This document shows positions 1-55,350 of a stretch of 55,350 nt of DNA, piece after piece. The DNA is from an uncultured euryarchaeote (GTDB lineage: Archaea > Thermoplasmatota > Poseidoniia > Poseidoniales > Poseidoniaceae): NCBI GenBank assembly GCA_937894115.1, contig CALBFP010000230.1:1-55350 (forward strand). The letters run 5' to 3'. Every line of letters begins with the position of its first letter. Within the stretch, counting starts at the first letter, position 1. The translations under genes and the position numbers were made by a program. Below the pieces are notes generated by a model that saw only the letters and a program-made list of their open reading frames with translations, was not told the DNA's origin and did no database searches.

Positions 1-2
1 TT

Positions 3-1499
3 GGCATGGAAAACATGCTCGAGTTCGAAGTATCCGTCTTTGATGCAGATGATGTTACTGGCGAAGAACTTACGTTCGCTTGGGCGGGCGGAGCAGAGAG
101 CATCGCTCTCGCTGGATGTGGTGGTGTTGGCGGTGCCGCACGTACCTGCACAACTCCTGTCATTCAGGACTTCGTGACAACCTTCCCAGTCGTTGTTACC
201 ATTACCGACGCTCATGGCGGTGAAGTAAGCGAAGAGATCATCATCGAGATTTGGAACGATGGTGTTGCAACCGATTCAACCGATAACGGCATCACAATGG
301 ATTATTCGTTGACCTACTTCAGTAAGTCTGAGTTCACGATTGCAATAACAGACGGAGATGCCAACGCTTGCTCAGGCATTACCTTGCCTGACGGATCCGG
401 CGGCGAACTGTCCGGTGTTTACAACCCAGTGGCTGTGGTTGATTACGAACCGGTAACCACCTACGCTGCAAACGATGTCCTTGCACACAGCATCGACATG
501 GTCTTTGATTCTGGACTTGGAGCCTCGTCGCTTTGGTTCACAACCAATTGCAACAGTCCAACCTTAACACAGCTGCTTTCCAACAGCGCTGCAAACAGTG
601 AAGAGGACTCCACCAAGTCCGTTCTGTCTGCTGTGCTCGATGGACCGGTCCTCCCCGCAGGACAGTTCCTGCTCATCGGTGAAGAACTGCAAGCAAAGGA
701 TGCACCGAGTGCGTCGATCAGTGGATTCACTGCAGCACCAGCGTTCAATGGTGAAATCGTCATGAACTGGGCCGTTGAAGGAACCCCATTGTCCGGTGAC
801 GAAATCGTCATCGAAATCACAAACCCTGACGGTACCGTCTTCGAAGACAGCCGCACAACTTCCGATACAACCTACTCGTACGGTTCACAAAACACGGTAC
901 ATGCTGGTTCATACGACATCACTGTCGCAGTCTGCAACCAAGACAACCTCTGCAGTACGCCAATCGGAACTGCTACGGTCGTTGCTGACAAGCAGGTCGA
1001 TGGTGGTAGCGCAATCGATGTCGAAGTCGTTACCGATTACGATACTGGTTTCTACACACTCTCGTGGAAAACAAACGGTGATCTTGGCGATGTTGCCAAG
1101 TGGAAAGTTTGCCATGCAAATCAAGCATTCGATGACGTGAACATGCCAAACAACTGTGTGGAGACTGCAGATGCAGATACATTGACTGTCGACGTTGTCA
1201 TGTCCGATCAGCCAGGAACGTACACCAAGTACTTCGTGGTCGTACCTGAGGACGCAGTCGGAAACATCGCCAACGCTGGTTCATCGAGTGATTCTGGTGC
1301 TGACGCACAGTACAACCGTGCCGCAGATGCCGGAGAAATCGACAACAACAACACCGACGCAGACGACAAGTCGAGCGGAGAGCTACCAGGTTGGACCTGG
1401 GGCGCCATCGGTGGTGTCGTTGTTGTAGCGTTCATCGCAGGTGCCTTCATCCTCTCACGAGGCGGTGGCGACGGCGAAGACAAAGACTGGGATTACTGA
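3..1499 (+). CDS. C-terminal part of a large secreted surface protein (Ig/cadherin-like domains, C-terminal TM anchor), truncated by the window edge
   Basis: Frame is open to the left edge; C-terminus GWTWGAIGGVVVVAFIAGAFILSRGGGDGEDKDWDY is one TM helix plus a short acidic tail; beta-sandwich-like sequence upstream. Confidence 0.8.
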   Translation, partial: GMENMLEFEVSVFDADDVTGEELTFAWAGGAESIALAGCGGVGGAARTCTTPVIQDFVTTFPVVVTITDAHGGEVSEEIIIEIWNDGVATDSTDNGITMDYSLTYFSKSEFTIAITDGDANACSGITLPDGSGGELSGVYNPVAVVDYEPVTTYAANDVLAHSIDMVFDSGLGASSLWFTTNCNSPTLTQLLSNSAANSEEDSTKSVLSAVLDGPVLPAGQFLLIGEELQAKDAPSASISGFTAAPAFNGEIVMNWAVEGTPLSGDEIVIEITNPDGTVFEDSRTTSDTTYSYGSQNTVHAGSYDITVAVCNQDNLCSTPIGTATVVADKQVDGGSAIDVEVVTDYDTGFYTLSWKTNGDLGDVAKWKVCHANQAFDDVNMPNNCVETADADTLTVDVVMSDQPGTYTKYFVVVPEDAVGNIANAGSSSDSGADAQYNRAADAGEIDNNNTDADDKSSGELPGWTWGAIGGVVVVAFIAGAFILSRGGGDGEDKDWDY

Positions 1500-1555
1500 G
1501 ATTAAAGCGATTGAGTAATCCGTCAAAACCTGTGCGCAGTGGCTGCACAGAAGCC

Positions 1556-1600
1556 GCCAGAGAGGGTGTTCAGGCACCCTCTCTGGCCTTTTTTATTTAC
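1556..1600 (+). terminator. Intrinsic-type terminator hairpin with T-tract
   Basis: Perfect 13-bp inverted repeat GCCAGAGAGGGTG-TTCAGG-CACCCTCTCTGGC followed by CTTTTTTATTT, 57 nt after the stop of the first CDS. Confidence 0.75.
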
Positions 1601-1671
1601 ACGTCTTCTCGAGCATCAAAAATCATCGCGAAGGATCAAGATTTCCATCGTGTTGAGTTTATACGAATTTT

Positions 1672-1690
1672 GGAATAAAAATATATGTTC
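1672..1690 (+). promoter_or_regulatory. Possible TATA-box region upstream of the giant surface-protein gene
   Basis: AT-rich ggaataaaaatatatgttc in the intergenic region between the terminator and the 1846 ORF; no start-site evidence. Confidence 0.3.
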
Positions 1691-1845
1691 ATTTTACAAA
1701 TTGTTTGTACCATTAAGATAGAAAATTTGCTCTCAGTATAACGTTTTGTAAACCCTCTGAAAAACAGAATTCAAACAAATTGCACCTAAACTCCTATAAG
1801 TGGCGGAGAACGTGGTTGCACTTGCATACAGTCCGTATGGGGTGA

Positions 1846-4800
1846 ATGACTATGTTGGGAAACAAGAATAAGAAAACGAAAACCGCAATGGGTGGAATCG
1901 GAATTGCCGTTCTGCTATGTGCTTTGATGGCCTTCATGCCAATGACAAGCCTAGTAGACAACACAGCAACCGATACTGTCAGCAATGCAGAGATCGTCTC
2001 AGAAGTTGACGATTTCTTCAAACTGCCAGCAACCATCGAACAAACGACCTATGAGTACGATGCCGCTCAGGAACACCTGGGCATGAGGCAGTTGAACACA
2101 AAGGGATTCTACACTGAAGATGGCAGAATCGCACAGCTCACAAGTGATGAGCCAATGCATTACCTTGCCGACAGTGGTGCCTTTGAGGACATCAACCTCA
2201 ACATCATGGCAACGCCTGAAGGCTGGGAAGTGACAGAGAACATCTTCACCACAACCTTCGGTGCTGAACTCGCCACTGGTGTAAGCATCCAAGCAAACCA
2301 ATTCGTCGATCCTATCGTCACTGGTTTGAACCCAATGCTCGTTACAATCGATGAGACCGGTACTTCTCCAATGCCGTACCATGCTGCACCAGCAATGGGC
2401 GATGTTGAAGTCGGCGGAAACGTCATCCGATACCCGCTCGCTGATGGGTTTGCTATCGACTACGCTGTCGATACATCGCAAGTCAAGCAAAACCTCCTCA
2501 TCCAAGAGCGACCCGAACTTGACGTAAGTGCGGCGTACTTCGGAATGACCGAGACCCTACGTCTACCTATGGGATACGGCCTTTTCCTTGACGGCGTTCC
2601 ACTTGGCGAAGAGATCACCACAACCCAAGGTGAACTGGAAATTCGCAACATGGAATCCGGAGAATTGTTGGCTACCATCCCTGAACCTGTCGTTCTTGAA
2701 GAGGCTTCAACCGAGCCGTACATCGGAACCTACTTCATCCAAGTCTTCGGACCGATGGTTCTTCTAACAACTGCCGTTGATTCGGATTGGTTGCTGTCCG
2801 AGGACCGAGCTTACCCGCTTGCTCTGGACCCCACCATTAAGCTCACAAGCGGAAACCGTGGATACTGTTACGTTTACTACGGTTACTGTTACAACAGCAC
2901 ATACGCTTACTTGTACCGCTACTACGGTTCCTACTACTACCTACCATGGCACAAGTACACCTTCTCAAGCAGTTCTGCTCTACCAAGCGGCGCTACCGTT
3001 GAAGAAGTCAACTGGAAGCAATACGTCAACTACGGCTATGGAAGTTCATCCTCGACCAGCATTACAGCGAGAGTCCTCGAAGCATGTGGGACGGATACTC
3101 GATACAACTACGGTGTCACCTCCGCTTCCTGTTCAGGTTCAATCGCAGCCAACTTGCTGTCCGGTTCGAACACCAACGCAAACGAGCGCAAGTTGATCTC
3201 TTCAATCGGTAACTCTGCCGCAGCAGGTACCTATTCCCAGGGTACTGGCTGGAAGACTGCCGAAATTTGCGACAACAACAACGCAGCAGGTACTGCTTGT
3301 TCCTCTTCAACAGGTTCACACAACTACATCCTCAACGCCCAATCCAACTCTGGAGTAGTGGGTATGGGTGCAGACATGACCTCAAGCATTTACATCTACA
3401 CACGATCGTACAACTCCGGTGGCTCCAACAGCTATCTGGAAGTCATCTATTCCGGTGGTTCTGACACGGATGCCCCAACCTCGAGTCACGTGCCATACAC
3501 CGGTCTAACATCGTATGTCGAAGGTGAGCGAACGTTCTTCACCGAGTTGACCGACTTGTCTGGAATCGATACAACGTCCACCAACGGCGTCAAGATGTTT
3601 TACAGCATCAACAATGGAACATGGACTTCAACAAGCGCTACGACCGTACAGAGTTGTGGCAGCACTGCGACGGACTGCCGCTTCAAGGCAACCACCCCTG
3701 ATCTCAGTGCAGGCGACTATGTCGAGTATTACTGGAAGTTCCAAGACCTCAACTCTGGAAGCAACGGAGCCAACGTCGGTTACGACCCAGTACCTCCTGC
3801 AAGTGCAACGAACCCATCAACATGGGTACAGAGCAATGCACACTGGTTCTTTGTCGACGATGTCACGAATGCTGGAACAGCCAAGAAGTTCACCGTCCTA
3901 CAGACGGATGTTCACTCTGGCAGTTACTTCAGTCCTCAAGGTTTCCACGACCGACAAATGACGTACTATGACCACAGCGACGAGTACCTCTTTGAGTGGG
4001 ACGTCTCCAACTGTGGAACAGGTAGTTACTCCTGTTTCTACTCGTCCTCTTACTACTTCTACTCACAGTGGAAGATGAGCTGGACAACATCGCCAAGCAG
4101 CGGTTACAACGGCTTTGGCGGAACACGAGAAGGAATGATGGAAATGCACCAAGGCGACGGAGGTTTCCTCGCCATCAGTGCAAAGAACGGTCCACAGATG
4201 AACCTCATTTTCCATTATGATTCATCAGGCAACGAGTGGGGAATGGTCGGTATCGGCGATTCGACTCCTGAAATCGAAACCGGAAAACTCGCTGGTGGAA
4301 CCGGTGCATCATCTGTTAGCACCTACGGTTACACAGCTGCGTACAACATCCCAATGTCCGGACTGGACATCACTGGAACCTTCGGTAAGTTCGATTGGAA
4401 CGGAACCTACAGCACATCGAAGGCCAACTGGCTCTGTGCCGGTACAAACGGGTTCTACTACTTCTACCGTTCCACATCGAGCAACGCTCGATGTTCCTCG
4501 GGTTACTACTACGCGTATTCCACCTCCTACCGATGGAGTGGATTTGCACTCAGTGCCGGATACTACGGACGCATGGCATCTTCCGGTACGACCACCTACA
4601 AGGTAGGAAACGTCGCACCAACTCCAGACAACAGCGCTCCTACAATGGACCACGGTGTTATGCGAGACTCGCACAGCAAGACCCGTACCTTCTCGTACAC
4701 AATTGCTGATGCTGGTGATCCACCATCAGGATTGAACGTAAACCAGACCATCGGTGAAGGGCCGACCCTGTACTACAGTGTGAACAACGGCACTGAAAAC

Positions 4801-7800
4801 TCGGTGTTGCTCAACCCTGTAGGCAAGCAGCGAAGCGAATGTGTCGATGCTGAGTGTCAGTGGTCTGCCGAAATCACGACCTTTGAGCGCGGCGATTACA
4901 TCACGTACCGAGCCCAATCTGTTGACACATCGACAGCATCTGGTGGTACCAACACGCAGAGCACATCGAGCAACAGCTTCGAAGTTGGAGACCCCAACAT
5001 GATGCTCATCGTTGAATGGCGCGACATGGGATACAACACTCAATACCTCTGTGATTACCAAGTCATCTTCTATGACGTCACCAACGAGATTGAGTTCAAG
5101 TACGACACCTCATGCAACGCATATTACGACTATGCTACGGTCGGATACATGGATCACACCCGAACCAAGGGTGACACCATGCGAAACCCTGGTGGCGGAT
5201 ACATGGCTGGAAACAACCCGCACACTGCCAACTTCCGTATTTCAACGGACGGTAACGACCATGGATACGAGACCTTCTCCGCAGGAATGAAATCCGTTAC
5301 CAATGCCGCAGAGGTTATCTCCGGATCTTCCAACGGTCGTCCAACAGGATACTACTGTTCATACAGCTACTACTGGAACCAATTCAAGACCGGATGCAAC
5401 GCCAACATCGACCTACCATCGGGCTTCACGTTTGATTACTTCCAGAAGTCCTTCGACGGAGACGACAGCAACGACCGTCTACGAATCGGTCGATTGGGTT
5501 ACCTCTACATGATTGACAGTGGTTCAACAGCACTCGAACGCGGTATCACCACATGGGGTAGCAACATGCCTGCATTGCCATACTCAAGCAACTCAGCAGC
5601 ACGAGCTGGAACCATTGCTCCGTGGTGGAGTTACTACAGCAGTTACTACTGTTACGACAACACGAACACAGATTGTGGCGTATACGTACGTGCCATGCCG
5701 TTTGAAGGCAAGGGTACCGATGTCGACAGCGATCTTGATTGTTCAGGCAACAACATCGAATGTATTTGGGACAACGAAGGTTCCCCGTACCGAATCAGCC
5801 CAAGCGGCGACTTCTTGTCCGTCAGCGGCGGCGACCTGACCATCGAGCCAGGCACCGTTATCCAGGTTGAGCAGGGCAAGGGTATCTCTGTCGACGGTAC
5901 ATGTGATTCCGTTAAGGCATCCGGTAACTCGACCCATCACATCCTCTTTGAGGGCCAGAATGGTGCCGAGTGGAAGGGTCTCTCGTTTACAGACGATTGT
6001 GCAACAACCGGCGGAACCGATGACCGACACGTCTTCAGTTACGTCGATTTCAAGAACACAAGCACTGCCGCAATCTCCGCTGGTTCACGCCACGGCGACT
6101 ACAATGCATACTGTGCTGACAACTCCGGTGGTACCCGACCGTGCTATTCCAACAACAACGTTGGAAACTTCACGCTCAGCCACGTCACCTTCACCAACGT
6201 CGAGACGGCCATCCGTCACGGCAGTGGACAAGGTACCGGCTTCACCATGAACGAATTCAGCATTAGCGGTGCAGACAAGGCTTGTATCAACCTCCCATCG
6301 AGCTCCGATGCCATGATCACAGAAGGTACAATGACCAACTGTAACACGGACGGAGAATCATGGGGTGGCGCTATCGTCAACTACCCAGGTTCAACAGGCG
6401 GAATGCTCCATGTTGAGAACGTAACCATTGAGAACGCATACGTCAACCTGATTGACACCGATCTCCAACATGTTACAATTTCCAACGTTACTGCAACCAT
6501 CACATCAGGAAGCCAACAAACAGGTACTGTTTTGTCATCCGATTACGGTGTTGCAAGCGAAGTGAAATTGAACAACTTTGTTGCCGATGATTACTCAAGC
6601 GCATCCATCAACGCCCTCGGTCACATCAACATGACCGATGTCGACTGGGGAAGCGCTGATTTGACCATCGCACCTGGTGGATCCTCAAGTACAGCAAACG
6701 GACCATCTGGCGATCATGCAATCATGGACGATGTTACTGCAGGTAACATGCTCATCTATCGAATGCAGCCATCCATCTTTGCTGACGTTACAGCAGGTCA
6801 CATCGACTTCTCAGGTAACGCAATCACCACCGATGCAATGGTTGTCACCAACCTTGACTCTGGACGCTTCGGCGTTGCAGGTTGTGGATGGATTATCGAT
6901 GCTACGACCGTCGATGCTGACCGTTTGTACAGCAGCTGTTCAAGCAGCGCTGCTCCAAACACGATGATTTTCGATGACGGTACATTGACACACACCTCGA
7001 GCACAGACCATGCGGTCTATGCGCGAAACTCCAAGATGACACTCGGTAACTTCGGCATCACCAGCTCCAACGCTGGAGGCGGAACGGTATACCTCGCCTA
7101 TGGAAGCTCCAACGCTGACATCCGACTCATCGAAGTTGACCAAAACGGCAACGACTGTGCCGACTCCAATGGAGATACCGGAGACTGTGATGTTTACACC
7201 TCCAGTTCTGCTGTCGTCTACTACGGTGGACTTGCTGAACTCCGTGCTTACCGACTTGAAGCCGTTAACGGCGTTGTCACAGAAGTTGACAAGTCCGGTC
7301 ACGTTGTGAGTGCAAGCGTCGTCAACGGTGCTGGTTCCGAACTCTTTGAGGTTGGATCGCACATCACCGACAGCAACGGTGAGGCCGATGTATGGGTCAT
7401 CACTGGTGACAGCAACGGCAACACATACTCCGACCACAACCTCCGTGCCTTTGGACCAGCGGGTCAAAACGAGACCACAACCAGCGATGCATGGTACCCA
7501 AGCGGCGGATTCACCATCGGCGATTCATTTGCGCTCTTGTTGGAGCCCGCACCTGTGGATTTCAACGGAACCAACATGGATTGTGCATGGTTGGCTGCTT
7601 GGACCGATGCTGATACTGGAGCCGGTCTACCGACCAGCGGCACAACAGCCTCGGGACACACCATCTACGAATTCGACGGTACACCGATGACTTTGACTGA
7701 AGACCTCAACCTCAACGGTTGTGTCATCAAACTCATGGGTGCTGTTTTGAAGGTGAAGTCAACCGCGACAAACACACCTGTCTTGACACTATCTAACGGT

Positions 7801-10800
7801 GGAAAGTTGGTTGTTGGTACGTCAAGCGTAGCAACTGGAGCACTCCAAGCTGTTTCGTCAACCTACCCACTCCACATTGACATTCAAGATGGAACACTTG
7901 AGATTGACGGCGGTATCGTTCGTGACGTTGCACAAGACGCCACGACCGGCGCAGCGCTCTATGTTGGAGACGGTGCAACCCTCGTCATGAAGAATTCAGG
8001 TACGGTCTACGGATCCTCTGCCACCTCCGATACCATGGCAACCGTCATGATTAACGGTGGTAGTGCTGACATCGATTCTTCGAGCATCATCAACGTAGGA
8101 AACACTGGTACTGCCCTTTGGGTTGAGCAAGCCAGTGGATCGTTTAGCAACGTTGCAGTACAGAACGCTGCCGTTGGTATCCAATCCTACAACGGTGCAC
8201 CGCAAATCGATGGATTTACATCGACAGACAACACCGTTGGTGTTGATGTATACGGCGGCATGAGCCTGCCAACAATCTACCGATCCACGTCGCTTTCAGG
8301 TAAGTCCACTGGATGGCACACCTACGCCATCGACCTCAGTGCTTTCCTCGGAAGTGGTGACTACTTGCAGGTTGGTGCAAACACCATCTACGGTGGAGGA
8401 AACGCACACCCAACGTACAACTACGCATCAAGCAAGTATTACATGATGACCGATCGATGGAACATCGAGGTCACTTACGATGATGGAAGCGGTGAAGTTT
8501 CAGAGAACATCACCACGCCTGACAAGAAAGGATACTACCCATGGGGAACCAGCGATCCGAAGTCAGGAAACGGAGCGGACACCTACGCCGGTGGTGAAGG
8601 TGGTGTTGCATCGTGGCATTGCAACCAGTACGGTTACAGCTACGGTCCAGGATACACTGGCTCCTTTGATGGATACATGTACTACATGTGGCGCTTCTGG
8701 CCACAAGGCCCACAGCAGTTCGTTTCCTATCCAGGTTACTACTACTACCCAGATCAGTTTGGATTCCGCTGGAGCGAGATTGATTCCGATACCAGCCCAT
8801 CCTACGGATCCTATCCGTACATGTACTGGGGACTCTACTACAACTCGTACCACGGTGGACAAAGTGTCTACAAGCCTCCTGAAGGATACGTCGGATACGG
8901 TGGATACTACAACGTTTGTGCAGCCCGCGCTTACTCCTACTGGATGAACGCTGGTGAAGGCGCTCGAATGACCTTCCCAATCGTTGACATCTCCGATTCG
9001 GATATTTCCAAGGTGACCATGTACGTCGACGTTCTGCACAACCGTGCTGACAACTTCCAAGATCGAATGGACTTGGTCGCTCGTGTTGGAAACGATCCAA
9101 GCGATCTCGGAGATTACGCTCGAGACAGCGGAACAGCTTCTTTCCAGAACGGTGACATTACCGGTGCAGAAACCGGTATCATGGTCGGCGGTAACTTTGC
9201 TTCCGGAAACTTTGACGGAATCGACATTACTTCGCCAACCGACTCCGGTATCGAAATTGTCGGCGCAACCGCTGCCGCAATGAACGATATTGAAGTCACT
9301 GGCGGAGACTACGGTATGCTCGTCTCAAGTTCGGGTTCAGGTCAGATGGACTTGACAAACATGGACTTCGATGGACAGAACAACGCCGGTATCTACTACG
9401 TCAAGGACTTCGGCGGTGAACTGTCAGGTACCATTACCAACAGCGCTGGTGCAGCATACAAATACGGATCATTGACGGCGAAGGACGCGTCCTTTGACAG
9501 CGTGGTCGTTTCAGGCAACAACGTCGGTATTGAGACCGCTGGTTCAGGTGACCTCACCATCAGCGATTCAACCTTCGCCAACACTGTGGACGACATCAAG
9601 ATCACCGGAACAAGTGAAATTGATTTCATCGAAGGAACCATTGACACCAACAAAGTTACTGTAACCGGTAACGGTGGATTTGAGCGAATCCGTGAAGTGA
9701 CAATGTCACTGCAAGCCGATTCCAATCCTGTCACAGACACCAATGTCGTGCTGATGAACGCAGATAAGAAGATTACAGGTACCGGAACGACGGACAGCAA
9801 CGGTGACGCAGAGGGAATACAATTCCGAACCATGCGCATTGACTCCTCCGGACCGACGACTGACGATTTGGCTGGATACCAAGCAGCTACAGTTGCCATG
9901 ATTGATTACACATCGACCAAGGGTGACTTCCGCTACGCTTTCGAAACCTTGTCGCTCAATGATGCAGGTGGAAACACTGGCAGCATTGATTTGACGGATC
10001 GAATCAACGCTCGAGTTTGTTACAGTTTCAACAGTGCATCTTACGAGATGGTTTCCAACTGTGCGAGTTACCTCAGCACAGGTGGTAGCCGTGACTTGTC
10101 AGACGGTAACGGTGGTACGTACAAGGAGTACGGTTACTACGCAGCTACACCTGAAGATATGTCAGGGAAGACCATCATGATGGACGTTCCGTTCATGTAC
10201 TTCGACGACAACGACGAGCACAACTGGAACAACACGCTCGTCCTAATCACTGGATCATACACGTTCACTGATACACAACGCTGGTATGCTCAAGGTGGCA
10301 GCAACGCTCCTGAGTTGTACTTGCACGATTCTGAAGTCTACGGATTGGCAACCAATTCAAACACTGGACAACAAACCGGTCTTGAACTTGGTTACATCTA
10401 TCAAGCAATGGACATCTCGATCAAGGATTCAACCTTGAATCCTGTTGCTACGATTACCAGTGGTATGGCGTACAACTCCAACTGGAACAACAACGACTAC
10501 AAATCTGAATTCTTGTACATGGACAACGTAACTGTAACCCACTACAAGGGATACACGCCACTAAACAACGCGATTCAGACCAATGACATCTGCGTTCGAA
10601 TGACCGGTAGCGATGGTTCTCACATCAAGGACAGCACCTTCAACGATTGTGGTACAGGTATTTACATGACACGCAGCCCATACGCATACGGCCACCAGGC
10701 CAGTGAATACGGTGCTGACAACCTCACCATCGAAGGAAACGAATTCAACGATGGTGGAGAGATAGCTGACGTTTGGGTCGGATCCAATGGTTACGTCGAT

Positions 10801-13800
10801 GATTTGATTGTCACAGGAAACTGGTTCAACAGTTCATCTGCTGAAGAAGGATTCTCTGCATTCGCTGGTAACAACAAGCGATTCACAGTTTCGGACAACC
10901 ACTTTGACGGACCACAAACTGCGATTCAGATGTACGGCATCCAGGATTACACCATTGACAACAACGAAATCATCGGTACTGCGGAAGCAGGCGAGGCTGG
11001 TATCGAAACCGACGCTGGATACGGTGTCATCTCCAACAACTCACTGTTGGACGCTGATGGCGGTATCTACATGGAAGACGCTACAAGCCCACCAGCACCA
11101 TCCACAAGTTTGTGTACGATTGCATCAAATGCATACAGTTCTCAAGCATCCTGTACGTTTACAATACCGTCGGGTGTTACTGCGTACGTTGATCTTCAAT
11201 CGGACAGCTGGGGCGGTGAAATCGGTCTTGAAATCACCAAGCCTGACGGTACGAAAGACACATGGGCTGCAGGATCGTTCAGTTCCAACACCATCTACGC
11301 ACGACTAACCTCTTACTCAACCTCGGGTCAGTACACCCTCAAGGTAACCGACACATGGGGCGATGGTGGAGCAAACATCGCAGTGTACTACGGTACTTCG
11401 ACTGGCGGTTACGACGGTCCATCCGTTGAAAACAACACCATCTCGCTCAGTGCGGGACGTACGGCGCCAAACGCAGTTGGACTTGACTTCAACGATTGTG
11501 ACAAGGTCACCATTCAGAGCAAGGACAACGATGTTCAGGTTGGTGACAACGCAATGGTTCTCAACGGCTGTGGTGTATCCGATGTGGACTCTACCTTCGC
11601 AGGAACAAGCGTTGCCTCGAGCATTGGTATCTCATCGCTGAACGGTGATGACATCACACTCGATGGAACAAGCATTGGTGGATATGCCTACGGTATCTCC
11701 GTCGAATCCGCAACCTTGGTGATGTACGGTGACGCTTCCGTCGCTGGTTCAACTGCAGGTATCTACGCCGACAGTGCAACGGTCACAGCGATCGGTGCAT
11801 CCGTTGACGGTGGAACAAGCGGTACAGGGTTGTACATGGTCGATGGTGACTACTCGTGGATTTACCCACTCGATGCTGCGGGCAACGTTGGTGTCTACGC
11901 TGAGAACACCGAGTTCCGATGGGACGGCGGTATCTCAACGGCAACAACAGCTCTCCATGCTGTCGAGTCGACAGGATCTGTAGAAAACCTGACCTGGTCT
12001 GCTTCAACAACGCAGATTAACGCAGGCTCGAACGCTTACGTGACCAGCATTGGTAACTCGCTCGATGCCTCGAAGATCAGCATTGTATCTTCTGCGACCA
12101 TTGACGAAGCGAACCTCTTCAGCCTTGATGCTACTCACCTCGGTGGCGCAGCATCCGCTGTTGGCATGTCCTTGGTTTCCACAGATGGAACCCGTGCGGC
12201 CTACGTCTCACCATCCTTCCAGCCTGATATCATGGCTGTAGACGGTGACAATTCGGATTGGATTGGTGGTACACCACTGAACCCATCTGACGATGCTATG
12301 CCCGGTTTGATTTCCGGTGACGGAACCAACGACTTCTACGTCACATACAGTGAAGGCGATGCGCTCTACATCGGTATGACCGGAGAAGATCTCACCAACA
12401 ACGACCTCTTGATTTACCTCGATGTCGTTGCTGGTGGAACCAACACAGGTTACAACCTCAACGGTGCTCACACACTCCCTGTACAGGCAGATTACTTGTT
12501 CTGGGCAACCAGTGATTCCAACATGGATCTCTACTCCAGTGGATTCCTCGGTTGGGGTGCTAGCTCCTTGTCCAACGACGCTGTCGACGCTGACCTGGGA
12601 ACAACAACTGCTAATTTCTTTGAAATCGCAATTCCATTCAGCCGAATTGGTGGAACGCCTGATGAAGTGAACATTGTTGCTGTCGTCCAAGACGGTTCAG
12701 CAAACATCCAAACCGTTCACCCAACTCAGACCGTCACTACGGGCGTACAATCGCTTGGAGAGTACATCTCTGTCGAGACCACTCATGACGACTTGGAATC
12801 TGGAAGCATCAGCGACGAAGTACTCGTCTACCGTACCTACAAGGGTACGACCACCGCAGGACCTGCAAAGGACTACGATGTGATGATCAAGACGAAGGCC
12901 GATTGTGCATTCGATTGGGCAACCATTGACGCTGTTTCAATGGCGACCAACCAAGAACTCAGTGTTGACATCAAGCGTGCATGTCCTGAAATTCAGGCAG
13001 CTCTTGCTGATGATGCAATTGACGAAGATCCTACTGAGGCATACGTCATATCCTTGACGAACCTCGCAGACGACGTCCAAGACGATGAGGCCGACCTCAC
13101 CTGGACCGTCACAGAAGGAACTACCGTTGCACACAGCAACGTCTTGGTCAACTGGGACAAGAATGGACACACAGTGACCATCACGCCTCTCGCTGACCAA
13201 TTTGGTACGATTGAGTTCGAATTTGTCGTAACAGACAGCAACGGCTTGACCGATACAAAGAACATGACCTTGACGGTAAACAACGTCAACGACAAGCCAG
13301 ACATCTGCAACATGGATCGAGCTGATTGTATGCCAGTCTTCGTTGATGACGGATCTTACACGAACATCGTTCCTGAAGGATTCGGTAGCGTCTCCAAGTT
13401 CCTTGGTGACATCTCCAACGCAAGCAAGTCGTACATCCGTGACATGGACAACGAGCAGAGCCCTGTTCGACAAGTCTACACATGGGGTGCATCCGTACCA
13501 ACGAACTGTGTTGCATTCGGAGTAAGCGTAACCAACAACGAATTGACGATCACCGAGAACACTTCCAACGAACTTGGTGGTGAGTGTGACGTCACACTCA
13601 CTCTAAGCGACGACGCTGGTACATGTTACAACTCTGACTTTGCTGACACTACAGACGACACCAAGGCTGCTTGTGAGAACTATGTGTATCTCAACAACGC
13701 CAACTGGGGTGGAACCATCTACACCGGTTGTTACAACATGCACACGCATGTGTTCAACCCAACCACATCGCAAGCAGAATGTGAGGCATACAGCTTCACC

Positions 13801-15669
13801 GGTGAGAATGCTGACGCAGATCCGTATGTTGTCTCGTTCTCTGTAAGTCCAGTTAACGATGCTCCAGTCGTCCTCGATTGGGATGTCACATCTGGAGCCG
13901 TTGTAACCGCTGCGAACGGATCAACACCAGTTGCTCCGTGGTCCATCAGCCTCATGGAGGATGATACCAACGTCGAAAACTTGACCTATGACTTGTCTGC
14001 AGTCAAGTACGATGTTGACCATCTCGATGCAGACTTGACTTGGACTGTTGAATCAACCGACCAGTGTACCTACGAGAACTACTTCAGTACTGAAATCGTT
14101 GGAGACAACCTTGTCTTCACACTCGTACCTGATGCAACGACAACCGCTAACGCTTGGGAAATCGACTACTTGAACGACAACGGTATCCACCAAATCGGAC
14201 CAAGTGGTTCCGACTTCTGTCAGATCCGCCTTGTCCTCAAGGATACTGCAACAGCACCAAGTTATGTTCCAAACTACGACCCATCGGTTATGCCGATTGC
14301 AAGTTACCAACAAGGTGTTGCAACCCAAGAAATCGGTGTTCGTGTTGAGAACGTGCGTGAACTCGTTGCGGACTACTCGCTCGATGAAACCACAGGATTT
14401 GACTTCCAAGGCATTACCGACGTCTTGACGGGCACCTATGTGCCGGTCGAGGTTGACGTCAGTGCTGGCGGCGATCAAGGACCGTACACCTACGACCACA
14501 TGTTGGCTGTAACCTTCCACACCAGTGGAGGTCACGGTGAAGCAGAGAACGTCATGTACGTCACACCTCCAGAATGGGGCGAGACCATGACCATCAAGGA
14601 ATACGTGTACATCGTTGACGATGGACAATCCACACCATACATCTGGGTTGAGATGGACGTTCTCACCTGTTTGGATGCAGAGTGTGACCTTTCGAAGTCT
14701 CCTGCACAACGGTTCCAGACCGATGATCCATCATCCCACATCAACTATGGTGGCGGCGTTGTTGGTGACCAATGGTCCAAGCCTGGTGCATACGGTGACG
14801 ATGGAATGAAGGAATCTCAGCGCCGACCGCTTCTCCAAGACAGCAACTGGTGCAACAACGTCATGTTCTCCGATGCATCTGCAATCGGTAGTGAGGCAGG
14901 AATACCAACCACCTGTAACCATGCGAACAAGCCAGCTGAGGACTTCCTCAGCAGTGGAGACAAACTCCCATCGGTTGTTCAACTCGGTGGTGGCATTGGA
15001 TCTGTTCCATCGTTCGCACCAAGTCTCGTCGTCGTAGCCCTTGCTGGCTTCTTCGTAACTGCACTTGCCATGGCAAGCCGCCGTGAAGATGAAGAGGAAG
15101 AGAATGAAGATACACGACGCATTGTCGAGGACGAAATGGCTGTTAGCCCGGTTATCGCAACCATCCTCATGGTTGCAATTACCGTCGTTCTCTCCGGTGT
15201 AATCTATGTCTGGGCTTCTTCTCTTGCTGAGACAGGTAAGTTGGGTGTTCCTCGTGTGACGTTCGATATCGAGAACGAAAAACTTGGAACTGTAGACGGA
15301 TACTGGGCCATAACGGTCGATCAAACAGAAGCTGAGTTGGCTACAGGTGCCGTCACAGTAACGGTGCTTTACAGCAACTCAGACGGTGTTCGAACATCCT
15401 ACGAAACACTCCTCTCAAACACGAGTGGTGTTTATGGATTCAATCCTTCGAACAGCGATGCGTTTGTGACCTTCGTCGATAAGGTTGAAGACGATGGTAC
15501 CTTCAAGGAGTCTACCTTTGGTATCGGAGATCAAATCTTCGTCAAGACTCATGCTCCTGACGGAAAGGCATTGGACGATGCTACCATTCGTATCACGTAC
15601 CAACCAGGACCAGGAGAAGGTTCGGTCATCAAGACCTACTTGGATCTCGAGTACAACAAGGTCGTCTGA
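1846..15669 (+). CDS. Giant (4607 aa) multidomain surface protein: signal peptide, WapA/DNRLRE-like N-terminal region, Tyr-rich segments, beta-helix repeats, CBM9/DOMON-like and cadherin-like domains, TM anchor, C-terminal type IV pilin-like module
   Basis: Single ORF; N-terminal KKTKTAMGGIGIAVLLCALMAFMP signal; 'YPLALDPTI' motif; PbH1-like 'GNEFND..GNWFNS..DNHFDG..NNEIIG..NNSLLDADGGIYM'; 'VDGDNSDWIGG' region; TM 'PSFAPSLVVVALAGFFVTALAMASRRE'; 'RRIVEDEMAVSPVIATILMVAITVVLSGVIYVWASSL'. The start may be the ATG at 1852. Confidence 0.9.
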   Translation: MTMLGNKNKKTKTAMGGIGIAVLLCALMAFMPMTSLVDNTATDTVSNAEIVSEVDDFFKLPATIEQTTYEYDAAQEHLGMRQLNTKGFYTEDGRIAQLTSDEPMHYLADSGAFEDINLNIMATPEGWEVTENIFTTTFGAELATGVSIQANQFVDPIVTGLNPMLVTIDETGTSPMPYHAAPAMGDVEVGGNVIRYPLADGFAIDYAVDTSQVKQNLLIQERPELDVSAAYFGMTETLRLPMGYGLFLDGVPLGEEITTTQGELEIRNMESGELLATIPEPVVLEEASTEPYIGTYFIQVFGPMVLLTTAVDSDWLLSEDRAYPLALDPTIKLTSGNRGYCYVYYGYCYNSTYAYLYRYYGSYYYLPWHKYTFSSSSALPSGATVEEVNWKQYVNYGYGSSSSTSITARVLEACGTDTRYNYGVTSASCSGSIAANLLSGSNTNANERKLISSIGNSAAAGTYSQGTGWKTAEICDNNNAAGTACSSSTGSHNYILNAQSNSGVVGMGADMTSSIYIYTRSYNSGGSNSYLEVIYSGGSDTDAPTSSHVPYTGLTSYVEGERTFFTELTDLSGIDTTSTNGVKMFYSINNGTWTSTSATTVQSCGSTATDCRFKATTPDLSAGDYVEYYWKFQDLNSGSNGANVGYDPVPPASATNPSTWVQSNAHWFFVDDVTNAGTAKKFTVLQTDVHSGSYFSPQGFHDRQMTYYDHSDEYLFEWDVSNCGTGSYSCFYSSSYYFYSQWKMSWTTSPSSGYNGFGGTREGMMEMHQGDGGFLAISAKNGPQMNLIFHYDSSGNEWGMVGIGDSTPEIETGKLAGGTGASSVSTYGYTAAYNIPMSGLDITGTFGKFDWNGTYSTSKANWLCAGTNGFYYFYRSTSSNARCSSGYYYAYSTSYRWSGFALSAGYYGRMASSGTTTYKVGNVAPTPDNSAPTMDHGVMRDSHSKTRTFSYTIADAGDPPSGLNVNQTIGEGPTLYYSVNNGTENSVLLNPVGKQRSECVDAECQWSAEITTFERGDYITYRAQSVDTSTASGGTNTQSTSSNSFEVGDPNMMLIVEWRDMGYNTQYLCDYQVIFYDVTNEIEFKYDTSCNAYYDYATVGYMDHTRTKGDTMRNPGGGYMAGNNPHTANFRISTDGNDHGYETFSAGMKSVTNAAEVISGSSNGRPTGYYCSYSYYWNQFKTGCNANIDLPSGFTFDYFQKSFDGDDSNDRLRIGRLGYLYMIDSGSTALERGITTWGSNMPALPYSSNSAARAGTIAPWWSYYSSYYCYDNTNTDCGVYVRAMPFEGKGTDVDSDLDCSGNNIECIWDNEGSPYRISPSGDFLSVSGGDLTIEPGTVIQVEQGKGISVDGTCDSVKASGNSTHHILFEGQNGAEWKGLSFTDDCATTGGTDDRHVFSYVDFKNTSTAAISAGSRHGDYNAYCADNSGGTRPCYSNNNVGNFTLSHVTFTNVETAIRHGSGQGTGFTMNEFSISGADKACINLPSSSDAMITEGTMTNCNTDGESWGGAIVNYPGSTGGMLHVENVTIENAYVNLIDTDLQHVTISNVTATITSGSQQTGTVLSSDYGVASEVKLNNFVADDYSSASINALGHINMTDVDWGSADLTIAPGGSSSTANGPSGDHAIMDDVTAGNMLIYRMQPSIFADVTAGHIDFSGNAITTDAMVVTNLDSGRFGVAGCGWIIDATTVDADRLYSSCSSSAAPNTMIFDDGTLTHTSSTDHAVYARNSKMTLGNFGITSSNAGGGTVYLAYGSSNADIRLIEVDQNGNDCADSNGDTGDCDVYTSSSAVVYYGGLAELRAYRLEAVNGVVTEVDKSGHVVSASVVNGAGSELFEVGSHITDSNGEADVWVITGDSNGNTYSDHNLRAFGPAGQNETTTSDAWYPSGGFTIGDSFALLLEPAPVDFNGTNMDCAWLAAWTDADTGAGLPTSGTTASGHTIYEFDGTPMTLTEDLNLNGCVIKLMGAVLKVKSTATNTPVLTLSNGGKLVVGTSSVATGALQAVSSTYPLHIDIQDGTLEIDGGIVRDVAQDATTGAALYVGDGATLVMKNSGTVYGSSATSDTMATVMINGGSADIDSSSIINVGNTGTALWVEQASGSFSNVAVQNAAVGIQSYNGAPQIDGFTSTDNTVGVDVYGGMSLPTIYRSTSLSGKSTGWHTYAIDLSAFLGSGDYLQVGANTIYGGGNAHPTYNYASSKYYMMTDRWNIEVTYDDGSGEVSENITTPDKKGYYPWGTSDPKSGNGADTYAGGEGGVASWHCNQYGYSYGPGYTGSFDGYMYYMWRFWPQGPQQFVSYPGYYYYPDQFGFRWSEIDSDTSPSYGSYPYMYWGLYYNSYHGGQSVYKPPEGYVGYGGYYNVCAARAYSYWMNAGEGARMTFPIVDISDSDISKVTMYVDVLHNRADNFQDRMDLVARVGNDPSDLGDYARDSGTASFQNGDITGAETGIMVGGNFASGNFDGIDITSPTDSGIEIVGATAAAMNDIEVTGGDYGMLVSSSGSGQMDLTNMDFDGQNNAGIYYVKDFGGELSGTITNSAGAAYKYGSLTAKDASFDSVVVSGNNVGIETAGSGDLTISDSTFANTVDDIKITGTSEIDFIEGTIDTNKVTVTGNGGFERIREVTMSLQADSNPVTDTNVVLMNADKKITGTGTTDSNGDAEGIQFRTMRIDSSGPTTDDLAGYQAATVAMIDYTSTKGDFRYAFETLSLNDAGGNTGSIDLTDRINARVCYSFNSASYEMVSNCASYLSTGGSRDLSDGNGGTYKEYGYYAATPEDMSGKTIMMDVPFMYFDDNDEHNWNNTLVLITGSYTFTDTQRWYAQGGSNAPELYLHDSEVYGLATNSNTGQQTGLELGYIYQAMDISIKDSTLNPVATITSGMAYNSNWNNNDYKSEFLYMDNVTVTHYKGYTPLNNAIQTNDICVRMTGSDGSHIKDSTFNDCGTGIYMTRSPYAYGHQASEYGADNLTIEGNEFNDGGEIADVWVGSNGYVDDLIVTGNWFNSSSAEEGFSAFAGNNKRFTVSDNHFDGPQTAIQMYGIQDYTIDNNEIIGTAEAGEAGIETDAGYGVISNNSLLDADGGIYMEDATSPPAPSTSLCTIASNAYSSQASCTFTIPSGVTAYVDLQSDSWGGEIGLEITKPDGTKDTWAAGSFSSNTIYARLTSYSTSGQYTLKVTDTWGDGGANIAVYYGTSTGGYDGPSVENNTISLSAGRTAPNAVGLDFNDCDKVTIQSKDNDVQVGDNAMVLNGCGVSDVDSTFAGTSVASSIGISSLNGDDITLDGTSIGGYAYGISVESATLVMYGDASVAGSTAGIYADSATVTAIGASVDGGTSGTGLYMVDGDYSWIYPLDAAGNVGVYAENTEFRWDGGISTATTALHAVESTGSVENLTWSASTTQINAGSNAYVTSIGNSLDASKISIVSSATIDEANLFSLDATHLGGAASAVGMSLVSTDGTRAAYVSPSFQPDIMAVDGDNSDWIGGTPLNPSDDAMPGLISGDGTNDFYVTYSEGDALYIGMTGEDLTNNDLLIYLDVVAGGTNTGYNLNGAHTLPVQADYLFWATSDSNMDLYSSGFLGWGASSLSNDAVDADLGTTTANFFEIAIPFSRIGGTPDEVNIVAVVQDGSANIQTVHPTQTVTTGVQSLGEYISVETTHDDLESGSISDEVLVYRTYKGTTTAGPAKDYDVMIKTKADCAFDWATIDAVSMATNQELSVDIKRACPEIQAALADDAIDEDPTEAYVISLTNLADDVQDDEADLTWTVTEGTTVAHSNVLVNWDKNGHTVTITPLADQFGTIEFEFVVTDSNGLTDTKNMTLTVNNVNDKPDICNMDRADCMPVFVDDGSYTNIVPEGFGSVSKFLGDISNASKSYIRDMDNEQSPVRQVYTWGASVPTNCVAFGVSVTNNELTITENTSNELGGECDVTLTLSDDAGTCYNSDFADTTDDTKAACENYVYLNNANWGGTIYTGCYNMHTHVFNPTTSQAECEAYSFTGENADADPYVVSFSVSPVNDAPVVLDWDVTSGAVVTAANGSTPVAPWSISLMEDDTNVENLTYDLSAVKYDVDHLDADLTWTVESTDQCTYENYFSTEIVGDNLVFTLVPDATTTANAWEIDYLNDNGIHQIGPSGSDFCQIRLVLKDTATAPSYVPNYDPSVMPIASYQQGVATQEIGVRVENVRELVADYSLDETTGFDFQGITDVLTGTYVPVEVDVSAGGDQGPYTYDHMLAVTFHTSGGHGEAENVMYVTPPEWGETMTIKEYVYIVDDGQSTPYIWVEMDVLTCLDAECDLSKSPAQRFQTDDPSSHINYGGGVVGDQWSKPGAYGDDGMKESQRRPLLQDSNWCNNVMFSDASAIGSEAGIPTTCNHANKPAEDFLSSGDKLPSVVQLGGGIGSVPSFAPSLVVVALAGFFVTALAMASRREDEEEENEDTRRIVEDEMAVSPVIATILMVAITVVLSGVIYVWASSLAETGKLGVPRVTFDIENEKLGTVDGYWAITVDQTEAELATGAVTVTVLYSNSDGVRTSYETLLSNTSGVYGFNPSNSDAFVTFVDKVEDDGTFKESTFGIGDQIFVKTHAPDGKALDDATIRITYQPGPGEGSVIKTYLDLEYNKVV
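15124..15669 (+). other. Archaeal type IV pilin-like module (Pilin_N/DUF1628-type) inside the C-terminus of the 4607-aa ORF
   Basis: VEDEM|AVSPVIATILMVAITVVLSGVIYVW matches the class III signal/H-domain pattern of archaeal pilins, followed by about 165 aa of beta-rich sequence. Confidence 0.8.
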
Positions 15670-15698
15670 AACGAGGTAACGATTGAACGACAGTTGAT

Positions 15699-15725
15699 GG
15701 GTCGGTGACCTCGAGTCACCGGCCC
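15699..15725 (+). terminator. Hairpin downstream of the giant gene, possible terminator
   Basis: GGGTCGGTGAC-CTCGA-GTCACCGGCCC: 11-bp stem with one G.T pair; T-tract weak. Confidence 0.45.
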
Positions 15726-15777
15726 AATCTTCTGGAGCAAAGCGAACGCTTTCAAGCGTTGATGTTCAGCACATGCT

Positions 15778-16458
15778 ATGGCCAAACCATGTCGTTGTGT
15801 TGTTTTTGATTGTGATGGAGTACTCGTAGACTCAGTGAGTTCATGGAAAACATTGCATGATGGATTCGGTACCGACAACAGCCAAAATCTCTCGCAGTTT
15901 ATTGCAGGGAAAATCACTGATGTTGAATTCATGCGTTCAGATATTGCGATGTGGAAAGCGATCCGCGAGCCAATCCATGAGGACGAACTGTTCAGAATGT
16001 ATTCGGGTATTTCTCTCATGGAGGGCGCACGCGAGACCATCAAGGAACTCCAAGATGAAGGCGTTTACGTCGCAATCGTCAGTGCAGGCGTTGATTTGTT
16101 TGTCAGCAGTATAGCCGCCATGCTGAAAGTCGACGATTGGATAGCGAATGGTTTCGAATTTGATGAAGACGGCTTTTTGACCGATAACGGTGTTTGCCGT
16201 CTCCATGCAAGTGGTAAGGGGGATGTCATAACGCGTCTAATGGATATACATGGATTTTCACCAGAGGAGATCGTTTCCGTTGGTGATTCAGAAATGGATT
16301 TATCGATGATGGTTGAGGGTAGCAAATTCATTGGTTTTAATCCAAGTCGCGACTCGTCAATTAAAGCGTTCACAGACGCGAACGTTCCGATTGTAATGGA
16401 GAAAGATTTGTCAAAAATCCTTGATTTCATCAAGCTGCCATCAAGCGAAGGGAATTGA
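15778..16458 (+). CDS. HAD-superfamily phosphatase (phosphoserine phosphatase-like)
   Basis: Motif I VVFDCDGVLVDS, motif II VSAG, motif IV GDSEMDLSMM. Confidence 0.85.
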   Translation: MAKPCRCVVFDCDGVLVDSVSSWKTLHDGFGTDNSQNLSQFIAGKITDVEFMRSDIAMWKAIREPIHEDELFRMYSGISLMEGARETIKELQDEGVYVAIVSAGVDLFVSSIAAMLKVDDWIANGFEFDEDGFLTDNGVCRLHASGKGDVITRLMDIHGFSPEEIVSVGDSEMDLSMMVEGSKFIGFNPSRDSSIKAFTDANVPIVMEKDLSKILDFIKLPSSEGN

Positions 16459-18015
16459 AGTGGTTTCGTGCGATTGAAGATTAACAACGGTTAGCATGCA
16501 TGGTTTTGGTTGAAAACCGAGCATTTTCTGATACGAAGTTTGATCTTGCCACGTTGAAGAACAAATGAGTGTAGTTCCTCTAAAGTCCATACAAGCATGC
16601 CCGTGTACGTGTCCGGTCACAAAGATATCTGGAACCTCTCGTATGACAAGCCCATCCTCAACTTCTGGAGATAACGGCGTTTTACCCCCCCATTGAGGGG
16701 CTAAGTGTCTTCTTCTTAGCATCTGGCGCATTGCCTCAACAGGCTCTGCATACGTTACCGTCCGCAACCCCGCTACGAAATCATCGATGGACTTCCCATG
16801 ATACGAAAGAATTCGGACATCATGTAATGAAAAATCACAAGGATTCCCTACAAATGTCGTTTTGTTGTAATCTTGTTGGATTTCTTTGCCAAAGGTTGGT
16901 TGTGGTTCGGCAGGTCGCACAGCATCATGATTTCCTGGCAACATCACGCACTCAACCCAATCGGGCAACTCCTCAAGCATTTGTGCGAACAGACTGTATT
17001 GTCGATAAAAATCAGGTATTGCGAGTTCTTTGTCCTGACCAGGATATATTCCTACACCATCAACACAATCACCGCTTAGGACCAAGTATTTGATGGTCTT
17101 TGCAAGAGGATCGGCGTGAAACCAGCGTACCATTTTGTGCCATTGGGCTTCAAGAAATGTCTTCGATCCTAAGTGGATGTCTGAAAGAAATGCAGCACTT
17201 ATTCCAGCGTGCGCCGCCTGTTTTTCATGCCTATCTTTCATTGGAAAGAACAGGTCATCAACATAGAAAATGTCCCCCGTCTGTGAGAAGGACCCACTTA
17301 CTCCAAGCACGTCATCTGGCATCAAGCCTGCCTGTACAACCTGTTCGTGCATTCGATCACGATCATCGCCTTGACGAATTGTCAAGAGACAGTTCATTTC
17401 ACCAGTTTCATCTTCCAGAGCGAACAACAGATGTCCGTTTTTTGTGTGCCTAGGTCCGTTGACAAGTCCGATTGCTACGGCTAGGTTTTCATAACCTTGG
17501 TATCGTCTGTACTCCGTATTCAACCTACCAATTTCCTGGGGTTTTCTTGGAAGTCGAGAGTTTTTTACAATCATTTTTCGAATGCTGTTCAAACGGTCGT
17601 TGAAGCATGCCTGAATGTGACTCATCTTCCCCTCTGTCGTACTGTTTCCGGTTATATCATAATGAACAAGAATGTCATTATCAACATCGGTAGCAATTCC
17701 TGAAAAGTCTTTTTCCCTCCAATCTGGAAGATTGTTTCTGTATTGAATTTTAACAGGTTCAGGGTCATGAATTGGTGCGATGGTTCGACCTATTGGCTGA
17801 CTGATGTTTTTTTGTTCATTGTTCGATTTCGATTCTAAAATCATTTGATCGAGGAGTTCGGTTGTCAACATTCCGCGTTGAAAACCAATTTTTGGTCCCT
17901 GTTCAAGAACTTGAATCGGATGTTCTATTGAGAGGAGTTTTTGTTTAACACCGGTTGTAACAAGAATTCCTCGTTTCATCAACTCCTGCGAAATTACACC
18001 CCATTTCGCAGTCAT
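16441..18015 (-). CDS. dp1: DNA polymerase D (Pol II) small subunit DP1, calcineurin-like phosphoesterase fold
   Basis: SDIHLGS...LSGDCVDGVGIYPGQ...LPGNHDA...SYHGKSIDD...VTGHVHGH; OB-fold region upstream. Overlaps the HAD 3' end by 18 bp (convergent). Confidence 0.92.
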   Translation of the reverse strand: MTAKWGVISQELMKRGILVTTGVKQKLLSIEHPIQVLEQGPKIGFQRGMLTTELLDQMILESKSNNEQKNISQPIGRTIAPIHDPEPVKIQYRNNLPDWREKDFSGIATDVDNDILVHYDITGNSTTEGKMSHIQACFNDRLNSIRKMIVKNSRLPRKPQEIGRLNTEYRRYQGYENLAVAIGLVNGPRHTKNGHLLFALEDETGEMNCLLTIRQGDDRDRMHEQVVQAGLMPDDVLGVSGSFSQTGDIFYVDDLFFPMKDRHEKQAAHAGISAAFLSDIHLGSKTFLEAQWHKMVRWFHADPLAKTIKYLVLSGDCVDGVGIYPGQDKELAIPDFYRQYSLFAQMLEELPDWVECVMLPGNHDAVRPAEPQPTFGKEIQQDYNKTTFVGNPCDFSLHDVRILSYHGKSIDDFVAGLRTVTYAEPVEAMRQMLRRRHLAPQWGGKTPLSPEVEDGLVIREVPDIFVTGHVHGHACMDFRGTTLICSSTWQDQTSYQKMLGFQPKPCMLTVVNLQSHETTSIPFA

Positions 18016-18054
18016 AATTGTTCATGAGAGACGACCCTCCAAAAGGGTTCATGT

Positions 18055-18777
18055 TCACTCGTTTGCTGAATCCTTGTCCCAATCGACATCGGTACCTAGG
18101 TTGTCATCTTTTGAGCCAGCGTTACGGTCAGCCCATGACTGCGATTGCCAAGCAGTCTCTTGTGCCGCAGCAGCAGCTCTTTGGTTGCGAGCGATTTCTT
18201 CGAGGGCTTTTACTCTGGCTTCTTCTTCCCTCTGTTTTATTTCATCCTGTAGGTTTTTCTCAGCGAGTTCCATCGCCTGATCCCAATGGCGGATTGCTGT
18301 GAGCAGTGCGAAATGTACGAACCCTTCTTTGTTTTCTTGTCGATTACCACCAATTTGCGTAGCCTCTGCGATTGCCCATGTTTTTGATGCAATTCCGACA
18401 TAGACGTATCCTACTTTTTTGCTGGTACCATCGTTACTTGGACCTGCAATTCCTGTGATGGATATTGCAATGTCAGCATTTGCTCGCGTTAGAGCACCTT
18501 GTGCCATTTGAATTGCAACTTCTGCGGATACCGCACCGCGTTTTTCCAGTGTCTTAGGATCGACATTCAATTCGCGAATTTTTGCATCATAGGAATACGT
18601 CACCCATGATTGATTGAACCACTTGCTCGCACCAGCGATGTCAGTGAGCGTACTCGACAACAAACCACCTGTGCAGGATTCAGCGATGGTGATGGTATAA
18701 CCATCTTTCAGACGGCGAACCAACCGCGCCGCGGCCGCTTGAGCCTCTTCGTCCATTGGTTGATGGCGGTTGAGCAT
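18055..18777 (-). CDS. pncC: CinA C-terminal domain family protein (nicotinamide-nucleotide amidase-like) with a charged C-terminal extension
   Basis: TIAESCTGGLLSSTLTDIAGASKWF...SAEVAIQMAQGAL...DIAISITGIAGPSNDGTSKKVGYVYVG. Confidence 0.88.
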   Translation of the reverse strand: MLNRHQPMDEEAQAAAARLVRRLKDGYTITIAESCTGGLLSSTLTDIAGASKWFNQSWVTYSYDAKIRELNVDPKTLEKRGAVSAEVAIQMAQGALTRANADIAISITGIAGPSNDGTSKKVGYVYVGIASKTWAIAEATQIGGNRQENKEGFVHFALLTAIRHWDQAMELAEKNLQDEIKQREEEARVKALEEIARNQRAAAAAQETAWQSQSWADRNAGSKDDNLGTDVDWDKDSANE

Positions 18778-18836
18778 CTATTTTGAGGTTATTGGATTGC
18801 CAAGCGTTTCAAATACGACTCCATCAACGGATGGTT

Positions 18837-18910
18837 GGGTCTGTGGTCTAGGGGTTTATGACGTCGCCCTTACAAGGCGAAGATCGAGGGTTCAATTCCC
18901 TCCGGACCCA
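18837..18910 (+). tRNA. tRNA-Val (anticodon TAC)
   Basis: Acceptor GGGTCTG/CGGACCC, anticodon arm TCGCC-CTTACAA-GGCGA, T arm GAGGG-TTCAATT-CCCTC; 3' CCA not encoded. Confidence 0.93.
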
Positions 18911-19216
18911 CTACCATAAATGATCTTCAATGGTTGAAGCGTCACACGACACGACTTTTGTAATTCCCGTGATTTGACGAATTTCATCTGCGTCTGCTGC
19001 TTCTGATACGAGTAGGAGGTGGACAGCGCGGACCCATAAACCGTTTTCAGGAACAGATTTCCGGTGATCAACGGCTACTAAAACCCCATCAAGTTCAGCG
19101 AACATCATCACTGACAACGCTTTGGGGATGTCTTCTTGTTGAAGAATCACCCAACGAAAACCCTGTATCGATTCACGTATGTTACCACTCAGTTTAGAAA
19201 ATCGAACAACATTCAT
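18911..19216 (-). CDS. Conserved-looking small hypothetical protein upstream-coupled with pelota
   Basis: 101-aa ORF starting 2 nt after the pelota stop; its stop codon directly abuts the tRNA-Val 3' end. Confidence 0.65.
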   Translation of the reverse strand: MNVVRFSKLSGNIRESIQGFRWVILQQEDIPKALSVMMFAELDGVLVAVDHRKSVPENGLWVRAVHLLLVSEAADADEIRQITGITKVVSCDASTIEDHLW

Positions 19217-19218
19217 GT

Positions 19219-20283
19219 TTACACCATCTTGTAGCGAAGAAGAGCAACAATGCCACCCAAGCCAGTAAGTTGCTCACCAGCATCGTGGTCGATTGAGCAC
19301 TGAATCAGATTTCCACCAATCTCATCCAATTTCGCGACCCAATCACTGAGCAACACCCCATCAATCAACGTCTCTCCATCTCTCAATAAATCAATCGCAA
19401 CAAGAAGCGTTTCAATCGCTCCTTCTTCCATGGCTCGAACAAGTTCCTGCTCTCCATAAGCAACTGCCCCGTTAGAGGCGATACGGGTCCATACCTCTTC
19501 TAAGAGCTGAATTTCTTTGTGAATTGCGTGGTCCTGCAGGAATTCATTTGCAAGTCCATCTTGCAATACTTCGTTGGCACCTGCTCGTCCTGCCATAGAT
19601 GTTGCAATCAAACGTAAGTTTCTTTGCGGTTCAGATTCGAGAATGACCGTTCTTAGTTTTTCACGAGCATGACCGGGTCCGCATACAATCATCGGTAACT
19701 CTTGGTCTGTTGCAGCGAGTATCTCTTTCGCTACCTGTTTTTGGAACGATTTTGCCACAGATTCACTGTTGCGAGCGTCTCCACGCTTCCCGCCACCGCG
19801 CATTGACCAAGTTGCCCCCTCTCGTAAGCCTCTTGAGGTGATTTCAAACAACACAATTTCGTCATTTTCAACAACAACAATTGAGACATTGCTTTTGTTT
19901 GATGACTCAATCGATTCCTCAAGCAGTGATACATCCATCTCGGGAAACGCATCCATTGAAATTAACTCAACTTCGTCTCCACATTCTATGAGATGTGTGT
20001 GGTGTAAACCGATATCAATCGGTGCTTGTTGTATGGTCCCATGCACACGCAAAATATCGGAATATGTTTGATATTCGGTTTTGAGAATTTTCAACTGAAT
20101 CCACATTTTCTTGCGTTCAGCGGCTTTGGCTCGTAATCCAGATTCAGCTGTTGTAGGATCTCTTCGCTCACCCAACATTGCAATTGAACGTCCTTGAGTA
20201 GCAACCCGTGCCAGAACCCACAAATCATCCTCGGATTCTATCCGAAGTTTCCATTGAGTGTCATCTCGCCGCAGGATGCGCAT
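19219..20283 (-). CDS. pelA: mRNA surveillance protein pelota
   Basis: Three-domain pelota pattern: MRILRRDDTQWKLRIESEDDLWVLARVA..., VVVENDEIVLFEI, YGEQELVRAMEEGAIETLLVAIDLL. Confidence 0.9.
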   Translation of the reverse strand: MRILRRDDTQWKLRIESEDDLWVLARVATQGRSIAMLGERRDPTTAESGLRAKAAERKKMWIQLKILKTEYQTYSDILRVHGTIQQAPIDIGLHHTHLIECGDEVELISMDAFPEMDVSLLEESIESSNKSNVSIVVVENDEIVLFEITSRGLREGATWSMRGGGKRGDARNSESVAKSFQKQVAKEILAATDQELPMIVCGPGHAREKLRTVILESEPQRNLRLIATSMAGRAGANEVLQDGLANEFLQDHAIHKEIQLLEEVWTRIASNGAVAYGEQELVRAMEEGAIETLLVAIDLLRDGETLIDGVLLSDWVAKLDEIGGNLIQCSIDHDAGEQLTGLGGIVALLRYKMV

Positions 20284-20289
20284 CGGTGT

Positions 20290-22017
20290 TCACCCAAATA
20301 CGCCCTTGAGGTTACCGTCCTCATCCATATCCATATCGTTTGCAGCAGGTCGTTTCGGCAAACCTGGCATTGTCATCATCGAGCCAAGAATGGCCACGAC
20401 AAAACCTGCTCCGGAATTCAAACGGAATTCCCGAATAGGAAGATCAAAACCTGTGGGAGCACCAAGCATTCCAGCATCATGAGAAAATGAGTATTGTGTC
20501 TTTGCCATGCAAATGGGAAGATTTCCGTAACCCCAATCCTGAATTTTCTTGAGTTGCCGTTTTGCTGATGTTTCGATCTGTACGCTGTTTGCTCCGTACA
20601 TTCGGGTTGCTATAGCGTTGATTTTGTCTTCGATAGAATCGCTTGAAACTACGAGTGGAAGAAACGGACGTCCAGCAGCGACATGTTCATGAATGGCCTC
20701 GACAACAGATTTAGCGAGATCAATTCCACCTTCTCCACCTTTGGCATGAACGTCGGTCCGACATACTCGAGTTGCTCCGCTTGCTCGAGCAGCGGATTCA
20801 ATTGCTTGAAGTTCTGCTTCTGTATCACTACCAAAACGATTGATTGAAACTACAACAGGTACACCAAACCGAGCCATGTTTTTGATGTGACGATCAAGAT
20901 TGGATGTTGCGCCTGCGATGACAGCTTGAACATTTTCTGTTTCTAGTTCTTCTTTTGATGGTCGATAGCCTCCACGTTCTCCAAAGGCTTTACCGTGCAA
21001 TTTCATCGATCGTACAGTAACGTTCATCACCACGCAATCAGGTGCTTTGCCAGATGTATTTGCTTTGATGTGCATAAATTTTTCAGCGCCCATATCGCTT
21101 CCAAAGCCAGCTTCTGTGACCACGTAATCAGCACAAGAGAGAGCGATTCGATCTGCAACAATAGAGGAATTTCCATGCGCAATGTTTGCAAAAGGGCCTC
21201 CGTGAATAAATGCAGGATTTCCTTCAATTGTTTGAACGAGATTGGGTAAAAACGCATTGCGTAGAAGAAGGGCCATGGAACCTGCTGCTTCAATGTGTTC
21301 CGCTTTGATGGGTTTCCCATCCATGGATTCAGCGATGACAATGTTGCCAAGCCGCTTTCGTAAATCTGCATAGTCTTTTGCAAGCACGAGAATAGCCATA
21401 ATTTCGGAGGCGGCCGTGATATCAAACCGGTCTTGACGTACGTTGCCGTTGGCTGGACCGCCAAGTCCAATCACAACTTCTCGCAAAGACCGGTCGTTCA
21501 AATCGACAACCCGTGGCCAGTAGACTCGGTTTGCATCGATGTTGCACTCGTTCCCTTGCTTGATGTGGTTATCGAGTAAGGATGACAGAAGATTGTGTGC
21601 AGAAGTGACTGCATGGAGGTCACCAGTAAAGTGCAGGTTGATTTCCTCCATAGGAAGAACTTGAGCGTGGCCTCCACCAGCAGCCCCTCCCTTGATACCA
21701 AAAACTGGGCCCATTGATGGTTCACGGACGACACATGTCGCGTTCTTGCCAAGTTGACATAGTGCTTGAGTCAATCCAATTGTTGTGACTGTTTTACCTT
21801 CACCAAACGGAGTGGGGTTAACCGAAGTTACGAGAATAAGATTCCCATTGGAAGAACCAAACCGTTGCTTCATTCCCTCCCAAGACAACTTCGCCATATG
21901 TTTCCCATAAGGAATCAATTCACCGGAGGGAATTCCTAATTTCCAAGCAATGGCCTCAATCGGTTCCAATTGGGCGTTACGTGCGATGTCCAAATCACTA
22001 GCCATGAACTGCTGCAA
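20290..22017 (-). CDS. fhs: Formate--tetrahydrofolate ligase
   Basis: VTSVNPTPFGEGKTVTTIGLTQAL, REPSMGPVFGIKGGAAGGGHAQVLPMEEINLHFTGDLHAV, EAGFGSDMGAEKFMHIK. First Met uncertain (MQQFMASDLDIA). Confidence 0.95.
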   Translation of the reverse strand: MQQFMASDLDIARNAQLEPIEAIAWKLGIPSGELIPYGKHMAKLSWEGMKQRFGSSNGNLILVTSVNPTPFGEGKTVTTIGLTQALCQLGKNATCVVREPSMGPVFGIKGGAAGGGHAQVLPMEEINLHFTGDLHAVTSAHNLLSSLLDNHIKQGNECNIDANRVYWPRVVDLNDRSLREVVIGLGGPANGNVRQDRFDITAASEIMAILVLAKDYADLRKRLGNIVIAESMDGKPIKAEHIEAAGSMALLLRNAFLPNLVQTIEGNPAFIHGGPFANIAHGNSSIVADRIALSCADYVVTEAGFGSDMGAEKFMHIKANTSGKAPDCVVMNVTVRSMKLHGKAFGERGGYRPSKEELETENVQAVIAGATSNLDRHIKNMARFGVPVVVSINRFGSDTEAELQAIESAARASGATRVCRTDVHAKGGEGGIDLAKSVVEAIHEHVAAGRPFLPLVVSSDSIEDKINAIATRMYGANSVQIETSAKRQLKKIQDWGYGNLPICMAKTQYSFSHDAGMLGAPTGFDLPIREFRLNSGAGFVVAILGSMMTMPGLPKRPAANDMDMDEDGNLKGVFG

Positions 22018-22094
22018 GGCCGTTTGGCTATCAAATCAACCCCTCAAAATGGGTCCTTCCTACGGTTTTACCATAGATTTTGTTTCGGCCGACT

Positions 22095-23483
22095 TCAGTC
22101 TTCCTTCATTGACCCAAGGTAGTCGGGTAGATCGACGCCAGCCATCTTGGCTACATCATGGACCGGAGGCAGGGAACGTATCAAGGAGGATACGAAATTC
22201 GCTGTGCTTCCACCCTCGCCACCATTGCCTGAATCCCAAACAGTAATCTTGTCGATTTGGAGGTTCGAGATTGCCTCGGTTTGTCGAGCAACGATCTCCT
22301 CAATCTTCTCAACCATCAGAAGCGTTGCAGCGGCTTTGACATCGCCACCAGCACTTGCAACGAGTTGTTTGTATCCGTTTGCTTTTGCTTCGAGAACAGC
22401 CTTGGTACCCTCTGCTTCAGCGTTGTAGCGGGCCAAAACAGCATCTGCTTCACCTTGGGCGATGCGACGTTGACGCTCAGCCTCAGCCTCTGCGGCAATC
22501 TCAATCTGCGTCTTGGATATTTCCTCACGAACGATTTCTTCAGCACGAAGACGTTCTTGTTCAAGACTGTATTGTGCTTTTTGAACATCCATTTCAGCAG
22601 TACGTCGGGCAACTTCCGCACGTCGCATTGCCTCAGCTTCCTTCTCTTCAAGGTCTGCTTGATACGCAGCAATTTCAGCACGAGAAATGTTTTCGCCCTG
22701 TACACCAGTTGCTTCTTGTTGTTGGACGTAAACACGTCGGTCAACTTCAGCAGCCTTTTGTCCCTTTTCAGATTCTGCAACGTTTTCTGCGACTTGGACT
22801 TCCCGCTCTCTGTCTGCATTTGCCTTACCGATTGCACCATCACGCTCAGCGTTTGCAACGTCGACGAGAGCCTTGTTGACGGCACCTGCTGCAGCCTTCT
22901 TACCAATGCTGTTGATGTAATTGGACTCATCAGTAATATCGATGATGTTGACGTTGATGAGGTAGAGACCTAACTTGTGAAGTTCTGCACCGACGTTGTC
23001 ACGGATGAGTTCGAGGAATGCATCACGATCTTGGTTGATTTGTTCGATGGTTAAACTTGCGACAGTAAGACGGAGTTGACCAAGGATAATTTCTTGTGCC
23101 ATTCCCTCAATGTCGTTTTTTGTAAGATGAAGCAGACGCTCTGCAGCGTTGTTCATAATCAGGGGGTTGGTACTGACACCGACTGTGAATGTTGATGGAA
23201 CGTTGATACGAATGTTTTGTAGTGAAAGTGCATTGTCGAGAGGAATGGATATTGTCATAGGAATAAGAGAGATTTTCTTGTATTCCTGAATCAGTGGCCA
23301 AACCATAACGGCACCACCGTGGATACATCTCGAGGCTTTCCCCCCACGGATTCGTCCATAAACAACGAGAATTTCGTCAGAGGCGCAACGTTTGTATCGT
23401 GTTGCTACCAATATAATTCCAAAGGCTGCGATAGCCAATACGCCAAAAACGATGAAAACTGCCCAAAATCCTGCATCCGCCAT
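22095..23483 (-). CDS. Flotillin-like SPFH/band 7 protein
   Basis: N-terminal TM, SPFH domain, long Ala/Glu-rich coiled coil (VAESEKGQKAAEVDRRVYVQQQEATGVQGENISRAEIAAYQADLEEKEAEAMRRAEVARR). Confidence 0.9.
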   Translation of the reverse strand: MADAGFWAVFIVFGVLAIAAFGIILVATRYKRCASDEILVVYGRIRGGKASRCIHGGAVMVWPLIQEYKKISLIPMTISIPLDNALSLQNIRINVPSTFTVGVSTNPLIMNNAAERLLHLTKNDIEGMAQEIILGQLRLTVASLTIEQINQDRDAFLELIRDNVGAELHKLGLYLINVNIIDITDESNYINSIGKKAAAGAVNKALVDVANAERDGAIGKANADREREVQVAENVAESEKGQKAAEVDRRVYVQQQEATGVQGENISRAEIAAYQADLEEKEAEAMRRAEVARRTAEMDVQKAQYSLEQERLRAEEIVREEISKTQIEIAAEAEAERQRRIAQGEADAVLARYNAEAEGTKAVLEAKANGYKQLVASAGGDVKAAATLLMVEKIEEIVARQTEAISNLQIDKITVWDSGNGGEGGSTANFVSSLIRSLPPVHDVAKMAGVDLPDYLGSMKED

Positions 23484-23543
23484 GATTCTTTGTAGCGTTC
23501 TTCGCTATTAATCACTTTGCCTGCGGCTTTGTTGGATTTGTTA

Positions 23544-24194
23544 TCACTCTTCGGAGGAGATGTCGTCGAGTGGCGCAACAATCATTGTCGAACCGATGAT
23601 ATCGACTACTTTGATGAATTCTCCAGATGGAATTAGCATGTTTTTGTCCTGTGCTCTAGCCAACAACGTCTTGAGCGTACCGTCAACAGGAACTTGAATC
23701 TCGCCGGTTTCGTTTGGCTTAATGCGGGAATAGACTTGGCCTCGCTGACCGACCGCATCGTTGTAATTGATGGTACCATCAGCTTGCAACTGATTGATTC
23801 CATACATCATTTTCCCCATACCGTACATGCCGGCTGCAGCACCGATTCCACCGGCCAGTACAGCGACAACATCGCTACCGGTCGCTGAAAGGCCGAACAT
23901 ACCTGTCAGGCCGAACATCATAACTGCAACCGAAAGTCCTTGCACGCTCAAAATTTCGAATGCTCCACCTCCAGCGTCGATATCCAAGCCGATTGCATCG
24001 GTAACTCCTCCTAAGACGTCACCGATCATCATCAGAAGCATCATGATAAAGAAGAGAATTCCACCAAGAACTGCGCAACTCACGAAGATAATTTCCATCA
24101 GTGTCGGAGTCTCAATTCCAACAAACTCAGTTAGCCATTCAAACAAGGTCATGTTCCGAATCACCAGCCAGTCATTAATTGTCTTTTCTAGCAA
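23544..24194 (-). CDS. NfeD/YqiJ-like membrane protein with C-terminal OB-like domain
   Basis: TM helices, then 'VGQRGQVYSRIKPNETGEIQVPVDGTLKTLLARAQDKNMLIPSGEFIKVVDIIGSTMIVAPL'; directly upstream of the flotillin gene. Confidence 0.75.
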   Translation of the reverse strand: MLEKTINDWLVIRNMTLFEWLTEFVGIETPTLMEIIFVSCAVLGGILFFIMMLLMMIGDVLGGVTDAIGLDIDAGGGAFEILSVQGLSVAVMMFGLTGMFGLSATGSDVVAVLAGGIGAAAGMYGMGKMMYGINQLQADGTINYNDAVGQRGQVYSRIKPNETGEIQVPVDGTLKTLLARAQDKNMLIPSGEFIKVVDIIGSTMIVAPLDDISSEE

Positions 24195-24426
24195 TTTGTT
24201 GGAGTTTGTATCGTTCTATTGCAACTATAAGGGATAAGGAAAGGCCCGCGAACAACGCTGATACGATGTTTGGAACATCAGCAGCCCACAGCAGCAACCA
24301 TACCCACAGAGGTAGAAACAACATCATTGTTCTACGAATAAAAGGCCAGAGTCCTCCGAACAACTCTTCAGAGCCTTCATCGATGGCTCGTATTGTCGTA
24401 ACCGTTCCTGGGTCGATAGGAATCAT
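24175..24426 (-). CDS. Small membrane protein of the flotillin cluster
   Basis: 83-aa ORF with two hydrophobic helices; overlaps the next gene by 20 bp. Confidence 0.6.
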   Translation of the reverse strand: MIPIDPGTVTTIRAIDEGSEELFGGLWPFIRRTMMLFLPLWVWLLLWAADVPNIVSALFAGLSLSLIVAIERYKLQQIARKDN

Positions 24427-24442
24427 GTTTTTCGCCTTGTTA

Positions 24443-24745
24443 TCAAACAGCGGCCAGCAATACGATCAACGAGACAACCCAAAGACCGACACCAAAGCCG
24501 ACACCCTTTCCTTGGCCCTTAATCGCATCATCGTGAACCTCACGGCTCATCTTGAGAGGATTGAGAAGGAGATCACGTTGTTCTTGTCGGAAAATAATCA
24601 ATGCAAGCATAAATGCTGCAGCGGCGGAACCACCAAACAGTGTTGTAATCCATCCTTCTACTTCGCCAACAAGTTTGATTGAGAGAAAAACTTGTGTAAT
24701 TGCAAACATCATCCAGAGAAAGGACCCACGTTCTGCTGCGGCCAT
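24443..24745 (-). CDS. Small membrane protein of the flotillin cluster
   Basis: 100-aa ORF with TM helices near both termini; same strand and spacing as the cluster. Confidence 0.6.
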   Translation of the reverse strand: MAAAERGSFLWMMFAITQVFLSIKLVGEVEGWITTLFGGSAAAAFMLALIIFRQEQRDLLLNPLKMSREVHDDAIKGQGKGVGFGVGLWVVSLIVLLAAV

Positions 24746-24851
24746 GGTACAAGGAGGACGGTCTTCTTTTTGAATCCATGGCCTGCATTTTGTTGCTTAA
24801 GACAAGATGTTCAAAGCAGACGTTCATGAACAATGACTCCGAAGTAGAACC

Positions 24852-25835
24852 ATGTTCGGTTTGAGGTACGCTGTTGGTGGCGCTCCGATTGAACACACCT
24901 TGTCACCAATTTTGTTTGACCTTGTCCTTGTGTATCTCAAGGACAAAGGGTACTTTTCAAAACTTGATGCATCAACGGTTACCATTGTTGAAACCAACCA
25001 CATCGATGAGGTTCTTGGATGGGCCTACATCGAACACGACGAGCACCAACCTCTATGGGGACCTGTCAACGAGAAGGTGAAGACGTTCCAACCGCAGCTT
25101 TTGAATGCTGCATTGAAGGCGATTCAACTCGATTCTGATGCAAGGATTGCAGCAAAACTTCGACCGGTTATTCGTAAAACTGACACATTGAATTTCCCAG
25201 AGCGTTCCTCCTCATATGAAGTGTGGCTGAACCTCACTTCACCCCTCAAACACCAGATTCAAGGTGTGGCTTTCTCAGCAATCGATGAAGCGCTTGAAAT
25301 TATTTCCGTTAACGCACTTCGATACGATGGGCAAGGATGGTATTGTGCGACCACCGATGGGCAAGGGGTTGTACATGTAGCGTCACACTTTGGAATCGAA
25401 GTATCCAAAGGTGCAGTTCTTGGCATCAATGGAGGAGGGGGGGCTGCTCGTTCAATTGCTTCCGCCTGGCGCAGTCATGGTGGAAAGATTCTCTCCCTTG
25501 GCGGAAAGCGTCAACTTCCAGCAACAATGGTCAATTCAAAATTGGAAGCGAAAACGATGTGCGATTTGATCATCGATGCTGAGGGCACGCTGGAAGTTGA
25601 TGTCAATGCAAGGTTCGTTCTCAGTCCAGTATATCAGCCTATGAAAGGGACGTATGATGAACGCATGAATGCGCTCTCAACCAGCAACAATCAAATTGAC
25701 GGACGGTGGATGTTGGCCGCTCAACATCTCGAGTGTTGGCGTAGCTTGTGGGCACCTCATCTTTCAGCGGATATGCCTTCATTGGAAGAATTGGTGACAT
25801 GGTTGGTCGCAGTTGAATGTGAATTTGAGCAATGA
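24852..25835 (+). CDS. aroE: Shikimate dehydrogenase-like protein (AroE family)
   Basis: YAVGGAPIEHTLSPILFDLVL (shikimate-binding motif), VLGINGGGGAARSIASAWRSHGGKILSLGGKR (nucleotide-binding). Confidence 0.8.
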   Translation: MFGLRYAVGGAPIEHTLSPILFDLVLVYLKDKGYFSKLDASTVTIVETNHIDEVLGWAYIEHDEHQPLWGPVNEKVKTFQPQLLNAALKAIQLDSDARIAAKLRPVIRKTDTLNFPERSSSYEVWLNLTSPLKHQIQGVAFSAIDEALEIISVNALRYDGQGWYCATTDGQGVVHVASHFGIEVSKGAVLGINGGGGAARSIASAWRSHGGKILSLGGKRQLPATMVNSKLEAKTMCDLIIDAEGTLEVDVNARFVLSPVYQPMKGTYDERMNALSTSNNQIDGRWMLAAQHLECWRSLWAPHLSADMPSLEELVTWLVAVECEFEQ

Positions 25836-25884
25836 CGATGCAATCGTGTGCAAAAATCAAATGTCCCTACGCGCACCGAACACC

Positions 25885-28557
25885 ATGAGAGAGCGAGCGT
25901 TAGGCCTCATCGGTTTGCTTTTTCTTTCTGTACTTTCAACGGCAATGGCAGTCCCTGAAGAAGACCCCAATTTTCAGCCATCGCACACCGGACCTGACTT
26001 TCCAGTAGGTTACGTTGATTTCAGTTCCGAATCCGGCTCTTTTGAATCCGATCACCGTCTGGTTTATCCGGCTATGTACAGTGGTGAGGAAAAGGAAATG
26101 GCTGGAAATGGCCCGTTCCCCTGGGTTCTCTTGCTCATTGATGAAAACGAATCTCCGGACAACTACATGCTCGTTTCAACGCGCATCGCTCAACGAGGTA
26201 CAATGGTCTACATCCACTCCGAATTGAACTCAGACACAAATCCAACATGGCAGAGCCTCATCGACTCCATTCTCGATGTTCAATCATGGATGAAAGATGC
26301 GAATCAAACCAACGATGTTGTCCTTGGCATGTACGGTTCCGTTGACGAAAATCATTGGGGTTTGATCGGGCACGGCTATGGAGCAACTTATGCTGCGAAT
26401 GTCTACGTTAACTGGGAGAATCTTGTCACTGACGGGACGCTCCAACCTCCACGGGCGTTGGTCGGATTGGCGATGCAAGTAGAGGAGGTTCAGGATCCAA
26501 TTGTCATCAGTGGGGGGGTTCCCAATGTTGCTCTTTTCATAACAGGAAGCGCTGATGAGGTCGCACCTGCAACGGAACACGTAATCCCAGTACTGGAAAA
26601 TGTCGATGGACTTGCATGGCAAATACTGCACTCGCTGGGGGCAAATCACTATCAGTATCAAGACTCGACATCGTTCTTTGAAAATCTGAACGATGGAGAT
26701 GCATCGTTGACACAAGAAGAACAAATTGATCACGCAATGGAGCATATTTTGCCGTATTTCGATCTCACCTTGCGTGGAGATCATTCCAAGTTCCGAGAGG
26801 CGTTCAATCGGGAAACGAACCTCTATTCTTCTTCGGATTCAAACGGTTATGTCGATGAGTTGCTCGATGATGCAAAATTGATCAAAATAACAAACGTCAC
26901 AAGTCTAAATGGAACGATTTTTGGTCCACAAGACAATGCTGAATTTGAGGCGTTTTGGTCCATGAGAAATGGAGACGTCCATGCAGATCTTCCTTCATCA
27001 TGGACGATTGAGGGTCATTGTCTCTTGAACAATCTGACAACCTATCAAGCCGTAATTGAAAACAACAAAGTCTCGTGTACGATACCAATGCAAGGTATAG
27101 CTCCGGGGCCACATGAACTTCGACTTGTCGTCTCGGTAGAAGGTGGAACAGGATTTGAGAGTTTTGAGTTTAATCGAACCAACGACCCAATTGTACTGGT
27201 GGAACCATTACCAGAATTTCTTCTTCCACAACGTGGATCTGTTCGCATAAATGCCTCGGAAATTGCTTCGGATCCAGACGGTCAGGCGATTCGTATCGTG
27301 AGTGCAAATTTGCTTGAAAATCAATCGCATTTTAACATCGTTGTGGACCAGGACTCTTCTTCTGCAATGTTGTATCATGCGCTGGATGAGGAGTGGGAGG
27401 GAACGACTCGTGTTGAGCTTTTGTTGAGGGCTGAAGGAGAGATTCTCGATGAAGTAGTCGTAACTGTCATTGGACGCATAACTCCGGTGGACGACCAGAT
27501 TATACAGCTGTCTATGATTGAACAGCAAACACTCATCGAAGATGGTCAAAGCATTTTTATCAACTATGAGGATTACTTCTTCGACCCAGAACAACAACCA
27601 CTGACGGTTTTGATTAACGGAATGAATCAAGGTTCGGGAGCGAAGGTTTCTTGGAACGTTTCCAGTGACTTGCAACGTGTTCAATTCACACCGCTTCCTA
27701 ATGCGAACGGTGCAGAAGTCCTTCAGTTGTCCATTTCTGATGGTGTTAATCCTTCTCTAATTGTCGACGTACCCCTTCGTATTGAGGCCGTAAACGATGA
27801 ATTCGTTGTCGATGAAACCGCTTGGTCGATTACGATGGAGGAAGAAGAAACCGTCCTTCTGAATCTCTCGGAATTTGCAACAGACATCGATGGAGATGCA
27901 TTGACTTGGACGGTTGAAACCAACGGAAATTCAAAGGCAATGCTTGCCTTATCTGGCCAAGAATTGCTTGTCTCTGCCTTGCTTGATGAGTGGGGTTTGG
28001 ACTCAGGTTGGTGGTTAAACGTGACCGATGGAACGGAAACCTATTCTCGAATCGTGAACATCACCATCGAACCATTGCCCGATCGGCCAACTCTTTCAAA
28101 CACATCGGTTGAAAAAACCGGTGATTCTGAATTAACACTTCGATGGGAGTGGAGCGATAAGGACGGGGATGAGATGGACGTCTTCCTTCAGTTTGATGGC
28201 GTCGATGTTATCGGCCAACGCAATTGCGATGCGAACGGGACTTGTCTTGAACGGGTCGATATCGAGATTGTGCCTGGATTGTACGTCAGCATCGATATTG
28301 TCGCTCGGGACGACTCGTTTTCCGATGTAGTATCAAGATTGCAGTATGTAGTTCCTGAAGAACAATCAACACCATCGTTGAGTGACGATATTGAATCAAA
28401 TTCAAGTGGGACCATGGTTGCAGTTGCCATTACACTACCGCTTCTTTGCATCATTGGTTGGTTGCTGTATCAAATCAGAAAGCCACCGAAAAATCCAGTG
28501 GAAGATACCTCAGCCGGAGGCCTACTCGCTCGTGCTGAAACAATGAATCGGTCATAG
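25885..28557 (+). CDS. Secreted, membrane-anchored protein: alpha/beta-hydrolase-like N-terminal domain plus cadherin-like repeats and C-terminal TM
   Basis: Signal MRERALGLIGLLFLSVLSTAMA; WGLIGHGYGATYAANVY, ITGSADEVAP, GANHYQY; cadherin-like repeats; TM 'MVAVAITLPLLCIIGWLLYQIRK'. ORF opens at 25813 but the signal peptide argues for 25885. Confidence 0.8.
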   Translation: MRERALGLIGLLFLSVLSTAMAVPEEDPNFQPSHTGPDFPVGYVDFSSESGSFESDHRLVYPAMYSGEEKEMAGNGPFPWVLLLIDENESPDNYMLVSTRIAQRGTMVYIHSELNSDTNPTWQSLIDSILDVQSWMKDANQTNDVVLGMYGSVDENHWGLIGHGYGATYAANVYVNWENLVTDGTLQPPRALVGLAMQVEEVQDPIVISGGVPNVALFITGSADEVAPATEHVIPVLENVDGLAWQILHSLGANHYQYQDSTSFFENLNDGDASLTQEEQIDHAMEHILPYFDLTLRGDHSKFREAFNRETNLYSSSDSNGYVDELLDDAKLIKITNVTSLNGTIFGPQDNAEFEAFWSMRNGDVHADLPSSWTIEGHCLLNNLTTYQAVIENNKVSCTIPMQGIAPGPHELRLVVSVEGGTGFESFEFNRTNDPIVLVEPLPEFLLPQRGSVRINASEIASDPDGQAIRIVSANLLENQSHFNIVVDQDSSSAMLYHALDEEWEGTTRVELLLRAEGEILDEVVVTVIGRITPVDDQIIQLSMIEQQTLIEDGQSIFINYEDYFFDPEQQPLTVLINGMNQGSGAKVSWNVSSDLQRVQFTPLPNANGAEVLQLSISDGVNPSLIVDVPLRIEAVNDEFVVDETAWSITMEEEETVLLNLSEFATDIDGDALTWTVETNGNSKAMLALSGQELLVSALLDEWGLDSGWWLNVTDGTETYSRIVNITIEPLPDRPTLSNTSVEKTGDSELTLRWEWSDKDGDEMDVFLQFDGVDVIGQRNCDANGTCLERVDIEIVPGLYVSIDIVARDDSFSDVVSRLQYVVPEEQSTPSLSDDIESNSSGTMVAVAITLPLLCIIGWLLYQIRKPPKNPVEDTSAGGLLARAETMNRS

Positions 28558-30144
28558 AGGAATGTTACCGTGCTTTTTAGGAGGACTCCATTCTCGTTTT
28601 GACCGGAGAATTGCGAGTGCTCTACACAAGCGCAATCGGCTTTCCTTTGGTTCGATAACATCGTCCAACCAACCGTTGCGTGCTGCAACATAGGGATCGC
28701 CAAATTTCGCTTTGTATTCCTCAACCAGTCTTTGTCGGACTTCGTCTTTTTGTTCTTCATCGGCAGCGTTGATAATTCTGCGATGAATGATGTTGACCGC
28801 GCCCTCAGCACCCATTACTGCGAGTTCAGCTGTAGGCCAAGCGACGTTGTAATCGCTTTGCAGGTGTTTGCAAGACATTGCAAGATACGCTCCTCCGTAG
28901 GCTTTACGTGTTACAAGGGTCAATTTTGGTACGGTGGCTTCCGCATATGCAAACAGCAACTTTGCACCATGTCGTATGATTCCTCCCCACTCTTGAACAA
29001 CTCCGGGAAGGAAGCCTGGAACGTCTTCAAACGTTACCAATGGAATGTTGAACGCATCGCAAAGCCGTATGAACCGTGCTGCCTTTATCGATGCGTCGAT
29101 GTCCAAGCAGCCGGCAAGGACATTCGGTTGATTGCCGACCACGCCAATACTTCGTCCGTTAAGGCGGGAAAACCCGATGATGATGTTCTCAGCGTAGTTT
29201 GGAAACAGCTCAAGAAATTCACCGTCATCGACGATTTCTTTGACCACACCAACCATGTCGTAAGGTCGGTTGGGGTTGTCTGGAACCATCGTTTCAAGTT
29301 CATCGTTCATCCGCTCAATAGGATCTTCTGTAGGATGGTGTGGGGGTTCTGCGTCGTTGTGGTCAGGGAGATAGGAGAGAAGTTCTTGAACCAGAAAGAA
29401 CGCATCGTCTTCATCTTCTGCAACCAAACATGCAATTCCTGAGCGCGAAGCATGAAGATTTGCACCCCCCAATCCAGCCGCATCAACCTCTCCCCGCTGA
29501 ACTTCTGGTGTTTCCAAAGGTGAAGAGAGGAACAGTTGCCCATGCTCCTCACCAAGTATCGTAAAATCGGATAGGCTCGCTGCCAAAGCAGAAACCCCGA
29601 CTACAGGGCCCAATACGAGACTAATCAGTGGAACTCTTCCGCTGCATTGCACCAAACGATCGAGCAATTCTCCTGTACCTGCAAGTGCATCAATCCCATC
29701 ATGGGCTCGTTGGCCGCCACCATCCCAAACACAAACGAGTGGGGTTTTCGAACGTTCAGCCATCTCCACTAGTTTGGCAATTTTCTTGGCGTGCATTTCT
29801 CCCATCGAACCACCATGCACGCTGAAATCCTGAGTAAAGCAGTAAACACGCCGGCCGTCGATGGTACCGTGCCCTGTAACGACGCCATCGCCTAAAGTTT
29901 CGTGGAGGAACATATTGTGATCCATTGTTCGATGAGTCACGAAGGTGTCAATTTCAACAAAGGATTCAGGATCGAGCAACAAATCCATCCGATCGCGAGC
30001 GGTTCCACGCCCCGTTGCTCGAATGGCCTCAAGGGCCTTGCGTCCACCACCTGCCTTGGCACGTTCACGGTTGGACCGTAACTCGGACATGGGGTCTCCG
30101 TTGGGAGTTGCCATGTGTCCACCAGAACCGATAAGGTTCTTCAT
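28552..30144 (-). CDS. Acyl-CoA carboxylase carboxyltransferase (beta) subunit, propionyl/methylmalonyl-CoA type
   Basis: CFTQDFSVHGGSMGEMHAKKIAKL, CVWDGGGQRAHDGIDALAG, TRKAYGGAYLAMSCKHLQSD; start set to MKNLIGSGG since the longer N-terminus lies in the upstream gene. Confidence 0.92.
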   Translation of the reverse strand: MKNLIGSGGHMATPNGDPMSELRSNRERAKAGGGRKALEAIRATGRGTARDRMDLLLDPESFVEIDTFVTHRTMDHNMFLHETLGDGVVTGHGTIDGRRVYCFTQDFSVHGGSMGEMHAKKIAKLVEMAERSKTPLVCVWDGGGQRAHDGIDALAGTGELLDRLVQCSGRVPLISLVLGPVVGVSALAASLSDFTILGEEHGQLFLSSPLETPEVQRGEVDAAGLGGANLHASRSGIACLVAEDEDDAFFLVQELLSYLPDHNDAEPPHHPTEDPIERMNDELETMVPDNPNRPYDMVGVVKEIVDDGEFLELFPNYAENIIIGFSRLNGRSIGVVGNQPNVLAGCLDIDASIKAARFIRLCDAFNIPLVTFEDVPGFLPGVVQEWGGIIRHGAKLLFAYAEATVPKLTLVTRKAYGGAYLAMSCKHLQSDYNVAWPTAELAVMGAEGAVNIIHRRIINAADEEQKDEVRQRLVEEYKAKFGDPYVAARNGWLDDVIEPKESRLRLCRALAILRSKREWSPPKKHGNIPL

Positions 30145-30152
30145 CGAATCGC

Positions 30153-31496
30153 TTAGTTGAGAATGGTTTGTTGCTGTTCTCCAAACACGTTCTGACCCAT
30201 TACGGATGGTACATCGAGTTGGTTTGAAAGTGCATGATGGAGTTTTACAATCGCTGCTTCGGGTGACGATGTAATGCCGTGACCAAGCAAACCAATTTCT
30301 TGTTGAATCCGTCCTTTTGAGTAAACGTTCATGTTGATTGGTCCGTGAATGCACTGGTTGACGATTAATACGGGGACTGCAAGGTTTTCAAGGGATGCTC
30401 GAAGTTCTGCATTCTGAGGGGCGTCATCGTTTGAATTCTCGATTGGTAAGTGACCCAAACCGGTACCATGGATGACCAATGCGTCGGCTTCGGAGGAAAC
30501 AGCATCCTCTATTTCACGCGCCGTAAGCCAAGGCCCAGCAACCATTTGTCGAACAACAATTGATTCATCATAGCGGTCGGCTTTGCTTGTGATCGGTCTT
30601 GGTGTTGTGTTTTTTCGAGCCTCTTCATAGTGTTGGCTCAGTTCGAGTTGATTGTGTTGATCTCCAATACGAACCGTGGCGAGTGGTGTTGTGTTGACAG
30701 GACGAAAGGCATCCCTTCGACTCGAGTGCAACTTCCGAACCCCTGTTGCGGCGTGAATTGAGCACGATCCATCGTCGCTCGTTGTGTGCATCGAGACGAC
30801 AACCGCATCGCTAAGCTGACCGGTTGGCGCAGGTCCTTCTGCTGACCATTTTACTGCTGCAATGAGGTTCTGTGCGGCGTCGGATGATGCTCGATCGCTC
30901 GATCGTTGGGATCCGACAAATGCGATGCGGCCGGGTGGATTTCCGCCCTGGCCGCACCAAGCAAAGGCCAAAGCAGAGGCAGTGATGTGAAGTGTATCGG
31001 TTCCGTGGGTGACAACAACGCCAACGCACCCCTCTTCGAACGCTTTTTCGGTGGCTTCGATAACAAGATTCCAATGAACAGGTCGAATATCCTCACTGAA
31101 CATATTTCCTATTTTATGGACCTCAAGGTTTGCAATTTTCAACAATTCAGGGACGTGTTCGAGCAATTCTGAAGGTTCAAACTGAGCGGTGACGGCTCCA
31201 GTTGTGTAATCAACTTTTGAAGCGATGGTTCCACCGGTGTGAATGATTCGTACTGTAGGGAGGTCTTGCGCATGTACTGGTTTGATTTCTTGAGTAGGAT
31301 TTGATGAATCTGGTTTTTGCGACGAAAGAATTTCTACTGCATCAAGCGGATGGCTTACATTGTATCCGTTTGCCAGTTTGATGGTAATGTGACCCTCAAT
31401 TGCTGGGGGCAAAACAACGCCTTCAATTTCCGTTTTTCCTTCGTGCGTCAAGATTCTAAGATGAACGTGATTACCTGCCTCAAGATCTTGTGCCAT
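30153..31496 (-). CDS. gatD: Glutamyl-tRNA(Gln) amidotransferase subunit D (archaeal L-asparaginase-like)
   Basis: VRIIHTGGTIASKVDYTTGAV, VVTHGTDTLHITASALAF, AFVGSQRSSDRASSDAAQNL; start at MAQDLEAGNHV, excluding the tRNA overlap. Confidence 0.92.
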   Translation of the reverse strand: MAQDLEAGNHVHLRILTHEGKTEIEGVVLPPAIEGHITIKLANGYNVSHPLDAVEILSSQKPDSSNPTQEIKPVHAQDLPTVRIIHTGGTIASKVDYTTGAVTAQFEPSELLEHVPELLKIANLEVHKIGNMFSEDIRPVHWNLVIEATEKAFEEGCVGVVVTHGTDTLHITASALAFAWCGQGGNPPGRIAFVGSQRSSDRASSDAAQNLIAAVKWSAEGPAPTGQLSDAVVVSMHTTSDDGSCSIHAATGVRKLHSSRRDAFRPVNTTPLATVRIGDQHNQLELSQHYEEARKNTTPRPITSKADRYDESIVVRQMVAGPWLTAREIEDAVSSEADALVIHGTGLGHLPIENSNDDAPQNAELRASLENLAVPVLIVNQCIHGPINMNVYSKGRIQQEIGLLGHGITSSPEAAIVKLHHALSNQLDVPSVMGQNVFGEQQQTILN

Positions 31497-31536
31497 GGTG
31501 CTCGGAATGGTTTCCAGCCCTTCAACAATGCGATGG

Positions 31537-31667
31537 TGGTGCCGGGAGCGGGGCTCGAACCCGCGACCTTCGGATGTCTCAGACACCACAAGGGGCTTTG
31601 CACGTCATACGATCGCCTTGAAGGCTGCCCTATGAGTCCGACGCGCTACCAACTACGCCACCCCGGC
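31537..31667 (-). tRNA. tRNA-Met (anticodon CAT, probably elongator) with a 55-nt intron at 37/38; CCA encoded
   Basis: Acceptor GCCGGGG/TCCCGGC-A-CCA; anticodon arm TCGGA-CTCATA^intron^A-TCCGA; T arm GCGGG-TTCGAGC-CCCGC; intron 31576..31630. Confidence 0.9.
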
Positions 31668-31763
31668 CTATCTTCGCCTGCAAAATCCCCCATTTGAAGA
31701 ATGCGGGTTCAATGCGTGAAAATCAACCGCATCCTTCATTCACTCTCACACGTCCGGAGGGGT

Positions 31764-32678
31764 ATGGTCGACCTCTCGACGGCGATGACTGCGGCTCAAG
31801 CAGAGCGTCGCTCTCGTACGCAGGGCGATGACCGAGAAAAAAAGGTACGTCGAACAGGTCGAAACCTTGGAATTGAACCGTTTGATCCTGTAAAACACGT
31901 CCAAAAAGAGAAAGCGGACACTGCTTCGATGTGGCTCGTGCTGGGATTCTCGTTAACCGTCACACTGCTTATGCGCTATGTTTTGATGGGTTCGACGGAT
32001 CCTGACAATTCGAAAATTTTGTACATCCTTCCATTGACATGTATCTTCCTTATACCGACCCTACACCGCACTGTTATGCCAGAACGATTTGTCGAACACT
32101 ATGGTGGCGGTACGTGGTTCAAATCTGCCTTCTTGCACACATTCACATTCCTTGCATTGTCGTTCCTTCTCGTTAACCCACCGTTTGGCGACATTGCGGC
32201 TCCCGAACTGGCAAGCAAATGGACCGTCGTTACTGATGACGGTGAAGACATAACCTATCCCGAAGACATGGCTACATCGGGTTCGACACTGACATGGTTC
32301 ACGGATGGCTCGCCGGTTCTTGCAGGGGATGCATGGCTGTTGTTTGGTTTGATGGACAACGTCAATTCAGACGGTGCAGTCGTTGAGGTCACCAGAGAAT
32401 ATCAAGCCAACGTTACCGTTTTGGAAGAGAACGTCTCGTATTGGTTAAACGAATTTGAGCGGATTCAAAACGGGACAGTGCATGACCCTTCAAACAATTC
32501 TGTGCCTGATTTGACCCCACACGGTGAATTGGACCAGCCTTTCTCCATCCATCTCGGAACGAATTTAGGCGAAGGGACGCACAAGATTACTGTAATCATT
32601 ACCGAACAAGGTGACCCGTGGGAAAACGTCCAATCCTACACGTGGAATCTTGTCGTTACGAGCGAAGTTGCGGCTTAG
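31764..32678 (+). CDS. Hypothetical membrane protein with extracellular C-terminal beta domain
   Basis: TM segments (SMWLVLGFSLTVTLLMRYVL; ILYILPLTCIFLIPTL; FLHTFTFLALSFLLV) then Ig-like sequence; ORF opens at 31701, likely start MVDLSTAM. Confidence 0.65.
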   Translation: MVDLSTAMTAAQAERRSRTQGDDREKKVRRTGRNLGIEPFDPVKHVQKEKADTASMWLVLGFSLTVTLLMRYVLMGSTDPDNSKILYILPLTCIFLIPTLHRTVMPERFVEHYGGGTWFKSAFLHTFTFLALSFLLVNPPFGDIAAPELASKWTVVTDDGEDITYPEDMATSGSTLTWFTDGSPVLAGDAWLLFGLMDNVNSDGAVVEVTREYQANVTVLEENVSYWLNEFERIQNGTVHDPSNNSVPDLTPHGELDQPFSIHLGTNLGEGTHKITVIITEQGDPWENVQSYTWNLVVTSEVAA

Positions 32679-32941
32679 GACAACAAGTCTGAATGTTGTT
32701 TCAATATGCGATCGAGTACAGAATCGATTTTTGCAGACATGCGCAGTTCGGCGGTTTTTTGGTTGAGTTGTTCCATTCTGTAACCACGAATCAAACCGGC
32801 TAGCGGCGTCCATGACAACAAATCGAGTAAGACATCAAATCCTTGTTTCATGAACCTGCGAAACGTGAAGTCAATACCACGTTGTTGGAGAGACTCTTTG
32901 CAAAGTGAAAGTGAATTATTGACCTCGCAGCATCGAGACAA
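32675..32941 (-). CDS. Small hypothetical protein downstream of rfcS
   Basis: 88-aa ORF overlapping the rfcS 3' end by 26 bp; no recognised domain. Confidence 0.45.
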   Translation of the reverse strand: MSRCCEVNNSLSLCKESLQQRGIDFTFRRFMKQGFDVLLDLLSWTPLAGLIRGYRMEQLNQKTAELRMSAKIDSVLDRILKQHSDLLS

Positions 32942-33875
32942 GTTTTGCAGTCATAGCATCGAGTTGTATACGTTCGCCCCCTCCTTCAACGAGTCGATAA
33001 TCAACATCCGCCATTATCTCGGTGAGCTCGAGTTTGTCCATCTCAGAAATGAAATCGACGTTGTACAACTCGCGATGAAGTTGTCCGACAAAATCAGTTC
33101 CAGCCAACCCATATTTGTTGAGGAGTTCCTGCAGTCTTCTTCGAGCCGCATGAAAGCCATCGTCTTTGCAAGCCATGATGTACTGATGAAGTGCTTCAGG
33201 AGGAGCGGTTGCTGATGTTTCGTAGACAATGGATCGAGTAATCGTGTCGCTGATTGCGGCAGAAACCTGTAAAGCTGTGATGGCTCTTCTCAGGTCTCCT
33301 TGTGCAATTTTTGCCAGTGCTTCAGCAGCGTCATCGTCGAGGGATACACCCTCTTGCGTCGCTACGTGCTTGACTTGATCGAGAACTTCGGAATCAGCCA
33401 AAGGTCGAAATCGAAACACTGCGCAACGGGACTGTATGGGTTCGATAACTTTCGATGAATAGTTGCATGAAAGGATGAAGCGGCAGGTCTCAGCGTATTG
33501 TTCCATAATCCGACGCAGTGCTCCTTGAGCATCGTTGGTGAGTGCATCGGACTCATCGAGAAAAATAATCTTGAATTTGGCCTCCCCGTACGGCTGGGTC
33601 CGGGCGAATTGTTTGACTTTTGATCGGATTTTATCCAATCCTCTTTCATCGGATGCATTCATTTCGAGTAGGTTGTCTCGATACTGCTCTCCAAAGACGT
33701 CTTTTGTCAATGCCATAGCAGCTGTCGTCTTGCCGGTACCTGGTGGACCTGCGAAGAGAAGGTGAGGGAATTCTTTGTGTTCAGCGTACACAGTCAAGCG
33801 ATTCACAACAGAGGCTTGACCTCGTATTTCGACGACACTTTGGGGGCGATGTCGCTCGACCCAGAGTTCGCTCAT
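32916..33875 (-). CDS. rfcS: Replication factor C small subunit
   Basis: LLFAGPPGTGKTTAAMAL, IIFLDESDALTNDAQGALRRIMEQY, RFILSCNYSSKVIEPIQSRCAVFRF; start at MSELWVERHRPQ. Confidence 0.95.
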   Translation of the reverse strand: MSELWVERHRPQSVVEIRGQASVVNRLTVYAEHKEFPHLLFAGPPGTGKTTAAMALTKDVFGEQYRDNLLEMNASDERGLDKIRSKVKQFARTQPYGEAKFKIIFLDESDALTNDAQGALRRIMEQYAETCRFILSCNYSSKVIEPIQSRCAVFRFRPLADSEVLDQVKHVATQEGVSLDDDAAEALAKIAQGDLRRAITALQVSAAISDTITRSIVYETSATAPPEALHQYIMACKDDGFHAARRRLQELLNKYGLAGTDFVGQLHRELYNVDFISEMDKLELTEIMADVDYRLVEGGGERIQLDAMTAKLVSMLRGQ

Positions 33876-33933
33876 GAGAGGCTTGAATAGGCGAGCCTCC
33901 TTCAACATTCGGTTCGGTCATGTTCGAACTTAA

Positions 33934-33963
33934 CGGCGCCCCCCTTTAGGGGGGCGTACGCCG
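33934..33963. other. Strong GC hairpin in the divergent rfcS / giant-gene intergenic region
   Basis: CGG-CGCCCCCC-TTTA-GGGGGGCG-(TACG)-CCG: 8-bp perfect stem, 4-nt loop, 3 further bp beyond a bulge. Confidence 0.55.
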
Positions 33964-34004
33964 AATCAGTCATAACCTCTCACGCCTTAGGTCGAACGAG
34001 CGCC

Positions 34005-37000
34005 ATGAAAAACAGCACCACAAATCGAAATGTCTTCACCGCAGTGACGCTAATTTTGATGTTCCTATTAGCCGATGTCTTCGTACCATCAGCATTCCCT
34101 GCCCCTGAACATCTTGAGGAAGAACCATCGGTTCAACATGTCATATCCACAACCAATCCCAGTTTGGACACCTACATCGATTCTGATTATCCGAACGACG
34201 ATTACGCCGGTGAAGATACAGGGCTGCTCGGCGTATCGGGTACGAGTGAGGGGCGTATCCTTCTTTCCTTCCCGCTCAACTTTGCACACACAGACACGAT
34301 TCATTCTGCGCGTCTTGACCTCGTATGCACAAACAGCGGGCCAACTAACGGATTGGCGGTATACCCTGCATCGACCTCTCTCTCATGGGACGAAAACGCA
34401 ACATGGAACTCACGCGACGGTACCATGCTGTGGGGTGAGCCGGGTGTTGGGGAAAGCACCGATCGCTCAGATTGGGAGCCCCCCATTGTAACCGCACCTC
34501 TAGGGCCTACTGGAGGATCCTCCAGTGTTCAACTGAACGTAACGGCTCTCACTCAAGTTGCGGTTGCTTCAAACGCCACCGCATTGGGGTTGGTGGTTGC
34601 CGCACAGGATTCTCAATACGATTGTGCGATGAACGAAACGTTGAATGTTGCCGATAAACCATCACTTCGTATTGATTCTTCATCAACGGTATCTGGAAGC
34701 GGAGGACTCATCACACCGAATTTTGTTGCAGATGCCGCCCCACTCATGACCGGCGATTTCCTTCTTACAGCAGACCTCACGCCAAGCATGACATGGTCTG
34801 GTTTCTCCGGTACCTTCGCCGAAGTACAACTCTCGTTGAGTGAAGAATTTAAGGACGCACAAGACAATTACGCTTGGCTTTACAATTCCGATGTTCACTC
34901 GTCAATTTTTACCTTGTCAGGTGCAACCGGTTCATTGGATATACCATCATCGGATGCCTTTGAGAACGGAACCTACATGCATTATCGAATGCGTTCGATG
35001 GACTCAACAGGCACGCTCGGATCGTGGGAAACGGGTTCGTTCTTCCTCCCCTCCCACGACGTTGTCGATAACGGAGATGGAACCGCATCAATCGCCATTG
35101 ATGTGGATGATCTTTCATCCGAACTCCCCTTCATCGAAGATGCATATGCTGACGAGACCAGCAAGAATACAAATTACGGTTCTTCCACAACATTGGAGGC
35201 CGAACTGTCCTCAAACAAGGAGAAGATTCCCCACTTCCGATTGGTGTTCGATGCGATAGGTATGCATTCCAACGCAACAATCCTTGATGCTTCATTGAAC
35301 CTCACCCGCTCCACTTCAAGCGGTTCAGCAACATTGGCGTTGCATGAAATGGACAACGATGGATCGTGGTATGAGGATGAACTCACGTGGCTGCGGAAGA
35401 AAACCAATCAATGGTGGCGAGACGGAGGCCGAGGATTGCTGAGTTATTCGACCGATTCTGGCGTAATGGGTTCCCAGGTCAGTGATGACTTTTCGTTTGA
35501 TTTAACCTCAGTACTGCAGCAACATCTCGACCAAGGAAACACCGGTTTCATAGATCTCGCAATGACAACACGTTCACAAAACGGTGCATATTCTGCGAAT
35601 GCTGGCGTTGATTCCGTAACCTTCCATTCGTCGGATGCAAACAACCAAGCGGATAAACCGTACCTCTACATCCAATACGATTGGTCCACACCGGTGACAA
35701 CAGCACCGGATTTGACCTCGCCATGGGACGGTGAAACCCTCTGGAATCAAACGGGTCACAACTTCACTGGCAACACGACTCCTGCACTGAAGTGGTCGTC
35801 ATCAACATCATCGTCGTACGATATGATTTTTGAACTTTCAACCGATTCACTGTTCCATGACCGAGTGGTCCGATTTGACACTCGTGTGGACAACGACTTT
35901 GCTCCGGTTGACGGTCAACTCGTTTTTGATGGCACTGAAAGCCTCGAAGCAGGTCACATGTACAACTGGCGAATGTTGCACGTTGATTCCAACGACCGTC
36001 ACGGGGAATGGTCCTATTCCTCGTTCCTCATCAGTTCGATAAACTCAACATGGCTTGGCGGAGACCGTTACGAATTCCGTCTCAAGCAAGGGAATGCGAG
36101 TTCAGATGGGCTCCATCCTGCATGTGCTGATACGTACATCGACTCTGGAATGCCCAGTTCAAATTACGGTTCAGAAACGGAGCTCCAAGTTTCCTACAAT
36201 ACGATTCCTTCTGAGACGACTGTGTTGTTTGGATGCGACCTATCAACCACATTCCTCCCATCGGGTTATGCTGTAGAATCTGCAAACCTCGAGTTATATC
36301 TTAGTGATTTCCCGTTCGGTACACCGGTTGTCGGAGCATGGGAAAACACACAACACGGTTGGACTGAAGACGGTGCAACATGGGCGACTTACGATGGAAC
36401 CAACACATGGAACAGCGTTGGAGCCAAGGGAAGCGAACGCTCTTCCCTCCTTGATTCGGTGAGCATTGGGACAGGGTACACCTCAACCTCATCAGCGAAC
36501 TGGAACGTAACGCTTGCTGTGCAAAATGCGATGCGTAACAACCACTCTGCAGATTTCATTCTTGGAATTGTTGGTGCAGGCAGTGGTCAAATTCGTGACG
36601 TTTTGTTCCATCCTGGTTCCGCTGCGGACGCCAAGCGACCGGAACTTTCCTTTGTCTACGTCCCAGGTTCTAATGCAATTCCAGTCGAGCCTGTTCCAGT
36701 TCTTCCTCTCAATGGAACATGGAGCGTTGCCTCAGGCATCAACCCCGAACCGGTTCTCCGTCCAAACATGAGTTGGACTCATACGTCTGGTGTCGGAGTA
36801 AGTGGCTATGCAGTGCAAATGGATACGGTCGACACATTCGACAGCAACGACATGAGCATAGAGACCTCATGGTCCAATTCCGGATTTGATCTTGCAAACA
36901 ATGCATTTACGCCGACGAGCGACTTGGACGCTGGTAAGACGTGGTATTGGCGTGTTCGTGCAGTCTCAACGACCAATCAACTAGGAAATTGGTCCGAAAC

Positions 37001-40000
37001 CTTCCATTTCAATCTCCCGTCTTTGGTCACTTGGAATCTTTCTTCAACAAGTGCAGCAATTGAGGTTCGACATCATGAGGCGATGCCCGATCTCCAACTA
37101 CCGCACTTCATTGATACATGGGTTGCGCAGAGCGGGGTTGAAGGACAACAAAACCATTCCAGCTCAACCGACCTCAAGGTCGGAGAATTGGGCAGCGGTT
37201 ATCATGCCAGCGCTCTTTTGAAAATACCCTTGAATCAACTTCCAACGCCGAGCAACGCAAGAGTTACGAACGCTGAATTGTCGATGTGGGCTCAATCCGG
37301 TTCGGATACCAATGCACAAGTTGCGGTTCGCCCCGTGTTGCAACAATGGACCACGGCTGTCAACAATTCAAGCTATGATGGTCTCAACAACTGGAACGCC
37401 GACGGTGGTCGAGGTATTGGATCTGATGTGGGTTCATTGAGCGATTTGAGCGCATCCGTTTCCGCTGATTGGATGGACTGGGATGTCACTGAATTGGTTC
37501 AAGCAGCTCTCGCCAACGGTGACTCCTATCTTTCGATTGCGCTGATGACCAGCGACGCTTCCAACGCTCTTGTTACGTTCACCAGCACAGACGGACTTGC
37601 CACCCAACGACCTTGGTTGAACCTTACATGGACTGAAGGCTCATCTCCAATCCCTACAGTTGCAGCAAGCAATGTACTACCTGCAGATGGCACCATCGCA
37701 TGGGATTTGAGCGGACACGTTCCAGAACCTTTGACCCGCCCTGTCATGACTTGGAGCCATTCAAACGCCGCCAACATTGACGATTGGAAGGTTTTCATTC
37801 AAAACGACGACTCGGATATCATGCAAGGCTTTACTGTCTACGATTCAAGGGCAGATCCTGCCTTGTTCGATTTGCAAAACCTTTCGTTCCAGCCATCGAG
37901 CGACCTTTCGACCAACCAAAGCATTCGTTGGTTCGTTCAGGCCGTGAACAACAGCATGCTCGGCCCTCGCTCGACGAGTTCTCTCTTCCACATTCCGCAC
38001 GACATTGGAAACGAAATCAACAACACATTGGGTTACATCAACGTCTCAGAAGGAGGCTTCCTTCCGGACTACAACGAACCGTCCGGTTTCATAACGGATA
38101 CGACAATCGATTCAAGCGCACCAACTTCCAACCTTTTCAATTCCGACACGCTTAGTGTTGGACGCTCAGCTATCAGCGGCGGTCAATCCCAACGCTCGTC
38201 GTTCATTGTATCCGTCGATTTGACCAAACTCCCAATCAACGGAAGTTATGAGATTATGAATGCCTTCTTTACACTGCACACAAAATCCACAAGTTATGGA
38301 GAGGTCTATTGGAGTGCATCTGCACTCAATACCGCTTTTGATGGTGACGCCAACTGGAACAATGCCACCAATTCAACTCAGTGGAACGCACCTGGTGCCT
38401 ACCACTCAACGGATACGGACATACCCATGCTGGGTAAAAGTCTCATTGATTCCAGCAGTACCGCACAAATCGGGGATATTACGTGGATGCTTCAACAAGC
38501 CCTTGCTGGTGGTTCAACCAGTTTGGATTTCCTCATTCAGGCTGAAGAAAACGACAGCAGTGTCGATGGCCGAGTTGATATGTATTCAAGCAACGAAGCC
38601 AGTGCAGACCTGCGTCCATCCCTCAACATTACCTTCCGAATGACGAACCCGTACGTCGACCCAAGTCCAACAGGTTTGCTACCGGTTGACGGAGCAACGC
38701 TGTGGAATACATCAGCGCCAAGACCAACAGGTACCGACGATCTCAACACCTCTTGGACCCCTCCATCTTCTAACTTTACTGGATACGTCCTATGCGGAGC
38801 ATCGGACGCACGGATGGTCTACGATTTGAGTTGTGTCAACACTGCGGATTCAGCTGGTTTGATCGATGCAGAAGTAACCTGGGATCCAACAACCACAACA
38901 CTGAACTTTGGCGACATCGGTTCCGGCGATCATTGGAATTTCTGGAGGGTTCTTTCATTCCAAGACATAAATGCAGGACAATATGCTAGAATTGGAGAAT
39001 GGTCGCAAGTCAACAAATTCCGGATACCCGATGCGCAAGGTTCGGACGACGGGGCAGGAAACCACACCGTGAATCTCTCGAGTGGTTCCATCTTTGCGGA
39101 AACTGGGTTGTTGCCGGGTGCTCCAGATACATACACCGTATCTTCTGCATTAAACACCAACTATGGTGGTAGTTCGACGCTCAAATTGGGTGTAAGTTCC
39201 TCGGGTGATAATGAAATCTACATTGAATTCGACCTGTCCCAGATGCCATGGCCATCTGCCATGACGCCGACATCGACGATGCTTCAACTGTATCGAACAC
39301 AGGTTGCTGGTGTCACACCGCTAACAGTGAGCGCACATGCGTGTTCAACGTTCAACGAGGCAAGTGTAACAGCGCTGCAACCTCCGACCTGCAGTACAGC
39401 AGAAATCACGCGTTCCACACTTGCGGTTACACCTCCATCTGGTTGGCTTGAGTGGGACATAACTTCTCTTGCTCAATCCAACATCGCAAGTGGAAACCTG
39501 ACCATGACCATCAAACTCACTGTTGTTGGTACGGGAGCAAGTCTCCACACCTTTGCATCCGGTGAACACCCGACAGATTCCTGGCGACCGACGTTGCGAA
39601 TGGATTACGTTGACAATGTCGCAGGCATCGTTCCTCCTGCCCAACCCGCCCTCCTTTCACCTTTGGATGGAGCAATTTTGTACAACACGACAACAACTTT
39701 GCTTGAATCACTTGACAAGCCAGTGCTCAATTGGAATACCGTATCTGGAGCGACCGGTTACATTGTAACGATTCGAAACGCATCGGGACAATATACCTTC
39801 AAATCGGCAACCTCAAACCAAATTTCAGGCACGAGTTTCACCTTTGCGAATGCTGTTGCTCCGGGATCAACATTTGAATGGTGGGTACAAGCAGTCAACG
39901 GTTCCATACCCGGCCCTTCCTCTTCCCGTTGGGTTGTTGGAATGGGTGACCCTCAAACCACCGATAACTTCGATCACACGTGGACGTACAAATTCCAGAC

Positions 40001-43000
40001 GGGCAACGAAATCGATGAATTGGCGCACACGAATGTGCAAGATACCTCCATTTACAGCGGATTGACCGAGACCAATCTCGATGGCGGTGCCAACACCGTT
40101 GGCCTCGACCCCAGTCAGGATGAGTACCGATTGTTGGTCAATGTTGACTTTGGTCAAATTCCATTCAATCCGAGCATGAACGTTCATTCCGTTTCTTACG
40201 GCATGTATCTCCAAGATTTGGAGTACGGATCGGGTGCAACGGGAATGACCTTCACAGTCCATCGCATGCTATCCACAGGTTGGTCTGAAACGACTGCGAC
40301 CTGGAACGGCACCGGCAGTACGACCTGGAATGCGCCGGGTCTGCAAGCAGGTGTTGATTACAACTCGACGCCACTGGATACTGTGTTCATCAGCAATTCA
40401 CAGGTTACAGATTCATGGATTTACTTCAATTTAGGACATCGAATGCTGTACATTGACGGTGTCCACAGTTGGGTGATTATCGGAACACCAACACAAGGTT
40501 GGATGCAAGCCGAATTTGCCGATAACAGCGAATCAAATGCTGCAGTTCGTCCTTTGCTAATGATGAATTACACCGATATTGATTCCATTACGATTTCACC
40601 TACGGCGACTTCTGTCAATGCCGATTCGACGGTTCAGTTTAGTGCTTCGACCGCTGATTACAACGGATTGGTAGCCAGTGTCCCCATCGTTTGGAGTGTG
40701 AGCAGTGGCACAATCGATTCGACCGGATTGTATTCGCCGACACTTGTTGGAACGCACACCATCACTGCGTGTTATGGTGTGATTTGCGAGGACGAGTTGG
40801 TAACCGTAACACCTGGAGCACCTATCGACCTAAGCGTTTCACCACTTACAGCAACAATAACTTCCGATGAAACGTTGCAAATAACTGCAAACGTTGTTGA
40901 CCAGCATGGAAACAGCGTACCCGGTCAAAGCATCACGTTCACACCAAGCAATGGAACGATGGGTGGAACCTTCGGCGACGTTTTCCAGCCATACGCCGTT
41001 GGTGGACAAACCGTGACGGTCACATGGGGTTCGAAGTCGGTCGTCGTCAACGTACTTGTCGAATTGGGTGCTCCAACAAGCATTGAATTGACGGGTTGTG
41101 ATGGAGTAGTTCCAGCTGGAACCGAATGTGAAATCACAACGACACTGTACGACCAATTTGGAAACGTTATCCCACTCAGTGAAGCAGGGGCACTGTCGTA
41201 CTCCGTCAACGATGGATTGTACAGTGAGGCAACAAACATGTACTTTGCAAACACCGTTGGAACCTGGCAATTGTCGCTAACTTCGGCAATCGGCTTGGTT
41301 GATTCAATTGCAATTCAAACGGGGCATGGTCAAATGGCAGCGCTTGAGATTACACCATCCGCATGGGACATCACTGCAGACGATGTTGTCTTCCTCAACA
41401 CAACACGGATCGACGTACAAGGTAACCGTTTGCCGGTGACCCTTCCGCTTGAAAATTGGACATCCATTTCTGATGGTGCGTTAAACATCACCCTCGATCA
41501 TCCTGTTCAATGGATACCAAACGGTTTGGGTGGCCGTGCAATAACCGCACAGTACGAGACTATCTTCCAATCCATAACGATCAACGTCACAAAAGGTGTC
41601 ATGGTCGATATGGTGCTCATTGTTGATTCCGCAGATGCCGACGGCATGACGTATTCCATCACAGCAGATGAAACCCTTGTGGTGAAAGCAAAGGCCAGTG
41701 ATGGAAAAGGAAATCGATGGACCATCGATGTCAACTGGACGATTGCGCATCCCGATTGGCAGGACCAATCGGTCTTGTTGTACATGCTTTCGGATGAGAC
41801 CGAGTTCATGCCGGTTTTGGCATCGACAACCGCTTACGTCATGCGAGCGGAATACACTTTCGATGGACAATTGTTCAGTGAAGTGGTCAATGTAGAGGTC
41901 TCTGAGGGAATCATTCAGGTCTTTACGATGAACACAATAGCATCCAATGGCGATACTGGGTCTGTTTACAACATCAGCGCTGACCACTCAATTGACTTCT
42001 CGGTCGCCTTAAGTGATGGTGATTTGAACCCGCTTGATTCCAGTGCCCTTACATGGTTGTTTGAGGATCTTGATACAGGCGATGTTACCGACGTGACGAC
42101 TGAATTTGTCTCCGATGGCTATCAATGGGAGGCAACCACAGTTGGCAATTACCGGATGCTTGCGTTTGTTCTGAACGCAGAAGGCTTCAACTACACGCGT
42201 TCGGTTGACATTTCAGTGTACCACGGTGTCGCCGTTTCCCTTGAGCATGAACTCGAAACCTTCGATGAGGATGCCGGTGAAAAAATCGACATCACCATTA
42301 CAGGCACCGATAGCGACGGAAACACATTCCCACAAGACGTCGAGTGGATTGAGGACGGTTCAACATCCGATCGCGTTATTCCTAAATCGGTCAAGGGTGC
42401 CTACACATACCAAGCATCTGCTGCCGGTACACACGCAATGGAATACTCAACGAATGCTGTCTCAAACGGCTTTGAGTTGAAAATTTCACCCCAAATGATC
42501 GTTGATTTTATCGAGGTGAATCTGTCAGCAGAAACCGTTGACCAACAAGCTTCGATCGATGTAACAGTACGAGCATTCGATCGCTACGCCAATGAGATTC
42601 CCGTTCCGAGCAGTGCACGTGTAGATTCTACTGGACGTGGTACTGTCAAGAGCACGGGCCAAGGTACGTGGAAAGTGACGACTCTGGAAAGCGGTCCACA
42701 AACCATTACAGTATCAGCGGGTCAAGTAAGTGAAGATTATCAAATCGAGGTAACGGGAACGATTGGTGGTTTCTTTGCTGCTGGTGGTGCCTTGTATTAC
42801 ATTGGAGCAGTACTTCTTGGTCTGATAGTTGCTGTCCTCTTGGTACTGTTGTTCATGGCCTTCCGATCTGGCGATGATGATGACTGGGATGATGATTATG
42901 AGGACGAAGATGATGACGATGAGTCACCATCTGCACGCGGTCCGTCTGGACCAGCACCGGGTCCATCGGGCCCAGCGCCCGGTTCAGGACCTTCAGGTCC

Positions 43001-43148
43001 TCCACCTCAAGAAGAGGAGAAGGAAGACACCGGTTGGATGGTTGAGCATCGTGTTGATGATGACGGAACCGAATGGGCACAAAGCGAAGATGAGACGTGG
43101 TATTACCGTGAACCCGGTCAAAGCGATTGGAATGAATGGCAGGATTAG
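34005..43148 (+). CDS. Giant (3047 aa) surface protein with seven DNRLRE-like/Fn3-like units, Ig-like (Big-type) repeats, TM anchor and acidic/aromatic cytoplasmic tail
   Basis: Signal peptide; repeated 'D(T/A)YI..S...(S/T)NYG....L.V' blocks; 'xITADxxx' Ig-like repeats; TM 'LYYIGAVLLGLIVAVLLVLLFMAF'; tail DDDDWDDDYEDED...GWMVEHRVDDDGTEWAQSEDETWYYREPGQSDWNEWQD. Confidence 0.9.
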   Translation: MKNSTTNRNVFTAVTLILMFLLADVFVPSAFPAPEHLEEEPSVQHVISTTNPSLDTYIDSDYPNDDYAGEDTGLLGVSGTSEGRILLSFPLNFAHTDTIHSARLDLVCTNSGPTNGLAVYPASTSLSWDENATWNSRDGTMLWGEPGVGESTDRSDWEPPIVTAPLGPTGGSSSVQLNVTALTQVAVASNATALGLVVAAQDSQYDCAMNETLNVADKPSLRIDSSSTVSGSGGLITPNFVADAAPLMTGDFLLTADLTPSMTWSGFSGTFAEVQLSLSEEFKDAQDNYAWLYNSDVHSSIFTLSGATGSLDIPSSDAFENGTYMHYRMRSMDSTGTLGSWETGSFFLPSHDVVDNGDGTASIAIDVDDLSSELPFIEDAYADETSKNTNYGSSTTLEAELSSNKEKIPHFRLVFDAIGMHSNATILDASLNLTRSTSSGSATLALHEMDNDGSWYEDELTWLRKKTNQWWRDGGRGLLSYSTDSGVMGSQVSDDFSFDLTSVLQQHLDQGNTGFIDLAMTTRSQNGAYSANAGVDSVTFHSSDANNQADKPYLYIQYDWSTPVTTAPDLTSPWDGETLWNQTGHNFTGNTTPALKWSSSTSSSYDMIFELSTDSLFHDRVVRFDTRVDNDFAPVDGQLVFDGTESLEAGHMYNWRMLHVDSNDRHGEWSYSSFLISSINSTWLGGDRYEFRLKQGNASSDGLHPACADTYIDSGMPSSNYGSETELQVSYNTIPSETTVLFGCDLSTTFLPSGYAVESANLELYLSDFPFGTPVVGAWENTQHGWTEDGATWATYDGTNTWNSVGAKGSERSSLLDSVSIGTGYTSTSSANWNVTLAVQNAMRNNHSADFILGIVGAGSGQIRDVLFHPGSAADAKRPELSFVYVPGSNAIPVEPVPVLPLNGTWSVASGINPEPVLRPNMSWTHTSGVGVSGYAVQMDTVDTFDSNDMSIETSWSNSGFDLANNAFTPTSDLDAGKTWYWRVRAVSTTNQLGNWSETFHFNLPSLVTWNLSSTSAAIEVRHHEAMPDLQLPHFIDTWVAQSGVEGQQNHSSSTDLKVGELGSGYHASALLKIPLNQLPTPSNARVTNAELSMWAQSGSDTNAQVAVRPVLQQWTTAVNNSSYDGLNNWNADGGRGIGSDVGSLSDLSASVSADWMDWDVTELVQAALANGDSYLSIALMTSDASNALVTFTSTDGLATQRPWLNLTWTEGSSPIPTVAASNVLPADGTIAWDLSGHVPEPLTRPVMTWSHSNAANIDDWKVFIQNDDSDIMQGFTVYDSRADPALFDLQNLSFQPSSDLSTNQSIRWFVQAVNNSMLGPRSTSSLFHIPHDIGNEINNTLGYINVSEGGFLPDYNEPSGFITDTTIDSSAPTSNLFNSDTLSVGRSAISGGQSQRSSFIVSVDLTKLPINGSYEIMNAFFTLHTKSTSYGEVYWSASALNTAFDGDANWNNATNSTQWNAPGAYHSTDTDIPMLGKSLIDSSSTAQIGDITWMLQQALAGGSTSLDFLIQAEENDSSVDGRVDMYSSNEASADLRPSLNITFRMTNPYVDPSPTGLLPVDGATLWNTSAPRPTGTDDLNTSWTPPSSNFTGYVLCGASDARMVYDLSCVNTADSAGLIDAEVTWDPTTTTLNFGDIGSGDHWNFWRVLSFQDINAGQYARIGEWSQVNKFRIPDAQGSDDGAGNHTVNLSSGSIFAETGLLPGAPDTYTVSSALNTNYGGSSTLKLGVSSSGDNEIYIEFDLSQMPWPSAMTPTSTMLQLYRTQVAGVTPLTVSAHACSTFNEASVTALQPPTCSTAEITRSTLAVTPPSGWLEWDITSLAQSNIASGNLTMTIKLTVVGTGASLHTFASGEHPTDSWRPTLRMDYVDNVAGIVPPAQPALLSPLDGAILYNTTTTLLESLDKPVLNWNTVSGATGYIVTIRNASGQYTFKSATSNQISGTSFTFANAVAPGSTFEWWVQAVNGSIPGPSSSRWVVGMGDPQTTDNFDHTWTYKFQTGNEIDELAHTNVQDTSIYSGLTETNLDGGANTVGLDPSQDEYRLLVNVDFGQIPFNPSMNVHSVSYGMYLQDLEYGSGATGMTFTVHRMLSTGWSETTATWNGTGSTTWNAPGLQAGVDYNSTPLDTVFISNSQVTDSWIYFNLGHRMLYIDGVHSWVIIGTPTQGWMQAEFADNSESNAAVRPLLMMNYTDIDSITISPTATSVNADSTVQFSASTADYNGLVASVPIVWSVSSGTIDSTGLYSPTLVGTHTITACYGVICEDELVTVTPGAPIDLSVSPLTATITSDETLQITANVVDQHGNSVPGQSITFTPSNGTMGGTFGDVFQPYAVGGQTVTVTWGSKSVVVNVLVELGAPTSIELTGCDGVVPAGTECEITTTLYDQFGNVIPLSEAGALSYSVNDGLYSEATNMYFANTVGTWQLSLTSAIGLVDSIAIQTGHGQMAALEITPSAWDITADDVVFLNTTRIDVQGNRLPVTLPLENWTSISDGALNITLDHPVQWIPNGLGGRAITAQYETIFQSITINVTKGVMVDMVLIVDSADADGMTYSITADETLVVKAKASDGKGNRWTIDVNWTIAHPDWQDQSVLLYMLSDETEFMPVLASTTAYVMRAEYTFDGQLFSEVVNVEVSEGIIQVFTMNTIASNGDTGSVYNISADHSIDFSVALSDGDLNPLDSSALTWLFEDLDTGDVTDVTTEFVSDGYQWEATTVGNYRMLAFVLNAEGFNYTRSVDISVYHGVAVSLEHELETFDEDAGEKIDITITGTDSDGNTFPQDVEWIEDGSTSDRVIPKSVKGAYTYQASAAGTHAMEYSTNAVSNGFELKISPQMIVDFIEVNLSAETVDQQASIDVTVRAFDRYANEIPVPSSARVDSTGRGTVKSTGQGTWKVTTLESGPQTITVSAGQVSEDYQIEVTGTIGGFFAAGGALYYIGAVLLGLIVAVLLVLLFMAFRSGDDDDWDDDYEDEDDDDESPSARGPSGPAPGPSGPAPGSGPSGPPPQEEEKEDTGWMVEHRVDDDGTEWAQSEDETWYYREPGQSDWNEWQD
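34167..40560 (+). repeat. Seven tandem protein-level DNRLRE-like repeats
   Basis: Conserved Asp anchors at nt 34167, 35139, 36129, 37113, 38097, 39126 and 40041 (spacing 305-343 codons). Confidence 0.75.
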
Positions 43149-43156
43149 GTGGAACC

Positions 43157-45769
43157 ATGCGACGACGACAAACCGCAGTTGCGCTGTGCGTCGTGTTGTT
43201 TGCTTCATCCTTTGTTTCGATTTCAGTAAGTGCGAATGGCCCTCCTGCTCAAGTGGTGATTTCAACACCGTCAACAGTCATTTCATCCGATGGTGTGTTG
43301 CAAATGGAAGCGACACTATACGATGCGTTGAACAATGTTGTCGGTGGTGAGATTACGTGGTCAGCAAGCAATGGAACCATCGAAGAAACAGGGTTGTTTT
43401 TCCCATGGTCAGCTGGAATGGTAACCATTCGTGCAGAACATGCTGGCTTCAACGATACGGTTGTTGTCTCGGTCGAAGCTGGTTGGGGTCAATCCATTCG
43501 CATCAACACAACCGATCAACCGCGAGCAAAATATCCGTTTGTCTTGCAAGCCGATCTCATTGACTCTCACGACAACCCTCGTTCAGGTCAAGATGTTGTG
43601 TGGACCGTTGACGGTATCTATGTTGGCCAGGGTGAACCCTCATGGACGCCTCCTTCGCTCGGACTGTACGAAGTTGTTGCTCGTTACGACCAGCTTGAAA
43701 CAACGGTCACGATGGAAGCCATTGCGGGTGACCCTTTCGAATTTGTTTTTCCGAGCAACCTCATTTTGCGAAGTGGACAAGGTTTGCAGTTGTATCCCGA
43801 TCTTGTTGACTCGTACGGTCAGAAAATGAACAATACGCTTGCTGGAAACAAGGTATGGACCGTCGAAAATGGAACCATAACCCCTGTTGGATATTACTAT
43901 GCTTCCGCTCCTGGTATCTGGAATCTCTCGGTTCGAGCCGGTGCCATTTGGGGCAACAGCACAATCCGTGTTGTACCTGCTGATGCTTCGATTGTTGAAA
44001 TTGAAATTACACCCGATGAAACCGTGTATGTTTCTGGAGAATCCTACCGTCTTGATGCGGTTCGTACCGATTCGCAAGGCTACCGCTCGGCTGTCCCAAT
44101 TCCTTTAGGGAATTGGACTGTGGACAACGGCATACTTTCACAGGTTGGAGATGAGGTGTACTGGACCCCTGGTCAGTCAGGTCAGTTTGCAATTGATGTT
44201 GTCGATTCGGATGTCCCTGCTTCCATTAACGTGGATGTGGTGCACGGGTCAGCTTATGCTACACAGTTGGTCTCAAGTCAATCCTCTGTTTCCTCAGGAA
44301 CCCAATTGGCGTTGGTTCATGAGGCGACGGACACTTTTGGAAATGTTTGGCAGGTTGAAGCGAACATCACCAAGACAGAGGGTGAATTTGCCGCGGTTGA
44401 AATTTTTGAATCGTATGTTTCAATCATGCCGAAAGAATTGGAAGTTCTTCGATTCAGTTCCTCCTATTTTGATGCATCCACTGGAATTGTTCACCAGGCG
44501 CAATGGTCGGGTGAGGTTACTGCAGGTCGATTGGCTTCCATTGAATTGCCAGAATCGGGGACGCAGGTCGCTGCTGATTCGTATCTTGATTTCGATCCGA
44601 AGTTCAAGGATGCGTACGGCAATACCATCCCCTATGTCGCTGTAAACTGGACTGTAGCGGGTGTCGACCGTACTCTTGAGATTCGTATGGCCGATGGAAA
44701 ATGGTACCCAACTGAAGTGGGTGAACACGAAATACGAGCCAATGCGGATGGCGTCTTTGCAGCAGTTCGTATCAACGTTGTACCCGGAGAGGGGACCTCT
44801 CTCGTCACTGCTGGTGATGCAGGTTTGGTCATCGAAGCGGGCGTTCCGACCGACATTTTCGTTGAATTGGTGGACGTCCATCAAAACAAGGCTCCAGCAG
44901 AAAGCGTAGAACTGGTGACAGGCGGTTTTGTCCTCTTTGATGCATCATCGAGCGGTCCTGGTTATTGGCAATTAACAGGTGTAACGAGTGGGATTTACGA
45001 TCTTGAAATTGCACAGGGCGATGCTGAACACACCATTCCACTGACGATTGTTCCAGGTCAGGCCGTCCGTGTGATCACAGCTATGGCCAACGAGACTCGA
45101 AGCCAAGGTGAAGTTGCCCTCATCACTGTTTGGGCAGAGGATTCCCAAGGCAACAGAGTCGAAGTCAACCCAGACAAGACAGGTGTTAGTTGCACCTCAG
45201 GTAAGGCAAGTCATGTGAAATCAGATACATGGGAAATCGAACTTGAACAAGCAGGTTCCGACCGCTCCTGTACAGTGGAATGGAACGGATTGATATCGCA
45301 ACAATTCTTTGATGTTGATTCGGTTCTTCTTAGTGGTGCACTCGGTTCAACAAACACCGCAGTTTCCATCATCATTGCATTGCTGCTCATGATTTTCATC
45401 GTTTTGGTGGTCCTCATTCGCAAAGGAAGCCAAAAGGATGAGGATTGGGACGATGAGGATTATTACGACGATGATGAACTCGAAGAACATGCTGAAGAAA
45501 TCAATACCGAGGTCGAAGAAACGGTTTCTGCTGAACCTCAGACAGAACATTCCGATGCGGTTCAAACGGTGCAAGAATCCGCAGAACACATCCAACCCGA
45601 AATTGCCGATGACGTACGACAAGAGCTTGCAACAAAGGCAGGCCAAGTTGGTGTCATGCAGGCTGCGCCTGGGACAAGTCAAGGCGATACGGGATGGTAT
45701 GTTGACGCAAACACCGAGTTGCAATACTGGAACGTTGGTAGCGACGGGTCCTGGACACGAGTTCAGTGA
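43157..45769 (+). CDS. Secreted Ig-like repeat protein, TM anchor, acidic tail with WW-like motif; partner of the upstream giant protein
   Basis: MRRRQTAVALCVVLFASSFVSISVSA signal; repeated 'NWTVDNGxxxxxGxxxWTPxxxGxxxI'; TM 'TAVSIIIALLLMIFIVLVVLI'; tail DEDWDDEDYYDDDE...DTGWYVDANTELQYWNVGSDGSWTRVQ. Confidence 0.85.
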   Translation: MRRRQTAVALCVVLFASSFVSISVSANGPPAQVVISTPSTVISSDGVLQMEATLYDALNNVVGGEITWSASNGTIEETGLFFPWSAGMVTIRAEHAGFNDTVVVSVEAGWGQSIRINTTDQPRAKYPFVLQADLIDSHDNPRSGQDVVWTVDGIYVGQGEPSWTPPSLGLYEVVARYDQLETTVTMEAIAGDPFEFVFPSNLILRSGQGLQLYPDLVDSYGQKMNNTLAGNKVWTVENGTITPVGYYYASAPGIWNLSVRAGAIWGNSTIRVVPADASIVEIEITPDETVYVSGESYRLDAVRTDSQGYRSAVPIPLGNWTVDNGILSQVGDEVYWTPGQSGQFAIDVVDSDVPASINVDVVHGSAYATQLVSSQSSVSSGTQLALVHEATDTFGNVWQVEANITKTEGEFAAVEIFESYVSIMPKELEVLRFSSSYFDASTGIVHQAQWSGEVTAGRLASIELPESGTQVAADSYLDFDPKFKDAYGNTIPYVAVNWTVAGVDRTLEIRMADGKWYPTEVGEHEIRANADGVFAAVRINVVPGEGTSLVTAGDAGLVIEAGVPTDIFVELVDVHQNKAPAESVELVTGGFVLFDASSSGPGYWQLTGVTSGIYDLEIAQGDAEHTIPLTIVPGQAVRVITAMANETRSQGEVALITVWAEDSQGNRVEVNPDKTGVSCTSGKASHVKSDTWEIELEQAGSDRSCTVEWNGLISQQFFDVDSVLLSGALGSTNTAVSIIIALLLMIFIVLVVLIRKGSQKDEDWDDEDYYDDDELEEHAEEINTEVEETVSAEPQTEHSDAVQTVQESAEHIQPEIADDVRQELATKAGQVGVMQAAPGTSQGDTGWYVDANTELQYWNVGSDGSWTRVQ

Positions 45770-47760
45770 TGGTCTGTGGTGCTATGGGCGTTGAAGAACA
45801 TCGAGACTGGGGAAACGTGGATTATGCGCCCTTGTTGAACGGTCAAGCATTTCCACCAGATTTCATGTGGGGTGTTGCAACTGCATCGCATCAAATTGAG
45901 GGCGGTAACACCAACAACTGGTCGCAATTTGAACCTTCTTCTAAGAGCGGCCAACACAGCGGGGATGCATGCGATCATTGGAACCGAAGGACTGAAGATT
46001 TGGAACTTATTCAAAATCTCAAGGTTACCCATTACAGATTTTCCCTTGAATGGAGTCGGATTGAACCTGAAATGGGGGTCTGGAATGAAGACGCAATTGC
46101 TTGGTACAGCGGTCTCGTTGATGATTTATTGCAACGCGGCATTCAACCAATGGTCACACTTCATCATTTTACCAATCCATTGTGGTGGGAAGATTTAGGT
46201 GCATTCGAAAAGGAGGCGAACATTGTATATTGGATTCGATTTAGTACGAAAATGTTTGAGGTTTTGAGTGACCGAGTGACATGGTGGTGCACAATTAACG
46301 AGCCCGCTGTCTATGCTTCAATGGGGTATGTGCTTGGTGAATTCCCTCCAGGCGAACGCTCATTCCGAAAGACGCGAAACGTGTCGCTTAACCTGATGCG
46401 CGCTCATGCCCGTTGCTACCGTATGCTAAAATCCATGGAAAACGGACCGAAAGCAACCATTGGATTGGTCAAAAACATCAACATTTTCGATCCGTACAGA
46501 CGTTGGAATCCATTGCACAGGATACAGGCAAATCTCCTCGATGGAATGTTCAATCGATGCTGGCTCAAGGGGTTGAAAAACGGCCGATTTAAGCCTCCTT
46601 CAGCGTTTCGTAGTGTTGCCATTGAAGGCCTAAAATCCAGCAGCGATTTCATCGGATTAAATTACTACACGCATTTGTTGACAACACCTTTTATGCCGAC
46701 GAAGGTGGAAATTGATCCCTTGATACGACCTTGGGAAGAACGCACTGATTTCCGATACGCAATGTATGCAGAGGGTCTTGAACGTGCAATAGAGATGGTT
46801 GCCGATCTCAACATACCGATTATCGTAACCGAGAACGGCGTCGCAGATGACGACGACGACATGCGTCCAGAACACGTACGAAGGCATTTACAAATCACCT
46901 CAGAAGCGATTGCTAAAGGATACGACGTTCGAGGATTTTATCATTGGACACTTATGGATAATTTTGAGTGGGCCGAGGGGTACAACCAACGTTTTGGTTT
47001 GTACCATGTTGATTTTGATACACAAAAGCGAACCCTCCGTAAAAGTGGAGCGTTGTATGCGTCCATTGCTCAAAATCATCGAATGCCGCAAGTGGTTGTC
47101 CTTGCAGGAGGGCTTGGTAGCCGACTTGGTGAGAAAACCAAAGACACACCGAAACCTCTGGTCGAAGTTGGAGGAAAGCCTATGTTGACTCACATACTTG
47201 ATTGGGTAAACGCTCAAGGATGCAATCGTGTGTTGGTCTTAACAGGACATCATGGTGAAAAATTTGATGATTTTTCGTATCCTGGCCTTGAACTTTCTTT
47301 TGTTCAAGAATCTCATCAATTGGGTACAGGCGGTGCGTTATGGAACGCAAGAGACGAACTCGAGGACGAGTTTATCCTGTTGTGGGGTGACGATTACCAC
47401 CCCATTGATTACAACCCTCTTGTCGAACTTCATCGAAAGACTTCGTCACCGTTGACGATGACGGTAACCGCAGATCATGAAGAGAAAAATCTACAATTCG
47501 AACAAGGGCGATTGGTTGCCTACAACAAAGAAGAGATCGACATCGGTCGATTCAATGGCTATGAAGCAGGAACCTCAGTGGTTCGTAAATCCGTTGTGTT
47601 GGATCACGGAAAAGAAGGAACATGGTCGTGGGAGAACACAATCTATCCAACACTTTCTACCGAGATTCATGTGCACGTGGATTCCACACCGTTCTGGGAC
47701 ATTGGAACGCCTGAACGTCTTGAACGATTAGAGAAATTCTTCAACGAATCCAGCCGCTGA
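45769..47760 (+). CDS. Fusion protein: GH1 beta-glycosidase (N-terminal) + sugar-1-phosphate nucleotidyltransferase (C-terminal)
   Basis: GH1: FMWGVATASHQIEGG, TINEPAVYASMGY (acid/base), VTENG (nucleophile), FYHWTLMDNFEWAEGYNQRFGL. NTase: VVVLAGGLGSRLGEKTKDTPKPLVEVGGKPML, LLWGDDYHPID. One uninterrupted ORF. Confidence 0.9.
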   Translation: MVCGAMGVEEHRDWGNVDYAPLLNGQAFPPDFMWGVATASHQIEGGNTNNWSQFEPSSKSGQHSGDACDHWNRRTEDLELIQNLKVTHYRFSLEWSRIEPEMGVWNEDAIAWYSGLVDDLLQRGIQPMVTLHHFTNPLWWEDLGAFEKEANIVYWIRFSTKMFEVLSDRVTWWCTINEPAVYASMGYVLGEFPPGERSFRKTRNVSLNLMRAHARCYRMLKSMENGPKATIGLVKNINIFDPYRRWNPLHRIQANLLDGMFNRCWLKGLKNGRFKPPSAFRSVAIEGLKSSSDFIGLNYYTHLLTTPFMPTKVEIDPLIRPWEERTDFRYAMYAEGLERAIEMVADLNIPIIVTENGVADDDDDMRPEHVRRHLQITSEAIAKGYDVRGFYHWTLMDNFEWAEGYNQRFGLYHVDFDTQKRTLRKSGALYASIAQNHRMPQVVVLAGGLGSRLGEKTKDTPKPLVEVGGKPMLTHILDWVNAQGCNRVLVLTGHHGEKFDDFSYPGLELSFVQESHQLGTGGALWNARDELEDEFILLWGDDYHPIDYNPLVELHRKTSSPLTMTVTADHEEKNLQFEQGRLVAYNKEEIDIGRFNGYEAGTSVVRKSVVLDHGKEGTWSWENTIYPTLSTEIHVHVDSTPFWDIGTPERLERLEKFFNESSR

Positions 47761-48561
47761 TGCAATCAGCATGTTTTGCTCAGGAAGGACGCCTTCACGT
47801 TCGACCAGTACCAGAATCATCCCGCCAAATCCTCCTCCCATCATTCGGGCACCGTGGACACCCTCCAATCGTTGCAATGCTTCAACTTGGGCATCCATTT
47901 CCGGTGTACTTACGCCGATTGAGCGCAAAGAGTCATGGGTGGTGTTGAGCAACCCGCCAAGAACCTCAGGAATGGCGTTAACAGCATCATGAACACGCGC
48001 ATTTTCTTCAGTTATGTGGGTCTGTTTGATTTGCTCTGTGGTTGTTTGTCGATAATTATGGGTTCGAAGTGTCCGATGAATTCCAGAGTCGATCAGTTTG
48101 AATTTCCACGAATCCGGTAACACCATCGCAGCAGTTTCCATTGTTGAAAAGTCAATCAGCGTGCAGTGTTGAGTGGTAGAATACATCATAGCCATTTGGT
48201 CCAAAAGACCGCACGGAGTTCCAAGAACGACATGCTCCAGACGTTGTGCTTCCAAACATGCTGCTTGTTTGTCCATATCAGGTCCATGGGCACAGAGAAC
48301 AACAGCAAGACACAATGCTGCAGATGAAGCCATTCCTTTACCAATTGGAATGGTGCTATCGACCTTCAAGTGAGCAGGTGGACCCCCTGCTTCTCTCCAC
48401 AATGCCAACACCGTTTCGTCACCAACGTACTCTGATTGATTAAAATCCACGTCTAAAATCAAACGATGCTGAGAGGCGAAGGCAAGTGAACAACCTCCAG
48501 CATAATCGGTGTGTTCTCCGATAATGTTGACGCGTCCAGGCACAGATGCTCGACGCCTCAT
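47728..48561 (-). CDS. galK: GHMP kinase, galactokinase-like
   Basis: PGRVNIIGEHTDYAGG, PIGKGMASSAALCLAV, GARMMGGGFGGMILVLV. Confidence 0.8.
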   Translation of the reverse strand: MRRRASVPGRVNIIGEHTDYAGGCSLAFASQHRLILDVDFNQSEYVGDETVLALWREAGGPPAHLKVDSTIPIGKGMASSAALCLAVVLCAHGPDMDKQAACLEAQRLEHVVLGTPCGLLDQMAMMYSTTQHCTLIDFSTMETAAMVLPDSWKFKLIDSGIHRTLRTHNYRQTTTEQIKQTHITEENARVHDAVNAIPEVLGGLLNTTHDSLRSIGVSTPEMDAQVEALQRLEGVHGARMMGGGFGGMILVLVEREGVLPEQNMLIASAAGFVEEFL

Positions 48562-49529
48562 TCTTGCACATCCTCGCTGATGGCGAGGTCAAACCATACT
48601 GGATAGTGATCTGAAACATCCGAATCACTCATGTTGCGATCAACCCCCCATCGGTCGAAAAATCGGCCATTGACATCACTGGTCATGACGATTCGATCGT
48701 AAGCACAGTGGGTGTTCTCAGAAAATGTGGTATCTGCTGAATCCGGAACGACCCATGTGTACTCAGAGCTCCTGATGTCCAATTGATCCAGTTCGTATGT
48801 CGAGGCGTATCCGCAGTCAGCATTGAAATCACCTAAGACGATGATGTGGTTGTGGGTTGAATTTCGCTTGTATGTTTCAACAACGTTGTGCAAGGCCCCC
48901 GTTTCATTAACGGCAGAAGCCGGCTTGGTATGGACGGTAATCAACGCAATCTCTTCGAGTATTGAACCATTGTCCGCCAGCAAATTGAAGTTTGAAATCA
49001 GCGGTTCTCTCTGGAATTGGTCGTTCTCAGAATCGTTGTGTAGCCAAAACGATGTCGCTTCAAATCGTGAGGTTCGGTAATAGAATGCATATTGTTCTTG
49101 TCCGCTTTGATCGTCGTCTTGTTGCCCAGAACGCTCACTCAGAACCAAGGCATACGTTTCGTTGGATTTTGCATTGATGGCTTCAAGAAAATCATAGGGA
49201 ACCGTTTGATCGAGGTCTTTGATTTCCTGGACAACAAGCATGTCGTAACGCATGGTGATGTTTACCAGTTCGGAAACCACGTCCGCTTTCCCCATTTTTG
49301 CTTCACCAAAAATCTTGATGTTGAAGGTTGCAATGCGAGCAACGTCCTCTCGACGAGGTGGCTCCGATCGTGCATCAATCTCTTCGTCCTCCTCAGAATC
49401 AACCTCCACATAGACGGTTCGCCACAAAGGGCTTTCATCTTGATGAACGAGGAGCTGAATGGTCATTGGAAAGAGAATCAAGAGTGCAACAAGCATGACA
49501 CCTTGCAACGCTTTGTCTTGCCGTGCCAT
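48558..49529 (-). CDS. Secreted/membrane-tethered DNase I-like endonuclease
   Basis: N-terminal TM; RIATFNIKIFGEAKMGKADVVSELVNITMRYDMLVVQEIKD; ITVHTKP; IIVLGDFNADCGYAS; YTWVVPDSADTT...HCAYDRIV; SDHYPVWFDL. Confidence 0.9.
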   Translation of the reverse strand: MARQDKALQGVMLVALLILFPMTIQLLVHQDESPLWRTVYVEVDSEEDEEIDARSEPPRREDVARIATFNIKIFGEAKMGKADVVSELVNITMRYDMLVVQEIKDLDQTVPYDFLEAINAKSNETYALVLSERSGQQDDDQSGQEQYAFYYRTSRFEATSFWLHNDSENDQFQREPLISNFNLLADNGSILEEIALITVHTKPASAVNETGALHNVVETYKRNSTHNHIIVLGDFNADCGYASTYELDQLDIRSSEYTWVVPDSADTTFSENTHCAYDRIVMTSDVNGRFFDRWGVDRNMSDSDVSDHYPVWFDLAISEDVQE

Positions 49530-49617
49530 GAGTCTGGATTGGCATCACTGTTATGAATCCTCAAGGTGCATTCTATCTCAAGCATAGGTTCTTGGCGCGA
49601 ATCTGTTTCGTCGACAC

Positions 49618-50448
49618 ATGGCAGAAGAGGTTTCGATGGAAAAGGCCAAGGAAATCGTCGACATGTTGACGCGTGGAGGTTCCATTGATTCCATCAATAC
49701 ACCGCTGGCGTTAGGAATCTTGCCGTTGGTTGAATCCATAGGTGATGTGGAATTGCTGAACCGTTTGGTCGAACATGCGCAAACAGCAGCAAAGGATGAC
49801 GTTGAAAGAGGATGGGCACGTTTTGAGCACCTCAAGAGAAATTCTGGTAGTATTGACGAGTTCGCCGAATTGGCGTTTGAATCTGAATCGCTTGAAAACG
49901 GGGCGCCACTTGCTGCTGCCTTATTGCACCATCACGGACTCATGCTTCTCTCTCTCGATGAAAACGAAGCAGCACAGACATCCGTACGCCGTTCCTTAAC
50001 CTTGAGAGAATCCATCGAAGACAAGGAAGGGATGATCTACGGTCTTGCGGTTCTCTCCCATTGCGCACGAATAGCGCAAGATTGGGATACTGCAATTCTC
50101 CATGACACGAGACGCCTTGAACTCGCCATAGTCTTGGAAAAGGATGTTCTTCGCATGGAGGCCCTCGCCGACATGGCGCATGCTCAAGCCAGCCTTGGAG
50201 AGCTCGGTACTGCATCAGAAATGTATCAAGAAAGCCTGGATCTTGCCAAACGCCTTGAAGATCCTGCGGGCCATCTGGTGGCAAGTTGGGGCATTGCCGA
50301 CCTTGCAGAAATCGAAATGCGGTACAACGATGCATTACTCGCTTTGTCCGATACGATGCATTTGTTCATGCAATTGGGTCTTGCCACTCCAGATTTGCTC
50401 AAGAAGCGTCTCCATGATTTGACCTCCCTCGGTGAAGAGGTTAACTAG
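49618..50448 (+). CDS. TPR-like repeat protein
   Basis: Helical repeats such as ALLHHHGLMLLSLDENEAAQTSVRRSLTLRE and ADMAHAQASLGELGTASEMYQESLDLAKRLED. Confidence 0.7.
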   Translation: MAEEVSMEKAKEIVDMLTRGGSIDSINTPLALGILPLVESIGDVELLNRLVEHAQTAAKDDVERGWARFEHLKRNSGSIDEFAELAFESESLENGAPLAAALLHHHGLMLLSLDENEAAQTSVRRSLTLRESIEDKEGMIYGLAVLSHCARIAQDWDTAILHDTRRLELAIVLEKDVLRMEALADMAHAQASLGELGTASEMYQESLDLAKRLEDPAGHLVASWGIADLAEIEMRYNDALLALSDTMHLFMQLGLATPDLLKKRLHDLTSLGEEVN

Positions 50449-50500
50449 GCTACGAACGGGTTATGTTGTTTGACGTGTTGGGGATGAAGAGGGGAAGTGC

Positions 50501-51736
50501 ATGAAACACGACATTTTCTTCTCCATCAGTCAAACGCCTGACGCTGATGGGCACATCCCCGATGAACAAACCATGTTGAGAAATTACTTCCAACAACTGG
50601 AAACAGCGGACGAGTTGGGGTTCGGTGTTGGATGGCTTGCTCAAGCCCACCTCTCAACCGAGACTCAAAAATCAAACAAACACCCCGTTGTTCCGCACTG
50701 GCAAGGGGAAGTTGGCCTTTGTACGGACTTCCCTCAACTTGCTATGGAGTCCTTCCGTCGGACCAACGACATTGAAATCGGTAGTGCAGTTGTTTCCATA
50801 CTTGCATCCGGTGGCCCAATTGCACAAGCAGAGCGCATTGCCAATACCTTGCAACTCCTAGCTGTTAACGACGATAAGCGCAAACTGCACGTTGGATTCT
50901 CAGCAGGACGGTTTGAATTTATGGCCCGACCCTACGGTATTGTTCCACGAACACCTCTCGAAGAGGCTGCATGGCCCGCTTTGCGATCTCAGATTTTCTT
51001 GGAGGCCAGTGAAATCTTCTTGCGTTTACTTCGAGGGGATACCGTTTCCTCACAGATCGTTCGTAAGACAACACTTACCAGAAAGAATTTCAAAAACGAA
51101 GAGGATTGGGAACGGGTTCAACAAATCAACGGTTCTGATGATGATGAGATTGCTTTTGAACGCCGATACTTGTTTGAAGACATTCGCATCGTTCCAAACA
51201 CCTTCAATCGCGACCAACTTGTGCTTGTCGCTGGCACGCACGATCCCGATGCTCAAGTCTTCGTCAATTCGATCCTCCCTGTTCGCGTCTTCAATCTCTC
51301 GATCACCCAACCCGAAGTAATCGAGGCGACCCATGAACGAATGCGAGCATGTTTTCACCCCGATGGTGGTGCTTGGATACGTTCATACATGCCTCGAACA
51401 AGTTTTGTTTTCCTCAACGACGAACCGCATCTCGATATGGAGCAACAACGAGCTGAAGCACACCGCGAAGCCGAGCAAGCCTTGGGCGCCTATTGGAACG
51501 CTCTTGAAGGGACCATCGACCCCTCAAAGGTCCAGAACGCTGCGCAAAACGCCTTGATTGGAAATGTTGAAGACGTTGCTCAACAATTGGTCGCAAGATT
51601 TCATCCAAAAGATCGGATTATGGCCTGGTTTGATTTCTTCAATCACGACAGCGATCGTGTCTGTCGCAACATGCGGGCATACATGCAAAAGGTGGTGCCA
51701 AGAGTTGAGGAACTGCTGGGAAGTGATGTACCGTGA
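50501..51736 (+). CDS. Luciferase-like flavin-dependent monooxygenase
   Basis: ADELGFGVGWLAQAHLS, IEIGSAVVSILASGGPIAQAERIANTLQLL, KLHVGFSAGRFEFMARPYGI. Confidence 0.85.
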   Translation: MKHDIFFSISQTPDADGHIPDEQTMLRNYFQQLETADELGFGVGWLAQAHLSTETQKSNKHPVVPHWQGEVGLCTDFPQLAMESFRRTNDIEIGSAVVSILASGGPIAQAERIANTLQLLAVNDDKRKLHVGFSAGRFEFMARPYGIVPRTPLEEAAWPALRSQIFLEASEIFLRLLRGDTVSSQIVRKTTLTRKNFKNEEDWERVQQINGSDDDEIAFERRYLFEDIRIVPNTFNRDQLVLVAGTHDPDAQVFVNSILPVRVFNLSITQPEVIEATHERMRACFHPDGGAWIRSYMPRTSFVFLNDEPHLDMEQQRAEAHREAEQALGAYWNALEGTIDPSKVQNAAQNALIGNVEDVAQQLVARFHPKDRIMAWFDFFNHDSDRVCRNMRAYMQKVVPRVEELLGSDVP

Positions 51737-52854
51737 AAATCAACCACCATGGGCACTCTGCAGTAAAACCGGGCCGTCCGGGAAGCGGATTGTTTCCAGA
51801 CTCGCCGCTCGGAGAACAAATCGAGGGAATCCCTACTGGGCGTGATGTTGCGTGGGAACCGCTCGTCGATTATCGAAGAAATGGGGTTTCTGAGACGACC
51901 ATTCATGGCGCAGTGGCATGGGCACATGGTGATGAAGTCATTCATTCGTTTGGAGGAAATGTTCTGTGCTACGGTCGGTCGATGATGAAACCGTTCATGC
52001 TCAAAGCCTTCGTGAACGAATTGTCGTCGTTGTCTTGGGAACAGAAGGCCATATCGGTTGCAAGCCACAATGGGGATACGGAACACGTGGCTGCAGCCCA
52101 GTCTTTACTGTCTCAATCCGAATGGCCTTTGATGCTGACTCCGCTCGACGTTCCACTGATTCAATTTGGTCGACAAGTTCGCCGTCCTCGTCGATGGTAC
52201 CACACCTGTTCGGGCGAACACGCAGCTATTTTACGCGGATGCCGAGAAAAAGGCTGGAATCGAGCAGGGTACACGCTGCCGAGCCATCAGGTCTTCAATG
52301 CGTACTTGACCGAGATTCGCCGATACCTTGGCAAGGACTGGGAGCCACTGCGTATTGCAAAGGATGGTTGTGGTCTACCAACGGTTTCAAACACAGTTGC
52401 AGAATTGGCTCAAATTTATGCAGGACTGGTGCGCGACAAAGAAGAAGACTGGATTTGGGAGGCCATGGTTCGCCACCCTGATCTGGTTGGCGGCTTCAAT
52501 CGACTCGATTCAACCATCCTCAAAGCGGGTGAAGGGTCCGTAATTGCCAAAGAAGGAGCGGATGGGTTGCTCGGTCTTGCGATTGAACATCCGGACTATC
52601 CGAAGGGGCTTGGCATTGTCATCAAAATCGCTCACGGTTGGAACGCTCAAGCAACATGGTACGTTGCCCGTGCCGTTCTTGGAGTGCTAGGAATCGACTT
52701 GAGAAACCCCTATCCATTGCACCGTCAAAAAGCATTCATTGTCCCCGGTATCGTTCCCGAGCAATATCTGCAGGTCCTCGAAACCATCCCCACATGGGAC
52801 GAGTGGGACCCAGACCAAGATCGTTGGATGTATGGTTCGGAGTTGAAAGAATGA
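51733..52854 (+). CDS. L-asparaginase II family protein
   Basis: YGRSMMKPFMLKAF, ASHNGDTEHVAAAQ, HTCSGEHAAILRGC, KDGCGLPTVSNTVAELAQIYAGLV; GTG start overlaps the upstream TGA. Confidence 0.85.
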   Translation: MKINHHGHSAVKPGRPGSGLFPDSPLGEQIEGIPTGRDVAWEPLVDYRRNGVSETTIHGAVAWAHGDEVIHSFGGNVLCYGRSMMKPFMLKAFVNELSSLSWEQKAISVASHNGDTEHVAAAQSLLSQSEWPLMLTPLDVPLIQFGRQVRRPRRWYHTCSGEHAAILRGCREKGWNRAGYTLPSHQVFNAYLTEIRRYLGKDWEPLRIAKDGCGLPTVSNTVAELAQIYAGLVRDKEEDWIWEAMVRHPDLVGGFNRLDSTILKAGEGSVIAKEGADGLLGLAIEHPDYPKGLGIVIKIAHGWNAQATWYVARAVLGVLGIDLRNPYPLHRQKAFIVPGIVPEQYLQVLETIPTWDEWDPDQDRWMYGSELKE

Positions 52855-54296
52855 ACGCAATGAATTTCATTGGTGGAATCTTTCTCGATGCAGAACATCA
52901 ACAAACGATTGAAAACATCAATCCTGCAACCGGTGAACGTATTGGAACCTTGCCACGTTCGGACGCATCGGATGTTGAATCTGCTGTAAATGCTGCAAAG
53001 GCTGCTCAAAAGGAATGGTCTGCACTGAGCATGCAGGAACGAGCGAAGTGGCTTGATCGTCTAGCGGATGGACTTGCGGCTCGAAAAGAGGAACTGGCAC
53101 GGCGAGAATCTCGAGATACTGGGAAACCGTTGGCACTTGCCCGACGCGTTGATGCACAACGTTCGGTTGACAATTTTCGATTTTTTGCAGCCTATGCACA
53201 ACAACAGAAGCAAGAGGTGTTTGAAATGGACGACGCAACGAATTTCGTGCATCGTAAAGCGATTGGAACGGTTGGACTCATCACACCATGGAATCTACCA
53301 CTTTACTTGCTCAGTTGGAAGGTTGCACCTGCACTGTTGATGGGCAATACCGTTGTTGCAAAACCAAGTGAATTAACCCCTTCGACTGCGAATCTTCTCT
53401 GTGAAGTGGCTTCTGAGGTTGGACTTCCTGACGGTGTTCTCAACGTTGTTCACGGGTATGGACCGGAGGTAGGCCAAGCCATTCTTGAACATCCATCGAT
53501 ACGTGCAATTTCATTCACAGGAGGTACTTCAACAGGCCGTCATGTTGCAGCAACATCAGCACCGATGTTCAAGAAATTGTCGTTGGAGTTGGGTGGCAAA
53601 AACGCAACAATCGTTCTCGATGATGCCGACCTTGAACTCGCTCTTGACGGTACGCTTCGAGCAGGCTTCACCAACAGCGGTCAGGTCTGTCTTTGCGGCT
53701 CACGAATTCTTCTGCATGCCTCGATCGCCGACCAATTTCTTGCCAAATTTGTCGAACGAGTTGAGCGAATGGTGTGCGGCGCACCAGAGGACGAGTCCAC
53801 ACAAATAGGCGCTCTCATCAGTCAGGAACATCTCCGTAAAGTCGAATCCTACATCCAACTTGGTATTGAAGAAGGCGGGGCCGTCGTTGCTGGGGGGACG
53901 CGTGAAATGACGGGGCAGGTCGGACCTACGCCTGATGGTGCGTTCTTGAGACCCACAATCATCGATGGACTGAACCACACCTCACGTACCGTTACAGAGG
54001 AAATCTTCGGCCCAGTGGTTACCATCCATCGCTTTGATTCCGATGACGAGGCGATAGCAATGGCCAATTCAACCGAATATGGGCTCGCCGGTTCGGTGTG
54101 GTCCAAGGACGCCGAACGAGCGCATGCATTGGCTCAGAAAATCGAAACAGGAATTGTCTGGATCAATACGTGGCTGCACCGAGACTTACGAACACCGTTT
54201 GGAGGTGTGAAGAACTCAGGTGTGGGACGCGAAGGGGGATATTGGAGTCTGAATTTCTTTTCCGAGCCACTCAATGTTTGCATTAAACACGATTGA
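52851..54296 (+). CDS. Aldehyde dehydrogenase, aminomuconate-semialdehyde dehydrogenase (ALDH8)-like
   Basis: ITPWNLPLYLLSWKVAPALLMGNTVVAKPSELTP, LELGGKNATIVLDDADLE, NSGQVCLCGSRI, EEIFGPVV; ATG overlaps the upstream stop (ATGA). Confidence 0.92.
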   Translation: MNAMNFIGGIFLDAEHQQTIENINPATGERIGTLPRSDASDVESAVNAAKAAQKEWSALSMQERAKWLDRLADGLAARKEELARRESRDTGKPLALARRVDAQRSVDNFRFFAAYAQQQKQEVFEMDDATNFVHRKAIGTVGLITPWNLPLYLLSWKVAPALLMGNTVVAKPSELTPSTANLLCEVASEVGLPDGVLNVVHGYGPEVGQAILEHPSIRAISFTGGTSTGRHVAATSAPMFKKLSLELGGKNATIVLDDADLELALDGTLRAGFTNSGQVCLCGSRILLHASIADQFLAKFVERVERMVCGAPEDESTQIGALISQEHLRKVESYIQLGIEEGGAVVAGGTREMTGQVGPTPDGAFLRPTIIDGLNHTSRTVTEEIFGPVVTIHRFDSDDEAIAMANSTEYGLAGSVWSKDAERAHALAQKIETGIVWINTWLHRDLRTPFGGVKNSGVGREGGYWSLNFFSEPLNVCIKHD

Positions 54297-54350
54297 TTGA
54301 GCAGCGAGCCTTTGAAATGGTGAATTCATTCGGCAACATGAGGCAGGACG

Positions 54351-55172
54351 ATGTCGATTCACAGTAAAGCGACCAAAGTAACAACGCACACGCTGCAAGA
54401 AATGAAACGCGCTGGTGAACCCATTACGATGCTGACCGCATACGATTACTCTCTCGCTCGTCTTGTCGATGCAGCTGGAGTTGATGTAATTCTTGTTGGC
54501 GATTCTGCTTCAAACGTCATGGCAGGTCAGGTTACGACAGTTCCGATGACGTTGGATCATATGATCTATCACGCACAATGCGTACAAAGGGCCGTCGATC
54601 GAGCGCTCATCGTCGTCGATATGCCGTTTGGTACGTATCAAGGAAACTCACGTCAAGCCTTGGAAAGTGCAATTCGAATTATGAAAGAAGCTGAAGGTCA
54701 TGCCGTCAAGTTGGAAGGTGGCTCAGAGATTGTTGAATCCATTGAACGTATTTTGACGGCTGGAATCCCTGTGATGGGACACCTTGGGTTGACTCCGCAG
54801 AGCATCTACAAATTTGGTACCTATTCGGTTCGAGCAAAAGAGGATACTGAGGCTGAGAAACTAATTGCTGATGCTAAATTGTTGGAGGCGGCCGGGTGCT
54901 TTGCAATCGTTCTTGAAAAGATTCCAAAAGAATTGGCTCAACGCGTAAAGAACGAACTGAACATCCCAGTTATTGGAATTGGGGCTGGCCCGCATTGCGA
55001 CGGACAAGTTTTGGTTCTGCACGATCTTCTTGGAATCACGATGGATTTCTCACCTCGTTTCCTGCGTCGATATCTCAATTTAGCCGAAGACATTGGTGCC
55101 GCAATTCAATCGTACTGTGAGGACGTCCGTTCTGGAGACTTCCCCAACGAATCCGAATCCTACACTTCTTAG
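54351..55172 (+). CDS. panB: 3-methyl-2-oxobutanoate hydroxymethyltransferase
   Basis: [95 protein letters not shown]. Confidence 0.95.
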
Positions 55173-55350
55173 ATGTAGATGAAGGACAGGACGCTGCCGC
55201 CAAATGCTCCGACATTTACACCGATTCCGTGCCAGAGACCGTATCGGAACGGTGGAAAATCAAATTGAAGCCAATAGGAACTGATCCATAACCACGCAAT
55301 GGCAGGTATGTAGGCTCCACAATACACCGATGCGCCTTGAAACATCCAGG
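55169..55350 (-). CDS. C-terminal end of an integral membrane protein, truncated by the window edge
   Basis: Reverse frame reads [59 protein letters not shown]; convergent 4-bp overlap with panB. Confidence 0.65.

Follow-up and report, generated by a model that had tools for sequence, protein, structure and literature searches.

Among the planktonic archaea of ocean surface waters, Poseidoniales (Marine Group II) are the most abundant. Their capacity for adhesion has been inferred in published work largely from archaellum genes (PMC6461757). The window analyzed here, a stretch of 55,350 nucleotides from a Poseidoniales genome, contains one open reading frame (ORF) in which a giant surface protein appears to run into a C-terminal type IV pilin, raising the question of whether the two are truly one protein and, if so, whether that protein is cut as an ordinary prepilin would be. 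A conserved gene in which a giant surface protein and a PilA-type pilin are coupled would provide a specific part of the attachment apparatus that can be tested.

Organization of the giant ORF

The ORF continues without interruption through a transmembrane helix (TM1) and an acidic linker into a pilin module of archaeal type (Table 1). Full-length orthologues comprise ~4500–4800 aa and share 34–80% identity with the window protein over 80–100% of its length. Genus g4 is the exception: its giant body cannot be aligned, and only the C-terminal ~450 aa are retained. Profile searches of the giant body produced NosD-like and Ig-like matches, and the label "adhesin" that the initial annotation had attached to it is unproven and not supported as written. 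The beta-rich domain directly preceding TM1 is conserved together with the pilin module, and its model has a pLDDT mostly of 76–92 across the first 120 residues. An SF-type motif is found before TM1 in all fusions among the matches listed, from a search that did not require the motif, and TM1 is followed by RR or RRR in 92 of 100 distinct junctions and by a single R in 8.

Table 1. Features of the giant ORF, with positions in the window
Feature	Position	Strand	Basis
Giant surface protein with C-terminal pilin module, single ORF, 4607 aa	1846..15669	+	ORF reading; orthologues
N-terminal hydrophobic segment (AMGGIGIAVLLCALMAFMPMTSL), probable Sec signal	1885..1953	+	Sequence; orthologues' N termini similarly hydrophobic
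Beta-rich extracellular domain directly before TM1	14356..15000	+	Alignment A4; structure model; kept in genus g4
Conserved motif V(P/A/T)SF(A/V)P before TM1 (VPSFAP in the window)	15004..15021	+	Alignment of fusions
TM1, SLVVVALAGFFVTALAMAS	15022..15078	+	Sequence; helix in both models, low confidence
Basic pair RR after TM1	15079..15084	+	Junction comparison
Acidic linker, predicted cytosolic	15085..15135	+	Conservation of D/E at -3 and D at -4
Candidate prepilin peptidase site, A4432|V4433	15139..15144	+	A(-1) and V(+1) invariant; published archaeal rule
Pilin H-domain, VSPVIATILMVAITVVLSGVIYVWASSLA	15142..15228	+	PF07790, TIGR02537; 95% mean pairwise identity
Pilin ectodomain, beta-rich, ArlF/archaellin-like	15229..15666	+	Structure model and Foldseek

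The fusion in related genomes

A search of 98 related genomes, as the initial annotation had suggested, revealed the same domain order in the same frame in about 60, a recurrence which argues that the fusion is not due to chance. The junction was compared in 161 loci, which include some contigs fetched twice and represent 100 distinct junctions; none of them has a stop between SF[A/V]P and SPVIAT. One full-length orthologue sits in a 2.06-Mb single-contig genome (G033, L059). The fusion is present in every sampled genus of the window's family and, within its sister family, in the four genera g15, g17, g19, and g22, and this conservation of the join indicates that it is real. Named public records with the fusion are Poseidoniales or Euryarchaeota metagenome-assembled genomes (MAGs), with the exception of one contig in a Rhodobiaceae-labelled MAG (L163), which is presumably misbinned; in the phylum outside Poseidoniales, the matches listed were short standalone pilins only, with no fusion. 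Stops were reported inside the matches of two genomes (G024 and G040), yet the fetched loci have open frames with complete pilins, and the matches themselves probably continue beyond the true stop codon. The original reading of a frame without a stop from surface protein to pilin unit was thus confirmed, in-frame in all 100 distinct junctions and with neither stop nor frameshift between TM1 and pilin in the 161 loci. The C-terminal pilin, which the initial annotation called unusual, is not a single-genome curiosity, being common to the whole family and part of its sister.

In the window's genus an ATG at 15136 lies directly before AVSPV, with GAGG a few bases upstream, but this start is not conserved between genera. 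ATG, GTG, and TTG are all absent from the last 21 codons before A(-1) in 18 of the 100 distinct junctions, leaving these without a start codon. Synonymous differences at the junction in the window's genus amount to 0.39–0.51 per conserved fourfold site, of which there are few, compared with 0.34–0.43 elsewhere. Neither the start codons nor the synonymous sites pointed to conserved internal initiation, a conserved promoter, or a conserved frameshift element at the junction. An assembly error or a pair of genes was rejected in view of the in-frame relatives and the 161 stop-free loci, and an internal start or hidden regulatory element as a general explanation in view of the non-conserved starts and unconstrained synonymous sites. 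Judged from these comparisons of sequence, the locus is a selected single-gene fusion of a giant surface protein and a PilA-class prepilin, read as one protein.

Identity and constraint of the pilin module

The pilin module starts at A4432 (15139) and matches both Pfam Pilin_N (PF07790; aa 4432–4477, E = 2.5e-7) and TIGR02537 above the curated cut-offs for an archaeal type IV pilin H-domain. In a canonical pilin the signal stands at the N terminus of a short precursor, whereas here it is found at residue 4432 of 4607. If cut, the mature form would comprise about 175 aa (V4433–V4607), slightly longer than the 165 aa or so first estimated. Across 41 aligned orthologues (alignment A2), mean pairwise identity is 95% over the first 30 residues of the pilin, compared with 51% in TM1, 49% in the linker, and 42% in the ectodomain. 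The fused H-domain is nearly the same as that of standalone PilA-type pilins in the same genomes and differs from that of the other pilin type, whose gene lies a few kb from a Tad-like ATPase (L003 and L084). The pattern of conservation indicates that this part of the protein is constrained as a pilin is. Replacement of the PilA H-domain abolishes pili in Haloferax (PMC4371748), and the fused H-domain would be expected to pack with PilA-type pilins or their machinery.

No homology was detected between the fused ectodomain and the ectodomains of standalone pilins. The folds nearest to the pilin model are ArlF (4p94) and archaellins (9eq7 and 7ofq). Their Foldseek probabilities are good, but the TM-scores are low, also for the best match, ArlF (E = 3.9e-4, TM-score to target 0.43). 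Foldseek with a 437-aa model gave mostly poor long alignments.

The candidate cleavage site

The initial annotation had placed the cut at EM|AVSPV, which is one residue off and was rejected, as the residue before the alanine varies while the alanine itself is invariant. Archaeal prepilins carry Gly, Ala, or Ser at -1, the Haloferax volcanii PilA sites being DA|VS and RA|VS (PMC4371748), and by this rule the likely cut is A4432|V4433. Ala at -1 and Val at +1 are found in all 100 distinct junctions, preceded by Asp or Glu at -3 in 98 and Asp at -4 in 94, and these acids are kept in the fusions as they are in standalone pilins. A charged residue at -2 has been described as critical for archaeal prepilins (PMC4371748), but in the window this position is Met. 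The charge is present in 13 of 100 fusions versus 22 of 29 standalone pilins (absent from 87 and 7, respectively; Fisher, 3e-10, with sequences that are not independent).

The loss of the -2 charge in the window and in 87 of the 100 fusions makes cleavage uncertain. Conversely, cleavage is favored by the invariant A(-1), the acids at -3 and -4, the expected cytosolic location of the linker, and the fully pilin-like H-domain. Weighed on these features, cleavage at A4432|V4433 would stand a little ahead of no cleavage. The proposal that the chain is cut into an anchored protein and a pilin has the invariant A(-1) on its side and the missing -2 charge against it; the predicted topology, which would place the candidate cut on the cytosolic side, is supported, and the genome encodes a FlaK-type peptidase.

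Assembly machinery and co-occurrence

This peptidase was found in the window's own genome (G000:C165) with a three-row alignment, whose profile matches FlaK (3s0x) at 3e-13; all three sequences carry both catalytic-Asp motifs, D..RRVPN and GGAD, unchanged. Pfam Peptidase_A24 alone identified such an enzyme in 3 of the 98 genomes, and the three-row alignment in 68. The same genome encodes a Tad-like ATPase with two T2SSF partners, so that prepilin peptidase and assembly ATPase are found together, and it has FlaI together with ArlF- and ArlG-like proteins in an archaellum locus (L139).

At the genus level, the fusion is found where PilA-type pilins, the FlaK-type peptidase, and the Tad-like ATPase are found. 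The match with the ~415-aa Tad-like ATPase is exact, with both present in 15 genera and neither in 7. Genera g14 and g21 have a FlaI-sized ATPase and the FlaK-type peptidase only, and neither the fusion nor a PilA-type pilin was detected in them by the queries used. Co-occurrence is weaker at the genome level because many MAGs are incomplete, and as related genera are not independent, the pattern may reflect few events or losses.

The flanking extracellular domains

In three secreted paralogues (L112, L113, and L114), the pre-TM1 domain is joined directly to a pilin-like ectodomain and the intervening hairpin of TM1, linker, and H-domain is missing, which suggests that the two domains dock. 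Genus g4, which retains the C-terminal ~450 aa despite its unalignable giant body, likewise makes them look like a unit. Modeled confidence for the ectodomain rose from blocks of about 57–91 to 84–95 once the pre-TM1 domain was added, a step in which the alignment also changed. We infer that the pre-TM1 domain and the pilin ectodomain dock.

Proposed processing and its alternatives

The fusion probably connects a pilus with the cell coat. Our tentative preference, to which we give close to an even chance, is that the protein is a tandem of surface protein and prepilin, cut by the FlaK-type peptidase into parts that remain docked and that anchor, seed, or decorate a PilA-type pilus. The body would be exported until TM1 stops transfer, and the RR pair and acidic linker would stay in the cytosol, in place of the short N terminus of an ordinary prepilin. 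The H-domain would then insert in the opposite direction, with export of the beta ectodomain. Cleavage by the peptidase, most likely at A4432|V4433, would separate the chain into a surface protein anchored by TM1 and a pilin competent for assembly, and continued docking of the pre-TM1 domain with the pilin ectodomain would allow the surface protein to anchor, seed, or decorate the pilus. This is supported by the invariance of A(-1), although it would be removed from the mature pilin, by the retained acids at -3 and -4, by the identity of the pilin core (95%) relative to TM1 (51%) and the ectodomain (42%) and its near match to standalone PilA-type pilins, by the FlaK-type peptidase, by the genus-level ATPase match, by the ArlF/archaellin-like ectodomain, and by the secreted paralogues and genus g4; it is weakened by the loss of the -2 charge, the lack of detectable homology between the ectodomain and standalone pilins, and the possibly small number of losses. 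If correct, this would show that a prepilin signal can function internally, following a transmembrane helix, where prediction tools based on the N terminus would miss it.

A chain that stays uncut is plausible and only a little less likely. TM1 and the pilin helix would then serve as a lasting anchor of two helices, with the ArlF-like ectodomain as an immobile base, a stator, or a terminal subunit that ties a pilus to the surface protein; the surface coat would be covalently joined to a pilus or stator. The -2 charge lost from 87 of the 100 fusions is consistent with this, as is the presence of ArlF among the nearest folds, since ArlF of Sulfolobus is secreted full-length, binds the S-layer, and ties the archaellum to it (PMC8667602), which makes an anchoring role attractive. 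A plain membrane anchor would, however, be expected to drift as TM1 has done, whereas A(-1) is invariant and the H-domain is as conserved as in standalone pilins.

It is unlikely that the chain is cut twice, by an archaeosortase-like enzyme at V-P-S-F before TM1 on the outside and by the FlaK-type peptidase on the inside, with the hairpin discarded and a lipid-anchored surface protein left docked to the pilin. The conserved order of V-x-S-F-x-P, TM helix, and RR resembles an archaeosortase signal, archaeosortase A (ArtA) is nearly universal in the order (88 of 98 genomes, with E = 2.1e-26 in the window's genome, G000), PGF-CTERM proteins are present, and in Haloferax the fusion HVO_0405 is cleaved by ArtA at a centrally placed site (PMC7157517). 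Nevertheless, the G of PGF is absent, with PSF or ASF instead, the P is also lost in several lineages, and TM1 matched no sorting-signal model in the scan, so that TM1 was rejected as a PGF-CTERM signal. Moreover, permutation of PGF blocks processing in Haloferax, going by the title of reference 11 in PMC7157517, and ArtA also occurs in genera without the fusion. Were it so, a surface polyprotein processed on opposite membrane faces would leave giant coat protein and pilin docked as a built-in coat–pilus joint, which we consider improbable. Two genes or two products, by assembly or sequencing error or by initiation at the ATG at 15070 or 15136, are largely refuted by the stop-free loci, the linkers lacking start codons, and synonymous differences as high at the junction as elsewhere, and are very improbable despite the start at 15136.

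Comparison with known systems

A literature search covering few subscription papers found no relevant prior report of a C-terminal pilin fusion; a conserved pilin at the C terminus of a giant surface protein is unreported in the papers searched. The closest relatives of the module are the PilA-type pilins (PF07790 and TIGR02537, including H. volcanii PilA1–6), with which it shares the H-domain, an A|VSPV site with preceding acids, and a beta ectodomain. It differs in lying C-terminal to an exported protein of ~4400 aa and a TM helix, in mostly lacking the -2 charge, and in an ectodomain that shows no detectable relationship to those of standalone pilins.

The nearest solved folds to the fused ectodomain are the ArlF/ArlG stator proteins and archaellins (4p94 and 9eq7). 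ArlF, which binds the S-layer, is nonetheless a separate small protein of the archaellum locus, and Poseidoniales genomes also have such a locus (L139). No archaellum genes were recognized beside the fusion among the window's ORF ends, and the fusion is absent from the archaellum-only genera g14 and g21.

Substrates of archaeosortase A with a PGF-CTERM have the same order of motif, TM helix, and basic cluster as the TM1 element, and HVO_0405 sets a precedent for an internal cut in a fusion. The present protein differs from them in its PSF or ASF, in matching no model, and in the pilin that follows. Large minor pilins (e.g. L062–L073) likewise combine this H-domain with an extensive extracellular portion. 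Their H-domain is at the N terminus and a binding domain at the C terminus, whereas the fusion reverses the order and needs a second TM helix.

Results

The locus of the fusion, the giant surface protein that carries a C-terminal pilin module, looks syntenic between the window and the sister family (genus g15), since in both the gene that immediately follows the fusion encodes a HAD-like hydrolase. In genus g4 (loci L053, L055, and L056) the C-terminal ∼450 residues of the fusion are retained, and an unrelated body of ∼2000 residues takes the place of its giant body.

Coordinates in the window, its own genome (G000; C, contigs), and relatives' loci (L)
Feature	Location	Strand	Remarks
Second giant ORF, 3047 aa	window 34005-43148	+	five CBM96 or seven DNRLRE matches
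HAD-like hydrolase gene	window 15778-16458	+	directly downstream of fusion
HAD-like hydrolase gene	L115:1177-1893	-	directly downstream of fusion (g15)
Archaeosortase A	G000:C89:20691-21491		
Divergent FlaK-type prepilin peptidase	G000:C165:4632-5612		
Secreted paralogue	L112:184-2280	-	pre-TM1 domain and pilin-like ectodomain directly joined
Secreted paralogue	L113:3-1898	-	as L112
Secreted paralogue	L114:1718-3073	-	as L112

The three secreted paralogues lack the TM1-linker-H-domain hairpin between their two domains, and in L112 and L114 these are followed by aspartate-rich repeats and a TM.

Archaeosortase A, most of which in Poseidoniales was missed by Pfam Exosortase_EpsH, is nearly universal in the order (88 of the 98 relatives searched), where PGF-CTERM proteins also occur. 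Homologues of the divergent FlaK-type prepilin peptidase, on which Pfam Peptidase_A24 fails in nearly all Poseidoniales, were found in 68 of 98 genomes.

Several large pilins (L062-L073) carry the same H-domain as the fusion at their N termini, with C-terminal parts of 300-800 residues; that of L064, judged by eye, resembles a phosphate-binding protein.
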